In this document: piece after piece, positions 1 to 64,000 of the stretch
Layout of the letters: the number at the start of each line of letters is the position of its first letter
How positions within the stretch are numbered: the first letter of the stretch is position 1
Translations under genes and position numbers: made by a program
Notes under the pieces: model-generated
What the model saw: only the letters and a program-made list of their open reading frames with translations
What the model was told of the DNA's origin: nothing
Database searches by the model: none
Source of the DNA: Leptodesmis sichuanensis A121
Lineage (GTDB): Bacteria > Cyanobacteriota > Cyanobacteriia > Leptolyngbyales > Leptolyngbyaceae
DNA: 64,000 nucleotides
Direction of reading: 5' to 3'
Assembly: GCF_021379005.1 (NCBI RefSeq)
Contig: NZ_CP075171.1
Location: forward strand, 3,720,001 to 3,784,000

Positions 1-852
1 CAGCAGGGATCCGAAGGTGACAGCGATCGCGGGAAGGGAGTAGCGTTCTCTCTCCCTCTCCCGCTGCTCCTGAACCAGAAGTGCCACAGCAGCGGCGATC
101 GTTCCCGCATAGGTGGCCGCCAAGGGAACGTCCGGCCAACTCCAGCCCCACTGTAACCAACTGAGGCCGATCGCAGGACCAGTCATCCAATTTGCGTGGC
201 TGGGTTTTAACAGCAGGATGGCGATCAGAGTGAGGAGAAGGGCAGCGATCGCGACAAGGACAAGTCCTGGGAAACTGTTCCAGAGCTTGAAGCCATCCAG
301 CATCCAGAAGTTCACTGGGATGATCAGTAAGGTGGCAATTCTTAAGGTCTGGGTAGTCAGTTGTAGATTGGGTTGGCGATCTGTCCAGAGAGTGACCAGC
401 CAGAACGCCAGGGTGTAGCCCAAGAGAATGCTGTATTGCCCTAACGGTGAGAAGTTGCGCCATTGAGTGGCGGCCAGCACTCCGGAGGACACAACAACTA
501 GAAAAACCCCCAGGAACAGTAACCACACCACGCTGATTTCAGCCATGAAGGACTGAAGCCATTGGGCTGGCAGGCGGGTAGGACGATCGGCAGGGCGAGG
601 TGCAGGTGGGTGGGAGTCCGGGGGAAGAAAGTCGGTTGCTCCCACAGGTTGTAACTCCAAATCGGGGCGGTCAGGTGACTGCTCAACGACGGGTTCCGGT
701 AGCGGACAAGCAAGCTGTTCCGCACAAATCTGCCGTACCCATTCCTGGGAAACTAACCCCAGTTGCAACCAGGCATCCAACCCTTGCAGTAATGCCGGAT
801 GACCCGCCTGCACAGCGAGTCGAATCAGAATCTGGCGATCGAGCCTATCCAC
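1..852 (-). CDS. Membrane protein of unknown function (C-terminus beyond window)
   Basis: The frame is open from a GTG at 852 (preceded directly by an in-frame TGA) to the left edge, so 284 codons are visible and the C-terminus is cut off. Residues 1-55 form a soluble region with the segment LQGLDAWLQLGLVSQEWV and two cysteines; residues 56-98 are rich in Pro and Asp; from about residue 105 several hydrophobic stretches follow (about 105-127, 140-157, 170-185 and more), so it is a polytopic membrane protein with a cytosolic head. I do not recognise the family with confidence. The start lies inside a GGATGAGTGG-type low-complexity tract, so the exact start is uncertain. Confidence 0.6.
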   Translation of the reverse strand, partial: MDRLDRQILIRLAVQAGHPALLQGLDAWLQLGLVSQEWVRQICAEQLACPLPEPVVEQSPDRPDLELQPVGATDFLPPDSHPPAPRPADRPTRLPAQWLQSFMAEISVVWLLFLGVFLVVVSSGVLAATQWRNFSPLGQYSILLGYTLAFWLVTLWTDRQPNLQLTTQTLRIATLLIIPVNFWMLDGFKLWNSFPGLVLVAIAALLLTLIAILLLKPSHANWMTGPAIGLSWLQWGWSWPDVPLAATYAGTIAAAVALLVQEQRERERERYSLPAIAVTFGSLL

Positions 853-893
853 TCATCCACCCATCTACTCATCCACTATCTACCCCTCATGCA
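846..893. repeat. Low-complexity CATCCAC/CTACTCATCC tract
   Basis: Short imperfect tandem units (ATCCACTC, ATCCACCC, ATCTACTC, ATCCACT) run across the start of the membrane-protein gene. A similar tract at 59938-59976 also abuts the start of a minus-strand gene. This looks like a dispersed repeat family rather than coding sequence. Confidence 0.5.
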
Positions 894-924
894 CCCTCCG
901 TACAGACGTTTCGGTGAAACATCT

Positions 925-1524
925 CTACTTTTGACTCCACTGCACATACGGCAACGTTGCGGCTTTTGCTCGAATTTGTTCCGCGTGCGCTACTAACTGA
1001 CCACAGGCATCCCAGGTGCCGGCCAGCAGCATCGAGCGTGGGCCTTCTTTCAGGGCGATCGCTGCCGTCCAATCGCCGCACTGGACTTGCATCGTCTCCA
1101 GATTGACAGTCACCGGGGTTTGAGGGTCTGCCGTGAGTTTTTCCTGCAGAGTTTTGATAGTCGTCGCATCTGCTGTAACACAAGGAATGCCCATCGCCAG
1201 ACAGTTCCCAAAGAAAATTTCAGCAAAACTTTCGCCGACGATCGCCCGGATGCCCCACTTGGCGATCGCCTGGGGAGCATGTTCCCGCGAGGAGCCACAG
1301 CCAAAGTTATTATTTACAACTAAAATCTCGGCTCCCTGATATTGCGGCTGATCGAAAGGATGCTGGCCCTGTAAGTGGGCGCGATCGTCGGCAAATACCT
1401 GCTCCCCTAATCCATCAAAGGTGACGCAGCGCAGAAAGCGGGCTGGAATAATGCGATCGGTATCGATATCATTTCCTGGCAACGGAATTCCCCGTCCGGC
1501 AACGACTTTAACTTCACTCACCAT
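925..1524 (-). CDS. leuD: 3-isopropylmalate dehydratase small subunit
   Basis: Small subunit of isopropylmalate isomerase, which with LeuC converts 2-isopropylmalate to 3-isopropylmalate in leucine synthesis. The swivel-domain signatures are plain: [14 protein letters not shown] near the N-terminus and [13 protein letters not shown] about 60 residues later, with a total length near 200 residues as usual. An ATG at 1539 is also in frame, but the one at 1524 has a GGAGA ribosome site 8-10 nt upstream and gives the family's usual beginning (MVSEVKVV), so I chose it. leuA lies 20 kb away at 20767-22422; leuC and leuB are not in the window, so the leucine genes are dispersed. Confidence 0.96.
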
Positions 1525-1539
1525 AGGCTGTTCTCCCAT

Positions 1540-2059
1540 ATCTCAGGCTTTTTCAGTATAGAGCCGCGACGATCGCTTCTATCCCGGCGAGCCAGGTGAA
1601 CTCGTCTAGACACCGGGTTTCTCTCCAGAAAATGCAGTTGGGCCGTGCCCTGCAAACCCGAGAGCCTGATTTCGGGGTCAGGGTTTCTGATCTGATTATG
1701 ATCTCAGGACTAAATTCCTTAAGATTCGTTGCAAATTTGATTCAGTGCCAAAAATTGTTGATTCAAATTTAAACGGGTGGGCTACCCTAGTCTGCGTCAA
1801 TTCTCCTGATACCTTTCGGCGCTTAAAACCATGCCTTACCGTGTGTGTTATCCCCATCTTGCAACTTCAAAACCAGTGCGAAGTGGATAAACCTGTCACT
1901 CCTCATTGGTCATTGGTCATTCGTGGGTTAATTGGCTTGTGGTTCGTAGCGTTGACCAATACCCAATGACAAATGATCAATGACATTTAGAAGCAGGAGT
2001 TAAATGCACTTATCTACTTACTTTCTCAGTTTCGTTGCATAGTTTTTGTTGAGGCGGGA
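1540..2059. other. Intergenic region with a repeat, no convincing gene
   Basis: This 520-base gap between leuD and the deacetylase gene holds the imperfect inverted repeat at 1905-1987. A 74-codon plus-strand open frame (1745-1969) runs through the repeat and has no recognisable protein features, so I do not call it. The remainder is AT-rich and probably carries the promoters of both flanking, divergent genes. Confidence 0.5.
1905..1987. repeat. TCATTGGTCATT-type dispersed repeat forming an inverted pair
   Basis: The left arm has TCATTGGTCATTGGTCATT; the right arm (about 1953-1987) reads on the opposite strand as GTCATTGATCATTTGTCATT, so the arms can pair imperfectly. The same TCATTRGTCATT or GTCATCTGTC phrase recurs upstream of cobU (14628-14665) and inside the rimI coding sequence (54900-54935). 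Confidence 0.6.
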
Positions 2060-3547
2060 ATGACCTATTCAGTGACTTATCATCAGCCATCCCTTCTAGA
2101 TCTGGCACGGCAGGGGAATTTTCGGGCGATCGCGTATTGGATTAACAGCATCCTGGGACCAAAAGGCGTTTATATCCAAACGGAATCAACCCGCTCCGGA
2201 ACGTTAAAAATCATGGTGAATTTCCAGCGTTCCAGCGATCGGGAAACGTGCATGAAAGCCCGCCATCATCTGGTGCGGCATATTTGTTATCGCCTATGGA
2301 CGCTGAATTCAGCAGAAATTCGGGATGTGCGGATCATGGCACGGGTTGCAGGTCAAAAAGATATTCTGTGGCGGCAATCGGTTCGGATTACCGCTCCGGC
2401 CCATGAACATCCCAAAGCGGCTCCGGCTCGTCCCAGTCACGCTGCCCGTCCTGGTCGTGCCGCTCGTCCGCGGCAGGTATCCCATCCCAGAAGCGCAGGG
2501 CAGGAGAGCTTCCAACTGCTGCGATCGTTTCTGTTTAACCGGATTGCGCTGGCGGGATTTTTGCTCTGTTATTGGATGTTCTATCTGGAAGCAACGGGGC
2601 ATCAGACAGCCGAGCAGCCCAGTGTTGCCGCAACATCACCCAAGGACCCAGAGAAATCACCCAGTTCAGCCGCTTCTCCTCAGCAAAGCGCTACCCCAGT
2701 TGCCCACGAAACCCAACTGCCTCAGAATCTGAGTTTTACTGTGCCACCTCAGTTCCAGGGTCAGGTGGTGTATCAGGCTACCCCGCCAGCCGGAGCCGAA
2801 AAAGTGATTGCCTTAACCTTTGATGATGGCCCCTGGCAAGGTACTACTGAGCAAATCCTGGACATCCTCAAGCAAAACAACATTAAAGCAACCTTCTATT
2901 TTGTGGGACAGGCGATTCAGGAAAATCCAGAAATTGCCAAAAAGGTAGCGGTAGCGGGTCATGCGATCGGCAATCACACCTGGCGGCACTTAATGGATGA
3001 CATGGATGAACCAACCGCCGTACAAGAACTGAGCAATACTGCCAAGCTGATTTACCAGGCAACTGGCGCTAGAACTCATTTAATGCGGCCACCGGGGGGA
3101 AATCTGGGCGGTGAGTTGGTGAATTACGCCAAGAAGAAGGGCTACCTAGTGACAATGTGGTCTGCAGATACAAGTGACTATTATGTTTCAACACCGTTGA
3201 TTATTGATAATGCCCTGCGCGATGCCAAGCCTGGTGGGATCGTGTTAATGCATGATGGTGGGGGCGATCGTACGGCAACCGTGGAAGCACTTCCCCAAAT
3301 CATCTCCAGCCTGCGTCGTCAGGGGTACAAGTTTGTGACGGTTCCTGAACTGATGCAAATGCAGGCCAAGTGGGGGCCAATTCAACCCCTGGATGGCACA
3401 GATACTCCAATGGTTACAGATACATCTGTCCCATCACTACCATCAAACCCATCCTTACCACCTACTCCCACTGTTCCCAACAGTCCTCCTACCCCGGCCC
3501 TCAGTCCTCAATCAGAGCAAACCTATCAGGATCCCCAAACGCACTAG
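2060..3547 (+). CDS. Membrane-anchored polysaccharide deacetylase (NodB/CE4 family)
   Basis: Predicted metal-dependent deacetylase acting on N-acetylated envelope glycans (peptidoglycan or exopolysaccharide). The CE4 motifs are complete: TFDDGP (253-258), HTWRH (306-310), RPPGG (343-347), WSADTSDY (about 367-374) and LMHDGGG (about 396-402). Residues about 159-176 form one transmembrane helix, placing the catalytic domain outside the cytoplasm. In front of the helix is a cytosolic domain of about 110 residues (LARQGNFRAIAYWINSILG and following) that I cannot name, then a basic Ala/Arg/Pro linker; behind it a Pro/Ser-rich spacer. The tail after residue 440 is Pro/Ser/Thr-rich and disordered. 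ATG start at 2060. The substrate cannot be told from sequence. Confidence 0.9.
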   Translation: MTYSVTYHQPSLLDLARQGNFRAIAYWINSILGPKGVYIQTESTRSGTLKIMVNFQRSSDRETCMKARHHLVRHICYRLWTLNSAEIRDVRIMARVAGQKDILWRQSVRITAPAHEHPKAAPARPSHAARPGRAARPRQVSHPRSAGQESFQLLRSFLFNRIALAGFLLCYWMFYLEATGHQTAEQPSVAATSPKDPEKSPSSAASPQQSATPVAHETQLPQNLSFTVPPQFQGQVVYQATPPAGAEKVIALTFDDGPWQGTTEQILDILKQNNIKATFYFVGQAIQENPEIAKKVAVAGHAIGNHTWRHLMDDMDEPTAVQELSNTAKLIYQATGARTHLMRPPGGNLGGELVNYAKKKGYLVTMWSADTSDYYVSTPLIIDNALRDAKPGGIVLMHDGGGDRTATVEALPQIISSLRRQGYKFVTVPELMQMQAKWGPIQPLDGTDTPMVTDTSVPSLPSNPSLPPTPTVPNSPPTPALSPQSEQTYQDPQTH

Positions 3548-3648
3548 CAGCAAAGCTCCCACTATGAAAATTCAGCCAGCTTTGCAGACTCAGCCAGTTT
3601 AGGTAAAAATAACAAACCAATCACAATATCGTGTAACCAGATTGACTT

Positions 3649-3963
3649 AGAAAAACAACTCGTTGCATTTCCACAGATCTAGTCCACTACCTCCAGGTAC
3701 TATCTGGGCACACTGGTGTCGTCTCAACCCTGGTCAACACTCCTGTTGCGGTTTTTAGTGGTAGTTTTGACGAAACCATCAAGTGCTGGCCTCTGGATCT
3801 GCGATCGTGCCTTTCTACCCTGAGAGTTCCCCGTCCCTACGAAGGCATGAATATTAGCCAGATTGCTGGACTCACTGAGGCACAAAAAATCACCCTGGAA
3901 ACATTAGGAGCCGTTGAGGACAAAACAAAGCTGGTTCTTGCAGCGATCGCTGGGGAACACTGA
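3649..3963 (+). pseudogene. Remnant of the C-terminal end of a WD40-repeat protein
   Basis: The frame ending at the TGA of 3961-3963 reads as the last WD40 blade and tail of a cyanobacterial WD40 protein: LSGHTGVVSTLV, then FSGSFDETIKCW, then LRVPRPYEGMNI, then GLTEAQKITLETLGAVE. That closing phrase resembles the usual end of the large NACHT- or kinase-linked WD40 proteins. Stops lie upstream (about 3604 to 3645) and no start is visible, so only about 100 codons of the 3' end survive. It overlaps the first codons that could be assigned to the next gene. Confidence 0.8.
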
Positions 3964-4006
3964 CATAGAAGGGTTAGCGCGATTCAACCTGAGTGATTTT
4001 CTGCTT

Positions 4007-4801
4007 ATGCAAGAGCCTGCGGAGTTCCTTTTTCCATTACCAGACTTGACTCTTTCTGAGAACCTGCTGTTCAAGTTGCCCCCCAAGGCCAGAGAGTGGG
4101 CAGAGAGTTTGCCCTGGGCCGAGCGTCGGTATGTGTTGTCGTTATGTCATCTGATGGTCGCGGCTTCACCTGAAATGCGAGCCAAGTTTTTAGATGACTA
4201 TACAGCGGATGGTCTGGTGTGTAAGGTGTTGGAAGACCGGGACACGCGACAAAAAGTGAATTCTTATCTCAAAAAATTTAGATTGACTACCAATCTCAAC
4301 ACCAGTTCCCTCAGGCAATACATTCGCCAATTCTATATTCACTCTGCCCAGGATATGCGCATCCAGCCCGACCTTTACCTGGAATCTGCGTTGCGCCTGG
4401 TGATGAGTACGGAAGAGCGGAATCATGTTTTCTATTACATTCTGGGCTTTGAGCTGATCAAAATGATGTTCCGCATGAGTTGGTATCAGCATGAACGGCT
4501 TTACCGTTTACAACGCAGTCAGGATGAATTTATCCAAACTTATATCAAACCCATCCAGCACGCTCACCGGATTAATCAGATTATTGTTCCGAAGGATGAA
4601 CACTTGTTTTTCGCTCGTCGGGATTATTTTGTCAAGCAACCTGTGATGAGTGAGAAAAAGCTGGTAGAACTGGCCATGGCTACCTTCACCACTGAAGTGA
4701 CAACCAATTTTGGCTTTTCGATCATTCGCCATCCTCATGCTTTAGTGTTTGATTATCACTATATTTTTGAAGCTGAACCCGATCAGATGTCCCTGCCATG
4801 A
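4007..4801 (+). CDS. Conserved hypothetical protein, function unknown
   Basis: About 264 residues, soluble, rich in aromatic and basic residues, no signal peptide or membrane segment (for example LPPKAREWAESLPWAERRYV, MSTEERNHVFYYILGFELI, RRDYFVKQPVM). I do not recognise a characterised family. The frame is open from an ATG at 3914, but the first 31 codons then lie on the WD40 remnant in another frame, so the ATG at 4007 is the better start. The stop overlaps the next gene's start (ATGA at 4798-4801), implying translational coupling and a shared role with the HpxZ/AtzH-like protein. Confidence 0.7.
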   Translation: MQEPAEFLFPLPDLTLSENLLFKLPPKAREWAESLPWAERRYVLSLCHLMVAASPEMRAKFLDDYTADGLVCKVLEDRDTRQKVNSYLKKFRLTTNLNTSSLRQYIRQFYIHSAQDMRIQPDLYLESALRLVMSTEERNHVFYYILGFELIKMMFRMSWYQHERLYRLQRSQDEFIQTYIKPIQHAHRINQIIVPKDEHLFFARRDYFVKQPVMSEKKLVELAMATFTTEVTTNFGFSIIRHPHALVFDYHYIFEAEPDQMSLP

Positions 4802-5196
4802 GTCCAGTGAATGACCCTGCCCTGGTGGCCGAGTTGACCCAGTTGTACCTGACCTACGAAACAGCCCTCTGTGAGAATGACCTGGCTACGTTGGATGCGC
4901 TGTTTTGGGACTCGCCAGAGGTGGTGCGGTTTGGAGCTACGGAAAATCTTTATGGCATGGAAGCAATTCGTACCTTCCGGCAGGAACGTCCGGTTAAAGA
5001 CCTGGCACGGGAAATTTCCAACCTGAAGGTGGTTACTTTTGGCCACGACACGGCAACGGTAACGCTGGAGTTTTGCCGAACGATCGCAGGGACTCCCCGA
5101 TTGGGGCGGCAGAGTCAGGTCTGGCGCAAGTTCCCCGAAGGCTGGAAGATTGTTTCTGCCCACGTCTCCTTACTGCCCCTGTCAATGGTGGGATAA
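4798..5196 (+). CDS. HpxZ/AtzH-like small protein (DUF3225, NTF2-like fold)
   Basis: 132 residues that match the family of small NTF2-like proteins next to amidase genes (HpxZ in oxalurate breakdown, AtzH in s-triazine breakdown): NDLATLDALFWDSPEVVRFG, YGMEAIRTFRQERP, LGRQSQVWRKFPEGWKIVSAHVS. In characterised systems AtzH works with an amidase-type hydrolase on small urea derivatives; no amidase gene is next to it here, so the role is open. It overlaps the preceding unknown gene by 4 nt, which suggests the two act together. Confidence 0.75.
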   Translation: MSPVNDPALVAELTQLYLTYETALCENDLATLDALFWDSPEVVRFGATENLYGMEAIRTFRQERPVKDLAREISNLKVVTFGHDTATVTLEFCRTIAGTPRLGRQSQVWRKFPEGWKIVSAHVSLLPLSMVG

Positions 5197-5274
5197 ATTG
5201 TCAGTACCGCGATCGTCACAAGCAGGAAATGATCGGCATAATGGGTAGCGGCAAGCGATCGCTGGGAGAAGACC

Positions 5275-5931
5275 ATGACCAAGCACCATAACCAGGCAAT
5301 CCATTGGGCAAATCCCCGCTCAGGTAAACATCTGGTTTACGCTGGCGTGTTGGGTGGTCTGATGCTGCTCGCCAGTTGCACGCCTCCCCCCCAAACTGCC
5401 ACCTCTCCCAATCCGACGGGAGTCCCAACCAATGGTTCTCCCAGCCCCACCCTGACCATTCCCACTTCTCCAACACCCACCCCGTCCCCGACTTCCACCG
5501 CCGAAAAGCCCGCTTCCGTCAAAGCCGTGGAAACCAAATTGGCCGATCTGGTTACCAAAGCCACAGGTCTGACGGTGCAAGCGGTGGATTGTCCAGCCGA
5601 TCTGGTGGAAAAAGCCGGAACGACTTATAACTGCACGATCACATCGGAAGTAGGCATCTTCACGGGGGTTGTAGAGCCAACCGACCAACCGGGACAATTT
5701 AATTGGGGCACCAAAGGACTCCTGTTGCTCACCAAGCTCAATAGCTTCATTCAACAAAGTGTGCAAAACCAGGGGGGTGGGCCTGTCACGGTCGATTGTG
5801 GCGGAAAAGCCAGAATCGCCAAAGTTGGCGAGACATTTGAATGTAAGGTAACTGATGCCAAGGGAGGTACGCGCACCACTCGGGTTACCGTCCGGGATGA
5901 GGTTGGCAATGTATTTATTGCTCCCCAATAA
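5275..5931 (+). CDS. DUF4333-type lipoprotein
   Basis: 218 residues. A lipoprotein signal ends in the lipobox LLASC (Cys about 35), then a long Pro/Ser/Thr linker of about 45 residues, then two related beta modules: one around AVDCPADLVEKAGTTYNCTI and one around TVDCGGKARIAKVGETFECKV followed by RTTRVTVRDEVGNVF. Each has two cysteines about 15 residues apart (C-x14-17-C), probably a disulfide, as in DUF4333 proteins of bacterial surfaces. Predicted to be lipid-anchored and periplasmic. Ribosome site GGGAGAAG lies just before the ATG. Function unknown. Confidence 0.8.
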   Translation: MTKHHNQAIHWANPRSGKHLVYAGVLGGLMLLASCTPPPQTATSPNPTGVPTNGSPSPTLTIPTSPTPTPSPTSTAEKPASVKAVETKLADLVTKATGLTVQAVDCPADLVEKAGTTYNCTITSEVGIFTGVVEPTDQPGQFNWGTKGLLLLTKLNSFIQQSVQNQGGGPVTVDCGGKARIAKVGETFECKVTDAKGGTRTTRVTVRDEVGNVFIAPQ

Positions 5932-6007
5932 TTCAATCTTGTCCAAGTCCAGAACCGGAATTTCTCTGATCAGAAAACGACCGTGCTCTAGCAGGACTTG
6001 GTTGAAC
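5932..6007 (-). repeat. 75-bp dispersed palindromic element, copy 1
   Basis: Directly after the stop of the DUF4333 gene. Read on the minus strand it runs from AACCAAGTCCTGCTAGAG through TCGTTTTCTGATCAGAG to CTGGACTTGGACAAG. It matches copy 4 (54607-54684) over its whole length with the same 47-nt spacing from CCAAGT to the CGG trinucleotide. The ends form an inverted repeat (CCAAGTCC/GGACTTGG). Confidence 0.7.
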
Positions 6008-6202
6008 TTGAAGAGGCGGTCAAATTTCTTGAAATCGCCGCAGTTTTAACCTCTAGACCCTGTTTGTAGAACTGACATTATGTTAGATTTAAGCTCTGAG
6101 ATTGATTCGGCTGCAGCAATGTTTGTCTATTCCATATTCGACAGGCTTCTCTCCGGACTCAACCCTCTACACATTTGGATTTCTGGAGACTTAAAGTAAG
6201 CC

Positions 6203-6532
6203 ATGGCTATTTATGTTGGCAACCTTTCCTACAAGGTTACCCAAGAAGATTTGACTGAAATTTTTGCGGAGTATGGTTCTGTAAAGCGGGTGCAACTGAT
6301 GATTGACCGGGAAACCGGAAGATCACGGGGCTTTAGCTTTGTGGAAATGGATACGGATGCAGAAGAAGATGCGGCGATCGAGGCCCTGGATGGAGCCGAG
6401 TGGATGGGCCGCGAAATGAAAGTGAATAAAGCCAGACCTCGTGAAGACAATCGGGGTGGCGACAGACGGCGCTCTGCAGGCAGTGGAGATAGCTGGTCAA
6501 ACCGGGGCACAGGTTCCTACGGACGCTATTAG
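6203..6532 (+). CDS. rbp: Cyanobacterial RRM RNA-binding protein
   Basis: 109 residues. One RNA recognition motif occupies residues 1-80 with RNP2 (IYVGNL, residues 3-8) and RNP1 (RGFSFVEM, about 43-50), followed by a short Gly/Arg/Ser-rich tail ending in GTGSYGRY. This is the class of cyanobacterial Rbp proteins, often cold-induced and involved in mRNA binding and localisation. It stands alone, with about 195 nt between the upstream 75-bp element and its ATG that could hold a regulatory 5' leader, and hairpins immediately downstream. Confidence 0.95.
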   Translation: MAIYVGNLSYKVTQEDLTEIFAEYGSVKRVQLMIDRETGRSRGFSFVEMDTDAEEDAAIEALDGAEWMGREMKVNKARPREDNRGGDRRRSAGSGDSWSNRGTGSYGRY

Positions 6533-6560
6533 TAGAGCCGTTCCGCCGGAACCTCTCTAC
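6532..6560. repeat. GTAGAG...TTCCGCCGGAA...CTCTAC palindromic repeat, copy 1
   Basis: A 29-nt near-perfect palindrome with arms GTAGAG and CTCTAC around the core GTTCCGCCGGAAC, starting in the stop codon of rbp. Related copies lie at 18683-18707 and 60928-60955. This type of GTAGAGACGTT... palindrome is widely dispersed in cyanobacterial genomes. It may also help terminate transcription. Confidence 0.75.
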
Positions 6561-6586
6561 CCAATGCCTGTCTAAAATAAAACACT

Positions 6587-6624
6587 ACAGGCTCTACTTC
6601 CAGAATGAAGGAAGTAGAGCCTGT
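6587..6624. terminator. Strong hairpin, probable terminator between rbp and hrcA
   Basis: Perfect 15-bp stem (ACAGGCTCTACTTCC with GGAAGTAGAGCCTGT) and an 8-nt loop. On the plus strand it is followed by GATCGTTTTG, on the minus strand by AGTGTTTTATTTTA. It sits where the rbp transcript should end. Confidence 0.75.
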
Positions 6625-6730
6625 GATCGTTTTGCCAGATAGCGTAAGTTACATGACAGTTCACGGATTCACCTTTATAGTGAAGACATTCCAGCCCTAT
6701 TTTTAAACTTCTTTTAGACCCTTCTTTACT

Positions 6731-7813
6731 ATGTCCTTTCCGGTTCAACTGACCAATCGCCAACAACAGGTTCTCTGGGCCACGGTACGCCACTACATTG
6801 CCACGGCAGAACCCGTCGGTTCAGAAGCATTGGTGAAAGAATATAACCTGAGTGTGAGTTCCGCCACAATTCGGAATGCAATGGGTGTTCTGGAAAAGGT
6901 TGGTTTACTCTATCAGCCGCATACTTCGGCGGGACGGGTACCCTCGGATTCGGGTTATCGCATTTATGTCGATCAACTGATTCCTCCCTCCAACCAGTTC
7001 ATGCAGCAGGCCGAACAACTGTTGAGCGATCGCCTCAGCGGTGAAGATTGGAATCTGGAATTGATGCTGCGACGGGCAGCCCAAATCCTGGCGACGGTGA
7101 CGGGCTATGTCGCATTGATCACCATGCCGCAGACCTACACAACCCGCCTCCACCATGTCCAACTGGTGCCCGTCGATCTGCAACGGGTGATGTTGATCTG
7201 CGTGACGGATTCCTATGAAACCCAATCCACGTTGATCGACTTACCCAGAAGTGAGGGAGAAGCAGAACCAGATGCGGAATTGCTGGAACAGGAATTGCAA
7301 CTGCTATCTAACTTCTTGAACAGTCATCTGCGGGGTAAGGCGATCGCAGAATTGCCGACGATCGATTGGAGTGAACTCGATCGGGATTTTCAGCGCTACG
7401 GGGATTTCCTAAAAACTATTCTCACCGAATTGACGCGCCGTTCTCAGGCTCCCGCTCCCACCCAAATATTGATCAGTGGGCTGTCTGAAGTGATGCGCCA
7501 ACCCGAGTTTTCTGAAGTGCAGCAGGTACAAACGATCGTGCATCTCCTGGAAGACGAACAGGATCAATTGCTGCCCTTGATCTTTGAACCCTCTCCCTTT
7601 GACCAACCTGGCAGGCGAGTGACGATTCGAATTGGGGCAGAAAATCCTTTAGAACCGATTCGTACCTGTACTCTGATTTCTTCGACTTACCGGAAAGGAG
7701 ACATTCCCGTCGGCAGTGTGGGGATGTTAGGCCCCACCCGGATGATGTATGAAAATGCGATCGCCCTGGTAGAAGCCACAGCGGATTATTTGTCCGATAC
7801 TTTGAGCCAATAG
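6731..7813 (+). CDS. hrcA: Heat-inducible transcription repressor HrcA
   Basis: 360 residues. The N-terminal winged helix ([20 protein letters not shown], then [18 protein letters not shown] and [18 protein letters not shown]) and the C-terminal end ([20 protein letters not shown]) are typical of HrcA. It represses groE-type operons by binding the CIRCE inverted repeat, with GroEL as modulator. I found no CIRCE (TTAGCACTC-N9-GAGTGCTAA) in the window, including upstream of grpE, dnaK and clpC, so its targets lie elsewhere. Separate from the dnaK cluster at 32-37 kb. Confidence 0.97.
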
Positions 7814-7820
7814 AAATTGT

Positions 7821-8633
7821 TTATACATCGTCTGGATCGATTCCCATCGCCCGCAAGCGATCGGCTAACCGCTCTGCCCGCTGGCGTTCTTGTTCAGCCT
7901 GCTGTTGGGCTTGTTCGGCTTGCTGTTGGGCTTGTTCGGCCCGTTGGCGTTCTTGGTCAGCCCGTTGCTGTTCTATCGCTCTGGCTTCTGCACCTGTGGG
8001 AATGACGATTCCAGCACGATCGCACCAGCGCAACCAAATTCCAGGCACCATTTCAAATTCGCCTTCCCAGAGAGTCAGTCCCAGGTTCACGGTGTCTAGA
8101 TAAATTGGTTCACCCACACTCAGCCCCTCGGCAGGAGTGAGTTCAATGTAGCGGCCTGCACTTAACGCCCAGATTTTCAGGAGGGAGCCGTTCATCTCGT
8201 CGGGTTGTTGCAGTTGCCGCAGGGGATCGAAGACAACGTAATAATCCACCTTCATCCGGGCATAGGTCTCTTTTTTGCTGCCCAGTTCGTTGCCCTTGCG
8301 GTTGGAGACAACTTCGATCGCAACTTCGGGGACTTTGCCAAATTCCCATACCAGATAGGAACGATTGTGTCGCTCTACCCAGTTGTCTGGCATTTGCACT
8401 CCCAGGCTGAGAAAGACATCCGGAGCAATGCCGTCCTGGTTAATGCTGTAGAAAATACCAACATTGGCAGCGGCAATGAAAGGTGGAGGAATGACGGGCG
8501 AACTGTAGAGGGGTTCGACTAGCAGCCGTTGTTGTTTTTCAGATTGAAAGTTATCCACCGGAACTCCGTCTTCCAGTACCAGATGGCTGATGTCTGGCCT
8601 GACAATTTCTTCAGATAGCAACGGCTGAGACAT
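7821..8633 (-). CDS. Uma2 (DUF820) family protein with C-terminal coiled coil
   Basis: 270 residues from the ATG at 8633. The Uma2 fold, related to PD-(D/E)XK nucleases and greatly expanded in cyanobacteria, is shown by VPEVAIEVVSNRKGNELGSK, YARMKVDYYVVFDPLRQLQ and the preceding PDVFLSLGVQMPDNW. The C-terminal 55 residues form a Gln/Ala/Glu-rich coiled coil built from repeats of AEQAQQQ and AEQERQR, encoded by 21-nt DNA repeats at about 7899-7965. The frame continues upstream without a stop into a WD40 remnant, but the ATG at 8633 begins the normal family N-terminus. Biological role unknown. Confidence 0.88.
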   Translation of the reverse strand: MSQPLLSEEIVRPDISHLVLEDGVPVDNFQSEKQQRLLVEPLYSSPVIPPPFIAAANVGIFYSINQDGIAPDVFLSLGVQMPDNWVERHNRSYLVWEFGKVPEVAIEVVSNRKGNELGSKKETYARMKVDYYVVFDPLRQLQQPDEMNGSLLKIWALSAGRYIELTPAEGLSVGEPIYLDTVNLGLTLWEGEFEMVPGIWLRWCDRAGIVIPTGAEARAIEQQRADQERQRAEQAQQQAEQAQQQAEQERQRAERLADRLRAMGIDPDDV

Positions 8634-8639
8634 AGACCT

Positions 8640-8885
8640 GTAAACAAATACATGGATCACTATCCTACTGCACCCATGCCAAGAGAAAACCTCGGAGGTT
8701 TCAGCGGCAACATTGATTACAATGCTTAATTCCTGGTTCAACCAATCACACCCCTGCGCCACCAGCTTGTCAAAATCCAGATTCCACTTCCACAGAATTA
8801 CCGTGGTGTCCCGACTCGCACTCGCTAGTGTCTGGCCATCCGGGCCAAAACTCACACTGGCGACATTTGTTCCAGGAAGTCCAAG
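8640..8885 (-). pseudogene. Second WD40-protein tail remnant
   Basis: In the same frame as the Uma2 gene and directly upstream of it, the sequence reads VSFGPDGQTLASASRDTTVI, LWKWNLDFDKLVAQGCDWL: the last WD40 blade and the tail typical of cyanobacterial WD40 proteins. A TGA closes the frame at 8886-8888 and nothing of the rest of the gene remains. It is unrelated in position to the remnant at 3649-3963, which ends differently. Confidence 0.75.
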
Positions 8886-8903
8886 TCAAGCCTCCTCAAA
8901 GAT

Positions 8904-9530
8904 TCACTGGTCTGGAGCAGGGCCGGAATAGTTTGACAATTGGGCTAATTTGGTGAGCGGAAAGCCTCTTTCATATTTCTGCCCATTAATTTCCCACGTA
9001 GGATAGCGACGAACACCGGCATCAGCACAAATGTCAGGCTTTTCCTCACAATTGATCATCGTTAACAGGGCAAAGGCCGCTTCCCCAAACTCTTGTTTCT
9101 GCCGTTTGCAGGTCGGGCACCAGTCGGTAGTGTAGATTTTGGCACCAATGCTGGTCAGATGCTGAGCTAATGCCATTCTTGGATCTGCTTGTTCTGCCGA
9201 TGAATTGTCGATCGCATCCGACCGGCCAGACGCTACAGACGCATACGAAGTTGATGAATTCATCGGTGATGCGTCACCCACTGGATTCTGGGTCAAATTT
9301 TGAGACTCCGGAGAAGCGATCGCGGTTGGATTAGATCTCGGTTCTCTTTCGGAGACAGGTTGACCCGATGAACGAGCAGAATTATTTTGAGCAATCAATT
9401 GATCTTGGTGAGTAGATGGATTTGCCTGGATAGCAGTACAACCTGAAAGAGTCAGCGCAACGACAACCACTAACCAAATAGGCCAGTAAACCGAGAACAT
9501 ACAATACACTTGTACTAAATATCTATTCAT
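8904..9530 (-). CDS. Thioredoxin-like lipoprotein related to the Trx domain of VKOR fusions
   Basis: 208 residues. The hydrophobic N-terminus ends in the lipobox LTLSGC (Cys 31), followed by an 80-residue Ser/Asn/Pro-rich linker and a thioredoxin-fold domain with the active site CPTC (138-141) in TTDWCPTCKRQKQEFGE. The later phrases RRYPTWEINGQKYERG and LAQLSNYSG resemble the thioredoxin domain fused to vitamin K epoxide reductase (VKOR) in cyanobacteria. Two further cysteines (INCEEKPDICAD) match that group. I infer a membrane-tethered periplasmic or lumenal oxidoreductase for disulfide formation. An internal ATG at 9500 would leave a 20-residue signal peptide and is an equally good start. 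Confidence 0.82.
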   Translation of the reverse strand: MNRYLVQVYCMFSVYWPIWLVVVVALTLSGCTAIQANPSTHQDQLIAQNNSARSSGQPVSEREPRSNPTAIASPESQNLTQNPVGDASPMNSSTSYASVASGRSDAIDNSSAEQADPRMALAQHLTSIGAKIYTTDWCPTCKRQKQEFGEAAFALLTMINCEEKPDICADAGVRRYPTWEINGQKYERGFPLTKLAQLSNYSGPAPDQ

Positions 9531-9831
9531 CCTATATCAATCCGGCTTCGGTGTCACGATCGTGCGCTTGAAATTCTCACATCTTGCCTCACCCAACTGG
9601 AGGATAGGGGATCGCATGGGTGGAGGATGGCGATCGCAAATTTTCCCCTGCATGATGGAAACAAGCATGGCATCAAGATCACTCGTTAAGTGCAGATGAT
9701 CGCAACATCTTTTTAACGAGTTGGTCTGGAAAGATTGCGGAAGCATTCACCTGGAAATAACTGGTTGTTGCCCTGATGTGTTGAGAAAACATCAGTTATG
9801 GCTTGTCGTATTTCCACCTTGAGGAGTTCCA
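9531..9831. other. Intergenic region, nothing recognised
   Basis: About 300 bases between two divergent genes. It contains HIP1 sites but no credible small gene; a 69-codon minus-strand frame there has no protein character. It presumably holds both promoters. Confidence 0.4.
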
Positions 9832-11919
9832 ATGGCTTATAAAGCTGAAAGTTTTATTAGTGATTTAGATAAAGTTGCCAAAGCGCGTCAGGAGTTTTCG
9901 GGATATTTGAATGCGATCGCCAATACCCTCACCCAGGCAGAACAGGAGGGAGAAACCGCCTCCGGTAAGTTAGGTCTGGAGAGTACGATCGAAGATTTAG
10001 AATTAGTCAGCCGAAATTTAGGCGAGGGCGTGTTTCGTCTGCTGGTGCTGGGCGACATGAAACGGGGCAAAAGTACTTTCCTGAATGCCCTGATTGGGGA
10101 AAACATTTTGCCGACTGACGTAAATCCCTGCACCGCTGTCCTGACCGTCCTTAGTTATGGGCAGGATAAGCAAGTAACGGTGCATTTCAAAGACGATCGC
10201 GCACCAGAACGACTCGATTTTGAAACCTTCAAGCAACGTTACACCATTCCACCAGAGGAAGCGAAAAAACTGCAGGAGGAGGGAATTATTGCCTTTCCCA
10301 ATGTGGCTTATGCCGAGGTACAGTATCCGCTGACTCTGCTGGAAAAGGGTGTGCAGATCATTGATAGTCCGGGATTGAATGATACGGAGCAACGCAATCA
10401 GTTGACGCTGGGATATATCAACAACTGCCATGCGATTTTGTTTGTTCTCAGTGCTACCCAGCCATATACCCTGGGAGAACAGCGTTATTTGGAAAATTAC
10501 ATCAAAGATCGGGGCTTGTCCGTGTTCTTTCTGATTAATCACTGGGATGAAATTCAAAATCGCTTGATTAATCCAGAAGATTTAACGGCTTTGCATGAAG
10601 CAGAAGATCGGGTGCGGCAGGTGTTTAGAACCAACCTCACTGCCTACTGCCAGGTAGAAGGTGAGGATCGTTACGACGATCGCGTGTTTGAAGTCTCTTC
10701 TCTCAATGCTTTGCGTCAGCGGTTAAAAAATGGCTCACTGGAGGGCACAGGCTTTTCCGAATTCATCAAAGCATTGAATCACTTTTTAACGAAGGAGCGG
10801 GCCATCTCGGAACTGCGGCAGGCCAAATTAATTGCCCGTCAAGCCTACCGTACTGTGCATGAAGCCTGCGATCGCCGCATTCCTTTACTCAGCGAAAGTA
10901 TTCAAGAACTGAGACAAAAGATTCGTTCCGTGCAACCGGAATTTGATCAACTGGTCACGATTCGCGATCAATTTAAGGACGAAATTCGGATTGTGGGCGA
11001 ACGGCAGGCCAGTGCGATCGCCAACTCGTTCCGCAGTTCCCTGCCCGATCTGGCCGCCACATTTGAAGCAGATTTCGCCCGCTATCAGCCCGAACTCAAA
11101 TTCTTTGACTTCCTCCAAAGAGGCAAGCGTCAGGAGTTTGAAGCCTCCCTGCGACTCGCGTTTGAGAAATATCTGCTGGATAAAATCGCCGCCTGGAGTT
11201 TGACCGCCCAGAAAGATATGGATGCCGCGTTTGTTGGGTTAGCCAAGAGTGCCACCCAGTACGGCGAGTCCTATACTCAGGTCACCGATCGCATTACCGA
11301 GAAACTCACGGGACAAAAGGTGATTCCCAACACCAGCTTAAGTGCGGAAGATAAATCTCCTGGCTGGGCGAAATGGGCCGTGGGTCTCTATGCCTTGACC
11401 ACCGGGGATGTGGGCACGATCGCCATGGCAGGCACCGGAGTATTCGACTGGAAGCAAATTCTGCTCAATTTTGGTGGGGCAATTCTGGTCACGACAATGG
11501 TGTATGCCGTAACAGGAGTATTCCTGGGACCAGTAGGGATGGCTCTGGCAGGACTGGGATTGGGCAGTTTTTCCGCTGAGATGGCGCGTCGAAAAGTGGT
11601 TCTGACAATGAAGGAAGAACTGATCAAACTATTGCCGCAGATTGCCCAGGAGCAATCGTTCCAGGTGTATCAGGCGGTTAAGGAGTGCTTCGACACCTAT
11701 CAGCAGGAAGTGGTGAAGCGGATGAATGATGACATCCAATCTCGTAAGGCCGAACTGGATGAGCTACTGCGTCAGAAGGAAGATTACGAGATTAACCAGC
11801 AGGCGGAAGAACGCCGCCTGAACCTGCTCGACAACGAGGTGCTAACCCAACTCCACGATGTTGAGGATGCTTACGACCAGCTAATTGGGCAACCCGCGAT
11901 CGTTCTGACTGCAGCATAG
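9832..11919 (+). CDS. Bacterial dynamin-like GTPase
   Basis: 695 residues. The GTPase domain has the P-loop GDMKRGKST (74-82), switch threonine region NPCTAV (about 98-103), G3 motif DSPG (178-181) and a G4-like NHWD (236-239). A long helical region follows (about 330-480 and 590-690), with a hydrophobic segment at about 540-585 (ILLNFGGAILVTTMVYAVTG and the next Gly-rich stretch) that should act as the membrane-inserting paddle. This is the arrangement of bacterial dynamin-like proteins such as BDLP of Nostoc, which remodel membranes in a GTP-dependent manner. Single gene, opposite in direction to both neighbours. Confidence 0.9.
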   Translation: MAYKAESFISDLDKVAKARQEFSGYLNAIANTLTQAEQEGETASGKLGLESTIEDLELVSRNLGEGVFRLLVLGDMKRGKSTFLNALIGENILPTDVNPCTAVLTVLSYGQDKQVTVHFKDDRAPERLDFETFKQRYTIPPEEAKKLQEEGIIAFPNVAYAEVQYPLTLLEKGVQIIDSPGLNDTEQRNQLTLGYINNCHAILFVLSATQPYTLGEQRYLENYIKDRGLSVFFLINHWDEIQNRLINPEDLTALHEAEDRVRQVFRTNLTAYCQVEGEDRYDDRVFEVSSLNALRQRLKNGSLEGTGFSEFIKALNHFLTKERAISELRQAKLIARQAYRTVHEACDRRIPLLSESIQELRQKIRSVQPEFDQLVTIRDQFKDEIRIVGERQASAIANSFRSSLPDLAATFEADFARYQPELKFFDFLQRGKRQEFEASLRLAFEKYLLDKIAAWSLTAQKDMDAAFVGLAKSATQYGESYTQVTDRITEKLTGQKVIPNTSLSAEDKSPGWAKWAVGLYALTTGDVGTIAMAGTGVFDWKQILLNFGGAILVTTMVYAVTGVFLGPVGMALAGLGLGSFSAEMARRKVVLTMKEELIKLLPQIAQEQSFQVYQAVKECFDTYQQEVVKRMNDDIQSRKAELDELLRQKEDYEINQQAEERRLNLLDNEVLTQLHDVEDAYDQLIGQPAIVLTAA

Positions 11920-11928
11920 GCTCAACTC

Positions 11929-11993
11929 AGAAGTCGGAGTTTTGGCTGAATATTCAAGTTTAATCTGAGGTTCCGATCAAAACTCCGACTTCT
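11929..11993. terminator. Bidirectional terminator-like inverted repeat
   Basis: Perfect 16-bp arms, AGAAGTCGGAGTTTTG at 11929-11944 and CAAAACTCCGACTTCT at 11978-11993, with a 33-nt loop, located exactly between the convergent dynamin and PilT-like genes. The arms carry T or A runs at their inner edge, so it could end both transcripts. Confidence 0.6.
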
Positions 11994-12000
11994 AACCTGA

Positions 12001-13500
12001 TCAAGAAGGAGGCCGGTTGATATAATCGCTGGTCATCAGGCCAGAACGACTGGAGCGACGGGTATAGTTCTTTAGCATATATCCCAGATCTTCTGGAGCC
12101 AGAGAAGAGGCCAGAGCATCTGCTGTATTAATGATGCCGTTTTCATGGAGATCGAAGAGAGCCTGGTTGAGCGTCTGGCTATTATCAACCCCTTCCTCCA
12201 TCAGTTGGTAAATCTCTTCAAAACATTCCTTCAAGAGATAATCTCGAATGGTGTCGGTATTTACCATGATTTCCAGAGCCGCCGTGCGACCTCCTCGCAC
12301 CGTAGGTACCAGAGTCTGAGAAATGACAGCTCTCAGGGCATCCACAATCTGGTAGCGCACGGTTTCTTGCTCCTCCGGTGTGTAGAAATTGAGCAACCGT
12401 TTAAAGGCATTCACAGCCCCCTTGGTGTGCAGAGTTCCCAGAACCAGGTGCCCCGTCAGCGAAGCTCGAATGGCAGTGTCTACAGTTTCCCGATCGCGCA
12501 TTTCCCCAATCAGGATAATGTCAGGATCCTGACGCAGGGCAGCCCGGAGCGCTTCCTTAAATTCCTGCGTGTGTAACCCCACTTCCCGCTGTGTGAACAG
12601 CGACTGATTGGAGGTATGCACGTATTCAATCGGATCCTCGATCGTCACGATTTTTCGCGGATAGGAATCATTCACATGGCGCAGCATCGCTGCCAGAGAA
12701 GTGGATTTTCCAGAGTTCACCGCCCCGGTCACAATCACCAATCCCTGCCGCTCCTCAGCCAGATAGCCCAGCACTGCGGGTAGCCCCAGTTTTTCCAGAG
12801 TGGGAACCTCCAGCGAGATCAACCGTAACACCATCGCTCCCCCCATGATGGATTGGGCACAGTTGACCCGGCATCTTACCAGCCCCTCATACAGAATCGC
12901 GGTATCCAGTTCTTGCCGAACTTTAAACTGCTCCTGTTGGGACGGCGACAAAACCTCTGCCAGAAACTCATCAAATTGAGTTGGAGTGGTTCTACCGTAA
13001 GACTTCTGAATGACAATTTTGCCCTGAATGCGAAACCGAGGTGGCTCCCCAACTTGAATGTGAATATCGGAGGCACCTCGCTGAAAGGCATCCTCCACCA
13101 TGCCATAAACTGTTCCCCGCTTTTGAATCTCCTCGCTTGGCCCATCCAGAACGATTCCTTTCAGGCTGATCGCTTCGGTTCCTTGAGCCGTAGGTCGGCA
13201 ATCAATCCGCCCCTGCATAAATCCGTGAATCCGCACATCCGCCTCAATCCGGCGATTAGCCAGATAGTGCTTCATCTGAGGCGGGGAGAGCAGTTCCTTG
13301 AGATAGTGGTGGAACTGCTCATTGCCCAATGTCGAGAAATGCTCTTGTGGCAGTAATTTACCGCCCAGGTGATAAAACGGCGGTCGTCCGACCTGCAGGT
13401 AAACCGCAGACGCGCCGCGATCGCAGGCATCCTGAATAATTTGGCGGATAGAACTGGGTACGTTGAGTGGGGTTTCAGCAGGAGCGTGAGTTGCAGTCAT
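12001..13500 (-). CDS. PilT-family ATPase with duplicated N-terminal domain
   Basis: 499 residues, against about 370 for PilT. The extra length is a second copy of the PilT N-terminal domain: residues 17-110 (IIQDACDRGASAVYLQVGRP) and 130-230 (MVEDAFQRGASDIHIQVGEP) are clearly related. The C-terminal RecA-like ATPase has an Asp box (TIEDPIEYVH), Walker B (DPDIILIGEMRD, about 325-336) and His box (LTGHLVLGTLHT). Walker A is unusual, TGAVNSGKST (258-267) instead of TGPTGSGKT/S. Probably a cytoplasmic accessory motor or regulator of type IV pili, as with PilT paralogues and PilU. It is far from the pilBTC cluster at 27-31 kb. Confidence 0.88.
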   Translation of the reverse strand: MTATHAPAETPLNVPSSIRQIIQDACDRGASAVYLQVGRPPFYHLGGKLLPQEHFSTLGNEQFHHYLKELLSPPQMKHYLANRRIEADVRIHGFMQGRIDCRPTAQGTEAISLKGIVLDGPSEEIQKRGTVYGMVEDAFQRGASDIHIQVGEPPRFRIQGKIVIQKSYGRTTPTQFDEFLAEVLSPSQQEQFKVRQELDTAILYEGLVRCRVNCAQSIMGGAMVLRLISLEVPTLEKLGLPAVLGYLAEERQGLVIVTGAVNSGKSTSLAAMLRHVNDSYPRKIVTIEDPIEYVHTSNQSLFTQREVGLHTQEFKEALRAALRQDPDIILIGEMRDRETVDTAIRASLTGHLVLGTLHTKGAVNAFKRLLNFYTPEEQETVRYQIVDALRAVISQTLVPTVRGGRTAALEIMVNTDTIRDYLLKECFEEIYQLMEEGVDNSQTLNQALFDLHENGIINTADALASSLAPEDLGYMLKNYTRRSSRSGLMTSDYINRPPS

Positions 13501-13808
13501 GATGATTTACTGGGGGAAAGACCAGAAGTAAGTCATACTCAGGGAATTTAGTAGATTTTTGGAGCCATTGCTGCCCATCTGGGTGATGGAACAGATCTAA
13601 CTGGAGCAAGCTGCTCTGAATAATAATTTATCGGGTTAATGCAAAATGTTCCCTGATTAATAGCAAAAATCGACCCAAGGAATTAAATTTTGGGCAACTC
13701 AAAATGACCATGCGAAGGGGGGATGGGGGCGATCGCGGCTAGACCTTGTCCAAATCCAGAGCCATAGTTTTTCTGGTGGAAATCCCAGCCAGATAAACTT
13801 GGCCTAGT
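13501..13808. other. Intergenic region with repeat copy 2
   Basis: No gene seen. It holds a HIP1 site (about 13730) and the diverged copy 2 of the 75-bp element at 13741-13806; the remainder should contain the promoter of the PilT-like gene. Confidence 0.4.
13741..13806 (-). repeat. 75-bp dispersed palindromic element, copy 2 (diverged)
   Basis: On the minus strand the conserved end reads GGCTCTGGATTTGGACAAGG, preceded by CAGAAAAACTATG, matching copy 4 (CAGAGAGACTACG then GGCTCTGGACTTGGACAAGG). The other end keeps GGCCAAGTT. The interior is about 6 nt shorter and poorly conserved. Confidence 0.55.
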
Positions 13809-14492
13809 TTAGCTTAACTCTGCCAGCCTACTATGAGTACTTAAGAGGGTTTCAGTCAGATAGGTCAAGCGAATTTCCAGGGAACGTTTGCGGCTGAATA
13901 ACTGTTGCAGCCTTTGATAGCGCACAATAGCCAGACTGATATCCAAGATTTGCTCAGTGGGACAGGGACGGTACCACAGTTGTCCCTCCTCATCCACGCC
14001 ACACAGTCGATAGGTTGCTCCGGACGACTCCAGCCAGCCTTCAATGACTGGCCCTTCACGATATAGAGCCTGGATTTGCTCCAGAATCTCCTGTAAACCG
14101 AGAGTCCACTCTTGCACCCGATTTTGCAGGTCGCCAAGAAGATTGGTCGCTAAAGCGGGGGCAGCCATAGCCTGCTGACGGCTGGATTCTGGAACCGCAG
14201 CCACAAACTCAGGCAGATTGGGAGTGTGGGCGATCGCGGTAGGATTGAATGACGACAATTCAGTAGTATCTATTCCTGTCAGGGCAACCCGCGATGAGAC
14301 GGGAAGTGCAGGAGATTGCTCCACCATTGCCCATCTGGGCATCCCTACTGCTTCTAATCTGGGAACCTGCTCATCCCAGTCCATAAAGGGTAAAGACGGT
14401 TCTAGCGATCGTGAGGGCAGGGTTTCAGGTTGAATCGTTTGGCAGGAAACCTGCTGGAGTGCGGCCTCAATTCGCTTCAGGTCTGACTTCAT
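13809..14492 (-). CDS. Conserved hypothetical protein
   Basis: 227 residues from the ATG at 14492, chosen because GAGG lies 7 nt upstream (the frame also has an ATG at 14525). The first 100 residues are low in complexity and rich in Pro, Ser and Glu; the rest (NRVQEWTLGLQEILEQIQAL, GQLWYRPCPTEQILD, RKRSLEIRLTYLTETLL) looks helical and soluble. No signal peptide, membrane segment or catalytic motif. I do not recognise a family. It stands alone between two intergenic regions that each carry dispersed repeats. Confidence 0.65.
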   Translation of the reverse strand: MKSDLKRIEAALQQVSCQTIQPETLPSRSLEPSLPFMDWDEQVPRLEAVGMPRWAMVEQSPALPVSSRVALTGIDTTELSSFNPTAIAHTPNLPEFVAAVPESSRQQAMAAPALATNLLGDLQNRVQEWTLGLQEILEQIQALYREGPVIEGWLESSGATYRLCGVDEEGQLWYRPCPTEQILDISLAIVRYQRLQQLFSRKRSLEIRLTYLTETLLSTHSRLAELS

Positions 14493-14627
14493 AGCTACCT
14501 CACACCACACTCCGGAGTACCACAACAGTTAGACAAATTAGAATACCAGTAAACAATGGAACTGCAGTCTTGCAGCATTTTTGTTGAAAAATTTCAATAA
14601 AGTACAAGAAGAAGGATAGGTTGAATT

Positions 14628-14704
14628 GGTCATCTGTCCTGGGTCATCCGTCATCTGTCATTTGTGAAGTTCTTGTCTCCTGCCTTCTGGCTTTTGCCTG
14701 CCTC
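14628..14704. repeat. GTCATCTGTC and CTGCCTTCTGGC repeat tract upstream of cobU
   Basis: Imperfect tandem units TCATCTGTC, TCATCCG, TCATCTG, TCATTTGTG are followed by TCTCCTGCCTTCTGGCTTTTGCC, a phrase of the kind often repeated between cyanobacterial genes. The cobU frame stays open through the second half and would add 14 non-family residues, which argues against the upstream start. Confidence 0.55.
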
Positions 14705-14705
14705 T

Positions 14706-15263
14706 ATGAGTCGTCAAATCATCTTAGTCACAGGTGCTGCTCGTTCTGGGAAAAGTGAGTGGGCGGAGGAGTTAGCTCAGCGATCGCACAAACGAGTCAC
14801 TTATGTCGCCACGGCGCAACTGGATGCAGCCGATCCGGAGTGGCAACAGCGAATTCAACGGCATCAACAGCGCCGTCCAGCAGCTTGGGCAACTGAATGG
14901 GTGCCAGAAAAACTGGCCGCTGCCATCCAGTTCATGACTGAGGAGGACTGTTTCCTGGTGGATTCGTTAGGAACCTGGTTGGCCAACCTGCTGGCATTGG
15001 ATGAACAGACCTGGCAAGCACAGGAAGCAGGCTTACTGCAGCAACTGGAACAAACTGCTGGAACAGTGATTTTAGTGGCTGAAGAAACAGGTTGGGGAGT
15101 AGTGCCCGCCTATGCTGCAGGTCGGCTCTTCCGTGATCGTCTGGGAAATTTGATCCGGCAGGTTGGAGCGATCGCGGATACGGTTTATTTAGTTACAGGA
15201 GGTTATGCCGTAAATGTGAGCGCGATCGGAATCCCCTTACCCCAACCTACCGATAGACCTTAG
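14706..15263 (+). CDS. cobU: Adenosylcobinamide kinase / guanylyltransferase
   Basis: 185 residues. CobU phosphorylates adenosylcobinamide and transfers GMP to give adenosylcobinamide-GDP in nucleotide-loop assembly of cobalamin. The P-loop GAARSGKS is near the N-terminus; the phrases YVATAQ, RIQRHQQRRP (the GMP-accepting His region), DSLGTWLANLL and VAEETGWGVVPAYAAGRLFRD are typical. Start placed at the ATG of 14706 (MSRQIILVTGAARSG), because the upstream in-frame extension lies in a repeat tract. cbiD is at 62694-63812; other cobalamin genes are not in the window. Confidence 0.95.
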   Translation: MSRQIILVTGAARSGKSEWAEELAQRSHKRVTYVATAQLDAADPEWQQRIQRHQQRRPAAWATEWVPEKLAAAIQFMTEEDCFLVDSLGTWLANLLALDEQTWQAQEAGLLQQLEQTAGTVILVAEETGWGVVPAYAAGRLFRDRLGNLIRQVGAIADTVYLVTGGYAVNVSAIGIPLPQPTDRP

Positions 15264-15366
15264 ACCTCAGTGAAACTCTTGCATAGTAGATTCAATCATC
15301 ATCAGTGAAGACACCCACTTATTCTTGGGGCACGGTAGCATGAAAAGGAAATGTGAATCCGTGCTT

Positions 15367-15801
15367 ATGGCCTCTGAACAGCAGGTGAGACAGTACCTGG
15401 CGTACTGGTTTCAAATTGGCAAAGGAATTGTTATTCATGGTGGGCGAGAAACTCTCCTGCCCCGTCCCGTGATTCAGGGCAATCGCTATAGTGATGAATT
15501 TGAAGCATGTTGGCAGCGGGTGTCTACCCCGGATGCTGGGGATTGCTATCTGGAAGGGACAAATCAAACGATCGCCGAACTCTTAACTCCCCAATGGGAA
15601 ATTAATCCCTGTGCCCGTTGTTCTATGCCTGTCCCCTTCAAAACCCTGGGCCTTGCTTCTCTGGAATGCACCTGTAGCGATGTCCCCAATTGGCCGGATA
15701 CCGAAATGCCTGCGCCTCGACCGCCAGTAGACAACCAGGCTCAACTGGAGAAAATTCGCGATCGACTGAAGATGCCGACTAAAAAATCGCGAACCGGGTA
15801 A
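15367..15801 (+). CDS. Conserved hypothetical protein with a Cys cluster
   Basis: 144 residues from the ATG at 15367; in-frame ATGs at 15325 and 15340 are possible. Soluble, with an N-terminal part (EQQVRQYLAYWFQIGKGIVI) and a cluster CARCSMP...CTCSD around residues 95-120 that could bind a metal. The tail is Pro-rich and then basic. No family that I can name. It ends 4 nt before the convergent rnz stop. Confidence 0.65.
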   Translation: MASEQQVRQYLAYWFQIGKGIVIHGGRETLLPRPVIQGNRYSDEFEACWQRVSTPDAGDCYLEGTNQTIAELLTPQWEINPCARCSMPVPFKTLGLASLECTCSDVPNWPDTEMPAPRPPVDNQAQLEKIRDRLKMPTKKSRTG

Positions 15802-15805
15802 AGCA

Positions 15806-16795
15806 TTAGACCTTAATGGTTCTGCTGGGTTTATCAGCTTTGGGGCGACCAATTTCATAACTCCATAAGTCACTGGCCATGACAGTGTTGGGAAAAATTG
15901 CTCTGGCTTCTGCCAACAAATCCTTTAATTCGATCGGGTTGCCGGGAGCATATCGAGGACTGAAGTGAGTCATGATCAGTTGCTTGACCTGAGCCGCCAG
16001 GGCCACTTGAGCCGCCATCGTAGATGTGGAATGGAGCCGTTGATAAGCGAGGTCAGCATCCTGATGAGCAAAGGTAGCTTCATGAATCAGGACATCGGCT
16101 TGCTGGGCCAACTCGACTGCCGAATCGCAAAAAATCGTATCCGTGCAATAAGCCATCTTGCGTCCGATTTGAGTTGGGCCACATAAGTCGGCTCCATTCA
16201 CCCGCCGACCATCCGGTAGGACAATCACCTCTCCCCGTTTCAACCGACCATAAAGCGGACCAGAAGGAATGCCTAAAGCAGCCGCCTGTTCCACGTTGAA
16301 ATGCCCCGGACGATCTTTTTCTGCCACCCGGTAGCCGAAGGCAGGCACCCGATGCTTCAGTAACTGGCAACTCACTACATATTCATTGTCCTCGTACAAG
16401 ATGCCAGGACTAACCGCATGAACTTTGATGGGGTAAGAAAAGTGCGTTTGGGAATAGCGACGACAGGCTTTAAGATAGTCCTCCAACTCAGCAGGGCCAT
16501 AAATGTCGATACGCTCTGGGTTGGCTGCCAATCCACAACTGGCTAACAACCCCATCAAGCCAAAAATGTGATCGCCATGCATATGAGTGATGAAGATGCG
16601 AGTCAACTGGCTGACTTTAAGTTCACTGCGCAAAAATTGATGCTGAGTGCCCTCCCCGCAATCGAACAGCCATACCTCTGCTCTTTGAGGCAGTCGGAGT
16701 GCCACCCCAGATACATTTCGTGTCCGAGTCGGCACCCCAGAGCTAGTTCCCAAAAATGTAATTTGCAAACCTGAGAAATCCCAATTCAACGCCAT
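15806..16795 (-). CDS. rnz: Ribonuclease Z
   Basis: 329 residues. Zn-dependent endonuclease of the metallo-beta-lactamase fold that removes 3' trailers from tRNA precursors. The signature THMHGDH (70-76) follows [19 protein letters not shown], and later metal ligands occur in [20 protein letters not shown] and MTHFSPRY. Length and motifs fit the usual short, dimeric RNase Z. It faces away from the SpoIID gene. Confidence 0.97.
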
Positions 16796-16934
16796 CTTGA
16801 AACTATACTGACACAGAACCCAATAGCCAGCAGATCACCTTCTGCAAAGCGGCGATCGGAGTCCAGTCAGAGAAAATTCACAAAAGTTAAGAGATTCTTT
16901 AGGACACCAGTTAAGCAGCATAGAGTGACAACAT

Positions 16935-16983
16935 CTGCTGTCTGTACCCCAGATATAGAGTTTTTGGGCCAAGGGTACAGCAG
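16935..16983. promoter_or_regulatory. Imperfect inverted repeat between rnz and the SpoIID gene
   Basis: CTGCTGTCTGTACCC (16935-16949) can pair with GGGTACAGCAG (16973-16983) with a 2-nt bulge and a 23-nt loop that contains TTTTT. It lies in the divergent promoter region and may be a leader hairpin or operator; nothing decides which. Confidence 0.3.
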
Positions 16984-17073
16984 GTCAGAAACGACTCCAG
17001 CGATCAATCCGGTGGTTTGAATTTCAAGAAATTGAGTTACATTAAGCAACGTTGCAGTAGGGTTGCAAAAACC

Positions 17074-18267
17074 ATGACGGTAAACCGTTCCCCCAAAGTT
17101 AACCTGTTTGGCATGAAATCCTGGCTTCAGTTGAGAGGACGGAGTTGGTGGCTATCAGGCTTGCTGTGGTTAGCGTTCATCACTCCAGCCAAGGCGGCTG
17201 TGGAGATGCGAGTTGCAATTCAAGATGGTGTCAGCCAGGTAACAGTCGGTAGTTCTACACGGGCGATCGTCCGCGATAGTTCCGGTCGTGACTTGGGCGA
17301 GATTGCTGCCATGAATGCTTTTGTGGCGGCTCCAACAGAAGGCATGGTGAAGCTCGATCGCTGGCAAGCTAAGCAAATCTGGGTAGAACCAACGGCAGGG
17401 GGATATGTGTTCATTGGCGATCGCTGGTATCGCGGCAGAACCCAGGTGGTTGCCACTGGTAAAGGTTTAACAGCGATTAACTATGTGGATTTAGAACAAT
17501 ACCTTTACAGCGTGCTGGGTGGAGAAATGTACCCAACCTGGCCACTAGAAGCCTTGAAAGCCCAAGCTGTGGTTGCTCGCTCCTATGTTCTGCACCAGCG
17601 GGAACATTCTGCCAACAATCTCTATGATGTGGGGAACACCACCTCCTGGCAGGTATATAAGGGCATTGCGGATGAAACCTCCTCAACTCAGACCGCTGTT
17701 AATGCTACCGCCGGACAGGTATTAGTTAATCAAGGCAAAATTATTGAGGCTGTGTTTCATTCTTCATCAGGGGGACATACGGAAAACGTTGAGAACGTTT
17801 GGATGCGTCCGTTGCCCTACCTGAAGGGAGTCCCCGATTTTGATCAAGGTACTCCAGAGTATGAATGGGTGAGAACCTTTAGTCGCAGCGAACTCAGTGC
17901 CCGAATTACAGGTGTCGGTAATATTATCTCTATGGAACCCCAGCGAACCACTCCCCAGGGCCGAGTGGTTACGATGCGAGTTGTGGGTGATGCCGGGACT
18001 CGCACTATCAGCGGCGACACGATCCGGAACGCGCTTGATTTGAAGAGTACAAAATTTAAAATCCTGCCTACCTATGAACCCACGGCTGCTAAAGGAAAAG
18101 CAAATCTGGCTCCCCAGTCTTTTCAGGTACAGGGTAATGGCTACGGGCATGGCTTAGGAATGAGCCAGTGGGGAGCGTATAACCTGGCCCGTAAGGGGTA
18201 CGACTATCGACAGATTGTGTTGTACTACTATAAGAACACTGCTCTGGCTAAAATTCAGGTGAAATAG
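17074..18267 (+). CDS. SpoIID/LytB-domain protein
   Basis: 397 residues from the ATG at 17074; a later ATG (17113) just before the signal peptide is also possible. The signal sequence (WWLSGLLWLAFITPAKA) directs export. The SpoIID domain is shown by YVDLEQYLYSVLGGEMYPTW, LKAQAVVARSYVL, VFHSSSGGHTENVENVW, and the C-terminal NGYGHGLGMSQWGAYNLA with YYYKNT. In Bacillus, SpoIID is a lytic transglycosylase acting on peptidoglycan strands lacking stem peptides. In cyanobacteria, which do not sporulate, a role in cell wall remodelling is inferred. Confidence 0.92.
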   Translation: MTVNRSPKVNLFGMKSWLQLRGRSWWLSGLLWLAFITPAKAAVEMRVAIQDGVSQVTVGSSTRAIVRDSSGRDLGEIAAMNAFVAAPTEGMVKLDRWQAKQIWVEPTAGGYVFIGDRWYRGRTQVVATGKGLTAINYVDLEQYLYSVLGGEMYPTWPLEALKAQAVVARSYVLHQREHSANNLYDVGNTTSWQVYKGIADETSSTQTAVNATAGQVLVNQGKIIEAVFHSSSGGHTENVENVWMRPLPYLKGVPDFDQGTPEYEWVRTFSRSELSARITGVGNIISMEPQRTTPQGRVVTMRVVGDAGTRTISGDTIRNALDLKSTKFKILPTYEPTAAKGKANLAPQSFQVQGNGYGHGLGMSQWGAYNLARKGYDYRQIVLYYYKNTALAKIQVK

Positions 18268-18272
18268 GTCAG

Positions 18273-18300
18273 TCAACGAGGAACCTAGGCTCCTTGTTGA
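18273..18300 (+). terminator. Hairpin after the SpoIID gene
   Basis: Arms TCAACGAGGA and TCCTTGTTGA (10 bp with one G-U pair), loop ACCTAGGC, starting 6 nt after the stop codon. It lacks a clear U-tract, so it may stabilise the 3' end rather than terminate on its own. Confidence 0.45.
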
Positions 18301-18422
18301 TCTCCTGTGGGACTAGAAATTGCTATACCTGTTGCCAAACCGACAACACAAGGCGTTGGCTTTTTGCCGTAAACAAAGTGGGTACTGCAGGAGTTTATTT
18401 TGTTACAAATGTAGGTTTTTAG

Positions 18423-18686
18423 GTGGACGTTCAACCCAGTCAGCTTGAGTCAATCGTTGTCCAAATTGGAGAAGCTGTTCTCGCGACAACAGAAACAATG
18501 GATCGTCTTTCCGATCGCGTCGATTCTCTGGCCAATCAAGTCCAGCAACAGGGCTACCAGATCTTTGCCTTGAGTGATGCGGTACAAACCCTGGCAGAAG
18601 TGCAGGAAGAGTCGCTGAAACGGTTGGATCGGTTAACGATCGCCCTGGAGCGACTCGTGGATGCCATTGAACAATCCGAAGAGTAG
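18423..18686 (+). CDS. Small coiled-coil protein
   Basis: 87 residues starting at a GTG. Almost the whole chain has heptad character (ATTETMDRLSDRVDSLANQV, LAEVQEESLKRLDRLTIALE), with no cysteines, signal or membrane segment. Probably an oligomeric helical protein; similar short coiled-coil proteins are common in cyanobacteria. Function unknown. Its stop codon lies in a copy of the GTAGAG palindrome. Confidence 0.65.
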   Translation: MDVQPSQLESIVVQIGEAVLATTETMDRLSDRVDSLANQVQQQGYQIFALSDAVQTLAEVQEESLKRLDRLTIALERLVDAIEQSEE

Positions 18687-18707
18687 AGACGTGTGGAATG
18701 GCTCTAC
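18683..18707. repeat. GTAGAG...CTCTAC palindromic repeat, copy 2 (degenerate)
   Basis: GTAGAGAC at 18683-18690 and GGCTCTAC at 18700-18707 flank GTGTGGAAT. Arms match copies 1 and 3, the core is altered. Like copy 1 it overlaps a stop codon, and here it lies between two convergent genes. Confidence 0.55.
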
Positions 18708-18711
18708 AAAT

Positions 18712-19134
18712 TTACCAGCGTCTAAACCCTTGCCAGTAGGGACGACTTTTCCAAAATAAACCAACCGTCATGCTCACCAACGGAATGTAGCTGATCTGAA
18801 ATAATCCTACCGGGATGGGAAGCAAACCTCTGATCAGAAACACGATCGCTAAACACAGAACCAGCCCCCATAAACTCCCAGTGTTAATGGCAGTGCGCTC
18901 TCTGCGTTCGAGAATATAGACGGCCAGTACCCCTACGCCAAATGCGATCGCCAGGGAGGTAAGCAATCCCAATGGGCCAAACAGGAGGGTCATCAGAATC
19001 GGCTTAACTCCTGGAATTTGAGCACTAAAGCCAATAGCCAATTCCAGCAGAGTCACCACGATCGCCGTCAGAATGGCCACCAAAAACAGCGATCGCCAGG
19101 GTAACTGCTTCAAACGAGCGAGAGGATTGCTCAT
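18712..19134 (-). CDS. Small integral membrane protein, unknown
   Basis: 140 residues with four predicted transmembrane helices (about 15-38, 45-75, 85-105, 110-128) and short loops. The N-terminus is basic (MSNPLARLKQLPWRS) and the C-terminus ends KSRPYWQGFRRW. No motif that I can assign. It probably sits in the plasma membrane; the gene is monocistronic and convergent with the coiled-coil gene. Confidence 0.7.
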   Translation of the reverse strand: MSNPLARLKQLPWRSLFLVAILTAIVVTLLELAIGFSAQIPGVKPILMTLLFGPLGLLTSLAIAFGVGVLAVYILERRERTAINTGSLWGLVLCLAIVFLIRGLLPIPVGLFQISYIPLVSMTVGLFWKSRPYWQGFRRW

Positions 19135-19610
19135 AGGATCAAAACGCAGAGATAGTAAGGAGCGTTCTCCTTGAGAATATCAGTTTGACAGCGATCGTGC
19201 TGCTTATTCACACAACCAATTCTTTCTCAAGCTTGCCTCTACTACCCTTAATTATCGCAATTTCTCGATAGTTAAGATAGACTGGTCCAGCAATTGTACT
19301 GAGAAACTCCAGCTTGTTAGTAGGGAATTGCAGAATCCGGACATGGCGCGGGTCGGTAGGATGAAGAAACTGTTAAGCCATCCGGTAGGAATAGCTATCC
19401 GTAGAATTACTAGCTAAAGTCAGGGAAATCAGAAAAAATTCGTAACTTTCCAGTTTACCGTTCAGCAAGTTGTTCTCTGAACAGTTACAACCAACACCTA
19501 CATCTTGCTGATTCAGTTTTTGCGCCGATTCCATCGCACTCACTGAGGTGCGATTCGGAGAAGGTTGGCTTTGCAGTTCGCCTATTTACCTGTTTCTGAG
19601 GCTATTCAAT
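19135..19610. other. Intergenic region, nothing recognised
   Basis: About 475 bases upstream of two divergent genes. I see AT-rich stretches and an ATTATCGCAATTTCTCGATAG segment that can fold weakly, but no gene, repeat family member or known small RNA. Confidence 0.35.
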
Positions 19611-20684
19611 ATGTTCAAAATGGGAGACGTGTACAAACGCTTGTACTCGACCTGGCAACCACCTGTAGCAGAACAAACACCAGGCTACAGTATGATCATG
19701 CTCACTCCTGGAGACTTACCCTTTTTCTTGAAAATCTCCCTGGAGGTTTGTGCCACTCAGAACCCTGAGCATCTGGTTGAAACGATCGTGGTTCCAGATA
19801 GCAAGTTGATGCGGGGCTTTTCAGAATTGTTAAACGAATGGGCAAAAGACTATCCCATCAGCCCAGTTCGCATGGTGACGCTCAGTCCCCTGGAAATTGC
19901 CTTTAATCGTTATCACAGAAATCCCTTTAACAATTGCTGGCATCAACTTATCCGAGGCATTGAAGCACTCAGAACTCCCTATGCCCTGTTACATGATGTT
20001 GACCTGTTTATCCTGGAGCCAGATTTCCTCAAGAAACACTATGAGGCCTGTGTGGCGCAGAATGTTTCACTGATGGGAGTGAGCAAGGTTTGGGATGGTT
20101 GGTACGAGCAACAAGGGTTAGATCATCTGGTTGCCACCTGGGAATTGATGTTTAAAGCGGATTGGGCACGGAGTTTCCAACCCTGGGAACATCGGGGCCA
20201 CCGGGGAATTGTAGCGGGTCAATCCCACTCGTTTGATATGATGCTCTGGCCTCAATGCCAAACTCCTCCCGAACAAATCAGTCGCCACGATCGCGAATGG
20301 GGATTTATTCACTTTAATCACGTCACCAGCACCTATCGCAGATTCCAACAATCCAAAGGAGCTTATGAGGATAGCTACTTCCGGATTTTGTTGATGAGGT
20401 TGCTGATTGATGCGTATGACCAATCTGGATGGCGCTATGATATTCCATCTTTAGAGGCGCTGCGCAAGGGATTGAGCGATGCTTCCAACCGGGTTACTTA
20501 CCTGAAAGAGGAAACATTCCAGCATTACGCTGAATTTCGGGCCAAGTTACAGGAACTGATCAGTAGCAGACTCCTGGATGAGCAAAAAGCGACTATCCTT
20601 GCCGAAGGAATTGCTCCGTTCGATCGCGTGTTTAGTGGAGCCAGTCCGTCTTTTTCACGCTCCAAGGTGCTGGCCACCGTTTAA
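19611..20684 (+). CDS. Putative glycosyltransferase (GT-A type)
   Basis: 357 residues from the ATG at 19611, which has TGAGG about 10 nt upstream; the frame extends to a GTG at 19548 without family character. The pattern fits a nucleotide-sugar transferase: GYSMIMLTPGDLPFFLKISL, then a probable DXD metal site in LLHDVDLFIL, followed by conserved aromatic stretches (VSKVWDGWYEQQGLD, HRGHRGIVAGQSHSFDMMLW). No membrane segment. Donor and acceptor are unknown; exopolysaccharide or glycolipid synthesis is an inference. Confidence 0.65.
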   Translation: MFKMGDVYKRLYSTWQPPVAEQTPGYSMIMLTPGDLPFFLKISLEVCATQNPEHLVETIVVPDSKLMRGFSELLNEWAKDYPISPVRMVTLSPLEIAFNRYHRNPFNNCWHQLIRGIEALRTPYALLHDVDLFILEPDFLKKHYEACVAQNVSLMGVSKVWDGWYEQQGLDHLVATWELMFKADWARSFQPWEHRGHRGIVAGQSHSFDMMLWPQCQTPPEQISRHDREWGFIHFNHVTSTYRRFQQSKGAYEDSYFRILLMRLLIDAYDQSGWRYDIPSLEALRKGLSDASNRVTYLKEETFQHYAEFRAKLQELISSRLLDEQKATILAEGIAPFDRVFSGASPSFSRSKVLATV

Positions 20685-20713
20685 GTCAGGAACCCCAATC
20701 TTTAAGGCACATG

Positions 20714-20743
20714 GGAGGTAGAAATCTGTTGACTTCTACCTCC
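20714..20743. terminator. Bidirectional terminator between the glycosyltransferase gene and leuA
   Basis: Perfect 10-bp stem, GGAGGTAGAA with TTCTACCTCC, and a 10-nt loop, in an 82-bp gap between convergent genes. ATTTT follows downstream on the plus strand (about 20755) and AAGATT-type runs lie on the other side. Confidence 0.6.
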
Positions 20744-20766
20744 GACTCTACAAAGATTTTCTGGCC

Positions 20767-22422
20767 TTACCCTTCTACTGGCACCGTGGAAGGAGTTTGA
20801 GGCAGTGGCAGATCGATCTGACTTCCCTGAGCTTTAATTTTGGTTTCTTTGGATTGCAATGCCGCATACAGCCGATTCAGGGCATTTACATAAGCCTGGG
20901 CTGAAGCCACGATGATGTCTGTATTCGCGGCATGACCCGAAAACAGTCGATCGTCATACCGTAACCGAATGGTCACTTCTCCGATCGCATCAATCCCCGC
21001 TGTCACCGATTGCACCGAGAACTCAATCAACTGGTTGGGCACATTGACCACCCGATTAATCGCTTTGTAGACCGCATCCACTGGGCCAGTTCCAGTAGCG
21101 GCATCCGTCAGTTCCTGGCCATCGGGAGTACGCAGGGTGACTGTAGCCGTAGGACAGGCATGATCGCCGCAGGACACCTGCACCAATTCCAGGCGGAAGA
21201 GATCCGGGGCTTGTTGAATTTCGTCATTGACGATCGCCTCCAGATCCCAATCGCTGATTTCTTTTTTCTTATCCGCCAGTTCCTTAAAGCGGACAAACGC
21301 TTTGTTGAGTTCCTGCTCCGTCAACTCAAAGCCCAACTCCTTCAACCGGGAGCGGAAGGCATTCCGGCCAGAAAGTTTACCCAACACGATCTGGTTATCG
21401 GTGAGGCCAATCAACTGCGCGTCCATAATCTCGTAGGTCAGCTTGTTTTTCAACACGCCGTCCTGATGGATTCCCGATTCATGGGCAAAGGCATTGGCAC
21501 CGACGATCGCCTTATTGGGCTGTACCAACATTCCCGTCAGACTGGAAACCAACCGGGAGGTTTTGTAAATTTGGCGGGTATCAATCCGGGTCAACGGTTC
21601 TTCCGATTCCGCAGGCCGACCCAGGAATGGATTGAAATACTGTCGCCGCACATGCAACGCCATTACCAGTTCTTCCAGCGCGGCATTCCCGGCCCGTTCA
21701 CCAATCCCGTTAATCGTACACTCCAACTGACGGGCACCGTTCTTCACCGCCTCCAGGAAGTTGGCGACGGCCAATCCCAAATCATTATGGCCATGCACAG
21801 AAATGATCGCCCGATCGATATTGGGCACGTTTTCCTTAATACCGCGAATCAAGGCACCAAATTCAGCAGGCGTGGTATAGCCCACGGTATCGGGAATATT
21901 CACCGTTGTAGCTCCAGCGGCAATCACCCGTTCTAGAACCTGATACAGGAATTCCGGATCGCTACGGCCTGCATCTTCAGGAGAAAATTCCACATCATCC
22001 ACAAAGGATTTCGCGTAGGCCACCATTTCCTCGGCGATCGCCAATACCTCTTCACGAGTTTTCTTTAACTTGTATTTCAGATGAATATCCGAGGTCGCGA
22101 TGAAGGTGTGAATTCGGGCATGGGCAGCGGGTTTCAACGCTTCGGCTGCCGCTTGAATATCGGCCCGGTTGGCTCGCGCTAATCCGCAAATTGTTGGACC
22201 ATCGGTCGTACCAACTGCCTGGGCAATTTTTTGTACCGCTTCAAAATCTCCCGGACTGGAGTAGGGAAACCCAGCCTCAATCACATCTACACCCAGTCGT
22301 GCCAGTTGCCGTGCAATTGTCAGCTTTTCATCCACATTCAGGGTAGCTCCGGGAGATTGTTCGCCATCCCGGAGTGTGGTGTCAAAGATGATAATTCGGT
22401 CATTCTGAGACGGAGTGTTCAT
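20767..22422 (-). CDS. leuA: 2-isopropylmalate synthase
   Basis: 551 residues. Condenses acetyl-CoA with 2-oxoisovalerate, the first committed step of leucine synthesis. The HMGL-like catalytic domain begins with [19 protein letters not shown] (Asp14 and Arg18 area), continues with [19 protein letters not shown] and the metal-binding [12 protein letters not shown], and ends with the C-terminal regulatory domain ([20 protein letters not shown]), which gives leucine feedback. A partial copy of the 75-bp repeat lies about 120 nt upstream of its start. Divergent from nothing nearby: the LabA-like gene upstream is on the same strand. Confidence 0.98.
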
Positions 22423-22540
22423 AGGTCAAGTGATCGAAGATTTTACTAGAAGACGACTTCTGCATACTAGCCTACCGTTTAGCCTGAGCGCCTTGACAGA
22501 GAGGAGCGAAGTTTTTGTTAAATTTGCAACAGATGAGTGG

Positions 22541-22563
22541 AAACCAGACTTGGACAAGGTTTA
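22541..22563 (+). repeat. 75-bp dispersed element, copy 3 (partial)
   Basis: AAACCAGACTTGGACAAGGT followed by TTA keeps only the conserved right end of the element, here in plus orientation between leuA and the LabA-like gene. The rest is not recognisable. Confidence 0.5.
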
Positions 22564-22581
22564 ATGCTATCCACCTAGAGT

Positions 22582-23088
22582 TTACAAATCAGTCTTTTCA
22601 ATTTCTTTGCGAATATCGTTCAGGTCGATGTAGTGGTCAGTAGCATTTCGCAGTTCTCTGGCAATCATCCCTTCGGTGGATACGACTGTAATGTGAGTGT
22701 GCCGACCTCGCAGCAGTTCGATCGCCCGTTCAAAGTCCCCATCTCCACTGAACAGAATGACACGATCGTACTGGTCAACAGTATTAAACATATCCACGAC
22801 GATCTCAATATCCAGATTGGCCTTTTGCGAGTAACGACCTGAACTGTCGTCATAGTATTCCTTCAAAATTTTGGTGCGAACGGTATACCCCAAACTAATC
22901 AGCGCATCCCGAAAGCCCCGTTGATCCTGGGGATCTTTCAGCCCGGTATACCAGAAGGCATTGACTAGAACAGTATCGGCTTCCCGCGTAAAATATTCCA
23001 GCACCCGTTTTGGATCAAAGAACCAACCGTTTTTCTGTTGAGCATAGAACATATTGTTGCCGTCTACAAATATAGAAAGACGGTTCAT
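22582..23088 (-). CDS. LabA-like NYN-domain protein
   Basis: 168 residues from the ATG at 23088 (another in frame at 23100; neither has a clear ribosome site). It is a NYN/PIN-like domain: RLSIFVDGNNMFYAQQ with the first acidic residue, ANLDIEIVVDMF, and VILFSGDGDFERAIELL with the second acidic cluster. LabA of Synechococcus elongatus belongs here and acts in the output of the circadian clock as a negative regulator; other relatives are putative RNases. The neat acidic triad suggests nuclease competence. Separate transcription unit. Confidence 0.88.
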   Translation of the reverse strand: MNRLSIFVDGNNMFYAQQKNGWFFDPKRVLEYFTREADTVLVNAFWYTGLKDPQDQRGFRDALISLGYTVRTKILKEYYDDSSGRYSQKANLDIEIVVDMFNTVDQYDRVILFSGDGDFERAIELLRGRHTHITVVSTEGMIARELRNATDHYIDLNDIRKEIEKTDL

Positions 23089-23100
23089 GGAGTATTGCAT

Positions 23101-23667
23101 AGAAGATTAAGAGCTAAAAGATCAATAAAATTGGATAACTAATTGTAACAAGATACTTTGAGAAAGCTAGCAGGCTTACTACCAGGGCAACCCGGTCATC
23201 CCAAGAGAAATTGAAAGCAGGACTGCAAAAGAATTTAGATAATAGAAACAATCTACTAATGAATATCCTAATCAAACCCAATTAATTGAGCAAAAACGAT
23301 CGTTATTTGATAGGGAAACGACTAAAACGTAGTCTAAAAAATAACTGCCCCGTCTAAGTAGTGATACATTTTTGACTGAACCTGATGATTTTAATAGAGA
23401 AACCTGACAGCTTGATCGTTGATCATCAACTGACTACTCTGATTTGCCACTATTATTACAAAAAAATAAAATCTGGGCGCTTCAACCTGGAAATCGATCG
23501 CCGCAAATGATCCAATTTAGTTCCTCCGTCGCTCTGTGATATGAAGATGCCTGGTCAGGGTAGGGGTGGATAGGCTCTAATAGTATAGATTCTGTTGGTA
23601 AGACTGTTCATCGCACAGGTGGCAGATTGGGTGTATCGCCTGCTGATGTCTTACATGGGTTTCGGCT
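23101..23667. other. Intergenic region, nothing recognised
   Basis: About 570 AT-rich bases between two divergent genes. No gene, terminator or repeat-family member found. It should contain the promoter of the receptor kinase gene. Confidence 0.4.
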
Positions 23668-26265
23668 ATGTCTACAGAAAACTCTCAGTCTCAAACAGAG
23701 ACCTTTGTGGCTCCTCCATCACTCACTGAACGCCTCTCCTTCCAAACTGTTTGGCAGCGACTCGTCACCCGACACATCGCCCATCAACTGCCAATACGTT
23801 CAAACCTGGCAAAAGCGGGGCATATCCTGATCGGGATGATTGCATTAACGGCAGGTATTGCTACAGCCCAGAGCTTAGTGTCCGTTCGCTTCATGGAGCG
23901 GCAGGTTCAAACCATGTTTTTCAATCTTCGCCCTGCCGTAAAGCCACCTGAAAACCTAGTTATCCTGGCGGTTGAACGCAGCACACTGGAGCAGGCCAGA
24001 ATCACGCCCCAGAGCAATCCAGATCTGCAGTCTCTTGTCTGGCCTTTTAAGCGGGCAACTTATGCAAAAGTGATTGACCGTTTGCTGCAGGCAGGTGCGC
24101 GCGCAGTAGCGGTGGATGTGATTTGGGCTGATCCCAGTTTTCATGGCACAGAGGATGATGCCAAATTGCAACAGGTGCTAAAGCGTTATCCGGGTCGAGT
24201 TGTTATGGCGACGACCTATGACAATAGTCAAACCCGTCAGGGAGATATCACTCAACTGACTTTGCCGACTTCATCCTTGAGAAATTTACCTCAACCAATT
24301 GGTACGATTAATTTCTGGACGGAACCCGATAACTTTTGGAAAGAGCCGGAAGGATCCGAGGGACGCATTCATCGTTTAGGCAGCGAATTTGTCCGTCTGA
24401 AAGCCCAGGTTCTCCCAGATCAGGCTACCTACCTGAATCAGTTGAGTCAAGAATATCCCTCTTTTGCAGAAGCAACCCTCAAAGCGGCCAAAGTTGAGTA
24501 TTCTCCTCCTAAAGGAGACATGATCTTCTACTACGGTCCATCAGTAGGTGACGACTATGGGTCAATCGGATTCACTACAATTCCCTTTTGGCATATTCTG
24601 GATGCGGCAAACTGGACTGGTTACTTAGAGAATGGTCAGTTCTTCAAAGGCAAAATTGTTGTCATTGGGACGGCGGAGAACAATAACTTAAAGGATTTTT
24701 TGCCAACCCCGATGGGAAAAATGCCAGGAGTTGAAGTTCACGCCAATGCGATCGCCACGCTGATGCAGAACCGCTCCCTCGTCACTGGGATCCCCGCCCC
24801 TCTATTCCAGGGACTATTCGTTGCCGCACTGATATTGGCAGTAGCTTACTTACAAAGCCGTACCTCTCGCCCCATCCACCGATTTGGTTGGGGAATGGGG
24901 ATTATGGTTGCCTTGGGGATCGTCAGTTACGGACTATTTACCCGGATGCAATTAGTCTTACCAACGGCTGTACCGTTAGTGGCGATCGCCCTGGGGAGCA
25001 CCTCCTACCTGTTGCTCGGTGTTACTCATGAAAAACTCCAGTTAATTCGGGCGGCAAGACTGCACCGCACCTCGGAGGATGTGCGGGAGTTCCTGGAAGC
25101 CAGCGGCCAGGTGGAACTGGAAGCCATTAGCGAGAGCTATACGCGGGAGATGATCGGTCAAACCCTGCGGGGACGGTATAAAATCCTGAATACCTTGGGA
25201 ACGGGCGGCTTCAGCGTCACCTATATCGCAGAAGATCTGGATTTACCGGGCCATCCTCGCTGTGTGGTGAAGCAATTAAGGCCCAGTAATAGTAAACCTG
25301 CAGCGTTGAAATGGGCACAGGAAAAGTTTAGAAAAGAAGCAGAAACGCTGTATCATCTCCCTCCCCATGACAGAATTCCTCGGCTTCTGGCTTATTTTGA
25401 GGAAAAAGGTGAGTTCTACCTGATTCAGGATTATGTTGAGGGGGAACCGCTGAGAATTCGCAGCTTTATCGATCGCCTTTGCGAACGTCGGGTGATCGAA
25501 ATTCTGGAAGAGATTCTCCAAATTCTCCAGTTCATTCACAGGCATGGAATTATTCACCGCGACATTAAGCCCCCCAACATCATTCAACGTCAATCCGATG
25601 GTCATCTGGTATTGATTGACTTTGGGGTAGTCAAGAATATTCAGCAAATGGGAGACAGAGAAGAAGCGACCAGCATGACGATGGCGGTCGGCACACGAGG
25701 ATATATTTCTCCAGAGCAGAGCAATGGCCAACCACGCCCCAATAGCGATATTTACTCCTTGGGTATGATGGCGATCCAGGCCGTCACAGGAATTCCCAGT
25801 GAGGATCTCGTGCAACAGCGCGATCCCCATACGGGTGAACTGATCTGGCATAAGCATGCTTTTGTCAGCCAGACTCTGATCCAAATTCTAGATAGGATGG
25901 TGCGCTTTAATTTTACGGAGCGATATCAATCGGCAGCGGAAGTGCTGGCTGATCTGCAACCCCTGATTGAATTGCATCGATCTGATCCTGCAGATCCTGA
26001 TTTTCCTGCTGCTGAGTCACGAGAGGTAGATGAAGAGGATGATTCTGCTTCGGAGCCAACTCAGTTATGGCAGGATGCCTCTGATTTAGACGTTGCTTTG
26101 CCTGAAACAGATCCGTCGCCAGAGGATTCAGAACCCCTGGACTCCACCCAAAAGACGGAGGATGGTTCAACAGAGACCACCCAACCCTGGATTTCAGAAG
26201 AGCATTCAGCGACAGACTTACCTCCTACAGATCCTGCCGATCCCCCCTCGGCAGCCCAGGATTAA
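23668..26265 (+). CDS. CHASE2-domain receptor serine/threonine kinase
   Basis: 865 residues. After a first membrane segment (about 50-70) comes an extracytoplasmic CHASE2 sensor (about 75-370, containing KPPENLVILAVERSTLEQAR, RAVAVDVIWADPSFHGTEDD, FLPTPMGKMPGVEVHANAIA), then three transmembrane helices (about 375-455). The cytoplasmic kinase domain starts at about 505 with LGTGGFSVTYIAED and VVKQL, has HRDIKPPN (630-637), DFG (651-653) and GTRGYISPEQS, so all catalytic residues are present. The last 90 residues are acidic and disordered. Predicted to phosphorylate cytoplasmic proteins in response to an unknown external signal. Confidence 0.95.
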   Translation: MSTENSQSQTETFVAPPSLTERLSFQTVWQRLVTRHIAHQLPIRSNLAKAGHILIGMIALTAGIATAQSLVSVRFMERQVQTMFFNLRPAVKPPENLVILAVERSTLEQARITPQSNPDLQSLVWPFKRATYAKVIDRLLQAGARAVAVDVIWADPSFHGTEDDAKLQQVLKRYPGRVVMATTYDNSQTRQGDITQLTLPTSSLRNLPQPIGTINFWTEPDNFWKEPEGSEGRIHRLGSEFVRLKAQVLPDQATYLNQLSQEYPSFAEATLKAAKVEYSPPKGDMIFYYGPSVGDDYGSIGFTTIPFWHILDAANWTGYLENGQFFKGKIVVIGTAENNNLKDFLPTPMGKMPGVEVHANAIATLMQNRSLVTGIPAPLFQGLFVAALILAVAYLQSRTSRPIHRFGWGMGIMVALGIVSYGLFTRMQLVLPTAVPLVAIALGSTSYLLLGVTHEKLQLIRAARLHRTSEDVREFLEASGQVELEAISESYTREMIGQTLRGRYKILNTLGTGGFSVTYIAEDLDLPGHPRCVVKQLRPSNSKPAALKWAQEKFRKEAETLYHLPPHDRIPRLLAYFEEKGEFYLIQDYVEGEPLRIRSFIDRLCERRVIEILEEILQILQFIHRHGIIHRDIKPPNIIQRQSDGHLVLIDFGVVKNIQQMGDREEATSMTMAVGTRGYISPEQSNGQPRPNSDIYSLGMMAIQAVTGIPSEDLVQQRDPHTGELIWHKHAFVSQTLIQILDRMVRFNFTERYQSAAEVLADLQPLIELHRSDPADPDFPAAESREVDEEDDSASEPTQLWQDASDLDVALPETDPSPEDSEPLDSTQKTEDGSTETTQPWISEEHSATDLPPTDPADPPSAAQD

Positions 26266-26269
26266 AGGA

Positions 26270-26878
26270 TTACAACAGTTCTTCGCGATCGTCTGTCCAG
26301 AGCATTTCAGTAGTAGTAGTAGGTTCTGCAGCCTCTGCGGGAGAATTGTTTTCTGGCGATCGCTGCTGTACAAAGGGTAAGAAGGCGCCCTTAAGACCGC
26401 GCTTAATTCGCTCCGGAGTCCCTTCGAAAATGACAAATAAGGGGTAGGTGGTATCGGCTCCTTCACTCAAAATATGGCGGTAGCGCAAGGGCATATCCCA
26501 TTCATAGCCCCGGCTTAAGGCAACTTGAGTATGCCGCCAGCGACTCAATAAATCCGAAAAATCTTCTTCAGGGCGATGAATGAAAATAAAGATTTCCACC
26601 CCCGTTTTGATTTTCCACTCCGGGTCGCACATTAAGAGCGCGATGTCACAAGGCAAACACAGAGACTCACCACTGGACGTATTGAAATCCCCGGAATTAT
26701 TACGTGAGGTGGTTCCTCGCAGGCGAACTACTGGCAGAGGGATGGCAATTAAGCTTTCTTTAGGGCGGCGCATACTGGGGATCATCTCCAGATAAGGCCG
26801 ATACTGCTTCAGTAGCGCGATCGCAGACTGAGCATTGCTGTACTCTGCCAACGCTTCTTCGTAATGAACTTTTTGCAT
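26270..26878 (-). CDS. Unknown protein encoded after pilC
   Basis: 202 residues from the ATG at 26878 (another at 26884), starting within 20 nt of the pilC stop on the same strand, so it is probably the last gene of the pilus transcript. Soluble, no signal peptide or membrane segment; features include a possibly helical N-terminus (VHYEEALAEYSNAQSAIALL), VEIFIFIHRPEEDFSDLLSR and an acidic Thr-rich tail. I do not recognise the family. Position suggests a role in pilus function, but this is inference. It ends 4 nt from the convergent receptor kinase stop. Confidence 0.72.
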   Translation of the reverse strand: MQKVHYEEALAEYSNAQSAIALLKQYRPYLEMIPSMRRPKESLIAIPLPVVRLRGTTSRNNSGDFNTSSGESLCLPCDIALLMCDPEWKIKTGVEIFIFIHRPEEDFSDLLSRWRHTQVALSRGYEWDMPLRYRHILSEGADTTYPLFVIFEGTPERIKRGLKGAFLPFVQQRSPENNSPAEAAEPTTTTEMLWTDDREELL

Positions 26879-26896
26879 GGACATAGGGACAGTGAA

Positions 26897-28123
26897 CTAG
26901 CCCAATTTTTCAAACACAGCGAACATGGGCAGATACATCGCCAATAAAATAGCTCCCACCATTCCCCCCAGCACCACAATCATGATTGGTTCCAGGATAC
27001 TGGTCAGTGCTTTCACGGCTTGTTCCACCTCGTCCTCGTAGAAGTCCGCTACTTTAGCCAGCATCTTATCCAGTTCGCCAGTTTCTTCCCCAATACTGAT
27101 CATCTGAATGGCCATCAAGGGAAAAACCTGCTCTTTCTGGAGGGCAATACTGATCATGCCGCCCGTTTGAATTTCCCGACGAGCCTCATCTACGGCATTC
27201 GCAATAATCTGGTTGCCTGCCGTATCTCTCACGATTTCTAAACAGGTGAGAATCGGTACCCCGGAACGAGTTAAAGCTCCAAAGGTACGGCAAAACCGGG
27301 CCGTCGCGGTTTTCTGAATCAAGTCACCGAACAGGGGCAGCTTCAGCATCATGCGATCGACGGTTTCCCGTCCCACCCGAGTTTTGTAATACTGTCTAAA
27401 TGCAAAAACAGCTACCCCCACGACCACCAGCGCAAAGATAACATTTTTAATATCCTGCACAAAGTAGCTAATGTTCATCATGAACTGGGTGAAGGCAGGT
27501 AATTCCACTCCAATCTCTTTGAAGATGTTGGCAAAGATTGGTAGCAAAAACCGTACCATGCCAAAAAAGATCAGAACGGCCAAAATACCCACAGTCACCG
27601 GATAGGACATCGCTGCTTTAATTTGGTTCTGCAACCGGGCCACATCTTCCAACAACTTCGCCAGCCGGTTCAGTACCTCATCCAGCACACCACCAACTTC
27701 CCCAGCTTGAATCATGCTGGTATAGAGATTATCGAAACACTCCGGATGCTTCCGCATAGCATCCGACAGGTTAACCCCCTGTTGTACATCAGAACTAACA
27801 TTGAGCAAGGCTTTCTTCAACTTCGGATTCTGACACTGTTCCGACAGAACCCCCAGTCCCCTCACCATGGCGACCCCAGCATTGACCAGGGCCGCAAACT
27901 GACGGGAAAATACCGCCTTATCCTTAACGGTCACTTTAGTGAAAGAATCTCTGATCGATGCTAAATCAAAGTTCAGGGACAGCCCATCGTCTTGTTTCAG
28001 TTCCTGAACAAACAGCCCTTTTTCTCGTAAGGACGCTCGAGCTTCTCTGAGAGAATCTGCAACGATTCGTTCTTTCCGAGCTGCGCCTCTTGCATCTTGA
28101 ACGCGGGCAACAAAGGTAGGCAT
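26897..28123 (-). CDS. pilC: Type IV pilus inner-membrane platform protein
   Basis: 408 residues with two T2SSF domains (about 70-195 and 270-395) and three transmembrane helices (about 170-200, 220-245, 375-400). Conserved phrases include FSRQFAALVNAGVAMVRGL, SMIQAGEVGGVLDEVL and ISIGEETGELDKMLAKVADF. PilC couples the PilB and PilT motors to pilin assembly in the inner membrane. Third gene of pilB-pilT-pilC. Confidence 0.97.
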   Translation of the reverse strand: MPTFVARVQDARGAARKERIVADSLREARASLREKGLFVQELKQDDGLSLNFDLASIRDSFTKVTVKDKAVFSRQFAALVNAGVAMVRGLGVLSEQCQNPKLKKALLNVSSDVQQGVNLSDAMRKHPECFDNLYTSMIQAGEVGGVLDEVLNRLAKLLEDVARLQNQIKAAMSYPVTVGILAVLIFFGMVRFLLPIFANIFKEIGVELPAFTQFMMNISYFVQDIKNVIFALVVVGVAVFAFRQYYKTRVGRETVDRMMLKLPLFGDLIQKTATARFCRTFGALTRSGVPILTCLEIVRDTAGNQIIANAVDEARREIQTGGMISIALQKEQVFPLMAIQMISIGEETGELDKMLAKVADFYEDEVEQAVKALTSILEPIMIVVLGGMVGAILLAMYLPMFAVFEKLG

Positions 28124-28160
28124 AGGAAGATACCTGGGTGACGACTAGAAGGGGTGGGTA

Positions 28161-28217
28161 ATGTAGACTACGTTAGGTGTTGACCGTTCTATTCAAGACC
28201 GTTTTCGTAGTCTACAT
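28161..28217. promoter_or_regulatory. 12-bp inverted repeat between pilT and pilC
   Basis: ATGTAGACTACG (28161-28172) and CGTAGTCTACAT (28206-28217) are perfect complements separated by 33 nt. In the pilus transcript this hairpin would sit between the pilT stop and the pilC start, where it could lower read-through or protect the pilBT message. No U-tract follows. Confidence 0.5.
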
Positions 28218-28236
28218 CGCAACAGACTGGAGTCAG

Positions 28237-29352
28237 TTAGTGGCGCATCGCCCCTGCCTGAGCTGCTGCCCCTGCAGGTGCATTACCAATCAGCCGCTGA
28301 AGTTCATCCGGACGGGAGGTTTTAGACATGGCTGACTCAAACGTAATTAAGCCGGACTTGTATTGATCGGCCAATACTTTCTCCAAAGTTTGCATACCCA
28401 ATTTACCCCCAGTTTGAATGGCTGAATAAATTTGGGCGGTTTTTCCTTCCCGAATCAGGTTGGCAATAGCGGGAGTGACAATCATAATTTCTTGAGCCAT
28501 GACCCGTCCATACTCTCCCGGCTTGGGATTCTTCTTCGGCACCAGAGTTTGGCTAAAGACAGCTACCAGAGAGTTAGAAAGCTGCACCCGTACCTGAGTT
28601 TGTTTTTCTGCTGGAAACACATCAATGATCCGGTCTACGGTTTGTGCGGCAGAGCTGGTGTGCAGCGTACCAAAGACGAGGTGGCCCGTTTCAGCGGCTG
28701 AAATTGCGAGCGAAATGGTCTCTAAGTCCCGCATTTCACCTACCAGAATAATGTCTGGGTCTTCCCGCAGAGCCGCCCGGAGAGCGTTAGCAAAGCTTTT
28801 CGTATCTTCTCCCAATTGACGCTGGTGAATCAGGCTCTTGAGGGGTTCGTAAACGAATTCGATCGGATCTTCGATCGTCAGAATGTGTTCAGCACGAGTC
28901 CGGTTAATCAGGTCGATCATCGCCGCCAGGGTAGTGGTTTTACCCGATCCGGTGGGGCCAGTCACAAGAATCAAGCCCCTGGGTTTCTCTGCCATTTCCC
29001 GCACCACATCCGGCAATCCCAACTTCTCGAAGTTCGGAATTTTAGAACTGAGTGCCCGCAAGCAAGCCGCATAGGTGCCCCGGTCTTTATAGACGTTGAC
29101 CCGGAACCGAGCCAGCCCTCTTACCCCGTAGGAACAGTCCAATTCCCAGTTTTGCTCCAGGTTTTTACGTTGAGTGTTGTTCAACATACTGAAAATGAGC
29201 CGCTGGCACTCTTCGGCTGTTAGTGCTTCATCTCCAATCGGTTGGAGCTTACCGCTAATGCGAAAGTAGGGAGGTAAGCCAGCCGTCAGGTGCAGGTCGG
29301 AGCCGCCCATTTCAATTAACTGCTCCATCAGGTCTTCAATCATCAGTTCCAT
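28237..29352 (-). CDS. pilT: Twitching motility ATPase PilT
   Basis: 371 residues, the usual length. Powers pilus retraction. N-terminal domain (GGSDLHLTAGLPPYFRISGK), Walker A TGPTGSGKTTT, Asp box TIEDPIEFVYEP, Walker B DPDIILVGEMRD, His box AETGHLVFGTLHT, and the PilT-specific C-terminal motif ANLIREGKTAQI. The ATG at 29352 has AGGAG 8 nt upstream. Encoded between pilB and pilC. Confidence 0.97.
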   Translation of the reverse strand: MELMIEDLMEQLIEMGGSDLHLTAGLPPYFRISGKLQPIGDEALTAEECQRLIFSMLNNTQRKNLEQNWELDCSYGVRGLARFRVNVYKDRGTYAACLRALSSKIPNFEKLGLPDVVREMAEKPRGLILVTGPTGSGKTTTLAAMIDLINRTRAEHILTIEDPIEFVYEPLKSLIHQRQLGEDTKSFANALRAALREDPDIILVGEMRDLETISLAISAAETGHLVFGTLHTSSAAQTVDRIIDVFPAEKQTQVRVQLSNSLVAVFSQTLVPKKNPKPGEYGRVMAQEIMIVTPAIANLIREGKTAQIYSAIQTGGKLGMQTLEKVLADQYKSGLITFESAMSKTSRPDELQRLIGNAPAGAAAQAGAMRH

Positions 29353-29531
29353 AGGTGTGCTCCTTTGGCGATCGTGCTTTAAGAGGGTTAGTTCAGAAAA
29401 GCTTACAGGTCAAGGATGGGAGATGACAGGTTAAGGCGGGTAAAGCCCTAGTCTACCCAGGTGAATTGGGAAAGCTGTCATCCCACTCAGGGTTTTCAGC
29501 GATCCCGCATGGGAGGGGATGAGCAACCACG

Positions 29532-31529
29532 TTAATCATGGAAACGGGCCGTGAGACAGTACGGACAATCCAGCCATTCTTGCTTGAGTTCAGCGGCACA
29601 ACAACGGCATGTTAAAGAACTCTTGCGCTTGGCTTTCAGTTCGGCTTCTAAGCCCGAATCTGTAAAAGTCACCCGTTCCACTTCCTCCAGAGTGCTTAAC
29701 CCCTCACGTACCAGATTTAAGCTGTAAGCCAGCAGGGTTTTCATCCCTTCTTCGACCGCAGCTTCTTTGATCGTGCCTGTGGGTGCTCCCTGATTAATCA
29801 ACGTTTGTAAGCGCTCCGTCACCCGCATCACTTCATAGACACCGCACCGTCCCTTGTACCCTACTCCACTACACTTTGGACAAAGCTGATTTTTAGCTTT
29901 GGCCTCCTGAATTTCGTGGGATTGTAAGGTATTGGCTTTGTATAGCGTAATATCTCCATCCCCAGAGGTTGTTAACCCAAATCGGGCCAGTTCATCCCGG
30001 CTAGGGGTGTAGGGAATGCGGCATTCGTCACAGACACGGCGTACCAGACGTTGGGCCACGACTCCAATCAGTGCCCCAGAAACCATGAAGGGTTCCACCC
30101 CCATTTCATCCAGACGTGCGATCGCCCCTGCCGCGTCATTGGTGTGCAGAGTTGTTAATACCAGGTGTCCAGTGAGAGCGGCTTCGATCGCCGTCTTGGC
30201 CGTTTCCCGGTCTCGCGTCTCACCCACCAGGATGACATCCGGGTCTTGGCGCAGGAAGGCTCGCAGAATCATAGCGAAGTCCATCCCCTTCTCCCGAATC
30301 ACCTGCACCTGGGTTAAACCGGGCAGGGTATATTCAATAGGGTCTTCTGCCGTACTGATATTGACACCGGGATCATTCCGTTCTGCTAAAGCCGAATAGA
30401 GAGTGGTCGTTTTTCCGGAACCCGTTGGCCCGGTAACCAGAATCAGACCAAAAGGACGAGCAATCATCTCTTGCACGATGCGGAGGGTTTCTGGATCCGT
30501 AATCAGCTTGTCCAAGCCTAATTGGGTGGCTGAATTATCCAGAATCCGCAATACGACCTTTTCGCCATACTTACTGGGCAATGTACTAACCCGGAAGTCA
30601 ATATTGCGATTGTCATAGCGTCGTCGGATCCGGCCATCTTGCGGCAGCCGTCGTTCAGCAATATCTAGTTGAGACATGATCTTGAAGCGAGCCGTTACCG
30701 CTGGAATAATCTTCTTGGGAAATGGCTCAAAGGCTTCTCGCAATACCCCGTCTTTCCGGAACCGGACTCGCAAATATTCTTCCTGTGGCTCAATGTGAAT
30801 GTCAGACACGCCCTCCTGGAGTGCCTTGATCATAATCTTGTTAGCCAGAGCGATAACCGGAGCAGCCTCGGCATCGGCTACATCTAGATCGGCATCGTCT
30901 TCTTCAGGGGCCTCCTGAAGATCCATGTAGCCCAGCCCTTCCAGATCGGCCTGAATGTCAACCTTCTGTTGGGCTTCAATTTGCTTCTGCTTCTCAACTT
31001 GCTGATCAAGATAGCTGGAAATCAGGCGCTGGTAGTCTTCTAATGTGATCACCAACCGCTGTAAGCTGAGCCCCTGAGGGCGCAAAATGCGATTCAGGTC
31101 ATCCTGAGCACCCAAGTTGTCTGGATCTACCATCGCCACCAGAACCGATCGTGGCTCTTCGTCATTGCGAAGCAGCGGGACTAATCGATAGCGACGGCAC
31201 AAGTCAATAGAAATTAAGGTATCAATCAGTTCTCCAACTTGAGTTGTGGGAATCTGGCTGACCTCAGGGTCAAGTGACTCTACCCCATATAAAATCTTGA
31301 GTTCAAATAGCTGTTGCTTTTTGTACTGTCTGATTAAATCCGGTGGCAGTTGCTGCCCAGTTAGGGATTCCAGAACATCCAGTAGCGGTCTACCCGTTTT
31401 CCGGCTCTCAATTAGAGCCTGCTGCATCTGGTCACTGTCAACATAGCCAGACTGAACTAGCTTATTTCCAAATGGAGAAAAGTTATTTTGTACGACAAGC
31501 GCACGACGTTGTGATGAGGAGTTGGTCAT
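29532..31529 (-). CDS. pilB: Type IV pilus assembly ATPase PilB
   Basis: 665 residues. Extension motor of the pilus. The N-terminal MshEN-type domain (about 15-180) precedes a GspE/PulE ATPase with Walker A TGPTGSGKTTTLYSAL, Asp box STAEDPIEYTLPGLTQV, Walker B DPDVILVGETRD and the zinc-binding CDEC...CPKC pair. After the catalytic part there is a C-terminal extension ending CRCCAAEL...CPYC, a second Zn-ribbon-like CxxC/CxxC module. The gene starts a pilB-pilT-pilC-unknown transcript. Its own promoter lies in the 470-bp gap shared with grpE. Confidence 0.97.
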   Translation of the reverse strand: MTNSSSQRRALVVQNNFSPFGNKLVQSGYVDSDQMQQALIESRKTGRPLLDVLESLTGQQLPPDLIRQYKKQQLFELKILYGVESLDPEVSQIPTTQVGELIDTLISIDLCRRYRLVPLLRNDEEPRSVLVAMVDPDNLGAQDDLNRILRPQGLSLQRLVITLEDYQRLISSYLDQQVEKQKQIEAQQKVDIQADLEGLGYMDLQEAPEEDDADLDVADAEAAPVIALANKIMIKALQEGVSDIHIEPQEEYLRVRFRKDGVLREAFEPFPKKIIPAVTARFKIMSQLDIAERRLPQDGRIRRRYDNRNIDFRVSTLPSKYGEKVVLRILDNSATQLGLDKLITDPETLRIVQEMIARPFGLILVTGPTGSGKTTTLYSALAERNDPGVNISTAEDPIEYTLPGLTQVQVIREKGMDFAMILRAFLRQDPDVILVGETRDRETAKTAIEAALTGHLVLTTLHTNDAAGAIARLDEMGVEPFMVSGALIGVVAQRLVRRVCDECRIPYTPSRDELARFGLTTSGDGDITLYKANTLQSHEIQEAKAKNQLCPKCSGVGYKGRCGVYEVMRVTERLQTLINQGAPTGTIKEAAVEEGMKTLLAYSLNLVREGLSTLEEVERVTFTDSGLEAELKAKRKSSLTCRCCAAELKQEWLDCPYCLTARFHD

Positions 31530-31997
31530 AGCCAGTGGAAGATGAACTCCTTGTAAAGGATTCCCAAAACTGTGGAGATACTGTCAGAGAACACAAAAGA
31601 TAGATTACAAGAATTTACAGGCTCATGAAGGGAACCATGTAAATGATTCAGATTACCCTGTCTTTCCTGGAGATTCTTTCAGATAATAGCGTGTGATGAA
31701 AGGTTTATGAGTTTATCTCGAACTTTGAATCAAGAGGTTGAAACTAATGAGTGGTTTTACTCAGGAAAACAACCCTGTCTGGCGTTTAGATCAGGTGAAA
31801 TCAGGTTTCAATTTGGGGTGGATCTGCGAGATGTGAAGCCACTCTAAAGAAATTTTTGATTAAATGAATTCAAGATACCTATAGTTGGGCAGACTGGTTT
31901 AGGGTCTGTTTAATGCCTGATCAGTTCCTGGAGCGACTAGGATGGAATTTAATGACTGGGTGACAGTCTTGCAAGAAATACGATTGGGAAGCACACA
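31530..31997. other. Divergent promoter region of pilB and grpE
   Basis: About 470 bases with no gene. I looked for a CIRCE operator for grpE and found none. AT-rich stretches such as CAGATAATAG (about 31680) are possible promoter pieces, but none is compelling. Confidence 0.4.
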
Positions 31998-32741
31998 ATG
32001 ATTGACGAAGAACATCGGGAAGAGGGAGCACAAGTTGCTACGGCTGGTTCTGTAGGTGCTGCTGACCAGGCTCCGCACAGCACTTCAGAAGATGGTAGTT
32101 CTATCGAAACCAGTATTCCTGGCGTGGAACAGGGGACTTCGGAGATGGCGGGGGATACCTTACCAGGAATGGATGGAGAAGCAGATACTACAGCCACCAC
32201 TGAGGCTGACTATCAGATGAAGATAGCAGACTTGGAGCGGGAGATTCAGGATCTGAAAAAGAGCCTGGAAGACAGAACCAATCAACTGATGCGAAGTCAG
32301 GCTGATTTTGAGAATTACCGGAAGCGGACGGCGCGGGATAAGGAAGATTGGGAATTGAAAGCGACCTGTGCAACCATTAATACGTTGCTGCCCGTAATTG
32401 ATAATTTTGAGCGGGCACGATCGCAGTTAAAACCGCAGACTGAACAGGAAACCACGATTCATAAGAGCTACCAGAGTGTGTATAAACAACTGGTGGATTG
32501 CTTAAAACAGATTGGCGTATCCCCGATGCGGGCCGAAGGTAAAGAGTTTGACCCCAACCTGCATGAAGCCGTTATGCGGGAATCAACCAGTGAGTATCCT
32601 GAGGGAACCGTGATTGAGGAACTACAGCGGGGCTATATGCTGGGCGATCGGGTATTGCGCCATGCCCTGGTTAAGGTGGCTGTTCCGCCTGAGCCTGGAA
32701 TGGAATCGGGGAGTTCTGATCAGGGAAGTTCGGACGGCTAA
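31998..32741 (+). CDS. grpE: Nucleotide exchange factor GrpE
   Basis: 247 residues, longer than the bacterial norm because of an acidic, low-complexity N-terminal region of about 70 residues. The long coiled coil (IADLEREIQDLKKSLEDRTN) and the C-terminal beta domain (RAEGKEFDPNLHEAVMR, GTVIEELQRGYMLGDRVLRH ALVKVA) are standard. It releases ADP from DnaK. First gene of grpE-dnaK-dnaJ-tusA-rsgA. Confidence 0.97.
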   Translation: MIDEEHREEGAQVATAGSVGAADQAPHSTSEDGSSIETSIPGVEQGTSEMAGDTLPGMDGEADTTATTEADYQMKIADLEREIQDLKKSLEDRTNQLMRSQADFENYRKRTARDKEDWELKATCATINTLLPVIDNFERARSQLKPQTEQETTIHKSYQSVYKQLVDCLKQIGVSPMRAEGKEFDPNLHEAVMRESTSEYPEGTVIEELQRGYMLGDRVLRHALVKVAVPPEPGMESGSSDQGSSDG

Positions 32742-32889
32742 GAAATTGGTTCGGCGCTGGCTCCAGATTTTAGCCGGACTGTTAGAGTCAGCGCAGGTTG
32801 GGCAGTTAAACGGTAAACCTGACCCCTGGGATGTATCCGTTTCTTTAGCCCGTTGACACATTACCGTATGTCCTCTACTGCCACTTGCT

Positions 32890-34842
32890 ATGGGAAAAGT
32901 TATCGGAATCGACCTGGGTACAACCAATAGTTGTGTTGCCGTCTTAGAAGGTGGGCAACCAATTGTCATCTCCAATTCGGAGGGAGGGCGCACCACCCCC
33001 AGTATGGTTGGCTTTGGCAAAGCGGGCGATCGCTTAGTCGGACAGTTGGCTAAACGTCAAGCTGTCACCAACGCTGAGAATACCGTCTTCAGTATCAAGC
33101 GGTTTATTGGACGACGCTGGGATGACACGGAGCAGGAACGGGCACGCGTGCCTTACACCTGTGTGCGGGGAAAAGATGACACGGTAGATGTGCAAATCCG
33201 GGGGAAAGCCTACACTCCCCAGGAAATCTCGGCGATGGTCTTGCAAAAACTGAAGCAAGATGCCGAGAACTATTTGGGAGAAACGGTGACTCAGGCCGTA
33301 ATTACCGTACCTGCCTACTTCAGCGATGCCCAACGGCAAGCGACGAAAGATGCAGGAACGATCGCTGGCCTGGAGGTATTGCGGATTATTAATGAACCCA
33401 CGGCAGCAGCGCTGGCTTATGGTCTGGATAAACAAGACCAGGATCAATGCATCCTCGTCTTTGACTTGGGCGGCGGTACCTTCGATGTCTCAATTCTGCA
33501 ACTGGGAGATGGCGTTTTTGAAGTGAAAGCGACCTCTGGGAATAACCACCTGGGAGGCGACGACTTCGATGATGTACTTGTGCGCTGGATGATTGAAACC
33601 TTCAAAGGCCAGGAAGGGATTGACCTGTCGATCGACAAGATGGCCCTGCAACGGCTGCGAGAAGCGGCAGAAAAAGCCAAAATCGAATTGTCCAGTACCC
33701 TGACTACTTCGGTCAACCTGCCCTTCATCACTGCGGATGAAACCGGGCCAAAGCATTTGGAAATGGAAGTTACCCGCACTAAGTTTGAAGAACTGGCCAG
33801 CGAGTTGATCGAGGGTACCATCCAGCCAACGGAGCAAGCACTCAAGGATGCAGGGCTGACGATCGACCAGATCGATCGCATTCTGCTGGTGGGTGGCTCT
33901 ACCCGGATCCCAGCAGTACAAGAGGCGATTCGGCAATTCTTCAATAACAAAGCTCCCGATCGCTCGATCAATCCGGATGAAGCAGTAGCCTTAGGAGCCG
34001 CGATTCAGGCCGGAGTTCTGGGAGGTGAGGTGAAAGACCTGCTGTTACTGGATGTCACGCCCCTGTCGCTGGGGATCGAAACCTTGGGAGAAGTATTTAC
34101 CCGGATTATCGATCGCAACACCACCATTCCCACCAGCAAAACCCAGGTCTTCTCCACCGCTACCGATGGACAGACCTCCGTCGAAATTCATGCCCTTCAA
34201 GGAGAACGGGCAATGGCGAAGGATAATAAGAGCCTGGGCAAGTTCCAACTGACGGGCATTCCCCCGGCTCCTCGCGGGGTGCCGCAGATTGAGGTGTCTT
34301 TTGATATTGATGCCAACGGAATTCTAAAAGTCTCCGCTCGCGATAAGGGCACCGGACGGGAACAGAGTATCTCTATCACCAATACGGGTGGCTTGAGTTC
34401 AGTGGAAATCGATCGCATGCGTCAAGAAGCTGAGGTATACGCAGAAGCCGATCGGGAACGCAAGGTTCTGGTAGAAATGAAGAATCAGGCCGATGCATTG
34501 TTCTACACCTATGAAACCACCATGCGGGATAACAGTGAGCTGATTAGTGAGGAACTGAAAGCCCAAGCGATAGAACGGGTGACCGATCTGAAAGCCGCGA
34601 TCGCTGATCCCACAATCACCACGGAGGAGATGAAACACAAACTGGACGCGTTGCAGCAAACCTTGCTGGATATTGGGGCATCCGTCTACAAACGTTCTGC
34701 TGAAGCTGAGGATAGTTTTTCCTATTTAGATGATGACGATGATCCAGATAGCACTGCTGCATACAATTTAGGGGGCGGGCCTAATCTGGATCCGGATGAT
34801 GACGATGCTACAATCACAGCCGACTATGAAGCGGTAGAGTAG
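32890..34842 (+). CDS. dnaK: Chaperone DnaK (Hsp70)
   Basis: 650 residues. ATPase domain with [17 protein letters not shown], the phosphate-2 loop [11 protein letters not shown] and the adenosine motif [14 protein letters not shown]; substrate-binding domain from about residue 390 ([19 protein letters not shown]), then the helical lid and an Asp-rich tail ([10 protein letters not shown]). Probably the general housekeeping and heat-shock DnaK because it is linked to grpE and dnaJ. A 148-nt gap separates it from grpE, so it may have its own promoter. Confidence 0.98.
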
Positions 34843-35051
34843 AGGTTGGTAACGGCACAGATTGTTGGCTCAAACAGTCCGGAATAAAAATTCGCTCCTG
34901 AAGCGAGAGATTTATTCGCTAAGGTATAGAGGAGATAGGTGAAAATGCTGGGCAATTGATGGGAGGCACCCAGCCTTCTATCCCCCATTTCCTCTACCCA
35001 AAGTTCCCACCCCTAAGACCACAATTCTTTTATCTTCTAAAGCAACGTGCT

Positions 35052-36185
35052 ATGGCTGGTGATTATTACGATATCCTTGGTGTTTCTCGTGACGCTGACA
35101 AGGAAGAAATTAAGCGTGCTTACCGTCGCTTAGCACGAAAGTATCATCCTGATGTGAATAAGGAGGCAGGGGCCGAAGAACGCTTTAAGGAAATCAACCG
35201 GGCCTACGAGATTCTCTCAGAGCCGGAAACTCGCGCCCGGTACGATCGCTTTGGGGAAGCGGGAGTCAGTTCCACGGCTGGCCCCGGTTATCAGGACTTT
35301 GGCGACTTTGGCGGATTTGCTGCTGACATTTTTGAAAGCTTTTTCAGTGGCTTTGGCGGTGGCATGGGCACCCAAACCACTGCCCGCAAGCGTGGCCCCA
35401 CCCGTGGAGATGACCTGCGGCTGGATCTTAAACTTGACTTCCGGGAGGCCATCTTTGGGGGCGAAAAGGAAATTCGTATCAGCCATTTAGAAACCTGTAA
35501 TACCTGTTCTGGTACAGGAGCCAAGCCAGGAACCCGGCCTCGTAATTGCTCTACCTGTAATGGATCAGGCCAGGTAAGACGAGCTGCCCGTACCCCCTTT
35601 GGCAGCTTTACTCAGGTTTCTGTCTGTCCTACCTGTAATGGTGCTGGCCAGGTAATTGAAGATAAGTGTGAAAGCTGTGGTGGCCGGGGTCAGCGTCAGG
35701 AAACGAAGAAACTGAAAATAACGATTCCCGCTGGGGTCGATAACGGAACCCGATTACGAGTATCTGCAGAAGGGGATGCCGGACAGCGCAATGGGCCGCC
35801 AGGAGATCTCTATGTTTATCTCTTCGTCAACGAGGATCCCGAATTTCACCGGGAAGGAATTAATATTCTCTCGACACTGAAGGTCAGCTATCTGCAAGCA
35901 ATTCTCGGATCCCGCGTTAACGTGAATACAGTCGATGGCTCTGAAGAATTGCTGGTGCCACCCGGAACCCAACCCGGAACAGTGTTAACCCTGGAAGGAA
36001 AAGGGGTACCCCGTTTAGGAAATCCGGTGAGTCGAGGCGACCACTTAATTACTGTACAGGTGGACATTCCCACTAAGGTGTCGGCGGAAGAGCGGGAACT
36101 TTTGGAAAAACTTGCCAAAATTCGTGGCGATCGCACCGAAAAAGGGGGCATTGAAGGCTTCTTTGGTAAGGTGTTTGGCACATGA
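35052..36185 (+). CDS. dnaJ: Chaperone DnaJ
   Basis: 377 residues from the ATG at 35052, which gives the standard beginning [15 protein letters not shown]; an upstream in-frame ATG (34956) adds non-family residues. Complete type I DnaJ: J-domain with HPD ([10 protein letters not shown]), Gly/Phe-rich region (about 75-125), four CxxCxGxG zinc motifs ([32 protein letters not shown]) and the substrate-binding C-terminal domains. Stimulates DnaK ATPase. The stop overlaps tusA (ATGA at 36182-36185). Confidence 0.97.
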
Positions 36186-36460
36186 GCGATTCACCTCTTT
36201 TTAGTCCATCTGCTGCAGCCGATAGTCACCTCGATCTGCGGGGAACTCCCTGCCCGATTAATTTTGTTCGTACCAAGCTACGGCTAGAGCAAATGGCTCC
36301 TGGCCAACTACTAGAAGTCTGGCTCGATCCGGGAGAACCGATCGAGCAAGTCCCCGATAGCTTGAAGATGGAAGGCTACCTGATTGAGCAAGTCGCAGAA
36401 CAAGCTGATTTCTTTGCCGTGAGAGTTCGTTGTCCGGTTTCGGAATCTTCCCCTCATTAA
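36182..36460 (+). CDS. TusA/SirA-family sulfur carrier-like protein
   Basis: 92 residues. The TusA motif [20 protein letters not shown] with the catalytic-type Cys in a CPxP-like CPIN, then [19 protein letters not shown]. TusA relays sulfur in tRNA 2-thiouridine formation; several relatives have other sulfur-transfer partners. The third and fourth residues of the motif are I-N rather than P-x, as in cyanobacterial relatives. It overlaps dnaJ by 4 nt and is followed 3 nt later by rsgA, so the three are co-translated. Confidence 0.88.
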
Positions 36461-36463
36461 GTT

Positions 36464-37588
36464 ATGAGTTCTGATCCTCAGGATTCATCCCATTCTTTAT
36501 CTGTGCCCCTGTCAGGTACTGTTCTGGCAGTCCAGGCTAACTATTATCAGGTGCGGTTGGATGAGGATCAGAGATCAGGGAGCAATGAATCCAAAATCCA
36601 AAATCTAAAATCCAAAATCCTGCTCTGTACTCGTCGATCGCGCTTAAAAAAGCTGGGGCAGCGGGTGATGGTGGGCGATCGGGTGGAAATTGCAGAACCG
36701 GACTGGCAGGGACAGCGAGGGGCCATTGCTGCTGTATTACCGCGTCGTTCTGAACTGGATCGGCCTCCAGTTGCCAATGCAGATCAGATTTTGTTGGTCT
36801 TTGCGCTGGAGGAACCGACCCTGGATCCTCATCAACTCAGCCGATTTTTGGTCAAAGCAGAGTCTACTGGTTTGCAGGTGGAATTATGTCTTAGCAAAAG
36901 CGATCTAGTATCTGCTGCTGATCGGGAGAGATGGCACCAGAGATTGACCACCTGGGGATATGAACCGATCTTCATCAGTGTGCATCAGGCGATCGGGTTA
37001 GCAGCACTTAAAATCCATCTGAATCATCGAATTACGATCGTATCGGGACCATCTGGAGTGGGCAAATCCAGCTTAATTAATACCCTGATCCCCCAGGCGA
37101 ATCTGCGGGTAGGAGAAGTTTCTGGTAAGCTAGCGCGAGGACGACATACCACCCGTCATGTGGAGTTATTTGAACTACCAGAGGGCGGGTTGCTGGCAGA
37201 TACACCGGGATTCAACCAACCAGAACTGGATTGCCTGCCTGAAGACCTGGCTCACTATTTTCCAGAAGCTCGACAACGGCTATCTACAGCCAACTGTCAG
37301 TTCAGTAATTGTTTGCATCGCAATGAACCGGGTTGTGTAGTGCGGGGTGACTGGGAACGGTACGACTATTACCTGGATATGCTGGATGAGGCGATCGTGC
37401 GTCAACAAGTGTTAGGGCGCATGGGCGATGAAGAAACCAACCTGAAACTTAAAACCCGCAGTCGAGGTCGGCAAACTTATGAACCAAAGTTAGCAACCAA
37501 GAAGTACCGCCGCCCTTCTCGTCGCACTCAACAGCAAGAACTGCAGGCGTTGCAGCATGAAGAAGAGTTATCTTGGGACAGCGATTAG
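36464..37588 (+). CDS. rsgA: Ribosome small-subunit-dependent GTPase RsgA with repeat-encoded insert
   Basis: 374 residues. Late 30S assembly factor. N-terminal OB fold (SGTVLAVQANYYQVRLDE, then LLCTRRSRLKKLGQRVMVGD), circularly permuted GTPase with G4 CLSKSDLV, P-loop GPSGVGKSSLIN and G3 DTPGF, and the zinc site CQFSNCLHRNEPGC. Between YYQVRLDE and LLCTRRSR there is an insert of about 18 residues (DQRSGSNESKIQNLKSKI) that ordinary RsgA lacks, encoded by the heptamer repeat at 36588-36620. It sits in a loop of the OB fold, so the protein is probably functional. Confidence 0.95.
   Translation: MSSDPQDSSHSLSVPLSGTVLAVQANYYQVRLDEDQRSGSNESKIQNLKSKILLCTRRSRLKKLGQRVMVGDRVEIAEPDWQGQRGAIAAVLPRRSELDRPPVANADQILLVFALEEPTLDPHQLSRFLVKAESTGLQVELCLSKSDLVSAADRERWHQRLTTWGYEPIFISVHQAIGLAALKIHLNHRITIVSGPSGVGKSSLINTLIPQANLRVGEVSGKLARGRHTTRHVELFELPEGGLLADTPGFNQPELDCLPEDLAHYFPEARQRLSTANCQFSNCLHRNEPGCVVRGDWERYDYYLDMLDEAIVRQQVLGRMGDEETNLKLKTRSRGRQTYEPKLATKKYRRPSRRTQQQELQALQHEEELSWDSD
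36588..36620 (+). repeat. CCAAAAT heptamer repeat inside rsgA
   Basis: Four to five 7-nt units (ATCCAAA, ATCCAAA, ATCTAAA, ATCCAAA, ATCC) within the coding frame, translated as SKIQNLKSKI. Three units equal 21 nt or seven codons, so the array keeps the frame. Confidence 0.85.
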
Positions 37589-37665
37589 AAGTAATTTAAT
37601 GGTTGAAATGAGCCACCGCAGATAACTTTTGTTGCACATAGATAACCCTTCGGCGGTCGGCTCCA

Positions 37666-38724
37666 TCAATCCTTGGCCATGCCCAGGGCGATGATGATGT
37701 CCACATGGTCGCGGTTGTTTTTCTGGGCGGGGTCTTTGAGGGCGGCAACGACTTTATCCCGCTTGCTGGGGTCAGCATCTACCAGATCGGCAATTTTGAG
37801 AACCTTGCCGTCAGTGGTTTTGACCAATTGAAACCCGGTTTGCGGGTCTATGCCCTGCCATTCGCCCAATTCTTCAATGATGTGTTCAACTTCGCGGATC
37901 TTATCCTTGGTACTTTCGCGGGAGTTGACGTTGGGAATGTGCAGGATAGTCTTTTCGTTGGGGTTGAGCACCTGCATGATTTCGTCGCTGTAGCGACCAG
38001 CGTAGAAGTAGTAGCCAATATCCAGTTGCTTCAGGTATTGGTAGCCGTTGAGTTGTTCGTAGTAGGTGTAGGTAACAGTTTCAAAGCGGGCTTCGTCGTC
38101 AGGGTGCAATACAGCCTCGGCATCGCCGCGAAAGTAGGAACCGGTCATGGCGACGATGTGGGTTTTGTCGCGGGCCATGAGTTGGCGAATGTGGTCGCCG
38201 AGCTTGTTATCAGGGTTGGCGGAAACATGGTGAAATTCATCCACGGCAATCAGGCGATCGTCCAACATCTCCACCCCAAACCGATCCACGGCAAAGCGAA
38301 AGGTGGCATGGGTGCAAACCAGCACCTTGGCATCGCTTGCCAGGAATTTTTTCACCGCATCCACTTTGCCGCCGTTATCGCCGCCAGGAGCATCACAAAG
38401 GTTCCAGCGGGGTTCGACTTGCCAATCAGCCCAGAAGCCATACTTGCTCAGGGGTTCGTTGTGAAAGCTAGCGCCGATCGACTTTTCTGGTACCACAATG
38501 ATCGCCTGTTTGAGACCCTGGTTCTCCAGCTTATCCAGAGCGATGAACATCAGTGCCCGACTTTTGCCGGAAGCGGGAGGCGATTTGATCAGCAGGTATT
38601 GTTCGCCGCGCTTTTGGTAGGCACGTTCCTGCATGGGGCGCATCCCCAGGGCGTTGGCTTTAGTGGAGGTGCCGTCTTGAGCGTAGGTGACGGAAACGGA
38701 GGGGATTGCGATCGGGTTGCTCAT
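37666..38724 (-). pseudogene. Truncated DEAD/DEAH-type helicase of a restriction or defence locus
   Basis: 352 codons, intact from ATG 38724. Helicase N-terminal lobe with Q-tip and Walker A (RPMQERAYQKRG, LIKSPPASGKSRAL), motif Ia (IIVVPEKSIGASF), DEAH-like motif II (VDEFHHVSAN) and motif III (MTGSYFRGDAE), then the start of the second lobe (KTILHIPNVNSRESTKDKI). The chain stops at DIIIALGMAKD, just where motif V would continue, so the C-terminal part (motif VI and beyond) is missing. The DNA after the stop does not resume it. Such helicases are normally encoded with a DNA methyltransferase, whose fragments lie at 39101-39268 and 40551-41315. Likely inactive. Confidence 0.75.
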
Positions 38725-38754
38725 GGGAGGTAATTTTTTTAGCGAGTCAGGTTG

Positions 38755-39020
38755 TCAAACTGTGCCAATTTTCTGCATTGCTAGTGCCAGAAACTGCTCG
38801 GCACGGTCAATCTGTTCTGGTGCGTCCTTTCGTCCTGCTCAAATTCGGTTTTGGTCATATCGGCGGTTAAGCGGAGAATCGTTTGACAAAGTTTGGCAAT
38901 ATCAAGCAGGTAAGACGGGTCTTGCTGCATAAATCACCTGGGCAGTGTTCAAAATAGTGTTGCAGCGAGTTGCTCTGGGGTCAGGTTGAGTCGCTGGTAA
39001 ATCGTTGATTGATTGATCAT
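38755..39020 (-). pseudogene. Relic of an MNT-HEPN toxin-antitoxin module
   Basis: From ATG 39020 (with GGAG 8 nt upstream) 23 codons read IYQRLNLTPEQLAA, the N-terminus of an MNT nucleotidyltransferase. The catalytic core is deleted: in the next frame AQVIYAA follows, identical to the C-terminal AQVIYA of the intact MNT at 40070-40402. The HEPN partner then begins at ATG 38931 (MQQDPSYLLDIAKLCQT), is frameshifted by one extra base near 38880 (ILRLTADMTKTEFEQDERT in the shifted frame) and decays before 38755. Neither protein can be made intact. Confidence 0.7.
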
Positions 39021-39090
39021 CTGATCGCTCCTTTCGGGATTTTAACTTCAACGGCCATCCTCATCATTTTCGGGTGCATCCCACTTGCGC

Positions 39091-39152
39091 GGCCCTCACC
39101 CTAAATCCCTCTCCTGGCCTGGGAGAAGGGGCTGGGGGATGAGGGCTGTTGC
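39091..39152. repeat. CCCTCACCC...GGATGAGGG dispersed palindromic repeat, copy 1
   Basis: Reads CCCTCACCCTAAATCCCTCT at one end and GGGGATGAGGG at the other, with CTCTCCTGG and CTGGGAGAAG arms inside. This is the common cyanobacterial GGGAGAAGGGGCTGGGGGATGAGGG type. It ends the methyltransferase C-terminal fragment. Confidence 0.75.
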
Positions 39153-39268
39153 ATCTCGGCGAGGTTGGCGGGGAATTCGTGTTCGCGAGCCAGGAGGATG
39201 TCTTCGGCACAGCGGGTGAGGTCGGCTTTGTTTTGCTCGGTGAGGGTCGAAGGAAGGTGTTCCAACTG
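39101..39268 (-). pseudogene. Fragment of an MmeI/YeeA-like methyltransferase, C-terminal region
   Basis: Bounded by stops, the minus-strand frame reads QLEHLPSTLTEQNKADLTRC, AEDILLAREHEFPANLAEM, which corresponds to the C-terminal region of class I DNA methyltransferases of the MmeI/YeeA group, then runs into the dispersed repeat. The N-terminal region of the same kind of protein lies 1.3 kb upstream at 40551-41315, so one gene has been split and its middle lost. Confidence 0.6.
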
Positions 39269-39274
39269 AGGTTG

Positions 39275-39661
39275 TTAGCTGTCACTGGTTTGGATTGGCA
39301 ATTGGCGAATGCGAACGGAATCATCACTAATCGTAACGGCGGCACCTGCGATGAGTTCTGCTTCCACAGACGGCAAAACGTCTAACAGTCTTTGAGTCAC
39401 AACATCGGGTTTGGCAGAAGACAACCGTAATGTAATCAAACTGGGCAGTCCAGCACTGCTGAGAGCAACCAGCATGGAAAAATCCAGGTCTTGGGTTAAG
39501 ACGATCCGATCTTCCATCCTTGCCAGTTCCAAAATTTCTGCATCGGTAGCAGTGGCAGGCAACATCTCTGTAGTACGCACAGTATTGTAGCCCTGGGAAT
39601 TTAAGGTCGCTACTGTGAGAGGAGAAATATGCACATCAGCTAGCAAACGCAGACGGCTCAT
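39275..39661 (-). CDS. DUF5615 PIN-like toxin of a DUF433/DUF5615 module
   Basis: 128 residues from ATG 39661. PIN-like nuclease fold: RLLADVHISPLTVATLNSQG carries the first acidic residue, TATDAEILELARMEDRIVLT the second, and QDLDFSML the third. It pairs with the DUF433 protein encoded just upstream, whose stop overlaps its start (ATGA). In this class the DUF5615 protein is the predicted RNase toxin. Frame intact. Confidence 0.85.
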   Translation of the reverse strand: MSRLRLLADVHISPLTVATLNSQGYNTVRTTEMLPATATDAEILELARMEDRIVLTQDLDFSMLVALSSAGLPSLITLRLSSAKPDVVTQRLLDVLPSVEAELIAGAAVTISDDSVRIRQLPIQTSDS

Positions 39662-39891
39662 GCTGAAGTGATGCTGACGATGCGATCGGACACTACCCAA
39701 GCAGCATACTCAAGAGCCTGACGAATGTCTTCTTCTTCTAACTCTGGGTAAGATGCCAAAATGTCTTGGACAGACAACTGACTCGCTAACAGTTTGAGGA
39801 CAAATGCTACAGTGATCCGCATTCCCCGAATGGTTGGCTGCCCCAAACAAACCTGGGGGTTAATTGTAATCCGATCGAGATCTCCACTCAT
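39658..39891 (-). CDS. DUF433 antitoxin
   Basis: 77 residues. The DUF433 helix-turn-helix signature is clear: DRITINPQVCLGQPTIRGMR, ITVAFVLKLLASQLSVQDIL, YPELEEEDIRQALEYAA. Antitoxin and probably DNA-binding autoregulator of the module, overlapping the DUF5615 gene by 4 nt. Intact. Confidence 0.9.
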   Translation of the reverse strand: MSGDLDRITINPQVCLGQPTIRGMRITVAFVLKLLASQLSVQDILASYPELEEEDIRQALEYAAWVVSDRIVSITSA

Positions 39892-39921
39892 ATTGGCTAT
39901 CTCAGACTTAAGGCTTCCTCT

Positions 39922-40098
39922 CTATCCTACCTCTGAAACTCGCCTTGCAGCTTCGGCAATCACCAACAGTCGTCGAATCACTGCATCTTGAAGCTGCACA
40001 TTGCTAATGAACTCCTCCTTTTCACATTGACTCGTATAGGTCATGATCAGTTCTGCGGATTGCAGCATATCAAGCAGAAATTGCAGATCCCGTTGCAT
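39922..40098 (-). pseudogene. Truncated HEPN (DUF86-type) toxin
   Basis: 58 codons, MQRDLQFLLDMLQSAELIMT to RLLVIAEAARRVSEVG then TAG. It corresponds to the N-terminal half of HEPN toxins; the C-terminal half with the catalytic RxxxxH motif is missing. It begins inside the last codons of the MNT gene, as in intact MNT-HEPN modules. The toxin should be inactive, leaving the antitoxin gene intact. Confidence 0.75.
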
Positions 40099-40402
40099 AA
40101 ATCACCTGGGCTGAGGAAAGAATTGCGTGGCGACGGAGGTAATTCCGGCTGGATTCAATACCTTGACGAGTAATCAGATCAACATCGCGATGAAAAATCG
40201 TTTTGAGTTCTGTTTCCATCTGGTCGAGGGTACTGAATTTTGGGTGAGCATCGGGATGAAACTTGACCATGACATCAATATCACTATCGGGGCGGAAGTC
40301 ATCGCGTAAAACAGAACCAAATAGTGCAAGTTCTGTGACTTGCCATTTTTGACAAAATTCAGCGATTTGCTCCATTGGCAAATTAAGTTGAATTTGAATC
40401 AT
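40070..40402 (-). CDS. MNT-family nucleotidyltransferase antitoxin
   Basis: 110 residues. Minimal nucleotidyltransferase: LALFGSVLRDDFRPDSDIDV (GSxxR and DxD) and, later, RDVDLITRQGIE supply the metal-binding aspartates. In active MNT-HEPN systems such proteins AMPylate or otherwise neutralise the HEPN RNase. Overlaps the HEPN start by 29 nt. All catalytic residues are present although its toxin partner is truncated. Confidence 0.88.
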   Translation of the reverse strand: MIQIQLNLPMEQIAEFCQKWQVTELALFGSVLRDDFRPDSDIDVMVKFHPDAHPKFSTLDQMETELKTIFHRDVDLITRQGIESSRNYLRRHAILSSAQVIYATGSAISA

Positions 40403-40431
40403 GATTAACCTCCCCTAGGTTGACGTTTAGC

Positions 40432-40549
40432 TGATTTTTCCCTCACGCTCAATTCCTCTCCCAGAGCAGAAGAGGGACTTGAAGCCTTTCTTGCCCCCCT
40501 TCTCCCAAAGAGGGAGAAGGGGCTAGGGGATGAGGGCCAGGATGAGGGC
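40432..40549. repeat. CCCTCATCCCCTAGCCCCTTCTCCC-type dispersed repeat, copy 2
   Basis: On the minus strand CCCTCATCC twice, then CCCTAGCCCCTTCTCCC, GGGAGAAGGGGGGC, GTCCCTCTTCTGCTCTGGGA and GAGCGTGAGGG: nested arms of the same family as 39091-39152. It begins where homology of the methyltransferase fragment ends and supplies the last 33 codons of that open frame. Confidence 0.75.
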
Positions 40550-41315
40550 CAAACAGCCCCCCATTCACATAGGGAAACGCCTCTGCCCACTTGCGAATCC
40601 CCGCCGCCTGCCGCTCCTGCACCGGCGTCGCCATCGCCCGAAAGATCTCCGACAGCACCTCATGGGTATTTGAGGCATCCCCCGCACTCATCTGGGCGAT
40701 CGTACTCGTAAACAACCCCTCTCCCTTGGGGGTCGGCGGAAAAATGTTCGTATCCTCTGCAAAAAAGCAGAAGATCAACCGCGCCATGAAGTGATTAAAG
40801 TCCTCTGGTCGCTGCTCCCAGTCAGGATTTTCCTTCAACAGTTCCACATAGAGCCGATTCAGCCGCCCCGTTGCTTTAATATCAAAGGCATTTTCCCGAA
40901 TCTGCTGAACCGTCGTAATCCCTGCCAACGGCAAGAAAAAGCCAAAGTGGTCAGAAAAGTTGGCATAGTCGCAGGCAACGGTTTCGCCATCTACTAAGTT
41001 CTCTGCCTCAAAGCTGATGCCGTCTGTGGCCAGAATGAACTTCACCTTGTGGCGGGCTGTCGCTGGACTCTCTCGCAAAGCTGTCAGCGTCTCCCCGACT
41101 GCGCCTACTGCACACACCTTGATGTGAATGTTATGGCGCTGAAGTACCCCACCCAAATCCGATTGATTCGTCGAATCTTTGCCCTGACTTCTTAACCGTT
41201 TAATCGTCGTCGCCTTATTGCCAAAGGCTTCTAGAAACGCGAAGGGAAATTCTGCCGGGTCAAAAGGGGATTCGGCTAACCGAGAAACGGCTTCTTCGAT
41301 TTCGACTGCATTCAT
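40449..41315 (-). pseudogene. N-terminal fragment of an MmeI/YeeA-like DNA methyltransferase
   Basis: 288-codon open frame. Residues 1-255 match the N-terminal part of large class I DNA methyltransferases of the MmeI/YeeA group (nuclease-like and spacer domains): FPFAFLEAFGNKATTIKRLR, FNHFMARLIFCFFAEDTNIF, ERQAAGIRKWAEAFPYVNGG. Family members continue with LF and then the SAM-binding part, but here the frame enters the dispersed repeat at about 40550 and stops. The methylase motifs (NPPY and others) are absent, so no modification activity is expected. A C-terminal fragment survives at 39101-39268. Confidence 0.75.
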
Positions 41316-41896
41316 AGACTAGCCAGCGATCGCTCAAGGGCAATAGCTCAGGGGCTTAGTATTCGCCTCCTAGCACAACTTTGAAAGCTTACCCTGATTT
41401 TCGAGGATGGAGGTCGCAAGGGTCATCGATTCGGGCTTTGTCGATCGCAGAGCTTTGAGGTGATCTGCATAACCCTCTTCTAGAGGTAATTAGGCCGAAG
41501 TCAGTTTGTATAACTCCCTGAAATGGGATCTTAGACAGATAGCCGTCTGCATAAATACCCAAAGCGGGAAATTATACAGCTTCCAATCTGTCTATCTACC
41601 CTGGTTGACTGACAAATCTCCTGAACATCCGCTGCACCACCAGGAAATCAATTTCCTGGCTCATCGCCAAAGTCATCTAAAGACGACTGGACAAGAGTTT
41701 CATTCCATTTGAATGGACTTGCACTGTGTTAGCCCAAAATTTATTTTAGGGCGGGCGGACAACAGAGACATGAGCCTTTCAGAACTTTTGTCTGTCAATC
41801 AGCTATCTACCTCTATGGGGAGTTTATCCGGATCGTTATCTGCATTATAGTCTTGTTGAGGAAAGTGAGGCGGACAACTTTATAATGCAGGATCTG
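41316..41896. other. Intergenic region, no gene recognised
   Basis: About 580 bases between the methyltransferase fragment and the PP2C gene. A 68-codon plus-strand frame (41506-41712) has no protein character. An AT-rich imperfect hairpin GCCCAAAAT...TTTTAGGGC at 41732-41752 may end a transcript. Possibly part of the decayed island. Confidence 0.4.
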
Positions 41897-42640
41897 TTAG
41901 CCATCCCCTTGGCCCAGACCACCGATCGCCACAATCACCACCGTAATATTGTCCCGGCCTCCGTGGTCTTTGGCAGCTTCTACTAGGGAGGAGGCAGCTT
42001 TTTCGCAGGCGCGAATGGATTTCAGTTGGGAGGCAATCATCTGATCCGAGAGTTCTTCTGTCAGACCATCGCTACAGAGAAGCAGGCGATCGCCCGGTTG
42101 TACCTGCACGGGTTGAATGTCGATTTGGCGCAGGTCTTCCCGCCCTAAACATTGAGCCAGGACATGCCGCCAGGGATGGGTGCGGGCCTGTTCGGGATCA
42201 ATTTCTCCCATTTTCATCGCCAGAGCCACCCAGGTATGATCATCGGTAATCTGCTCTAGCTTGGCCCCCCGCAACCGATACAGGCGGGAGTCGCCAATGT
42301 GGGCGCACCAGACTTGTTCATCCCGAAAGATGACCACGACGATCGTCGTACCCATATCCGCCCGCTCTGGATACTGGCGCTGATCCTTCAGAATCGCCTG
42401 GTTTGCCTCTAATAAGGCTTGCTCCAAAATCACATCGGAGGATTCATCCGTTTCCCAAACACTTTCTAGATAAGACTGGACAGTTTTAGTTGCCAGCCGA
42501 CTAGCCTCCTGACCACCGGCATGACCCCCCATCCCGTCTGCCACGATGAAGAAACGTCCCTCAGGGTCGATATAGTAATCATCTTGATTAACTGTACGGA
42601 GCAATCCGACATCGGTTAACCCCGTGAACAGACGTTTCAT
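41897..42640 (-). CDS. PP2C-type protein phosphatase
   Basis: 247 residues from ATG 42640. Ser/Thr phosphatase of the bacterial PPM group: [26 protein letters not shown] with metal-binding Asp and Gly, [24 protein letters not shown] and [12 protein letters not shown]. All metal ligands present. Cytoplasmic. It lies 37 nt after the UbiB-type gene in a minus-strand series that also encodes a membrane pseudokinase, so it may act on the same signalling pathway. Confidence 0.95.
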
Positions 42641-42677
42641 AGGCAAGTCATCAGGTCGTAATGAGAGAGTAATGGGA

Positions 42678-44756
42678 TTATGGCATACGGTCTGCTCGAT
42701 CTATCCGAATTAACAAACGAACTAACACAAATCCCATGCCTGCTGCTAAGAGAGCTGCTACCAGGGCCAGCCAGCCATAGCCATTCACGAAGAGTAGGGT
42801 CGCCGACAAGGTAAAAGTGCAAACCAACAACGTATAGTTGGTGCCCATGTTCACCCCGTTGATGCGACGTAAAATCCGGTCTGTCTCGATCGAGCGCACC
42901 CGTACTCGAATATCACCGCGCTCCAGTTTCTCCAGCGTATCTTCAATCCGCCCAGGAAGTTGAAAAGCCGTGCTGCTCACCTGGGCCGCTTGACGACTAA
43001 TCTCGCTGAAAATGCTATTTGCGTCTGAAGTTGGGTTTCCATTAGCCATAAGCTGCATTGCAAACGGTTTTGCAACCTCCATAAAGTTAAACTGCGGATC
43101 CAATCCTTTGCCAACCCCCTCCAGGGTGGAAAATGCTCGCATGACAAAAGTAAACGTAGCGGGAAAACGAAACGGCTGACCGTAAGCGATTTCGTACAAA
43201 TCGTCGCTAATTTCATTGATGGACTGGGCCTCGAAGGGTTTGTCCATAAAGTTATCCAGCATGAACTGGATCGATCGCCGCACAGGCCCCATATCCCCGG
43301 TGGGCGCAAGGGCACCCAGGGCAATCAGGGAATTCATGACGCGATCGCCATCTTTTTGAGCAATCCCAAAAAAGGTATCCATCAACTTTTCGCGGGTGAT
43401 GGGTTTGACTTGCCCCATCATGCCGAAGTCGTAAAAGATTAACGAACCATCAGGACTGACAGCGATATTTCCCGGATGGGGGTCAGCGTGAAAAAAGCCA
43501 TCGTTCAATAGTTGCTGTAAATAGGCTTGGGCACCCAGATTGGCCAACCTACGCCGATCCAATCCAGCCGCCTCCAGTGCTTCATAATGGCTGATTTTGA
43601 TGCCCGGCAGATACTCCAGGGTCAGTACTCTGGGAGACGCATACCGCCAGTAGACACGAGGCACTTTAACCCAGTCTTCTCCTCGGAAGTTACGGCGGAA
43701 GGTATCGGCATTGCGACCTTCATTGATGTAATCAATTTCCTCATAGAGAATTTTGCAACATTCGTCGTAAATTCCCAACCAATCCCGGCCCGGCCCCCAC
43801 TCTGGATGGTTTTGAAAGTAGCGGGCAATGCCTTTTAGAATCGCCAGGTCAATTTGAAACAGCTTCACCAAACCGGGACGCTGTACCTTAACGACGACTT
43901 CCTCGCCTGTATGGAGCTGCGCCCGGTGTACCTGACCTAAGCTAGCGGCAGCAATCGGGATCGGATCGAAATTGCGGTATAGAACCTGAATCGGTTTGCC
44001 CAGGTCTTGCTCGATAATGGTTCTGACTTGCTCGTAGCTGAAGGCAGGCACTTTATCCTGCAACTTGGAAAGTTCTTCAACATACTCAACGGGAAACAAA
44101 TCAGCCCGCGTAGAGAACAGTTGCCCTACCTTGATGAAGGTTGGCCCTAAATCAAGTAAGGTATCCCGAATCCAGATAGCCTGTGTCCTGCGGCGTTTTG
44201 CCTGTTTGTCCTCGGTCATGCCACCCCGGTAACTCCAGGGTTTTTTGTATAGCCACTGGACGTAGAGCAATGTCAAGACGAATGACCAGATATCGATGAA
44301 GCGACGACGACGGGAATAGTTCTCGCGGTTCCATCGGTAGGCTTTATCGCTATAGGATTTCGTTCGTTGGCGGCTGGAGCGGGACGATCGCTCCGCTGGC
44401 TCTGCTTCTGTTGCAACAGAATTCTTGTTTTGCCAATGGCTGGCCGGAGCCAGAAATTCCTGATAATTCTGGAGGTCTTCCCCAGACAAATCAGGCAGAT
44501 CCGGATGTCTAGCCTGAATCCCTGGAGCGACGGATGGCAGACGATGCGAAGCAGGTAAGGGGTGCTGGTTTACGTCTTGAGCCTGCCGCAAGCCAGCACC
44601 CTTGCTATTTTCATGAGTCCAAACAGCTAAATGATCACTACTGCTCTGCTCGTCCTCGTCCAGGGGAGCACTGAAACCGTTTGTAAAGGTATTGTGCCCG
44701 TTGTCAGTCTCTAAAGACTGGTCTGAGGCTGCAGGATCATAGGGAGAACCAGACAC
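42678..44756 (-). CDS. UbiB/ABC1-family atypical kinase
   Basis: 692 residues. Atypical protein kinase-like family involved in prenylquinone metabolism. The diagnostic KxGQ motif ([16 protein letters not shown]), the Ala-rich loop with lysine ([22 protein letters not shown]), the catalytic HADPHPGN and DFG (YDFGMMGQ) are intact. About 130 N-terminal residues are disordered; the C-terminus holds two membrane helices ([20 protein letters not shown] and the following segment). Substrate unknown; a role in plastoquinone or tocopherol metabolism is suggested by relatives. Confidence 0.94.
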
Positions 44757-44821
44757 TCGAGTTTCCGTTCCGTATGCGTCAATGTACGTAGGCTAGCAAG
44801 GGTGAAAATTTCGGCGATGAA

Positions 44822-45148
44822 TCAGGGAGCCGGACTGCGATATTGCTTGAGTTCTGAGCGCAACCGAGCAATCTCAGCCCGTAGCTCATCAATCACACTC
44901 TGCAAATCGGCAGATTCTCCATCCGAACTGATGAGAGTAGTCCCTGTTCTTCCCTGCATCGCGGCTTCCTCTTCCCGTTTAGCCCGCTCCATCACTTGTT
45001 CGGTAAACTGACGTAACTGTTCCCGCAGTTCAGCATCTAATTTACCGACTTCGCTTAAAGCATTGCTCAAAGAGGATTCAGCCTGTTCGTATAAGGTATC
45101 GGCTAACGCTCTACCAATGAAAAAGGCATGAACAATGGGGTTACTCAT
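44822..45148 (-). CDS. DUF6825 family protein
   Basis: 108 residues, conserved in cyanobacteria: MSNPIVHAFFIGRALADTLY, then helical segments (LSEVGKLDAELREQLRQFTE) and a C-terminal coiled coil (LQSVIDELRAEIARLRSELK). Function unknown. Same strand as its neighbours with gaps of about 65 nt. Confidence 0.8.
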   Translation of the reverse strand: MSNPIVHAFFIGRALADTLYEQAESSLSNALSEVGKLDAELREQLRQFTEQVMERAKREEEAAMQGRTGTTLISSDGESADLQSVIDELRAEIARLRSELKQYRSPAP

Positions 45149-45216
45149 AAAGAAACTTTACACGCTCCGCCTGAATTATAGCGTGCTTATCCCAGGGAAA
45201 GGGTAAGCCTTAGGCT

Positions 45217-46839
45217 TTATTGCGGGGTAACTGAAGTGCTGGGAGTAGATTCTTCTAACTTCGGTGCTACAGAGGTGGGGGGAGGCGGAGGTTCAACGGT
45301 CGGTGGTGGGGGCAGCGGTTCAGAAGCGGCAGGTTTGCTGGGATTAACTTCGGCTGAAGGACTGGGAGCGGGAGTAGAAGGTGAGGCATTGGACGTGGTG
45401 GGACTCTTTTCAGGTACAGGAGTCGCTTCTACAAGTGAGGGTTCAGGCGAAGCTTCAGGTACTCTGGCTGCAGGTTCAGGTTTGGGGACAACCGGAGGAA
45501 CCGATTTTTTAGGGGAAGGGACTGCCTCGATCGAGGTCTTTGGCGACGGTGAATAGGCGGGGGAGGGAGTAGGCGTAGCGGCATTCGGCCAATCTTGAAT
45601 CGATGGAAAGGCTTGTTCGCTATGAAATAAGGAGGATCCTGGGCCAGTAGTGCCTGCAGCAAGGCGAAGCAGAATTCCTGCTCCTAACCCAATGGCTGCA
45701 GCGATCGCCGAAATGGTCAATAATACTTTGCCAAAGTGTTTAGGGGGTGTGTACGTAATTGGTTGAGGTGGCTGAACAGAGGCATAGGAGGGCCGCTTGG
45801 GTGCTGCTGCTACGGCATAAGTAGCCTGGGTAGAGTGAACGGGTGGTTGGCTGTTGCCAGTTCCATGACCATTTCCGTTGCTATCCACTTTGCCATTGAG
45901 AGGAGCAGGGGCTTGAGTTGGCAACTGGGACAGTGGCTGAGGAGAGTTTACAGCACCATTACTGGGTATAGCAGGTGTCGCTGCAATCGCTGCATAGGGG
46001 CCTGCGGGCAGCCAGGAACCAGGCTTGACAGCGGGGAGTAAGGCTAACCAGGTTGCTACACTTTGAGGACGTAGCTTCGCATTGATCGTTAAGCCGCTTA
46101 GAATGGCAGACTCGATCGCGGTACTCAATTCGGGGCGTAGCTGGCGGGGTGGAGTCAGCGGAGTTTGTTCCCGGAATGTAGCCGCCACCGGAGGTTGCCC
46201 CGTCAGAAGGAAATAGAGGGTGGCAGCCAGGGAATAAACGTCGGTCGCGGGCGTGGCTAATGACTGAAGCGCATGACCTGCGGCGATCGCCGTATAAGGG
46301 CTGATTGAGCGTTGACTGTGATCCTCCTCCAGCATGGCGGGATCAATCAACTCATAATTGACCAACACGACTAGGTCTGACCCAGGAGGCTGAATGATAT
46401 GGTCTGGAGCCACATGGCGATGAATCAATCCATGTTGGTGAATGGCCGTCAGAGCTGAACCCACTTGCTGAATGTAGTGGATCGCCAGGTTTTCCGAAAG
46501 AGAGCCTTTGGTAGCTACCACCTCCGCCAGGGTTGGCCCAGAGACATAATCCATCACCGCGAAAGGTAAGCCGTCTTCCTCAAAGGAATCGATCAGTCTC
46601 ACCAGTGCCGGATGTTGACACCGGGCAAAGCGGCTCACCTGCTCCTGAAACCGCTGTTGAATGAGGGAGAAGTTGGGCTTCTCCCGAAACTCCTGAGGCA
46701 ATGTTTTGAGAATTACGCCATGGTTCAGGGGAACGAGGGTTCCTTTCAATGTGATGCTTGAGCCACCCTGACCCAGAACATGGTTCACCAAATATTTGCC
46801 ATTTTGCAGGGTTGTGCCAGCCGTCAGTTTCATGGCCAC
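45217..46839 (-). CDS. Membrane-anchored Ser/Thr kinase-like protein, predicted pseudokinase
   Basis: 540 residues. N-terminal kinase fold (about 15-270): Gly-rich loop LGQGGSS (22-28), the ATP-binding Lys45 in VILKTL, and C-lobe features such as DVYSLAATLYFLLTGQPP. The catalytic loop reads HRHVAPDH (140-147) instead of HRDxKPxN, and DFG is NYE (161-163), so the catalytic Asp, Lys, Asn and metal-binding Asp are all lost. Then a Pro/Gln linker, one transmembrane helix (about 375-395) and an extracellular Pro/Ser-rich tail of about 140 residues. Probably a scaffold or nucleotide sensor rather than a kinase. Confidence 0.9.
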   Translation of the reverse strand: MAMKLTAGTTLQNGKYLVNHVLGQGGSSITLKGTLVPLNHGVILKTLPQEFREKPNFSLIQQRFQEQVSRFARCQHPALVRLIDSFEEDGLPFAVMDYVSGPTLAEVVATKGSLSENLAIHYIQQVGSALTAIHQHGLIHRHVAPDHIIQPPGSDLVVLVNYELIDPAMLEEDHSQRSISPYTAIAAGHALQSLATPATDVYSLAATLYFLLTGQPPVAATFREQTPLTPPRQLRPELSTAIESAILSGLTINAKLRPQSVATWLALLPAVKPGSWLPAGPYAAIAATPAIPSNGAVNSPQPLSQLPTQAPAPLNGKVDSNGNGHGTGNSQPPVHSTQATYAVAAAPKRPSYASVQPPQPITYTPPKHFGKVLLTISAIAAAIGLGAGILLRLAAGTTGPGSSLFHSEQAFPSIQDWPNAATPTPSPAYSPSPKTSIEAVPSPKKSVPPVVPKPEPAARVPEASPEPSLVEATPVPEKSPTTSNASPSTPAPSPSAEVNPSKPAASEPLPPPPTVEPPPPPTSVAPKLEESTPSTSVTPQ

Positions 46840-46884
46840 GCTTGCGAATAAACTTCCCCATCCTATCGTTTTGTTGCGTTTCCC

Positions 46885-47667
46885 TCAACTCGCATTCTCT
46901 TCGCCCGGATAAGGAGTTAAAATTTCCACCCCGGTTTCTGTCACCGCAACGGTATGTTCGCACTGAGCCGAGAGTTTGCGATCGCGCGTGACTGCTGTCC
47001 AGTTATCTTTCAAAACTTCGACTTCGTGAGTGCCTTCATTGATCATTGGCTCAATGGTGAACACCATCCCGGCTCGCAGCTTTTTACCTGTTCCCCGTTT
47101 GCCATAGTGAGGAATCTGAGGGGCGGTATGAAAGACATTACTGATACCATGGCCGACAAAATCTTCAACCACAGAAAATCCCTGAGCCTCGGCATACTCC
47201 TGAATCGCTGCCCCAATATCACCAATCCGGGCACCTGGCTTAATCGCTGCGATTCCCCGACGGCGGCATTCATCCGTCACTTCTACCAACTTGCGGGCGA
47301 TCGGCGATGGCTCTCCCACAAAAAACATTTTTGAGGTGTCTCCGTGATAGCCATCCACAATTAACGTGACATCAATATTAATAATGTCGCCTTCTTTGAG
47401 AATCTGCTTGGCATTCGGGATGCCGTGACACACCACTTCGTTAACACTGGTACAAATCGATTTAGGATAGCCTTTGTAGCCCAGAGGGGCGCTTTTGGCT
47501 CCGTGCTTTTGAGTCCAGCGCTCGGCTTCGTTATCCAGTTCTAGTGTGCTAATTCCCGGCTGTACCAGTGTGCCTAAGTAATGCAAAAGTTCAGCAGCAA
47601 GACGACCCGCCCGCCGCATTTTTTCTATTTCCCGGCTGGATAAAAGAGTAATAACTTCGCGTTCCAT
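46885..47667 (-). CDS. map: Methionine aminopeptidase
   Basis: 260 residues from ATG 47667 (in-frame ATGs at 47688 and 47676 are alternatives). Removes N-terminal Met; type I MAP with metal ligands in NIDVTLIVDGYHGDTSKMF, GHGISNVFHTAPQIPHY and FTIEPMINEG. Start of a minus-strand series map - pseudokinase - DUF6825 - UbiB - PP2C, although a shared transcript is not certain. Confidence 0.97.
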   Translation of the reverse strand: MEREVITLLSSREIEKMRRAGRLAAELLHYLGTLVQPGISTLELDNEAERWTQKHGAKSAPLGYKGYPKSICTSVNEVVCHGIPNAKQILKEGDIINIDVTLIVDGYHGDTSKMFFVGEPSPIARKLVEVTDECRRRGIAAIKPGARIGDIGAAIQEYAEAQGFSVVEDFVGHGISNVFHTAPQIPHYGKRGTGKKLRAGMVFTIEPMINEGTHEVEVLKDNWTAVTRDRKLSAQCEHTVAVTETGVEILTPYPGEENAS

Positions 47668-47787
47668 GCTCTTCATTCTACTTCGCATTACTTTGCGCTA
47701 GTGTAGCCATTAGCGATCGCGAAAATACAGACCTGAACGACATTTAGTAGAATATTGCCATCATGCGGTAGGAAGCGAGGTTTTGCG

Positions 47788-48627
47788 GTGGACGAATTGA
47801 GAACGGCTCTGGAATGGGCAACGGATGAGGAGTTACAAGACCTGACGGAAATTCTCTTCCGTCCCAAATTTAACCCACTGGATTATCTACATACGCCTGC
47901 GCCTCTGCAGGTTCAGAGCCAGGATCGGGAGGCGTGGTTGGACTCCCTGGAAGACCGCATTCGCTTCTTAGCAGCGGATGGCATGACAGTTTTAAGTGGT
48001 AAGACCAGGCAACTGAGTTATCGCCAGATCCTGATTCAGGTTTGCCGTTACCTCAAGCTGCCTTATCAAGCGTCCATGTCCACAATTGATCTGGAAGCGG
48101 AAGTCTTTTTAGCGCTCCTGGGACGGGCCTGGAAACAACTGCCAGCGTCGGAAAAGGGAGAATTAACCCTGCAATTGAAGCAATCCCTCACCAAGTCTCA
48201 ACTTCTGCCCCAGTTGCCTCTGGCGGCCCAACAGGATCCCATGAGTCTGGTAGTGAAAGGCGGTACCGCTCTAGCGGTCACGTCCCTGGTGCGTCCGATG
48301 GTGCTGCAATTGATTGCCCATCAATTTGCGCTGCACTTTGCCCGATATCAGGTTGCGCAACAGGCGGCGGCTCTGGGTGGAGCGATCGCAACTCAGTTTC
48401 AGAGACACCTGACCGTTCAAATGGCTCGTCAGGGAATGGCAGTCAGTGCGGCCCGGTATGCAGCCGTGCGGGGAGTGTTTGCCTGTTTAGGGCCAGCGTT
48501 GTGGGCCTGGTTTTTCGCAGATTTAGGATGGCGAGCGATTTCTACGAACTATGGGCGCATTATTCCCACCATTTATGCCCTGGCTCAAATTCGCCTGACC
48601 CGTGTGGAGTGCTTTGAACCTGCTTAA
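47788..48627 (+). CDS. YaaW-like (UPF0174) protein
   Basis: 279 residues from the GTG at 47788, with GAGG 8 nt upstream; an ATG at 47764 would add 8 non-family residues. VDELRTALEWATDEELQDLT, ILFRPKFNPLDYLHTPAPLQ, DREAWLDSLEDRIRFLAADG match the YaaW/UPF0174 group of unknown function. The second half is Ala-rich and hydrophobic, with possible membrane-associated helices (about 170-250). Its end overlaps the next gene's GTG start by 26 nt. Confidence 0.8.
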   Translation: MDELRTALEWATDEELQDLTEILFRPKFNPLDYLHTPAPLQVQSQDREAWLDSLEDRIRFLAADGMTVLSGKTRQLSYRQILIQVCRYLKLPYQASMSTIDLEAEVFLALLGRAWKQLPASEKGELTLQLKQSLTKSQLLPQLPLAAQQDPMSLVVKGGTALAVTSLVRPMVLQLIAHQFALHFARYQVAQQAAALGGAIATQFQRHLTVQMARQGMAVSAARYAAVRGVFACLGPALWAWFFADLGWRAISTNYGRIIPTIYALAQIRLTRVECFEPA

Positions 48628-50038
48628 GCGATCGCTCCAGAAGTGGCGCATCCCGTTACAAGATCACCCTGATCCGCGATTGCACCTATCCTGGAACTGG
48701 GCGCAACTGGCCTTAATCGTTCTACCATTTAGCCCACTGTTGGCTAGTTTTGGCATTTTCTTTGCCCTGCTGGCCCTCTGGAAAACTCATGCCCGGTTGA
48801 TGCTGGCCCGTCCCTTCAATCAGGGCTTAATTGCACTCAGTATCTTGATGCTGCTCAGTGCTACTTTCGCGGCTCATCCTGGAGATGCCTTTCTTGGGTT
48901 GTTTAACTTCCTGCCCTTTTTTCTAGGGTTTGCTGTTCTCAGTGAATTGATTCAATCTCCCGCCCAACTACGTCGGATGGCCTGGATTGTTGTCTACACA
49001 TCGGTACCCGTTGTTCTGATTGGCCTGCTACAGATGCTGGCTGGGAGCATGGGGTGGCAGCAGCCCTTCCATCCTCAAATTCTGTGGGTGCTGTTGGAGT
49101 GGAACATTGACCCCAAAGGGACTCCTCCAGGCCGGATGTCTTCCATCTTTTTTTATGCCAACGTGCTGGCGAGCTATCTGGTGATCAGTTTCTCTCTGGC
49201 AATGGGACTTTGGATGGAGGCTGTAGGAGAAGGACGAAGGACAAAGAACCAAGAAGCACACAAAATCCCAAATCCCAAATCCCAAATCCCAAATTGGTTA
49301 TCCTGCCACTCGCAAGTTCTATTTTTAACCCTGGTATTTGTGGGGAATGCAATCGCCCTGATCCTGACCAATTCCCGGAATGCCTGGGTGATCGCCACGA
49401 TCGCCTGTCTTGCCTGCGGGCTGTACCGGGGCTGGTACTGGCTATGGATGGGTGTGAGTGCCGTGGCAGGGATAGTGCTAGGAGCGTCCTTTGCCCCTTC
49501 TCCTTTACGAGAAGGGTTACGACACATCGTTCCAGCCTTCTTTTGGGCACGGCTCACCGATGAACTGTATCCCGATCGCCCAGTTCCGACCTTAAGGACA
49601 ACTCAATGGCAATTTGCGTTGCATCTCACGCAACAGCGGCCCTGGACAGGCTGGGGGTTAAGAAACTTTAGCCCGTTGTACGAGGCAGCAACTCAGTTCA
49701 AGCTCGGCCATCCCCATAACCTGCCATTCATGCTGCTGTGTGAGACGGGTATTCCAGCCACGCTGTTGTTTTTAGGACTGGTGGGTTGGGCAGTGGTTCA
49801 GGGGTTCAGGCAACTATCCAGTTTTGGGGATGGGCGCGATCGCTGGATTCTATTGACCTTCCTGATTGCTTTCCTCAGTTGTGCAGGATTTTCCCTCTTT
49901 GATATCACCCTGTTCGATGCCCGCCTTAACTGGTATGGCTGGTTTTTATTGGCAGGAATATTGGGAGTATCAAGGCCGTCAATGAGGATGAGGGATGAGG
50001 GATGGGGGATTATCCACTTTCTTAGGGATCACGATTGA
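48602..50038 (+). CDS. O-antigen ligase-like membrane protein with repeat-encoded insert
   Basis: 478 residues, GTG start, about ten transmembrane helices. The Wzy_C region is recognised by AIALILTNSRNAWVIATIAC, then WTGWGLRNFSPLY and GHPHNLPFMLLCETG in the large loop. Predicted O-antigen ligase or polymerase-type enzyme for surface polysaccharide; related proteins in cyanobacteria were once named IctB. A hydrophilic insert of about 20 residues (GRRTKNQEAHKIPNPKSQI PN) between two helices is encoded by the heptamer array at 49262-49295. The last 18 codons come from GGATGAGGGATGAGGG repeats. Confidence 0.8.
   Translation: MWSALNLLKRSLQKWRIPLQDHPDPRLHLSWNWAQLALIVLPFSPLLASFGIFFALLALWKTHARLMLARPFNQGLIALSILMLLSATFAAHPGDAFLGLFNFLPFFLGFAVLSELIQSPAQLRRMAWIVVYTSVPVVLIGLLQMLAGSMGWQQPFHPQILWVLLEWNIDPKGTPPGRMSSIFFYANVLASYLVISFSLAMGLWMEAVGEGRRTKNQEAHKIPNPKSQIPNWLSCHSQVLFLTLVFVGNAIALILTNSRNAWVIATIACLACGLYRGWYWLWMGVSAVAGIVLGASFAPSPLREGLRHIVPAFFWARLTDELYPDRPVPTLRTTQWQFALHLTQQRPWTGWGLRNFSPLYEAATQFKLGHPHNLPFMLLCETGIPATLLFLGLVGWAVVQGFRQLSSFGDGRDRWILLTFLIAFLSCAGFSLFDITLFDARLNWYGWFLLAGILGVSRPSMRMRDEGWGIIHFLRDHD
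49262..49295 (+). repeat. CCCAAAT heptamer repeat inside the O-antigen-ligase-like gene
   Basis: Four 7-nt units AAATCCC in a row plus partial ends, in frame, encoding KIPNPKSQIPN. It follows an AGGACGAAGGACAAAG stretch like that inside rimI. Confidence 0.85.
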
Positions 50039-50120
50039 TGGCATTCCTGCAACCTCCTGTAGCCGTTAAAATGTTGAGAAGTTAGACCATTCATTGAATC
50101 TTTAACTTAGTGGAACTGGC

Positions 50121-50870
50121 GTGAGTGAGGATCGAACGGCCCCCGAGAGTGGAGCAGCTAGAAAGCCGTATCAAAAGGTGTTGGATGACAGCTATTACGG
50201 GTTGCTGGGTGTGCATCCTTCGGCATCAATGCGAGATATCCGGCAAGCCTATCGGGACTTGAGCAAGTTGTACCACCCCGATACAACAAAGCTGCCTACG
50301 GCGATCGCTACTGCCAGGTTTCAGCAATTGAATGAAGCCTATGCCACGCTTAGCAACCCGGAACGACGGGGAGTATACGATCGTAAAATTGGTTACTCGT
50401 CTGTTCCAGTCATTCAACCCTTACCAAACTTAAACACGCCTGCGAAACAACCGCGCAAGTATCAATCCTCGTCTGCCTATCTGGATCCGACCGATCGCCC
50501 TTTGTCTCCTGGAGAATTGTTTGCCCTATTCATCATGGGTGTCACCCTGGTTGGATGTTTGTGTCTGGCCATCATGGTTGGACTAACACGGGGAGAAGCG
50601 TTACTGCAAACCCAAATGGTACAAAATGAGACTGGGCTACCTTTGATTCAGACTGCCCCAGTTTCCGACCCAGTACCTGTTCGTTCCACGGATTTCTTAG
50701 ACAAAACTAAACTGTCTCCAGAACCAGCGATCGCGGTGCCAGATCAAACAAAGGCATCTTTCCAACCACCTGCATCAGGGGTACCCGCTCAAGTGCCTGT
50801 AGAGGCTCCTGTTCCTGCGACTTTCCCACCTGAGTCTTTACCTGATGCCCCGCAAAAGGCTGCATCCTGA
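50121..50870 (+). CDS. J-domain membrane protein
   Basis: 249 residues from a GTG. N-terminal J-domain (about 22-92: YYGLLGVHPSASMRDIRQAY, HPD in LYHPDTTKL), one transmembrane helix (about 133-155, LFALFIMGVTLVGCLCLAIM) and a Pro/Ala/Val-rich tail of about 90 residues. HPD is intact, so it should recruit and stimulate a DnaK at the membrane. Lacks the zinc-finger and C-terminal domains of DnaJ. Confidence 0.92.
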   Translation: MSEDRTAPESGAARKPYQKVLDDSYYGLLGVHPSASMRDIRQAYRDLSKLYHPDTTKLPTAIATARFQQLNEAYATLSNPERRGVYDRKIGYSSVPVIQPLPNLNTPAKQPRKYQSSSAYLDPTDRPLSPGELFALFIMGVTLVGCLCLAIMVGLTRGEALLQTQMVQNETGLPLIQTAPVSDPVPVRSTDFLDKTKLSPEPAIAVPDQTKASFQPPASGVPAQVPVEAPVPATFPPESLPDAPQKAAS

Positions 50871-50902
50871 CCCGCTGCTCTCAAAAAGCTTTGTTAATCG
50901 TT

Positions 50903-51184
50903 ATGAACAGCATGACCCTTCCACCCGCTGATACGCCGCTATACAATCACCCCTTACCTGAAATTGAACGCTGGTTAGCCGATCGCGGTTGCCAGCAAGA
51001 TAAGACCGATCTGCATTGCTGGTATCTCGAACAACCCACATGGAAAGCCGAACTCTGGTTAGATGTGGATCAATTAACCGTCCGTTATTTCAACTTTGGG
51101 GAAGGCGATCGTGCTGTGCAGCGATCGTTCAAATACTCGCTCAGTCGTCAGGATATTGAGGACGCGATTTTTGCAGGGCCTTAA
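50903..51184 (+). CDS. DUF3143 family protein
   Basis: 93 residues from ATG 50903 (others at 50891 and 50912). The family is shown by DTPLYNHPLPEIERWLADRG, CQQDKTDLHCWYLEQPTWKA and SLSRQDIEDAIFAGP. Small soluble cyanobacterial protein of unknown function, 33 nt downstream of the J-domain gene and probably co-transcribed. Confidence 0.85.
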   Translation: MNSMTLPPADTPLYNHPLPEIERWLADRGCQQDKTDLHCWYLEQPTWKAELWLDVDQLTVRYFNFGEGDRAVQRSFKYSLSRQDIEDAIFAGP

Positions 51185-51247
51185 GAAATAGTTTTCAGTT
51201 CTTAGTTTTGAGTTTTAAGTTGTGGGTTGAGGCAAACAACTTAAAAC

Positions 51248-51997
51248 TTATAATTTCCCAAACCTTCTGTCTCGTTGCTGGTAGGCACAGAGAGCCTGGT
51301 GGAATTCGTTGCGATCGAAGTCAGGCCACAGGGTATCGGTGACATACAGTTCTCCATAGGCCATTTGCCAGAGAAGGAAGTTACTCAGGCGCATTTCGCC
51401 ACTGGTGCGGATGAGTAAGTCTGGGTCACAAATTCCTGTGGTGTAGAGGTGCCGCTCAAACAATGCTTCGTCAATTTGTTCCGGCTCAATTAATCCCTGT
51501 TGTACCTTTTCGGCAATACTACGGCACGCCTGGATGATTTCTTGCCGTCCCCCGTAGTTTGTGGCCACTGTGAATTGAATCCCGGAATTATTAGCGGTAG
51601 CCTCTACAGACCGTTCAATTTCAGCTTGCAGGGAAAGCGGTAAGGCATGGAGATTGCCCACAAACCGAATACGAACGTTTTCCTGCATCATTTCGCGCAG
51701 TTCTTGCCTTAGTACCCGCTCAAACAGCGTCATAAGAAACTCCACCTCTTCCAAGGGGCGGCCCCAGTTCTCAGTGGAAAAGGCATAGGCCGTTAACGCT
51801 TCAATGCCCCAATCGCGGCAGCACCGTAACAAATCTTTCAGGACATCGACTCCCCGCCGATGACCCATAATTCGTGGCATTCCCCGCCGTTTTGCCCAGC
51901 GACCGTTGCCATCCATAATGACGGCAACATGTCGGGGTAGACGCTCTCGTTGCAGGTCAGCGGGTAACAGTTGCAGGACGGTTGAGTTTGCGGTCAT
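51248..51997 (-). CDS. uppS: Isoprenyl (di-trans,poly-cis-undecaprenyl) diphosphate synthase
   Basis: 249 residues. Makes undecaprenyl diphosphate for cell wall and polysaccharide carriers. Substrate site [15 protein letters not shown] with the catalytic Asp, [20 protein letters not shown] and C-terminal [18 protein letters not shown] with [12 protein letters not shown]. Third in the series lysA-cdaA-uppS, a grouping common in cyanobacteria. Confidence 0.97.
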
Positions 51998-52079
51998 GGT
52001 TTCTCCAGATTTGACTATGCCCTAAAGTCAGTGAACACTACGGGTAACTGGGATGGCTGTCCGTAGTTTCCAGGTTTAC

Positions 52080-53051
52080 TTAATTTTTATGTTTTCGTCC
52101 TGGGAATAATTGTTTAATTAACGTCCACGGGGTAGCCAGGACTTGACGAACCATACTGCGGAGGTTCGGTGCGACCGTTTCGCGATCGCCTCCTTGAGAC
52201 AGGCGTGCCTCCAAAAGTTCTTTCAGTTTACTGCTGGTCAAGGGTCGATTGAGTATTCCCCGTTCGGCCAGGGAAATAGATCCTGTTTCTTCAGAAACAA
52301 CCACGCAAATGCAGTTTTCGACCCGTTCCGTAATTCCCATTGCAGCCCGGTGGCGAGTACCCAGTTGGCGAGAAGCGGTGCGTTCGGAAAGGGGCAGAAT
52401 TACCCCTGCGGCCACAATCCGGGTATCTCGGATCAAAACAGCCCCGTCATGTAATAGCGTACTGGTTTGAAAAATGGTTTGTAACAGCTCTTTCGATACT
52501 TCGGCGTTCAGCCGCACTCCTGGCACGGAAAAATCTCGTTCATCAATTGGGCTGCCGGTTTCAATAATCATCAGTGCCCCGGTACGGTTTTGCGATAGTT
52601 CTTTCACTGCATCTACAATCTCATCCACTGTACTACTGGATTTGTGGGGACTCCGCTGGTACGGCTGGATCAACTGCAGGATCTGTCCCCGACCTAATTG
52701 TTCCAGAAACCGTCTGAACTCTGATTGCAAAATGAAAGCCATAGCAACGGCTGAACCAATGACCAGGTTGTTCAGCACGAAACTCAGCAACCTTAAGTCC
52801 AATCGTGTACTAACAGCCGCCGCCAGCATGAGGATAATAAAGCCACGCACCATCCACAGTGTGCGACGCTCACCGATGATGACCAACATCATATAAGTCA
52901 GGATGATCACCAAACTGACATCAACCAGTGACCAAACGGTGTCTGCAACGTGGCCAGGTAAAAATCGGTTTAATAAATTTTGGAGGGGAATCAGGCACAA
53001 AGATGGTGTCCAGACAGGATCCGCCAGCCATTGCCTCCAAAAGTCTCCCAT
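52080..53051 (-). CDS. cdaA: Diadenylate cyclase CdaA
   Basis: 323 residues. Makes c-di-AMP from two ATP. Three N-terminal transmembrane helices (about 42-60, 68-88, 92-110) precede the DAC domain (about 115-265) with LLHDGAVLIRDTRIVAAGVI (DGA motif) and LGTRHRAAMG (RHR motif). C-terminal region about 50 residues with basic ends. Same strand as lysA and uppS; c-di-AMP governs osmolyte and envelope homeostasis in other bacteria. Confidence 0.96.
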   Translation of the reverse strand: MGDFWRQWLADPVWTPSLCLIPLQNLLNRFLPGHVADTVWSLVDVSLVIILTYMMLVIIGERRTLWMVRGFIILMLAAAVSTRLDLRLLSFVLNNLVIGSAVAMAFILQSEFRRFLEQLGRGQILQLIQPYQRSPHKSSSTVDEIVDAVKELSQNRTGALMIIETGSPIDERDFSVPGVRLNAEVSKELLQTIFQTSTLLHDGAVLIRDTRIVAAGVILPLSERTASRQLGTRHRAAMGITERVENCICVVVSEETGSISLAERGILNRPLTSSKLKELLEARLSQGGDRETVAPNLRSMVRQVLATPWTLIKQLFPGRKHKN

Positions 53052-53116
53052 TGATCTGGATGAAGCCTCTGCCCTCGTTGGGTTCTAAAAAAATTTCTTG
53101 AGGCTGAATCAGTTGA

Positions 53117-54592
53117 CTAAACCTCAGTGGTCAGCGATCGCAACCGTTCAGGCAGGCGGTCTTGACGAATCAAATCTCTGTAAGTTTCACGTTGCAGGAT
53201 CACATTAGCTTCCCCTGCATGAACCAGTACAGCCGCCGGACGGGGTATGCGATTGTAATTTGATGACATGCTGTAATTGTATGCGCCAGTGGCCGGAATG
53301 ACGAGTAGATCACCCGGTTGAGTGGCGGGTAATTTTGCCTCCTTGATGAGAACGTCACCAGATTCGCAATGTTTCCCGGCTACTGTCACCGTTTCTGTGC
53401 AGGGAGCAGACATACGATTCGCCACCACAGCGCGGTACACCGACTGATAAGTAATGGGACGCGGATTGTCTGACATTCCCCCATCCACGGCAATATAGGT
53501 ACGGATGCCGGGAATAGTCTTATGCCCCCCGATCGTATAAGCCGTGACGCAGGCCGAACCGATCAGCGATCGTCCCGGTTCACAAATCACTTTAGGATAG
53601 GGAATGTTTTGCAAGTCACACGCCTGTGCCAGAGACTGAGCCACAACCTTTACCCAGGCATCGATACTGGGTGGATCGTCCGCTTCTGTGTAGCGAATTC
53701 CCAGACCACCCCCAATATTCAACTCCTGAATGGCCAATCCATACTGTGTTGCCTTGGTCAGCCACTGTACCATCACTGGCCCCAAATCTTCATGGGGCTG
53801 CAATTCAAAAATCTGGGAACCAATGTGAGCGTGTAATCCAACGCAGGACAAATTAGGATGTTCGCTCAAAAACCGGAATACATCATCCAGTTGATTGGGG
53901 TCAAAGCCAAATTTGCTGTCCAGGTGCCCAGTGCGAATGTATTCGTGGGTGTGACATTCGATGCCAGGGGTGAGGCGGATCATGACCCGGATGGGATTTT
54001 GGATTTTGGATTTTGGATTTTGGATTGGTTCAGAGCCTGAAGCGGCAGTTTCAAAGTTGGCGAGGGTTTCGAGTTCCAGCCAGTTGTCTACGACGATCGT
54101 GATGCCAGACTCCACGGCAAAGCACAATTCATCCAGGGATTTATTGTTACCGTGCAGGTAAATTCGATCGGGGGTAAATCCGGCTTCTAAAGCAGTCAGC
54201 AATTCGCCTCCGGAGACGACATCAATGCCCAGTTCCTCGCTGGCAACGATCGCACAGACGGCCAGACAATTCCAGGCTTTGGAAGCATAGATGGGTTGAG
54301 ATTCCCCTGGATAGTAGCGAACAAAGGCTTCTCGATACTGGCGACAGGCAAGGCGCAGCGTATCCTCATCCAGAATGTAAAGCGGGGAACCAAACTGCTT
54401 CACCAAATCCACGACATCGCAGCCACCAATTTCTAGATGATCCTGGCTGTTCACCCGTGCCGTTAGCGGCAACAGAAACTGATTCGGCGATGGATTTTCG
54501 TCGGTAGATGGCAGTGAGGGTAAGTAACGGCGACCAGAATTCTCAACTTCTGTGGCTGGGAGCGATACCATTGTGGGCTTTGTGTCCTCCAT
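53117..54592 (-). CDS. lysA: Diaminopimelate decarboxylase with repeat-encoded insert
   Basis: 491 residues. PLP enzyme that makes lysine from meso-diaminopimelate. PLP lysine in IYASKAWNCLAV (Lys104 or 105), GLHAHIGSQIFE, GGGLGIRYTE, the CEPGRSLIGS site and the C-terminal AVLVHAGEANVI. Start ATG 54592; ATG 54571 with GGAGG upstream is possible. Residues about 184-200 (ASGSEPIQNPKSKIQNP) are an extra stretch absent from ordinary LysA, encoded by the heptamer array 53994-54028. First gene of lysA-cdaA-uppS. Confidence 0.96.
   Translation of the reverse strand: MEDTKPTMVSLPATEVENSGRRYLPSLPSTDENPSPNQFLLPLTARVNSQDHLEIGGCDVVDLVKQFGSPLYILDEDTLRLACRQYREAFVRYYPGESQPIYASKAWNCLAVCAIVASEELGIDVVSGGELLTALEAGFTPDRIYLHGNNKSLDELCFAVESGITIVVDNWLELETLANFETAASGSEPIQNPKSKIQNPIRVMIRLTPGIECHTHEYIRTGHLDSKFGFDPNQLDDVFRFLSEHPNLSCVGLHAHIGSQIFELQPHEDLGPVMVQWLTKATQYGLAIQELNIGGGLGIRYTEADDPPSIDAWVKVVAQSLAQACDLQNIPYPKVICEPGRSLIGSACVTAYTIGGHKTIPGIRTYIAVDGGMSDNPRPITYQSVYRAVVANRMSAPCTETVTVAGKHCESGDVLIKEAKLPATQPGDLLVIPATGAYNYSMSSNYNRIPRPAAVLVHAGEANVILQRETYRDLIRQDRLPERLRSLTTEV
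53994..54028 (-). repeat. CCAAAAT heptamer repeat inside lysA
   Basis: Five 7-nt units of ATTTTGG on the plus strand (CCAAAAT on the coding strand), in frame, encoding QNPKSKIQNP. Same peptide as in the rimI copy. Confidence 0.85.
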
Positions 54593-54606
54593 TAGGGCAA
54601 AAAAAC

Positions 54607-54684
54607 TTTATAAACCAAGTCCAGCGAGAGAACGCTCGTTTTCCGATCAGAGAGACTACGGCTCTGGACTTGGACAAGGTTTAT
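54607..54684 (+). repeat. 75-bp dispersed palindromic element, copy 4
   Basis: Runs from TTATAAACCAAGTCCAGCGA through TCGTTTTCCGATCAGAG and GACTACGG to CTGGACTTGGACAAGGTTTA. Ends are inverted repeats (ATAAACCAAGTCCAG with CTGGACTTGG...GGTTTAT). It lies in the 146-nt gap between the divergent lysA and rimI genes, starting 15 nt from the lysA start codon. Best match to copy 1 at 5932-6007. Confidence 0.7.
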
Positions 54685-54738
54685 CTATATCAGTCTACAA
54701 TCGTCTGCTGTGCATCTTGAGAAGAAACTTAAGTTTTT

Positions 54739-55443
54739 GTGAAAGTTCTAGAATTACGATCGCTGACCTCCGACCAGATTCCTGCCGCCCTGGAACTCGA
54801 TCAGCGTGCTTTAGGAGGGCTGTGGTCATGGGATGGCTATCAACGAGAAATTGACAGTCCGAATAGTGACTTGTTGGTGTTCAAGCAGAAGGCAGAGAGC
54901 AAACCATCATTAGTCATTAGTCCTTCGTCATTGGCAGAGGACAAAGGCCGCAGGACAAACGAACCGTCAATCGTCATGGGCAAAGGACAAAGGATAAAAG
55001 ACCAAGAACTGGAAATTCAAAATCCAAAATCCAAAATCCAAAATCCCACCCCCCACTCCCCCTTACTTGCTCTTGGCTGTTCCTGGGCGATCGCCGAGGA
55101 AGCCCACATTACCTTGTTGGCCGTTGATCTCGCCTATCAGCAGCAGGGATTGGGGCAGGCGATGTTGTATGCTTTGCTAGCCGCAGCTTACCAACGTCAA
55201 TTAGAACGAGCTACGCTGGAAGTGCGGGTATCTAATCAGGCCGCTCTGGCACTCTACACCAAATTTGGCTTTCGAGAAGCTGGCCGACGCAAGCGCTACT
55301 ACCAGGACACAGGAGAAGATGCCCTGGTTCTCTGGCGAGGCGGCATCCAGCATCCCAACTTTCCTCAAGAATTACAGCAGTGGCAAAAGATGGTGGGCGA
55401 TCGGCTGTCTCAGGCTAAATGGGAATTGGCTCTTGAGTTTTAG
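54739..55443 (+). CDS. rimI: RimI-like N-acetyltransferase with a large repeat-encoded insert
   Basis: 234 residues, against about 150-180 for RimI. GNAT fold: VLELRSLTSDQIPAALELDQ at the start, LLAVDLAYQQQGLGQAML (acetyl-CoA pyrophosphate loop), NQAALALYTKFGFREAGRRK and YYQDTGEDALVL. In relatives it acetylates the N-terminus of ribosomal protein S18. Residues about 53-110 (VFKQKAESKPS to NPTPHSP) are low-complexity sequence encoded by three repeat families in a row: TCATTAGTCATTAGTCC, GGACAAAGG and CCAAAAT. The GNAT core resumes at LLALGCSWAIAEEAH. GTG start. Confidence 0.88.
   Translation: MKVLELRSLTSDQIPAALELDQRALGGLWSWDGYQREIDSPNSDLLVFKQKAESKPSLVISPSSLAEDKGRRTNEPSIVMGKGQRIKDQELEIQNPKSKIQNPTPHSPLLALGCSWAIAEEAHITLLAVDLAYQQQGLGQAMLYALLAAAYQRQLERATLEVRVSNQAALALYTKFGFREAGRRKRYYQDTGEDALVLWRGGIQHPNFPQELQQWQKMVGDRLSQAKWELALEF
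55014..55047 (+). repeat. CCAAAAT heptamer repeat inside rimI
   Basis: Four 7-nt units (AATCCAA) plus ends, in frame, encoding IQNPKSKIQNP. It is preceded by GGACAAAGG units at 54980-54995 and TCATTAGTCATTAG units at 54907-54930, all inside the coding sequence. Confidence 0.85.
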
Positions 55444-55721
55444 GGATGCAGATCAGGCATCAGGAATTGGAGATTAGGGAACATAGATCGGGTAAGGTTC
55501 TCATCCTATGAGCTTTTATCACTTATCACTCCACCACTTGACTAACTCCCAAATACCTTAAATAATCCCAGCTTGGGGTGAATGTCTGCCTTGGTCAATC
55601 CCAGGGGTGCAGAGGTACGGAGATCACGAATCTCACCGGTTGTTGATATGAAGCAGTCGGATGATTTCACTATGCTAGAATCAGCAGTACCCGGCACGCA
55701 GCAGGTGACAGGAATCACGCC

Positions 55722-58193
55722 ATGTTTGAACGCTTCACAGAAAAAGCTATCAAAGTTATTATGCTCGCTCAGGAGGAGGCTCGCCGCCTGGGGCATAATT
55801 TTGTGGGTACAGAACAGATCCTCCTGGGTCTGATTGGAGAAGGGACCGGCGTCGCCGCCAAAGTACTCAAATCCATGGGAGTTAATCTCAAGGATGCTCG
55901 GATCGAAGTTGAAAAAATTATTGGCCGAGGCTCTGGCTTCGTTGCCGTCGAAATTCCATTTACCCCCCGAGCCAAACGGGTACTGGAATTATCGCTGGAA
56001 GAAGCCCGTCAGCTTGGCCATAACTACATTGGTACGGAACACCTCCTTCTGGGGCTGATCCGCGAAGGAGAAGGGGTTGCCGCCAGGGTTCTGGAAAATC
56101 TGGGAGTGGATCTGTCTAAGGTTCGGACTCAGGTGATCCGGATGCTGGGCGAAACCGCAGAAGTCACTTCCGGCGGGCCTCAAGGTCGTACCAAAACACC
56201 AACGCTGGATGAATTTGGTTCTAACCTGACGCAATTGGCCTCGGAAGGTAAGTTGGATCCCGTGGTGGGTCGTCAGAAAGAGATTGAGCGGGTGATCCAG
56301 ATCCTGGGTCGTCGGACGAAAAACAATCCGGTTCTGATTGGGGAACCTGGGGTTGGTAAAACGGCGATCGCAGAAGGACTGGCTCAACGCATCGCTAACG
56401 ATGATGTGCCGGACATTTTAGAAGACAAGCGAGTCGTCACTCTGGACATTGGCCTGCTGGTGGCTGGCACCAAATATCGTGGGGAGTTTGAAGAACGCCT
56501 CAAGAAGATCATGGATGAAATCCGCTCAGCGGGTAATGTCATCCTGGTTATCGACGAAGTGCATACCCTGATTGGAGCCGGAGCCGCTGAAGGGGCGATT
56601 GATGCAGCCAACATTCTGAAGCCCGCTCTGGCACGGGGCGAACTGCAATGTATTGGTGCCACCACGCTGGATGAGTATCGCAAGCACATCGAACGGGACG
56701 CGGCTCTCGAACGTCGCTTCCAACCTGTCATGGTGGGTGAACCCAGCGTTGAAGAAACGATCGAAATCTTGCGGGGGCTGCGGGAGCGTTATGAGCAGCA
56801 CCACAAGCTCAAGATTTCTGATGCCGCTCTCGAAGCAGCCGCCAAGTTGTCAGACCGTTATATTTCCGATCGCTTCCTACCTGACAAAGCGATTGACTTG
56901 ATCGACGAAGCCGGATCCCGCGTTCGCTTAATCAACTCCCAGTTGCCTCCTGCGGCAAAGGAATTGGATAAGGAACTGCGCCAGGTGCTGAAGGATAAGG
57001 ACGATGCCGTTCGTTCCCAAAACTTTGACCGGGCCGGAACCCTCCGCGATCGCGAGATGGAAATTAAGGCTGAAATTAAGGCGATCGCTCAGAACAAGAA
57101 GAGTGAGGCCGCCAGTGGGGATGAAACACCGATTGTTTCTGAGGAAGACATCGCTCAGATTGTTGCTTCCTGGACTGGCGTTCCCGTTAACAAGCTCACC
57201 GAGTCCGAGTCTGAAAAACTGTTGCACATGGAAGATACCCTGCATCAGCGGTTGATTGGTCAGGACGAAGCGGTGAAGGCTGTCTCTCGGGCGATTCGGC
57301 GCGCCCGGGTTGGTTTGAAGAATCCCAACCGTCCGATCGCCAGCTTTATCTTCTCCGGCCCGACTGGAGTGGGTAAGACGGAGTTAACCAAGGCACTGGC
57401 CTCCTACTTCTTCGGTTCTGAAGAAGCCATGATCCGGCTGGATATGTCGGAATACATGGAGCGCCATACGGTGTCCAAGCTGATTGGTTCGCCTCCGGGC
57501 TACGTCGGTTACAACGAAGGGGGTCAGTTGACGGAGGCGGTTCGTCGTCGGCCTTACACGGTTGTGCTGTTCGACGAAATTGAGAAAGCCCACCCTGATG
57601 TCTTCAATATGCTGTTGCAGATTCTGGAAGATGGCCGCTTGACCGATGCCAAGGGTCGCACGGTGGACTTCAAGAATACCCTGCTGATCATGACCTCCAA
57701 CATTGGATCGAAGGTCATTGAGAAGGGTGGTGGTGGTCTTGGCTTCGAGTTCGCCACCGAAGACGCAGCCGAGTCTCAATACAACCGGATTCGCTCTCTG
57801 GTGAACGAGGAACTGAAGCAGTACTTCCGCCCAGAATTCCTCAACCGTCTGGATGAGATCATTGTCTTCCGTCAACTCAAGGAAGACGAGATCAAGGAGA
57901 TCGCCGACATCATGTTGAAGGAGGTCTTCAATCGGTTGAAGGATCAAGGCATTACGCTGGAAGTTACGGAAAGCTTCAAGAATCGCCTGGTGAAGGAAGG
58001 GTACAACCCCAGTTATGGTGCCCGTCCGCTCCGCCGCGCCATTATGCGACTGCTGGAAGACTCCCTCGCTGAGGAAATCCTCTCCGGTCGTGTGAAGGAT
58101 GGCGATACCGCGATCGTTGATGTAGACGAAGACGGTCAAGTCAAAGTCCTGCAAGGCGAGAAGCGCGAACTGCTACCTCAAGCGGTTGAATAA
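55722..58193 (+). CDS. clpC: Clp protease ATPase subunit ClpC
   Basis: 823 residues. Hsp100 unfoldase that feeds substrates to ClpP. Two Clp N-terminal repeats (about 1-145), AAA domain 1 with GEPGVGKT, a UVR coiled coil ([20 protein letters not shown]) and AAA domain 2 with GPTGVGKT and the C-terminal D2-small domain. Ribosome-site-like AGGTGACAGGAA lies upstream of the ATG. Single gene followed by a good terminator. Confidence 0.98.
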
Positions 58194-58221
58194 TTCGCCT
58201 TTTCCTTAAGCAAGAAGCCCG

Positions 58222-58265
58222 AAAGAAGCGGTTGGGAAGAAACTCTCTCAGCCGCTTCTTTTTGT
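58222..58265 (+). terminator. Intrinsic terminator of clpC
   Basis: Stem AAAGAAGCGG with CCGCTTCTTT (10 bp, further pairing inside), followed by a T run (CTTCTTTTTG), 29 nt after the clpC stop. Confidence 0.85.
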
Positions 58266-58355
58266 CCTTATGGGTTGAAGACCTCAGGTCTAAACCTTAT
58301 GCTTGTGACAAACTGAGTACATAGGCTTTAAGAATCAGTAGCCCTCCGAACCAGT

Positions 58356-58730
58356 ATGACCCCGAATGCCGCTGTTAAGTTGACGATTGCCTTTAATGAT
58401 CCTGATGCAGAGCCAGAAGAGCTAGATGAGCAGGCAAAACGTCTGATGGCTGAACTGGATGAAATGGATGAGGTTGAGGTAGATCGGGTGGTGGATCCGA
58501 ATCCGCCAGAAGGCAACAAAGCATTAGGGGGGTTTTTGGTAGGTTTGCTCACGGCTGAGGTGAATGTTGCTAATGCCCAAAAACTAATGGGGTTTCTGGG
58601 CGATCGCTTAGGTGGTAAACCCATTGAGCTTTCTGTAGAAGCCAATGGCAAGAAACTGACGGTGAAAGCTCATAGCCGGGAAGAACTTGAGGTTGCAATT
58701 AAAGCGGCCCAAGATTTTGTGGCCGCATAG
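58356..58730 (+). CDS. EACC1-type protein (effector-associated constant component)
   Basis: 124 residues. It matches the EACC1 group of small proteins encoded beside conflict-system effectors: KLTIAFNDPDAEPEELDEQA, EVEVDRVVDPNPPEGNKALG, then GGFLVGLLTAEVNVANAQKL and a C-terminal IKAAQDFVAA. Soluble. In complete loci the partner is an effector such as a caspase-like protease with EAD domains; here no intact effector gene follows. Start ATG 58356. Confidence 0.75.
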   Translation: MTPNAAVKLTIAFNDPDAEPEELDEQAKRLMAELDEMDEVEVDRVVDPNPPEGNKALGGFLVGLLTAEVNVANAQKLMGFLGDRLGGKPIELSVEANGKKLTVKAHSREELEVAIKAAQDFVAA

Positions 58731-58821
58731 GCCAGGGAAGCAAATATGACAAATTCTTCAATCTCCAACTCAACCCCTACCTCAGCGCTCCTATAGTGCT
58801 CCGTCACTGAGTACTGAGCAA

Positions 58822-59028
58822 ATGAATGGGTTGAATGGTTTGTTCAGTCAATTTAATCAGGTAGTGCAACAACTTATCAGCACTGGAAGGCTCTTTGCAT
58901 TGGCGAACAAGGTCAATCCGGGTGTCCGAAGTCGGCCAAACATGAGATTGTCAGTTACGGAGACTTCTCGAACAGTGAGAAATTATGGACATCTAGAGGG
59001 TGGGTGCTTTATAAGCCATAAATGCTAG
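58822..59028 (+). other. Possible decayed reading frame downstream of the EACC1 gene
   Basis: 68 codons (LFSQFNQVVQQLISTGRLFA, LANKVNPGV...) with no family that I can name; the stretch QLISTGRL...VNPG faintly resembles the end of effector-associated domains. It runs into the convergent rluA stop. It may be a remnant of the missing effector or chance sequence. The 290 bases between 58731 and 59024 hold nothing else that I recognise. Confidence 0.2.
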
Positions 59029-59939
59029 CCCCACAGTTCTGGAGGGGCAGGACAGGTCATGTTCATCGATCGCCCCGTTCCGGGATGAGTGAAGGTAAGG
59101 TGATAGGCGTGCAGGTGATAGCCACAATCACCCGGCACAGGAACCTTTTCAGGATGACTGAAAGATGCTAATCGGGGAACGCCTCCCACGTCATAAAGTG
59201 GATCGCCAAGTAAGGGATAGCCCACTGCCGCTAAATGAATCCGAATCTGGTGCGGTCGTCCGGTAAGAATGGTGACTTCTAGTAAAGTAGCATCAGAGCG
59301 CCGCTGCAAAACCTGGCATTCACTGTGGGCAGGTAAGCCATTACTGGTTGCGCCATACACATAGCCCAGAACTGGATGGGGAAGTTTGCCGATCGGCTGG
59401 GTAATTGTAAAGCCATCTTCCAGATCTCCGACTCCCACCAATGCTCGATACACTTTGCGAATCTGGCGATCGCGCATTTGTTGAGTGAGTTGAGCACGGG
59501 CCAGGGGCGATCGGGCCAGCAGCATTAAGCCAGACGTACCCCGTCCCAGGCGATGAATCGGGATGGGCGTGTCCTGGGGATACTGCTGTTGCAATTGCCA
59601 GAGCAGCGTATGTTCTAAAAAACCTCCCCCCGGTAGGACAGGTAATCCAGCAGGCTTGGCAATCACCCACAGATCGTCGTCCTCATACAGAATTTCAAAA
59701 GCCAGTGGCACCTCTGGTTCTTCCCAGGGGGGGCGGTGATAAGTGAGCCATTGCCCTGCCTGTAACCGTTCCTCAGCCGTGGTTACTCGGTCATTCAATA
59801 ACACCTGCCCCAGAACAATTCGTTCCTGCCATTCAGATGGACTGGAGTGACGATAGTGACAGGTGTAATACTCCAACACCGTTTGCCCTGCCGATCGGCG
59901 ATCGACCTGCTCTCGATAACTCCAACCCTGATTTATCAT
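59025..59939 (-). CDS. RluA-family pseudouridine synthase-like protein without the catalytic Asp
   Basis: 304 residues with an S4-like N-terminal region (ERIVLGQVLLNDRVTTAEER, LQAGQWLTYHRPPWEEPEVP) and an RluA-type catalytic core (ILYEDDDLWVIAKPAGLPVL, TGRPHQIRIHLAAVGYPLLG). The site that normally reads HRLDxxTSG is HRLGRGTSG (about residue 130), so the invariant catalytic Asp is Gly. The rest of the active site (Tyr in IRKVYRALV, Arg in QIRIH) is kept. The start is placed at 59939, next to a low-complexity tract. Confidence 0.88.
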   Translation of the reverse strand: MINQGWSYREQVDRRSAGQTVLEYYTCHYRHSSPSEWQERIVLGQVLLNDRVTTAEERLQAGQWLTYHRPPWEEPEVPLAFEILYEDDDLWVIAKPAGLPVLPGGGFLEHTLLWQLQQQYPQDTPIPIHRLGRGTSGLMLLARSPLARAQLTQQMRDRQIRKVYRALVGVGDLEDGFTITQPIGKLPHPVLGYVYGATSNGLPAHSECQVLQRRSDATLLEVTILTGRPHQIRIHLAAVGYPLLGDPLYDVGGVPRLASFSHPEKVPVPGDCGYHLHAYHLTFTHPGTGRSMNMTCPAPPELWG

Positions 59940-59976
59940 CCCACCTACTCACCCACTTACCCATCCACCCACCTCT
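59938..59976. repeat. Low-complexity CACCTACTCACCCAC tract
   Basis: CACCTACTCACCCACTTACC and CATCCACCCACC units next to the rluA-like start, similar to the tract at 846-893. Confidence 0.45.
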
Positions 59977-60068
59977 TAACACTTTGTGGAATCTACACGC
60001 AATAGACATTAAGATCGCTATGATCCAAAATATATGACTAACTTTATTGAAATCGCTTAGAGTTTCCC

Positions 60069-60719
60069 ATGACCTCCTACGCTTCTTCGACGGCTCGAGC
60101 TGAGATGACTGAATTGCGGCGTTTGCGTGGCTTATTGCCACCAGAGTTGCAAAGTTGGGTTTCGGTTGAGGCGACCACTGCCGTCAATCCCCCCTTAATT
60201 ACCTCAGAAGAAATTGGTAAAGATGAGGTGGAGGTGCTGATTGATATGGTGAAGTGGGAGCAGTTGGCGACAGACCAGCGAAATCTCCTCTTCTGGCACG
60301 AAGTGGGCCGCATCCAGAACGACACGATTCCCAGGGATGGTTGGGAAATGGCAGCCCTGGCGATCGGCTTAGGCGGTGCAGTCGGTGAACTCTGGGTGCA
60401 GGATGGCCTGTTGCTGGTTCTGGCCCTGGCGCTATGTGGTGTTTCGGGCTGGCGCTTGTGGCAGAAGAATAACAACGAGAAGACCGTAAAGGATTTGATT
60501 GAGGCCGACGAACGGGCGATCGCGCTGGCCACTCGATTTGGCTACAGTTTGCCCAATGCCTACAAGAGCCTGGGAAGCGCTCTGAAGGTGCTGATTGAAC
60601 AATCGCCCAAGAAGAAACTGCGATCCAGATATGAGTCCCGATTAGATGCGCTCAAGAAGAGTGCAGCCAAAGCCAAAGCCCGAATGAAAGAGCAGCAACC
60701 TGTTGATGAAGCGTATTAG
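60069..60719 (+). CDS. DUF3318 family membrane protein
   Basis: 216 residues, a cyanobacterial family: AEMTELRRLRGLLPPELQSW, LLFWHEVGRIQND, two hydrophobic segments (about 97-112 and 115-132) and a basic, helical C-terminus (SRYESRLDALKKSAAKAKAR). A HE-V motif (WHEVGR) recalls metal sites but a zincin HExxH is not complete. Function unknown. It precedes the DnaA-box cluster. Confidence 0.82.
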   Translation: MTSYASSTARAEMTELRRLRGLLPPELQSWVSVEATTAVNPPLITSEEIGKDEVEVLIDMVKWEQLATDQRNLLFWHEVGRIQNDTIPRDGWEMAALAIGLGGAVGELWVQDGLLLVLALALCGVSGWRLWQKNNNEKTVKDLIEADERAIALATRFGYSLPNAYKSLGSALKVLIEQSPKKKLRSRYESRLDALKKSAAKAKARMKEQQPVDEAY

Positions 60720-60805
60720 GTTATAGGGGTTGACGATGGGATAGTGGGATAACGAGATGATAGGACGCTGAAAAACGCACATCATTGCACTCTCTCAGCA
60801 TCCCT

Positions 60806-60889
60806 TTATCCATCAGGTTTTCCACAGGAGATTGCAGTCTTTTACAGGTTTTCCACAGGTTTTCCCAGGTTTTCCACAGAGTGGGGAAA
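60806..60889. promoter_or_regulatory. Cluster of DnaA boxes (TTTTCCACA)
   Basis: Three perfect copies of TTTTCCACA, the DnaA box reported for cyanobacterial origins, lie at 60818-60826, 60849-60857 and 60870-60878 in the same orientation. Degenerate boxes sit between them (TTATCCATC at 60806, TTTTACAGG at 60840, TTTTCCCAG at 60860), giving spacings near one or three helical turns. Located between the convergent DUF3318 and guaA genes. Candidate replication origin or DnaA-binding control site. Confidence 0.6.
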
Positions 60890-60927
60890 CAAAAAAGCAA
60901 GGAGTGAATGCTTTCTCTCCATTGCTC

Positions 60928-60955
60928 GTAGAGACATTCCGGCGGAACGTCTCTA
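60928..60955. repeat. GTAGAG...TTCCGGCGGAA...CTCTA palindromic repeat, copy 3
   Basis: GTAGAGACATTCC and GGAACGTCTCTA arms with the core GGC; nearly the same as copy 1 at 6532-6560. It could end the guaA transcript, whose stop codon is 30 nt away. Confidence 0.75.
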
Positions 60956-60984
60956 ACTGGAAACAACAGATTTAAAGCATCACC

Positions 60985-62595
60985 CTATTCCCACTCGATC
61001 GTTCCCGGTGGCTTGGAGGTAATGTCATACACCACCCGATTCACGCCGCGCACTTCATTGACAATGCGATTGGCGATGGTTTCCAGCAAATCGTAGGGAA
61101 CTCGTGCCCAGTCTGCGGTCATGCCATCTTCACTGGAGACAAAGCGCAGGACGATCGGGTAAGCATAAGTGCGTTGATCACCCATTACCCCCACACTGCG
61201 AATTGGTAATAGAACCGCAAATGCTTGCCAGAGGTCATGATAAGTTCCAGAGCGGTTGATTTCCTGGCGTACAATAAAATCGGCATCCCGCAGAATATCC
61301 AACCGTTCATCGGTGACTTCTCCCAGGATACGAATCGCTAAACCGGGACCAGGGAAGGGATGACGGTTGACGATTTCTTCGGGTAGGCCGATCGATCGGC
61401 CTACCTTACGAACTTCATCCTTAAACAGCTTGCGTAGAGGCTCAACTAGCTTGAAGCAGAGGTCTTTCGGCAACCCACCGACATTGTGATGGCTCTTGAT
61501 CTTGACGGCCACCCGTTCTCCCGTTTTGGGATCGACGTTGGTATCGGCAGATTCAATCACATCCGGATACAGCGTGCCCTGTGCCAGGTAATCAAATGGC
61601 CCCAGACGCCGGGATTCTTCCTCGAAGACACGAATGAACTCATGACCAATGCGTTTGCGTTTTTCCTCTGGGTCGGTGACACCTGCGATCGCCTTGAGAA
61701 ATCGCTCCCGTGCGTTCACATACTCTACAGGAATGTGGAATTGTTCCCGGAACAGCTTCACCAACCGTTCCGGTTCCAGTTTCCGCATAAAGCCTTGGTC
61801 AATGAACATGCAGGTAAGTTGATCGCCGATCGCCTCATGCAATAGAAAGGCCAGCGTGGAAGAATCCACTCCTCCAGATAACGCCAGCAGCACCCGCTTA
61901 TCGCCGACTTTGGCGCGGATTTCTCGAATCGATTCTTCTACAAAGGCGGCGGTTGTCCAGGTGGGTTCGCAGTCGCAGATGTGATAGACAAAGTTGCGGA
62001 TGAGCGCCTGTCCACCAACAGAATGCACCACTTCCGGGTGGAATTGCACACCGTACAGCTTTTTGTCGTGATGGGCGATCGCGGCGTTGGGCGTATTCTC
62101 GGTATGAGCCAGAATTTCAAATCCATCGGGAAGGCGGGTAACAGAATCCCCGTGGCTCATCCACATGGTGCTGCCGTCTTCCACGTTGGTCAGCAGATCG
62201 GTGGGGTCGTCAATCGTGAGGGAAGCTTTACCATATTCGCCGCGTTCGGATTGTTCTACCTCACCTCCTAGTTGCTGCACCATCAGTTGCATGCCATAGC
62301 ACACGCCCAGCACAGGAATTCCCAGTGCCCAGATTTCTGGGTCGCAATGAGGCGCACCCTCGCTGTAGACGGAACTGGGGCCACCGGACAAAATAATGCC
62401 TTTGGGATTGAGTTGTCGCAGTTGTTCTGCCGTGGTGCGATAGGACAGTACTTCCGAGTAGACCTGAGTTTCCCGAATGCGGCGGGCAATCAGTTCTGAG
62501 TATTGCGAACCAAAGTCCAGAATGACGACCATCTGACGGTTCAGATGTGGCATGGAATCAGTTGAAGTAAGCGGTTGAGTTTGTAGAGTCACCAC
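60985..62595 (-). CDS. guaA: GMP synthase (glutamine-hydrolysing)
   Basis: 536 residues. Converts XMP to GMP. N-terminal class I glutamine amidotransferase ([34 protein letters not shown] with the nucleophile Cys), ATP-pyrophosphatase domain with the P-loop [11 protein letters not shown], and the C-terminal dimerisation domain ending [20 protein letters not shown] start at 62595; a later ATG (62553) is possible. Downstream of cbiD on the same strand with a 98-nt gap, a pairing seen in other cyanobacteria. Confidence 0.97.
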
Positions 62596-62693
62596 TGGAA
62601 TCCTGGTAATTGATGTAGGTGAACGAATAGGGTGTCTACGAAAACAGTCTATGAAGAAACTATTTACAAAAATTAAAAATTAATCCTTTTATT

Positions 62694-63812
62694 CTAACGC
62701 GACTGACAAACCTGTTTCAGTAAATTATGGCCAATCATGCTGGTGGTAATCATGTGTCGCTGGCGATCGAACAACACTGTCCCCACCGTCACAGAGCGAT
62801 CGCAGTGAGTCCGAATATAAGCCTGAGAGCGGCGATCAATGGTAGCGGCGATCTCCCCATAGACCGTGTTTACCCATTGGCGACCGGTGCGATCGTCCAG
62901 TCCCCGTAAGTAAGCAAGGCCATCCTCAGCCGTTGGACAGGCAAAGATTTTTTGAATTTCCTCCGTTGGCAAACCTGCGTTGGCGCAGTGAGCCGTTAGA
63001 ATTTCCAGGCGTCCGTCTGCTACATGATGATGGGTATGAAAAATGCCACCTGCCAGCTTCAACAGCTTGCCGTGATAGCCAAACAGCAGAATTGATTTTA
63101 CCCCCTGGATTCCCGCTTCTACCAGCAACGGCCCCAACCAGTTTGCAGTTTTGATTAAGCGATCGGGATCCACCCCTAACCGCTGGCTCAAGTCCAGTCC
63201 GTTCTCTCCCACACAAAACACCAGGGCCTCAAACTGATCTCGCTTCTGGCGCAACTCCTGCCGGTATGCCTGCAACTGTCCCGGAGCACTCAACGGTTGA
63301 GAAATACCACTGGTGCCCAGTAAAGACAATCCCTCAACCACCCCAAAGGCTTCATTCGATGTCCGTTTTGCCAGTTCTTGTCCCTCTGGCAGGATGATCG
63401 TGACTTGTAACCTTTCCTCTGGTTGTAGCAGCGGTTGCAGGTTTTCCAAAAATAACCGTCTGGCATAGCGAGAAATGGATAGTTCTCCAGCCTGCGATCG
63501 CCCCACTCCTTCCCCCGCCACCAGCACGATCGGTTCTTGCTGATCCACGGCTCCCCATTCCACCAGCGCCCAGATGGGGGTGTTTCGGGTCAAATCCAGA
63601 TTGTCTCCGGGATCGCTGCGAGTAATCGCTAATGCCTGTTCTTGGCTCAGTCGAGCCACCTGCTCAATGCCAATCTCAGCCGTTTCGGCAGGCTCCAGAA
63701 GTTGGACAGGTACAGCCGCCATGGGTTGAGAGGATCGCAGTCGTTGCAAGGCCGCGATCGCAGCAGCACAGGCAAACACCGGCAGCGTGTAACCAGAACG
63801 GGGAGCCGTCAT
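62694..63812 (-). CDS. cbiD: Cobalt-precorrin-5B (C1)-methyltransferase CbiD
   Basis: 372 residues. Anaerobic-route enzyme that methylates C1 of the corrin ring. The family beginning RSGYTLPVFACAAAIAALQ is followed by LDLTRNTPIWALVEWGAVD, GLSLLGTSGISQPLSAP, and ILLFGYHGKLLKLAGGIFHT HHH. With cobU this shows that the organism carries at least part of a cobalamin route. ATG start at 63812. Confidence 0.95.
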   Translation of the reverse strand: MTAPRSGYTLPVFACAAAIAALQRLRSSQPMAAVPVQLLEPAETAEIGIEQVARLSQEQALAITRSDPGDNLDLTRNTPIWALVEWGAVDQQEPIVLVAGEGVGRSQAGELSISRYARRLFLENLQPLLQPEERLQVTIILPEGQELAKRTSNEAFGVVEGLSLLGTSGISQPLSAPGQLQAYRQELRQKRDQFEALVFCVGENGLDLSQRLGVDPDRLIKTANWLGPLLVEAGIQGVKSILLFGYHGKLLKLAGGIFHTHHHVADGRLEILTAHCANAGLPTEEIQKIFACPTAEDGLAYLRGLDDRTGRQWVNTVYGEIAATIDRRSQAYIRTHCDRSVTVGTVLFDRQRHMITTSMIGHNLLKQVCQSR

Positions 63813-63957
63813 CGAAATGAGAACCTCAAGAATCGAGAGATGGTATCGTAGTTTTCGCTCACAGTTGAGTTATCCCTACACCCTGTCCTAACAAGATGTA
63901 TCTCACTGAAAGATTGCTATATCCTAATGCCTCATTGTAATGACACCAGAGGCTCCA

Positions 63958-64000
63958 TTTGAGCGGTGCGTTAGGCTAGCGCCAACAGCACCCTACGGAT
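63958..64000. repeat. GGTGCGTTAGGC...GCACCCTAC-type dispersed repeat
   Basis: GGTGCGTTAGGCTAGCGCCA and ACAGCACCCTACGGAT form imperfect inverted arms of a repeat common in cyanobacterial intergenic DNA. It may extend beyond the window. The rest of the 188 bases from 63813 holds the upstream region of cbiD, with nothing else recognised. Confidence 0.6.

Follow-up and report, generated by a model that had tools for sequence, protein, structure and literature searches.

This study addressed the question of what a tight group of DnaA boxes is doing beside guaA in the cyanobacterium Leptodesmis sichuanensis A121. The window, meaning the whole stretch of 64 kb that was analysed, covers bases 3,720,001–3,784,000 of the single-contig genome of 5,348,817 bp. 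The original prediction offered an origin, a DnaA-titrating locus and a replication-linked control site as explanations. The features around the boxes, in window positions, are as follows.

60069..60719, + strand: gene for a DUF3318 protein (Pfam PF11780), convergent with guaA
60818..60826, + strand: perfect DnaA box 1, TTTTCCACA (exact match; aligned with relatives)
60840..60868, + strand: two box-like sites, TTTTACAGG at 60840 and TTTTCCCAG at 60860, each with three mismatches and without support as boxes
60849..60857, + strand: perfect DnaA box 2 (exact match and relatives' alignment), 31 nt or three helical turns after box 1
60870..60878, + strand: perfect DnaA box 3 (exact match and relatives' alignment), 21 nt or two helical turns after box 2
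60891..60925, − strand: likely guaA intrinsic terminator, a GCAATGGAG/CTCCTTGC stem followed by a T run (hairpin scan)
60985..62595, − strand: guaA, GMP synthase (Pfam GATase and GMP_synt_C), with its 3' end towards the array

The box array and its surroundings

The array occupies the intergenic gap between the convergent genes for the DUF3318 protein (+) and guaA (−); its place beside guaA and between convergent genes had been predicted. The three perfect co-oriented TTTTCCACA boxes, starting at 60818, 60849 and 60870 and all on the + strand, were likewise confirmed. They lie within 61 bp and 482 kb from oriC, are the only exact copies in the 64-kb window, and form a triple found at a single place in the window and in none of 100 dinucleotide shuffles. 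The locus thus has several boxes in ~100 bp, off oriC and beyond chance, which is what characterizes a DnaA-box cluster. Two details of the original prediction had to be corrected. The predicted start-to-start distances of 9–12 nt gave way to spacings of 31 and 21 nt between the perfect boxes, and the "at least three degenerate boxes" were not confirmed: the sites at 60840 and 60860 have three mismatches each, and no other + site had two or fewer. These two sites were rejected as boxes because they match no better than chance and the equivalent linker positions are unconserved in relatives.

The hairpin between guaA and the boxes has a predicted energy of −12.6 kcal/mol, with a T run from ~94 nt past guaA in the hairpin scan; its exact ends were set by eye. 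A combined promoter and terminator scan gave no match, and its loop limit of 8 passes over this hairpin. No credible Rfam match was found in the 58–64 kb part of the window. A palindrome-like repeat (GTAGAGACATTCCGGCGGAACGTCTCTAAC) at 60929–60957, adjoining guaA, resembles a dispersed cyanobacterial repeat.

Relation to the chromosomal origin

The dnaN gene was located at 4,262,626 with dnaA on the opposite side, which places dnaA–oriC–dnaN at ~4262.3–4262.5 kb, 482 kb from the guaA array. Five exact TTTTCCACA boxes and several one-mismatch boxes lie in opposed groups between dnaA and dnaN, and the 9-mer of the guaA array is identical to these boxes by exact match. The lowest 50-bp GC content was 0.40 at the guaA site versus 0.24 at oriC, and no AT-rich unwinding element was found beside the guaA-site boxes in the 50-bp GC windows. 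The GC skew, computed from sampled stretches of the genome, was weak and irregular genome-wide (arm means of 0.012 and 0.000, P = 0.15) although dnaA–oriC–dnaN is intact, and flipped clearly only at dnaA–dnaN, from −0.037 to +0.073; it neither helps nor hurts an origin reading of the guaA site.

A second replication origin at guaA would be in keeping with the density of perfect DnaA boxes, but the full dnaA–oriC–dnaN arrangement lies elsewhere, the AT-rich element is absent, and the boxes, which run in one direction, show neither the opposed grouping nor the 11-nt/9-nt pair signature that oriC has in this class. The guaA site shares the TTTTCCACA box with the cyanobacterial oriC (PMC4674748) and differs in having one box direction and no AT-rich element, in place of opposed box groups and AT-rich DNA. 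The origin reading was therefore abandoned as extremely improbable.

In one relative, a stretch far from dnaN (G055:C1 2841765–2841847) carries an oriC-like signature, namely a close pair with a second pair ~54–65 nt on, and this box signature is shared by G200:C1 4233336–4233418. Given its distance from dnaN in G055 and its presence in G200 too, oriC and dnaN are probably separated in these genomes.

Similar arrays within the genome

Exact TTTTCCACA boxes numbered 64 genome-wide, versus 36 for the reversed-pattern control. The pair pattern (TTTTCCMCA, a gap of 1–14, TTTCCMCA) matched at four places in 5.35 Mb (the guaA site, oriC, 1581.7 kb and 4707.9 kb), and the reversed control matched at none. 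When 60 array neighbourhoods were clustered by their flanking genes, most strong arrays fell at a few gene neighbourhoods, the recurrent ones being the 3' end of guaA, the region upstream of DUF2811, the vicinity of an RpoD-type sigma gene with ppk, and oriC. Neighbouring genes were identified by Pfam, except ppk, which was named by inspecting its sequence. Judged by sequence, the guaA array belongs to a small group of such arrays carried by the chromosome.

The array at 1581681–1581801 of the genome (G000:C1, L033) lies upstream of hemJ, with sites on one strand every ~10.7 nt, and almost opposite oriC, whose antipode is at ~1588 kb. At the DUF2811 (PF10929) arrays, the next gene encodes HemJ (UPF0093) or a PD-(D/E)XK nuclease. 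In most families examined, the array is ~200–550 nt upstream of DUF2811 (4707.8–4707.9 kb/L034 here; L086, L093, L121, L358 and others). DUF2811 itself is a small protein of ~75 aa with a ribbon-helix-helix look by eye, and is a possible target or partner of DnaA. Three loci (L117, L124 and L128) have an additional array beside the RpoD-type sigma gene, with ppk on the other side in two.

Recurrence in relatives

The original prediction had made recurrence of the arrangement in relatives the test of its titrating or control-site reading. Sampling 50 genomes of the class by guaA itself, we found at least three perfect boxes at the guaA 3' flank in 17 genomes from nine families. In 16 of these the boxes are no more than 500 nt from the stop codon, and in the seventeenth, G040, they are at 544 nt; the other 33 had no exact box at the guaA 3' flank. 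This recurrence supports the titrating or control-site reading at the level of sequence.

The layouts at guaA were [0,20,41], [0,21,42], [0,31,52] and [0,11,31,53]; that of the window, [0,31,52], is common to G005, G013, G022 and G030. All 39 adjacent spacings in the guaA set were 11, 20–22 or 31 nt, i.e., whole helical turns, and mostly 20–22 nt. Spacings of 10–23 nt are selected by construction at the pattern-selected loci; only spacings above 23 nt, and those of the guaA set, are free of this bias. Sequence outside the boxes was only 34–37% identical among relatives, and this low linker identity is the informative figure, since box identity is 100% there by construction. Since the linkers have diverged to this degree, conservation of the boxes is not due to general regional similarity.

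On the guaA tree, the array was scattered over several branches and required at least seven changes; a single gain followed by losses may account for this distribution. Class-wide, the pattern matched in 253 of 291 genomes, with very few matches for the reversed control.

Relation to oriC distance and neighbouring genes

In complete genomes, array-bearing guaA is separated from oriC by ~3 to 40% of the chromosome, according to hand calculations that are approximate where the chromosome length was rounded. The window genome (9%) pointed to an oriC-proximal, datA-like titration site, as did G005, G022, G057 and G058; this idea was rejected on the evidence of G051, G029, G033 and G006. Distance to oriC is therefore not the conserved property.

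Across 28 loci, the gene facing guaA beyond the array comes from 18 different families. An obligatory link to guaA, which looked strong over these loci, was contradicted in Microcoleaceae/Phormidium, where five loci have CDF > array and guaA was not found nearby (L284, L305, L321, L328 and L338; two of the five are cut off or start close to the array). The order is CDF > array < guaA in Trichocoleus and an Oscillatoriaceae MAG, and CDF > array < hemJ in Symploca. This turnover on the guaA or the CDF side indicates that the array outlives either neighbour.

In several genomes, including that of the window, the stretch from guaA to the boxes contains a hairpin terminator. Terminators at −10 kcal/mol were not clearly rarer in array-bearing genomes, with 8 of 29 against 22 of 48, and the difference was not significant. 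A DnaA roadblock serving as the guaA terminator is disfavoured, since hairpin terminators already precede the boxes in several genomes. Together with the persistence of the array beyond its neighbours, this position of the hairpin speaks for a function that resides in the array and against a role specific to guaA.

Association with DnaA

The cyanobacterial DnaA box, to which the boxes of the array are identical, has been footprinted with DnaA domain IV from Cyanothece (PMC4674748), and DnaA binding in cyanobacterial cells has been examined at oriC by ChIP-qPCR (PMC6478999, PMC7198777). The window genome encodes an intact DnaA including the DNA-binding domain, as identified by Pfam. Pattern matches were present in 226 of 261 near-complete genomes and absent from three 99%-complete genomes without a real DnaA (G165, G171 and G177), whose DnaA matches were spurious only (E of 4e-5 to 8e-4). 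The probability that all three would lack arrays under random assignment was 0.0022, by a hand calculation uncorrected for phylogeny; this correlation bears on DnaA binding indirectly.

In Picosynechococcus sp. PCC 7117, a relative of PCC 7002, the only three-box cluster is an array [0,20,41] near a YggT-like gene (L330, ~1817.6 kb). This cluster does not resemble oriC, and the genome showed no other grouping of exact boxes of the oriC type. The dnaA gene is dispensable in PCC 7002 (PMC7198777). The PCC 7117 array may have another role, such as in transcription, or may be a relic.

Interpretation

On balance, we lean towards reading the guaA site as a DnaA-box array outside oriC that would act as a DnaA sink or reservoir like the DBCs of Bacillus subtilis, a reading in which occupancy and titration are inferred. 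More broadly, cyanobacteria probably have fixed sites outside the origin where DnaA is held or used. In the proposed mechanism, the three perfect boxes, two or three turns apart on one helix face, would lie in a gap that is probably little transcribed; DnaA would dock on the three same-face sites and be held there, and the array would form a permanent sink or reservoir and so contribute to setting the amount of DnaA that is free to act at oriC. The observed support consists of the boxes with their phasing, the fact that they are conserved while the linkers have diverged, and their absence from dnaA-less genomes, as well as the independence of the array from oriC distance and from either neighbouring gene. 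Three observations weigh against a sink. An array at guaA is missing in 33 of the 50 genomes and is thus not essential at that place; the common orientation and two-turn spacing are stricter than a simple sink would need; and pure titration does not explain a three-box array in PCC 7117, which has no oriC-like cluster, given the dispensability of dnaA in PCC 7002.

The arrays could instead be DnaA-responsive controls of guaA or the facing gene, acting as a roadblock or terminator or through an antisense transcript and coupling GMP supply to replication. That the boxes oppose guaA in 28 loci, mostly within 550 nt of the stop, despite the changing facing gene agrees with this idea, and promoter control is plausible for the arrays upstream of DUF2811, hemJ and PD-(D/E)XK genes. 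Roadblocks formed by DnaA have been described in E. coli, according to PMC11317965, which cites Schaefer and Messer 1988. However, the reported E. coli guaB site was unbound in ChIP-seq (PMC11317965), the Microcoleaceae/Phormidium arrays are kept beside CDF, and in several genomes the boxes are separated from guaA by intrinsic terminators, so that we consider such control unlikely. Recognition of TTTTCCACA in two-turn phase by a protein other than DnaA would suit the usual gap of 11–13 bp here, as against 2–3 bp in E. coli double DnaA boxes (PMC11317965), but it is hard to reconcile with the presence of the identical 9-mer in this genome's own oriC and with the lack of arrays in the three dnaA-less complete genomes, and it seems quite improbable.

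The sink or reservoir reading has a possible extension, which we put forward tentatively and with some doubt: the widespread phased arrays off oriC, and not oriC, could be the kept target of DnaA in lineages where DnaA is no longer needed for starting replication. PCC 7117, with its three-box array and no oriC-like cluster, is the case in point. If true, this would answer what DnaA still does where replication no longer needs it. The arrays are targets for the question raised in PMC7198777 on what role DnaA has once replication in a species is independent of it, and the recurrent set provides exact targets for investigating how the number of chromosomes under replication is limited in polyploid cyanobacteria. 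No earlier account of DnaA-box arrays off oriC in cyanobacteria was found in the open-access literature searched.

Among known systems, the E. coli datA and DARS loci need IHF or Fis. The datA, DARS1 and DARS2 loci resemble the guaA array as non-coding DnaA-box loci with conserved boxes and variable spacers (PMC4585315), but their relative distance to oriC is kept, whereas that of the guaA array ranges from ~3 to 40%; the conserved oriC distance that defines datA was thus not found here. In the double DnaA box of the E. coli DnaA regulon, closely spaced boxes are bound together, and some cyanobacterial arrays likewise contain 11-nt pairs; the gap there is 2–3 bp (PMC11317965), in contrast to mostly 11–13 bp in the guaA array. 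The B. subtilis DBCs belong to another phylum, whereas the cyanobacterial arrays are strict sets of three perfect co-oriented boxes, mostly 20–22 nt apart, in many families. Both are DnaA-box clusters off oriC. In B. subtilis, removal of six DBCs leads to early initiation, which a single DBC at various locations partly relieves, so that DBC activity does not depend on one fixed position (PMC5295017); the varied positions of the cyanobacterial array fit this position independence.
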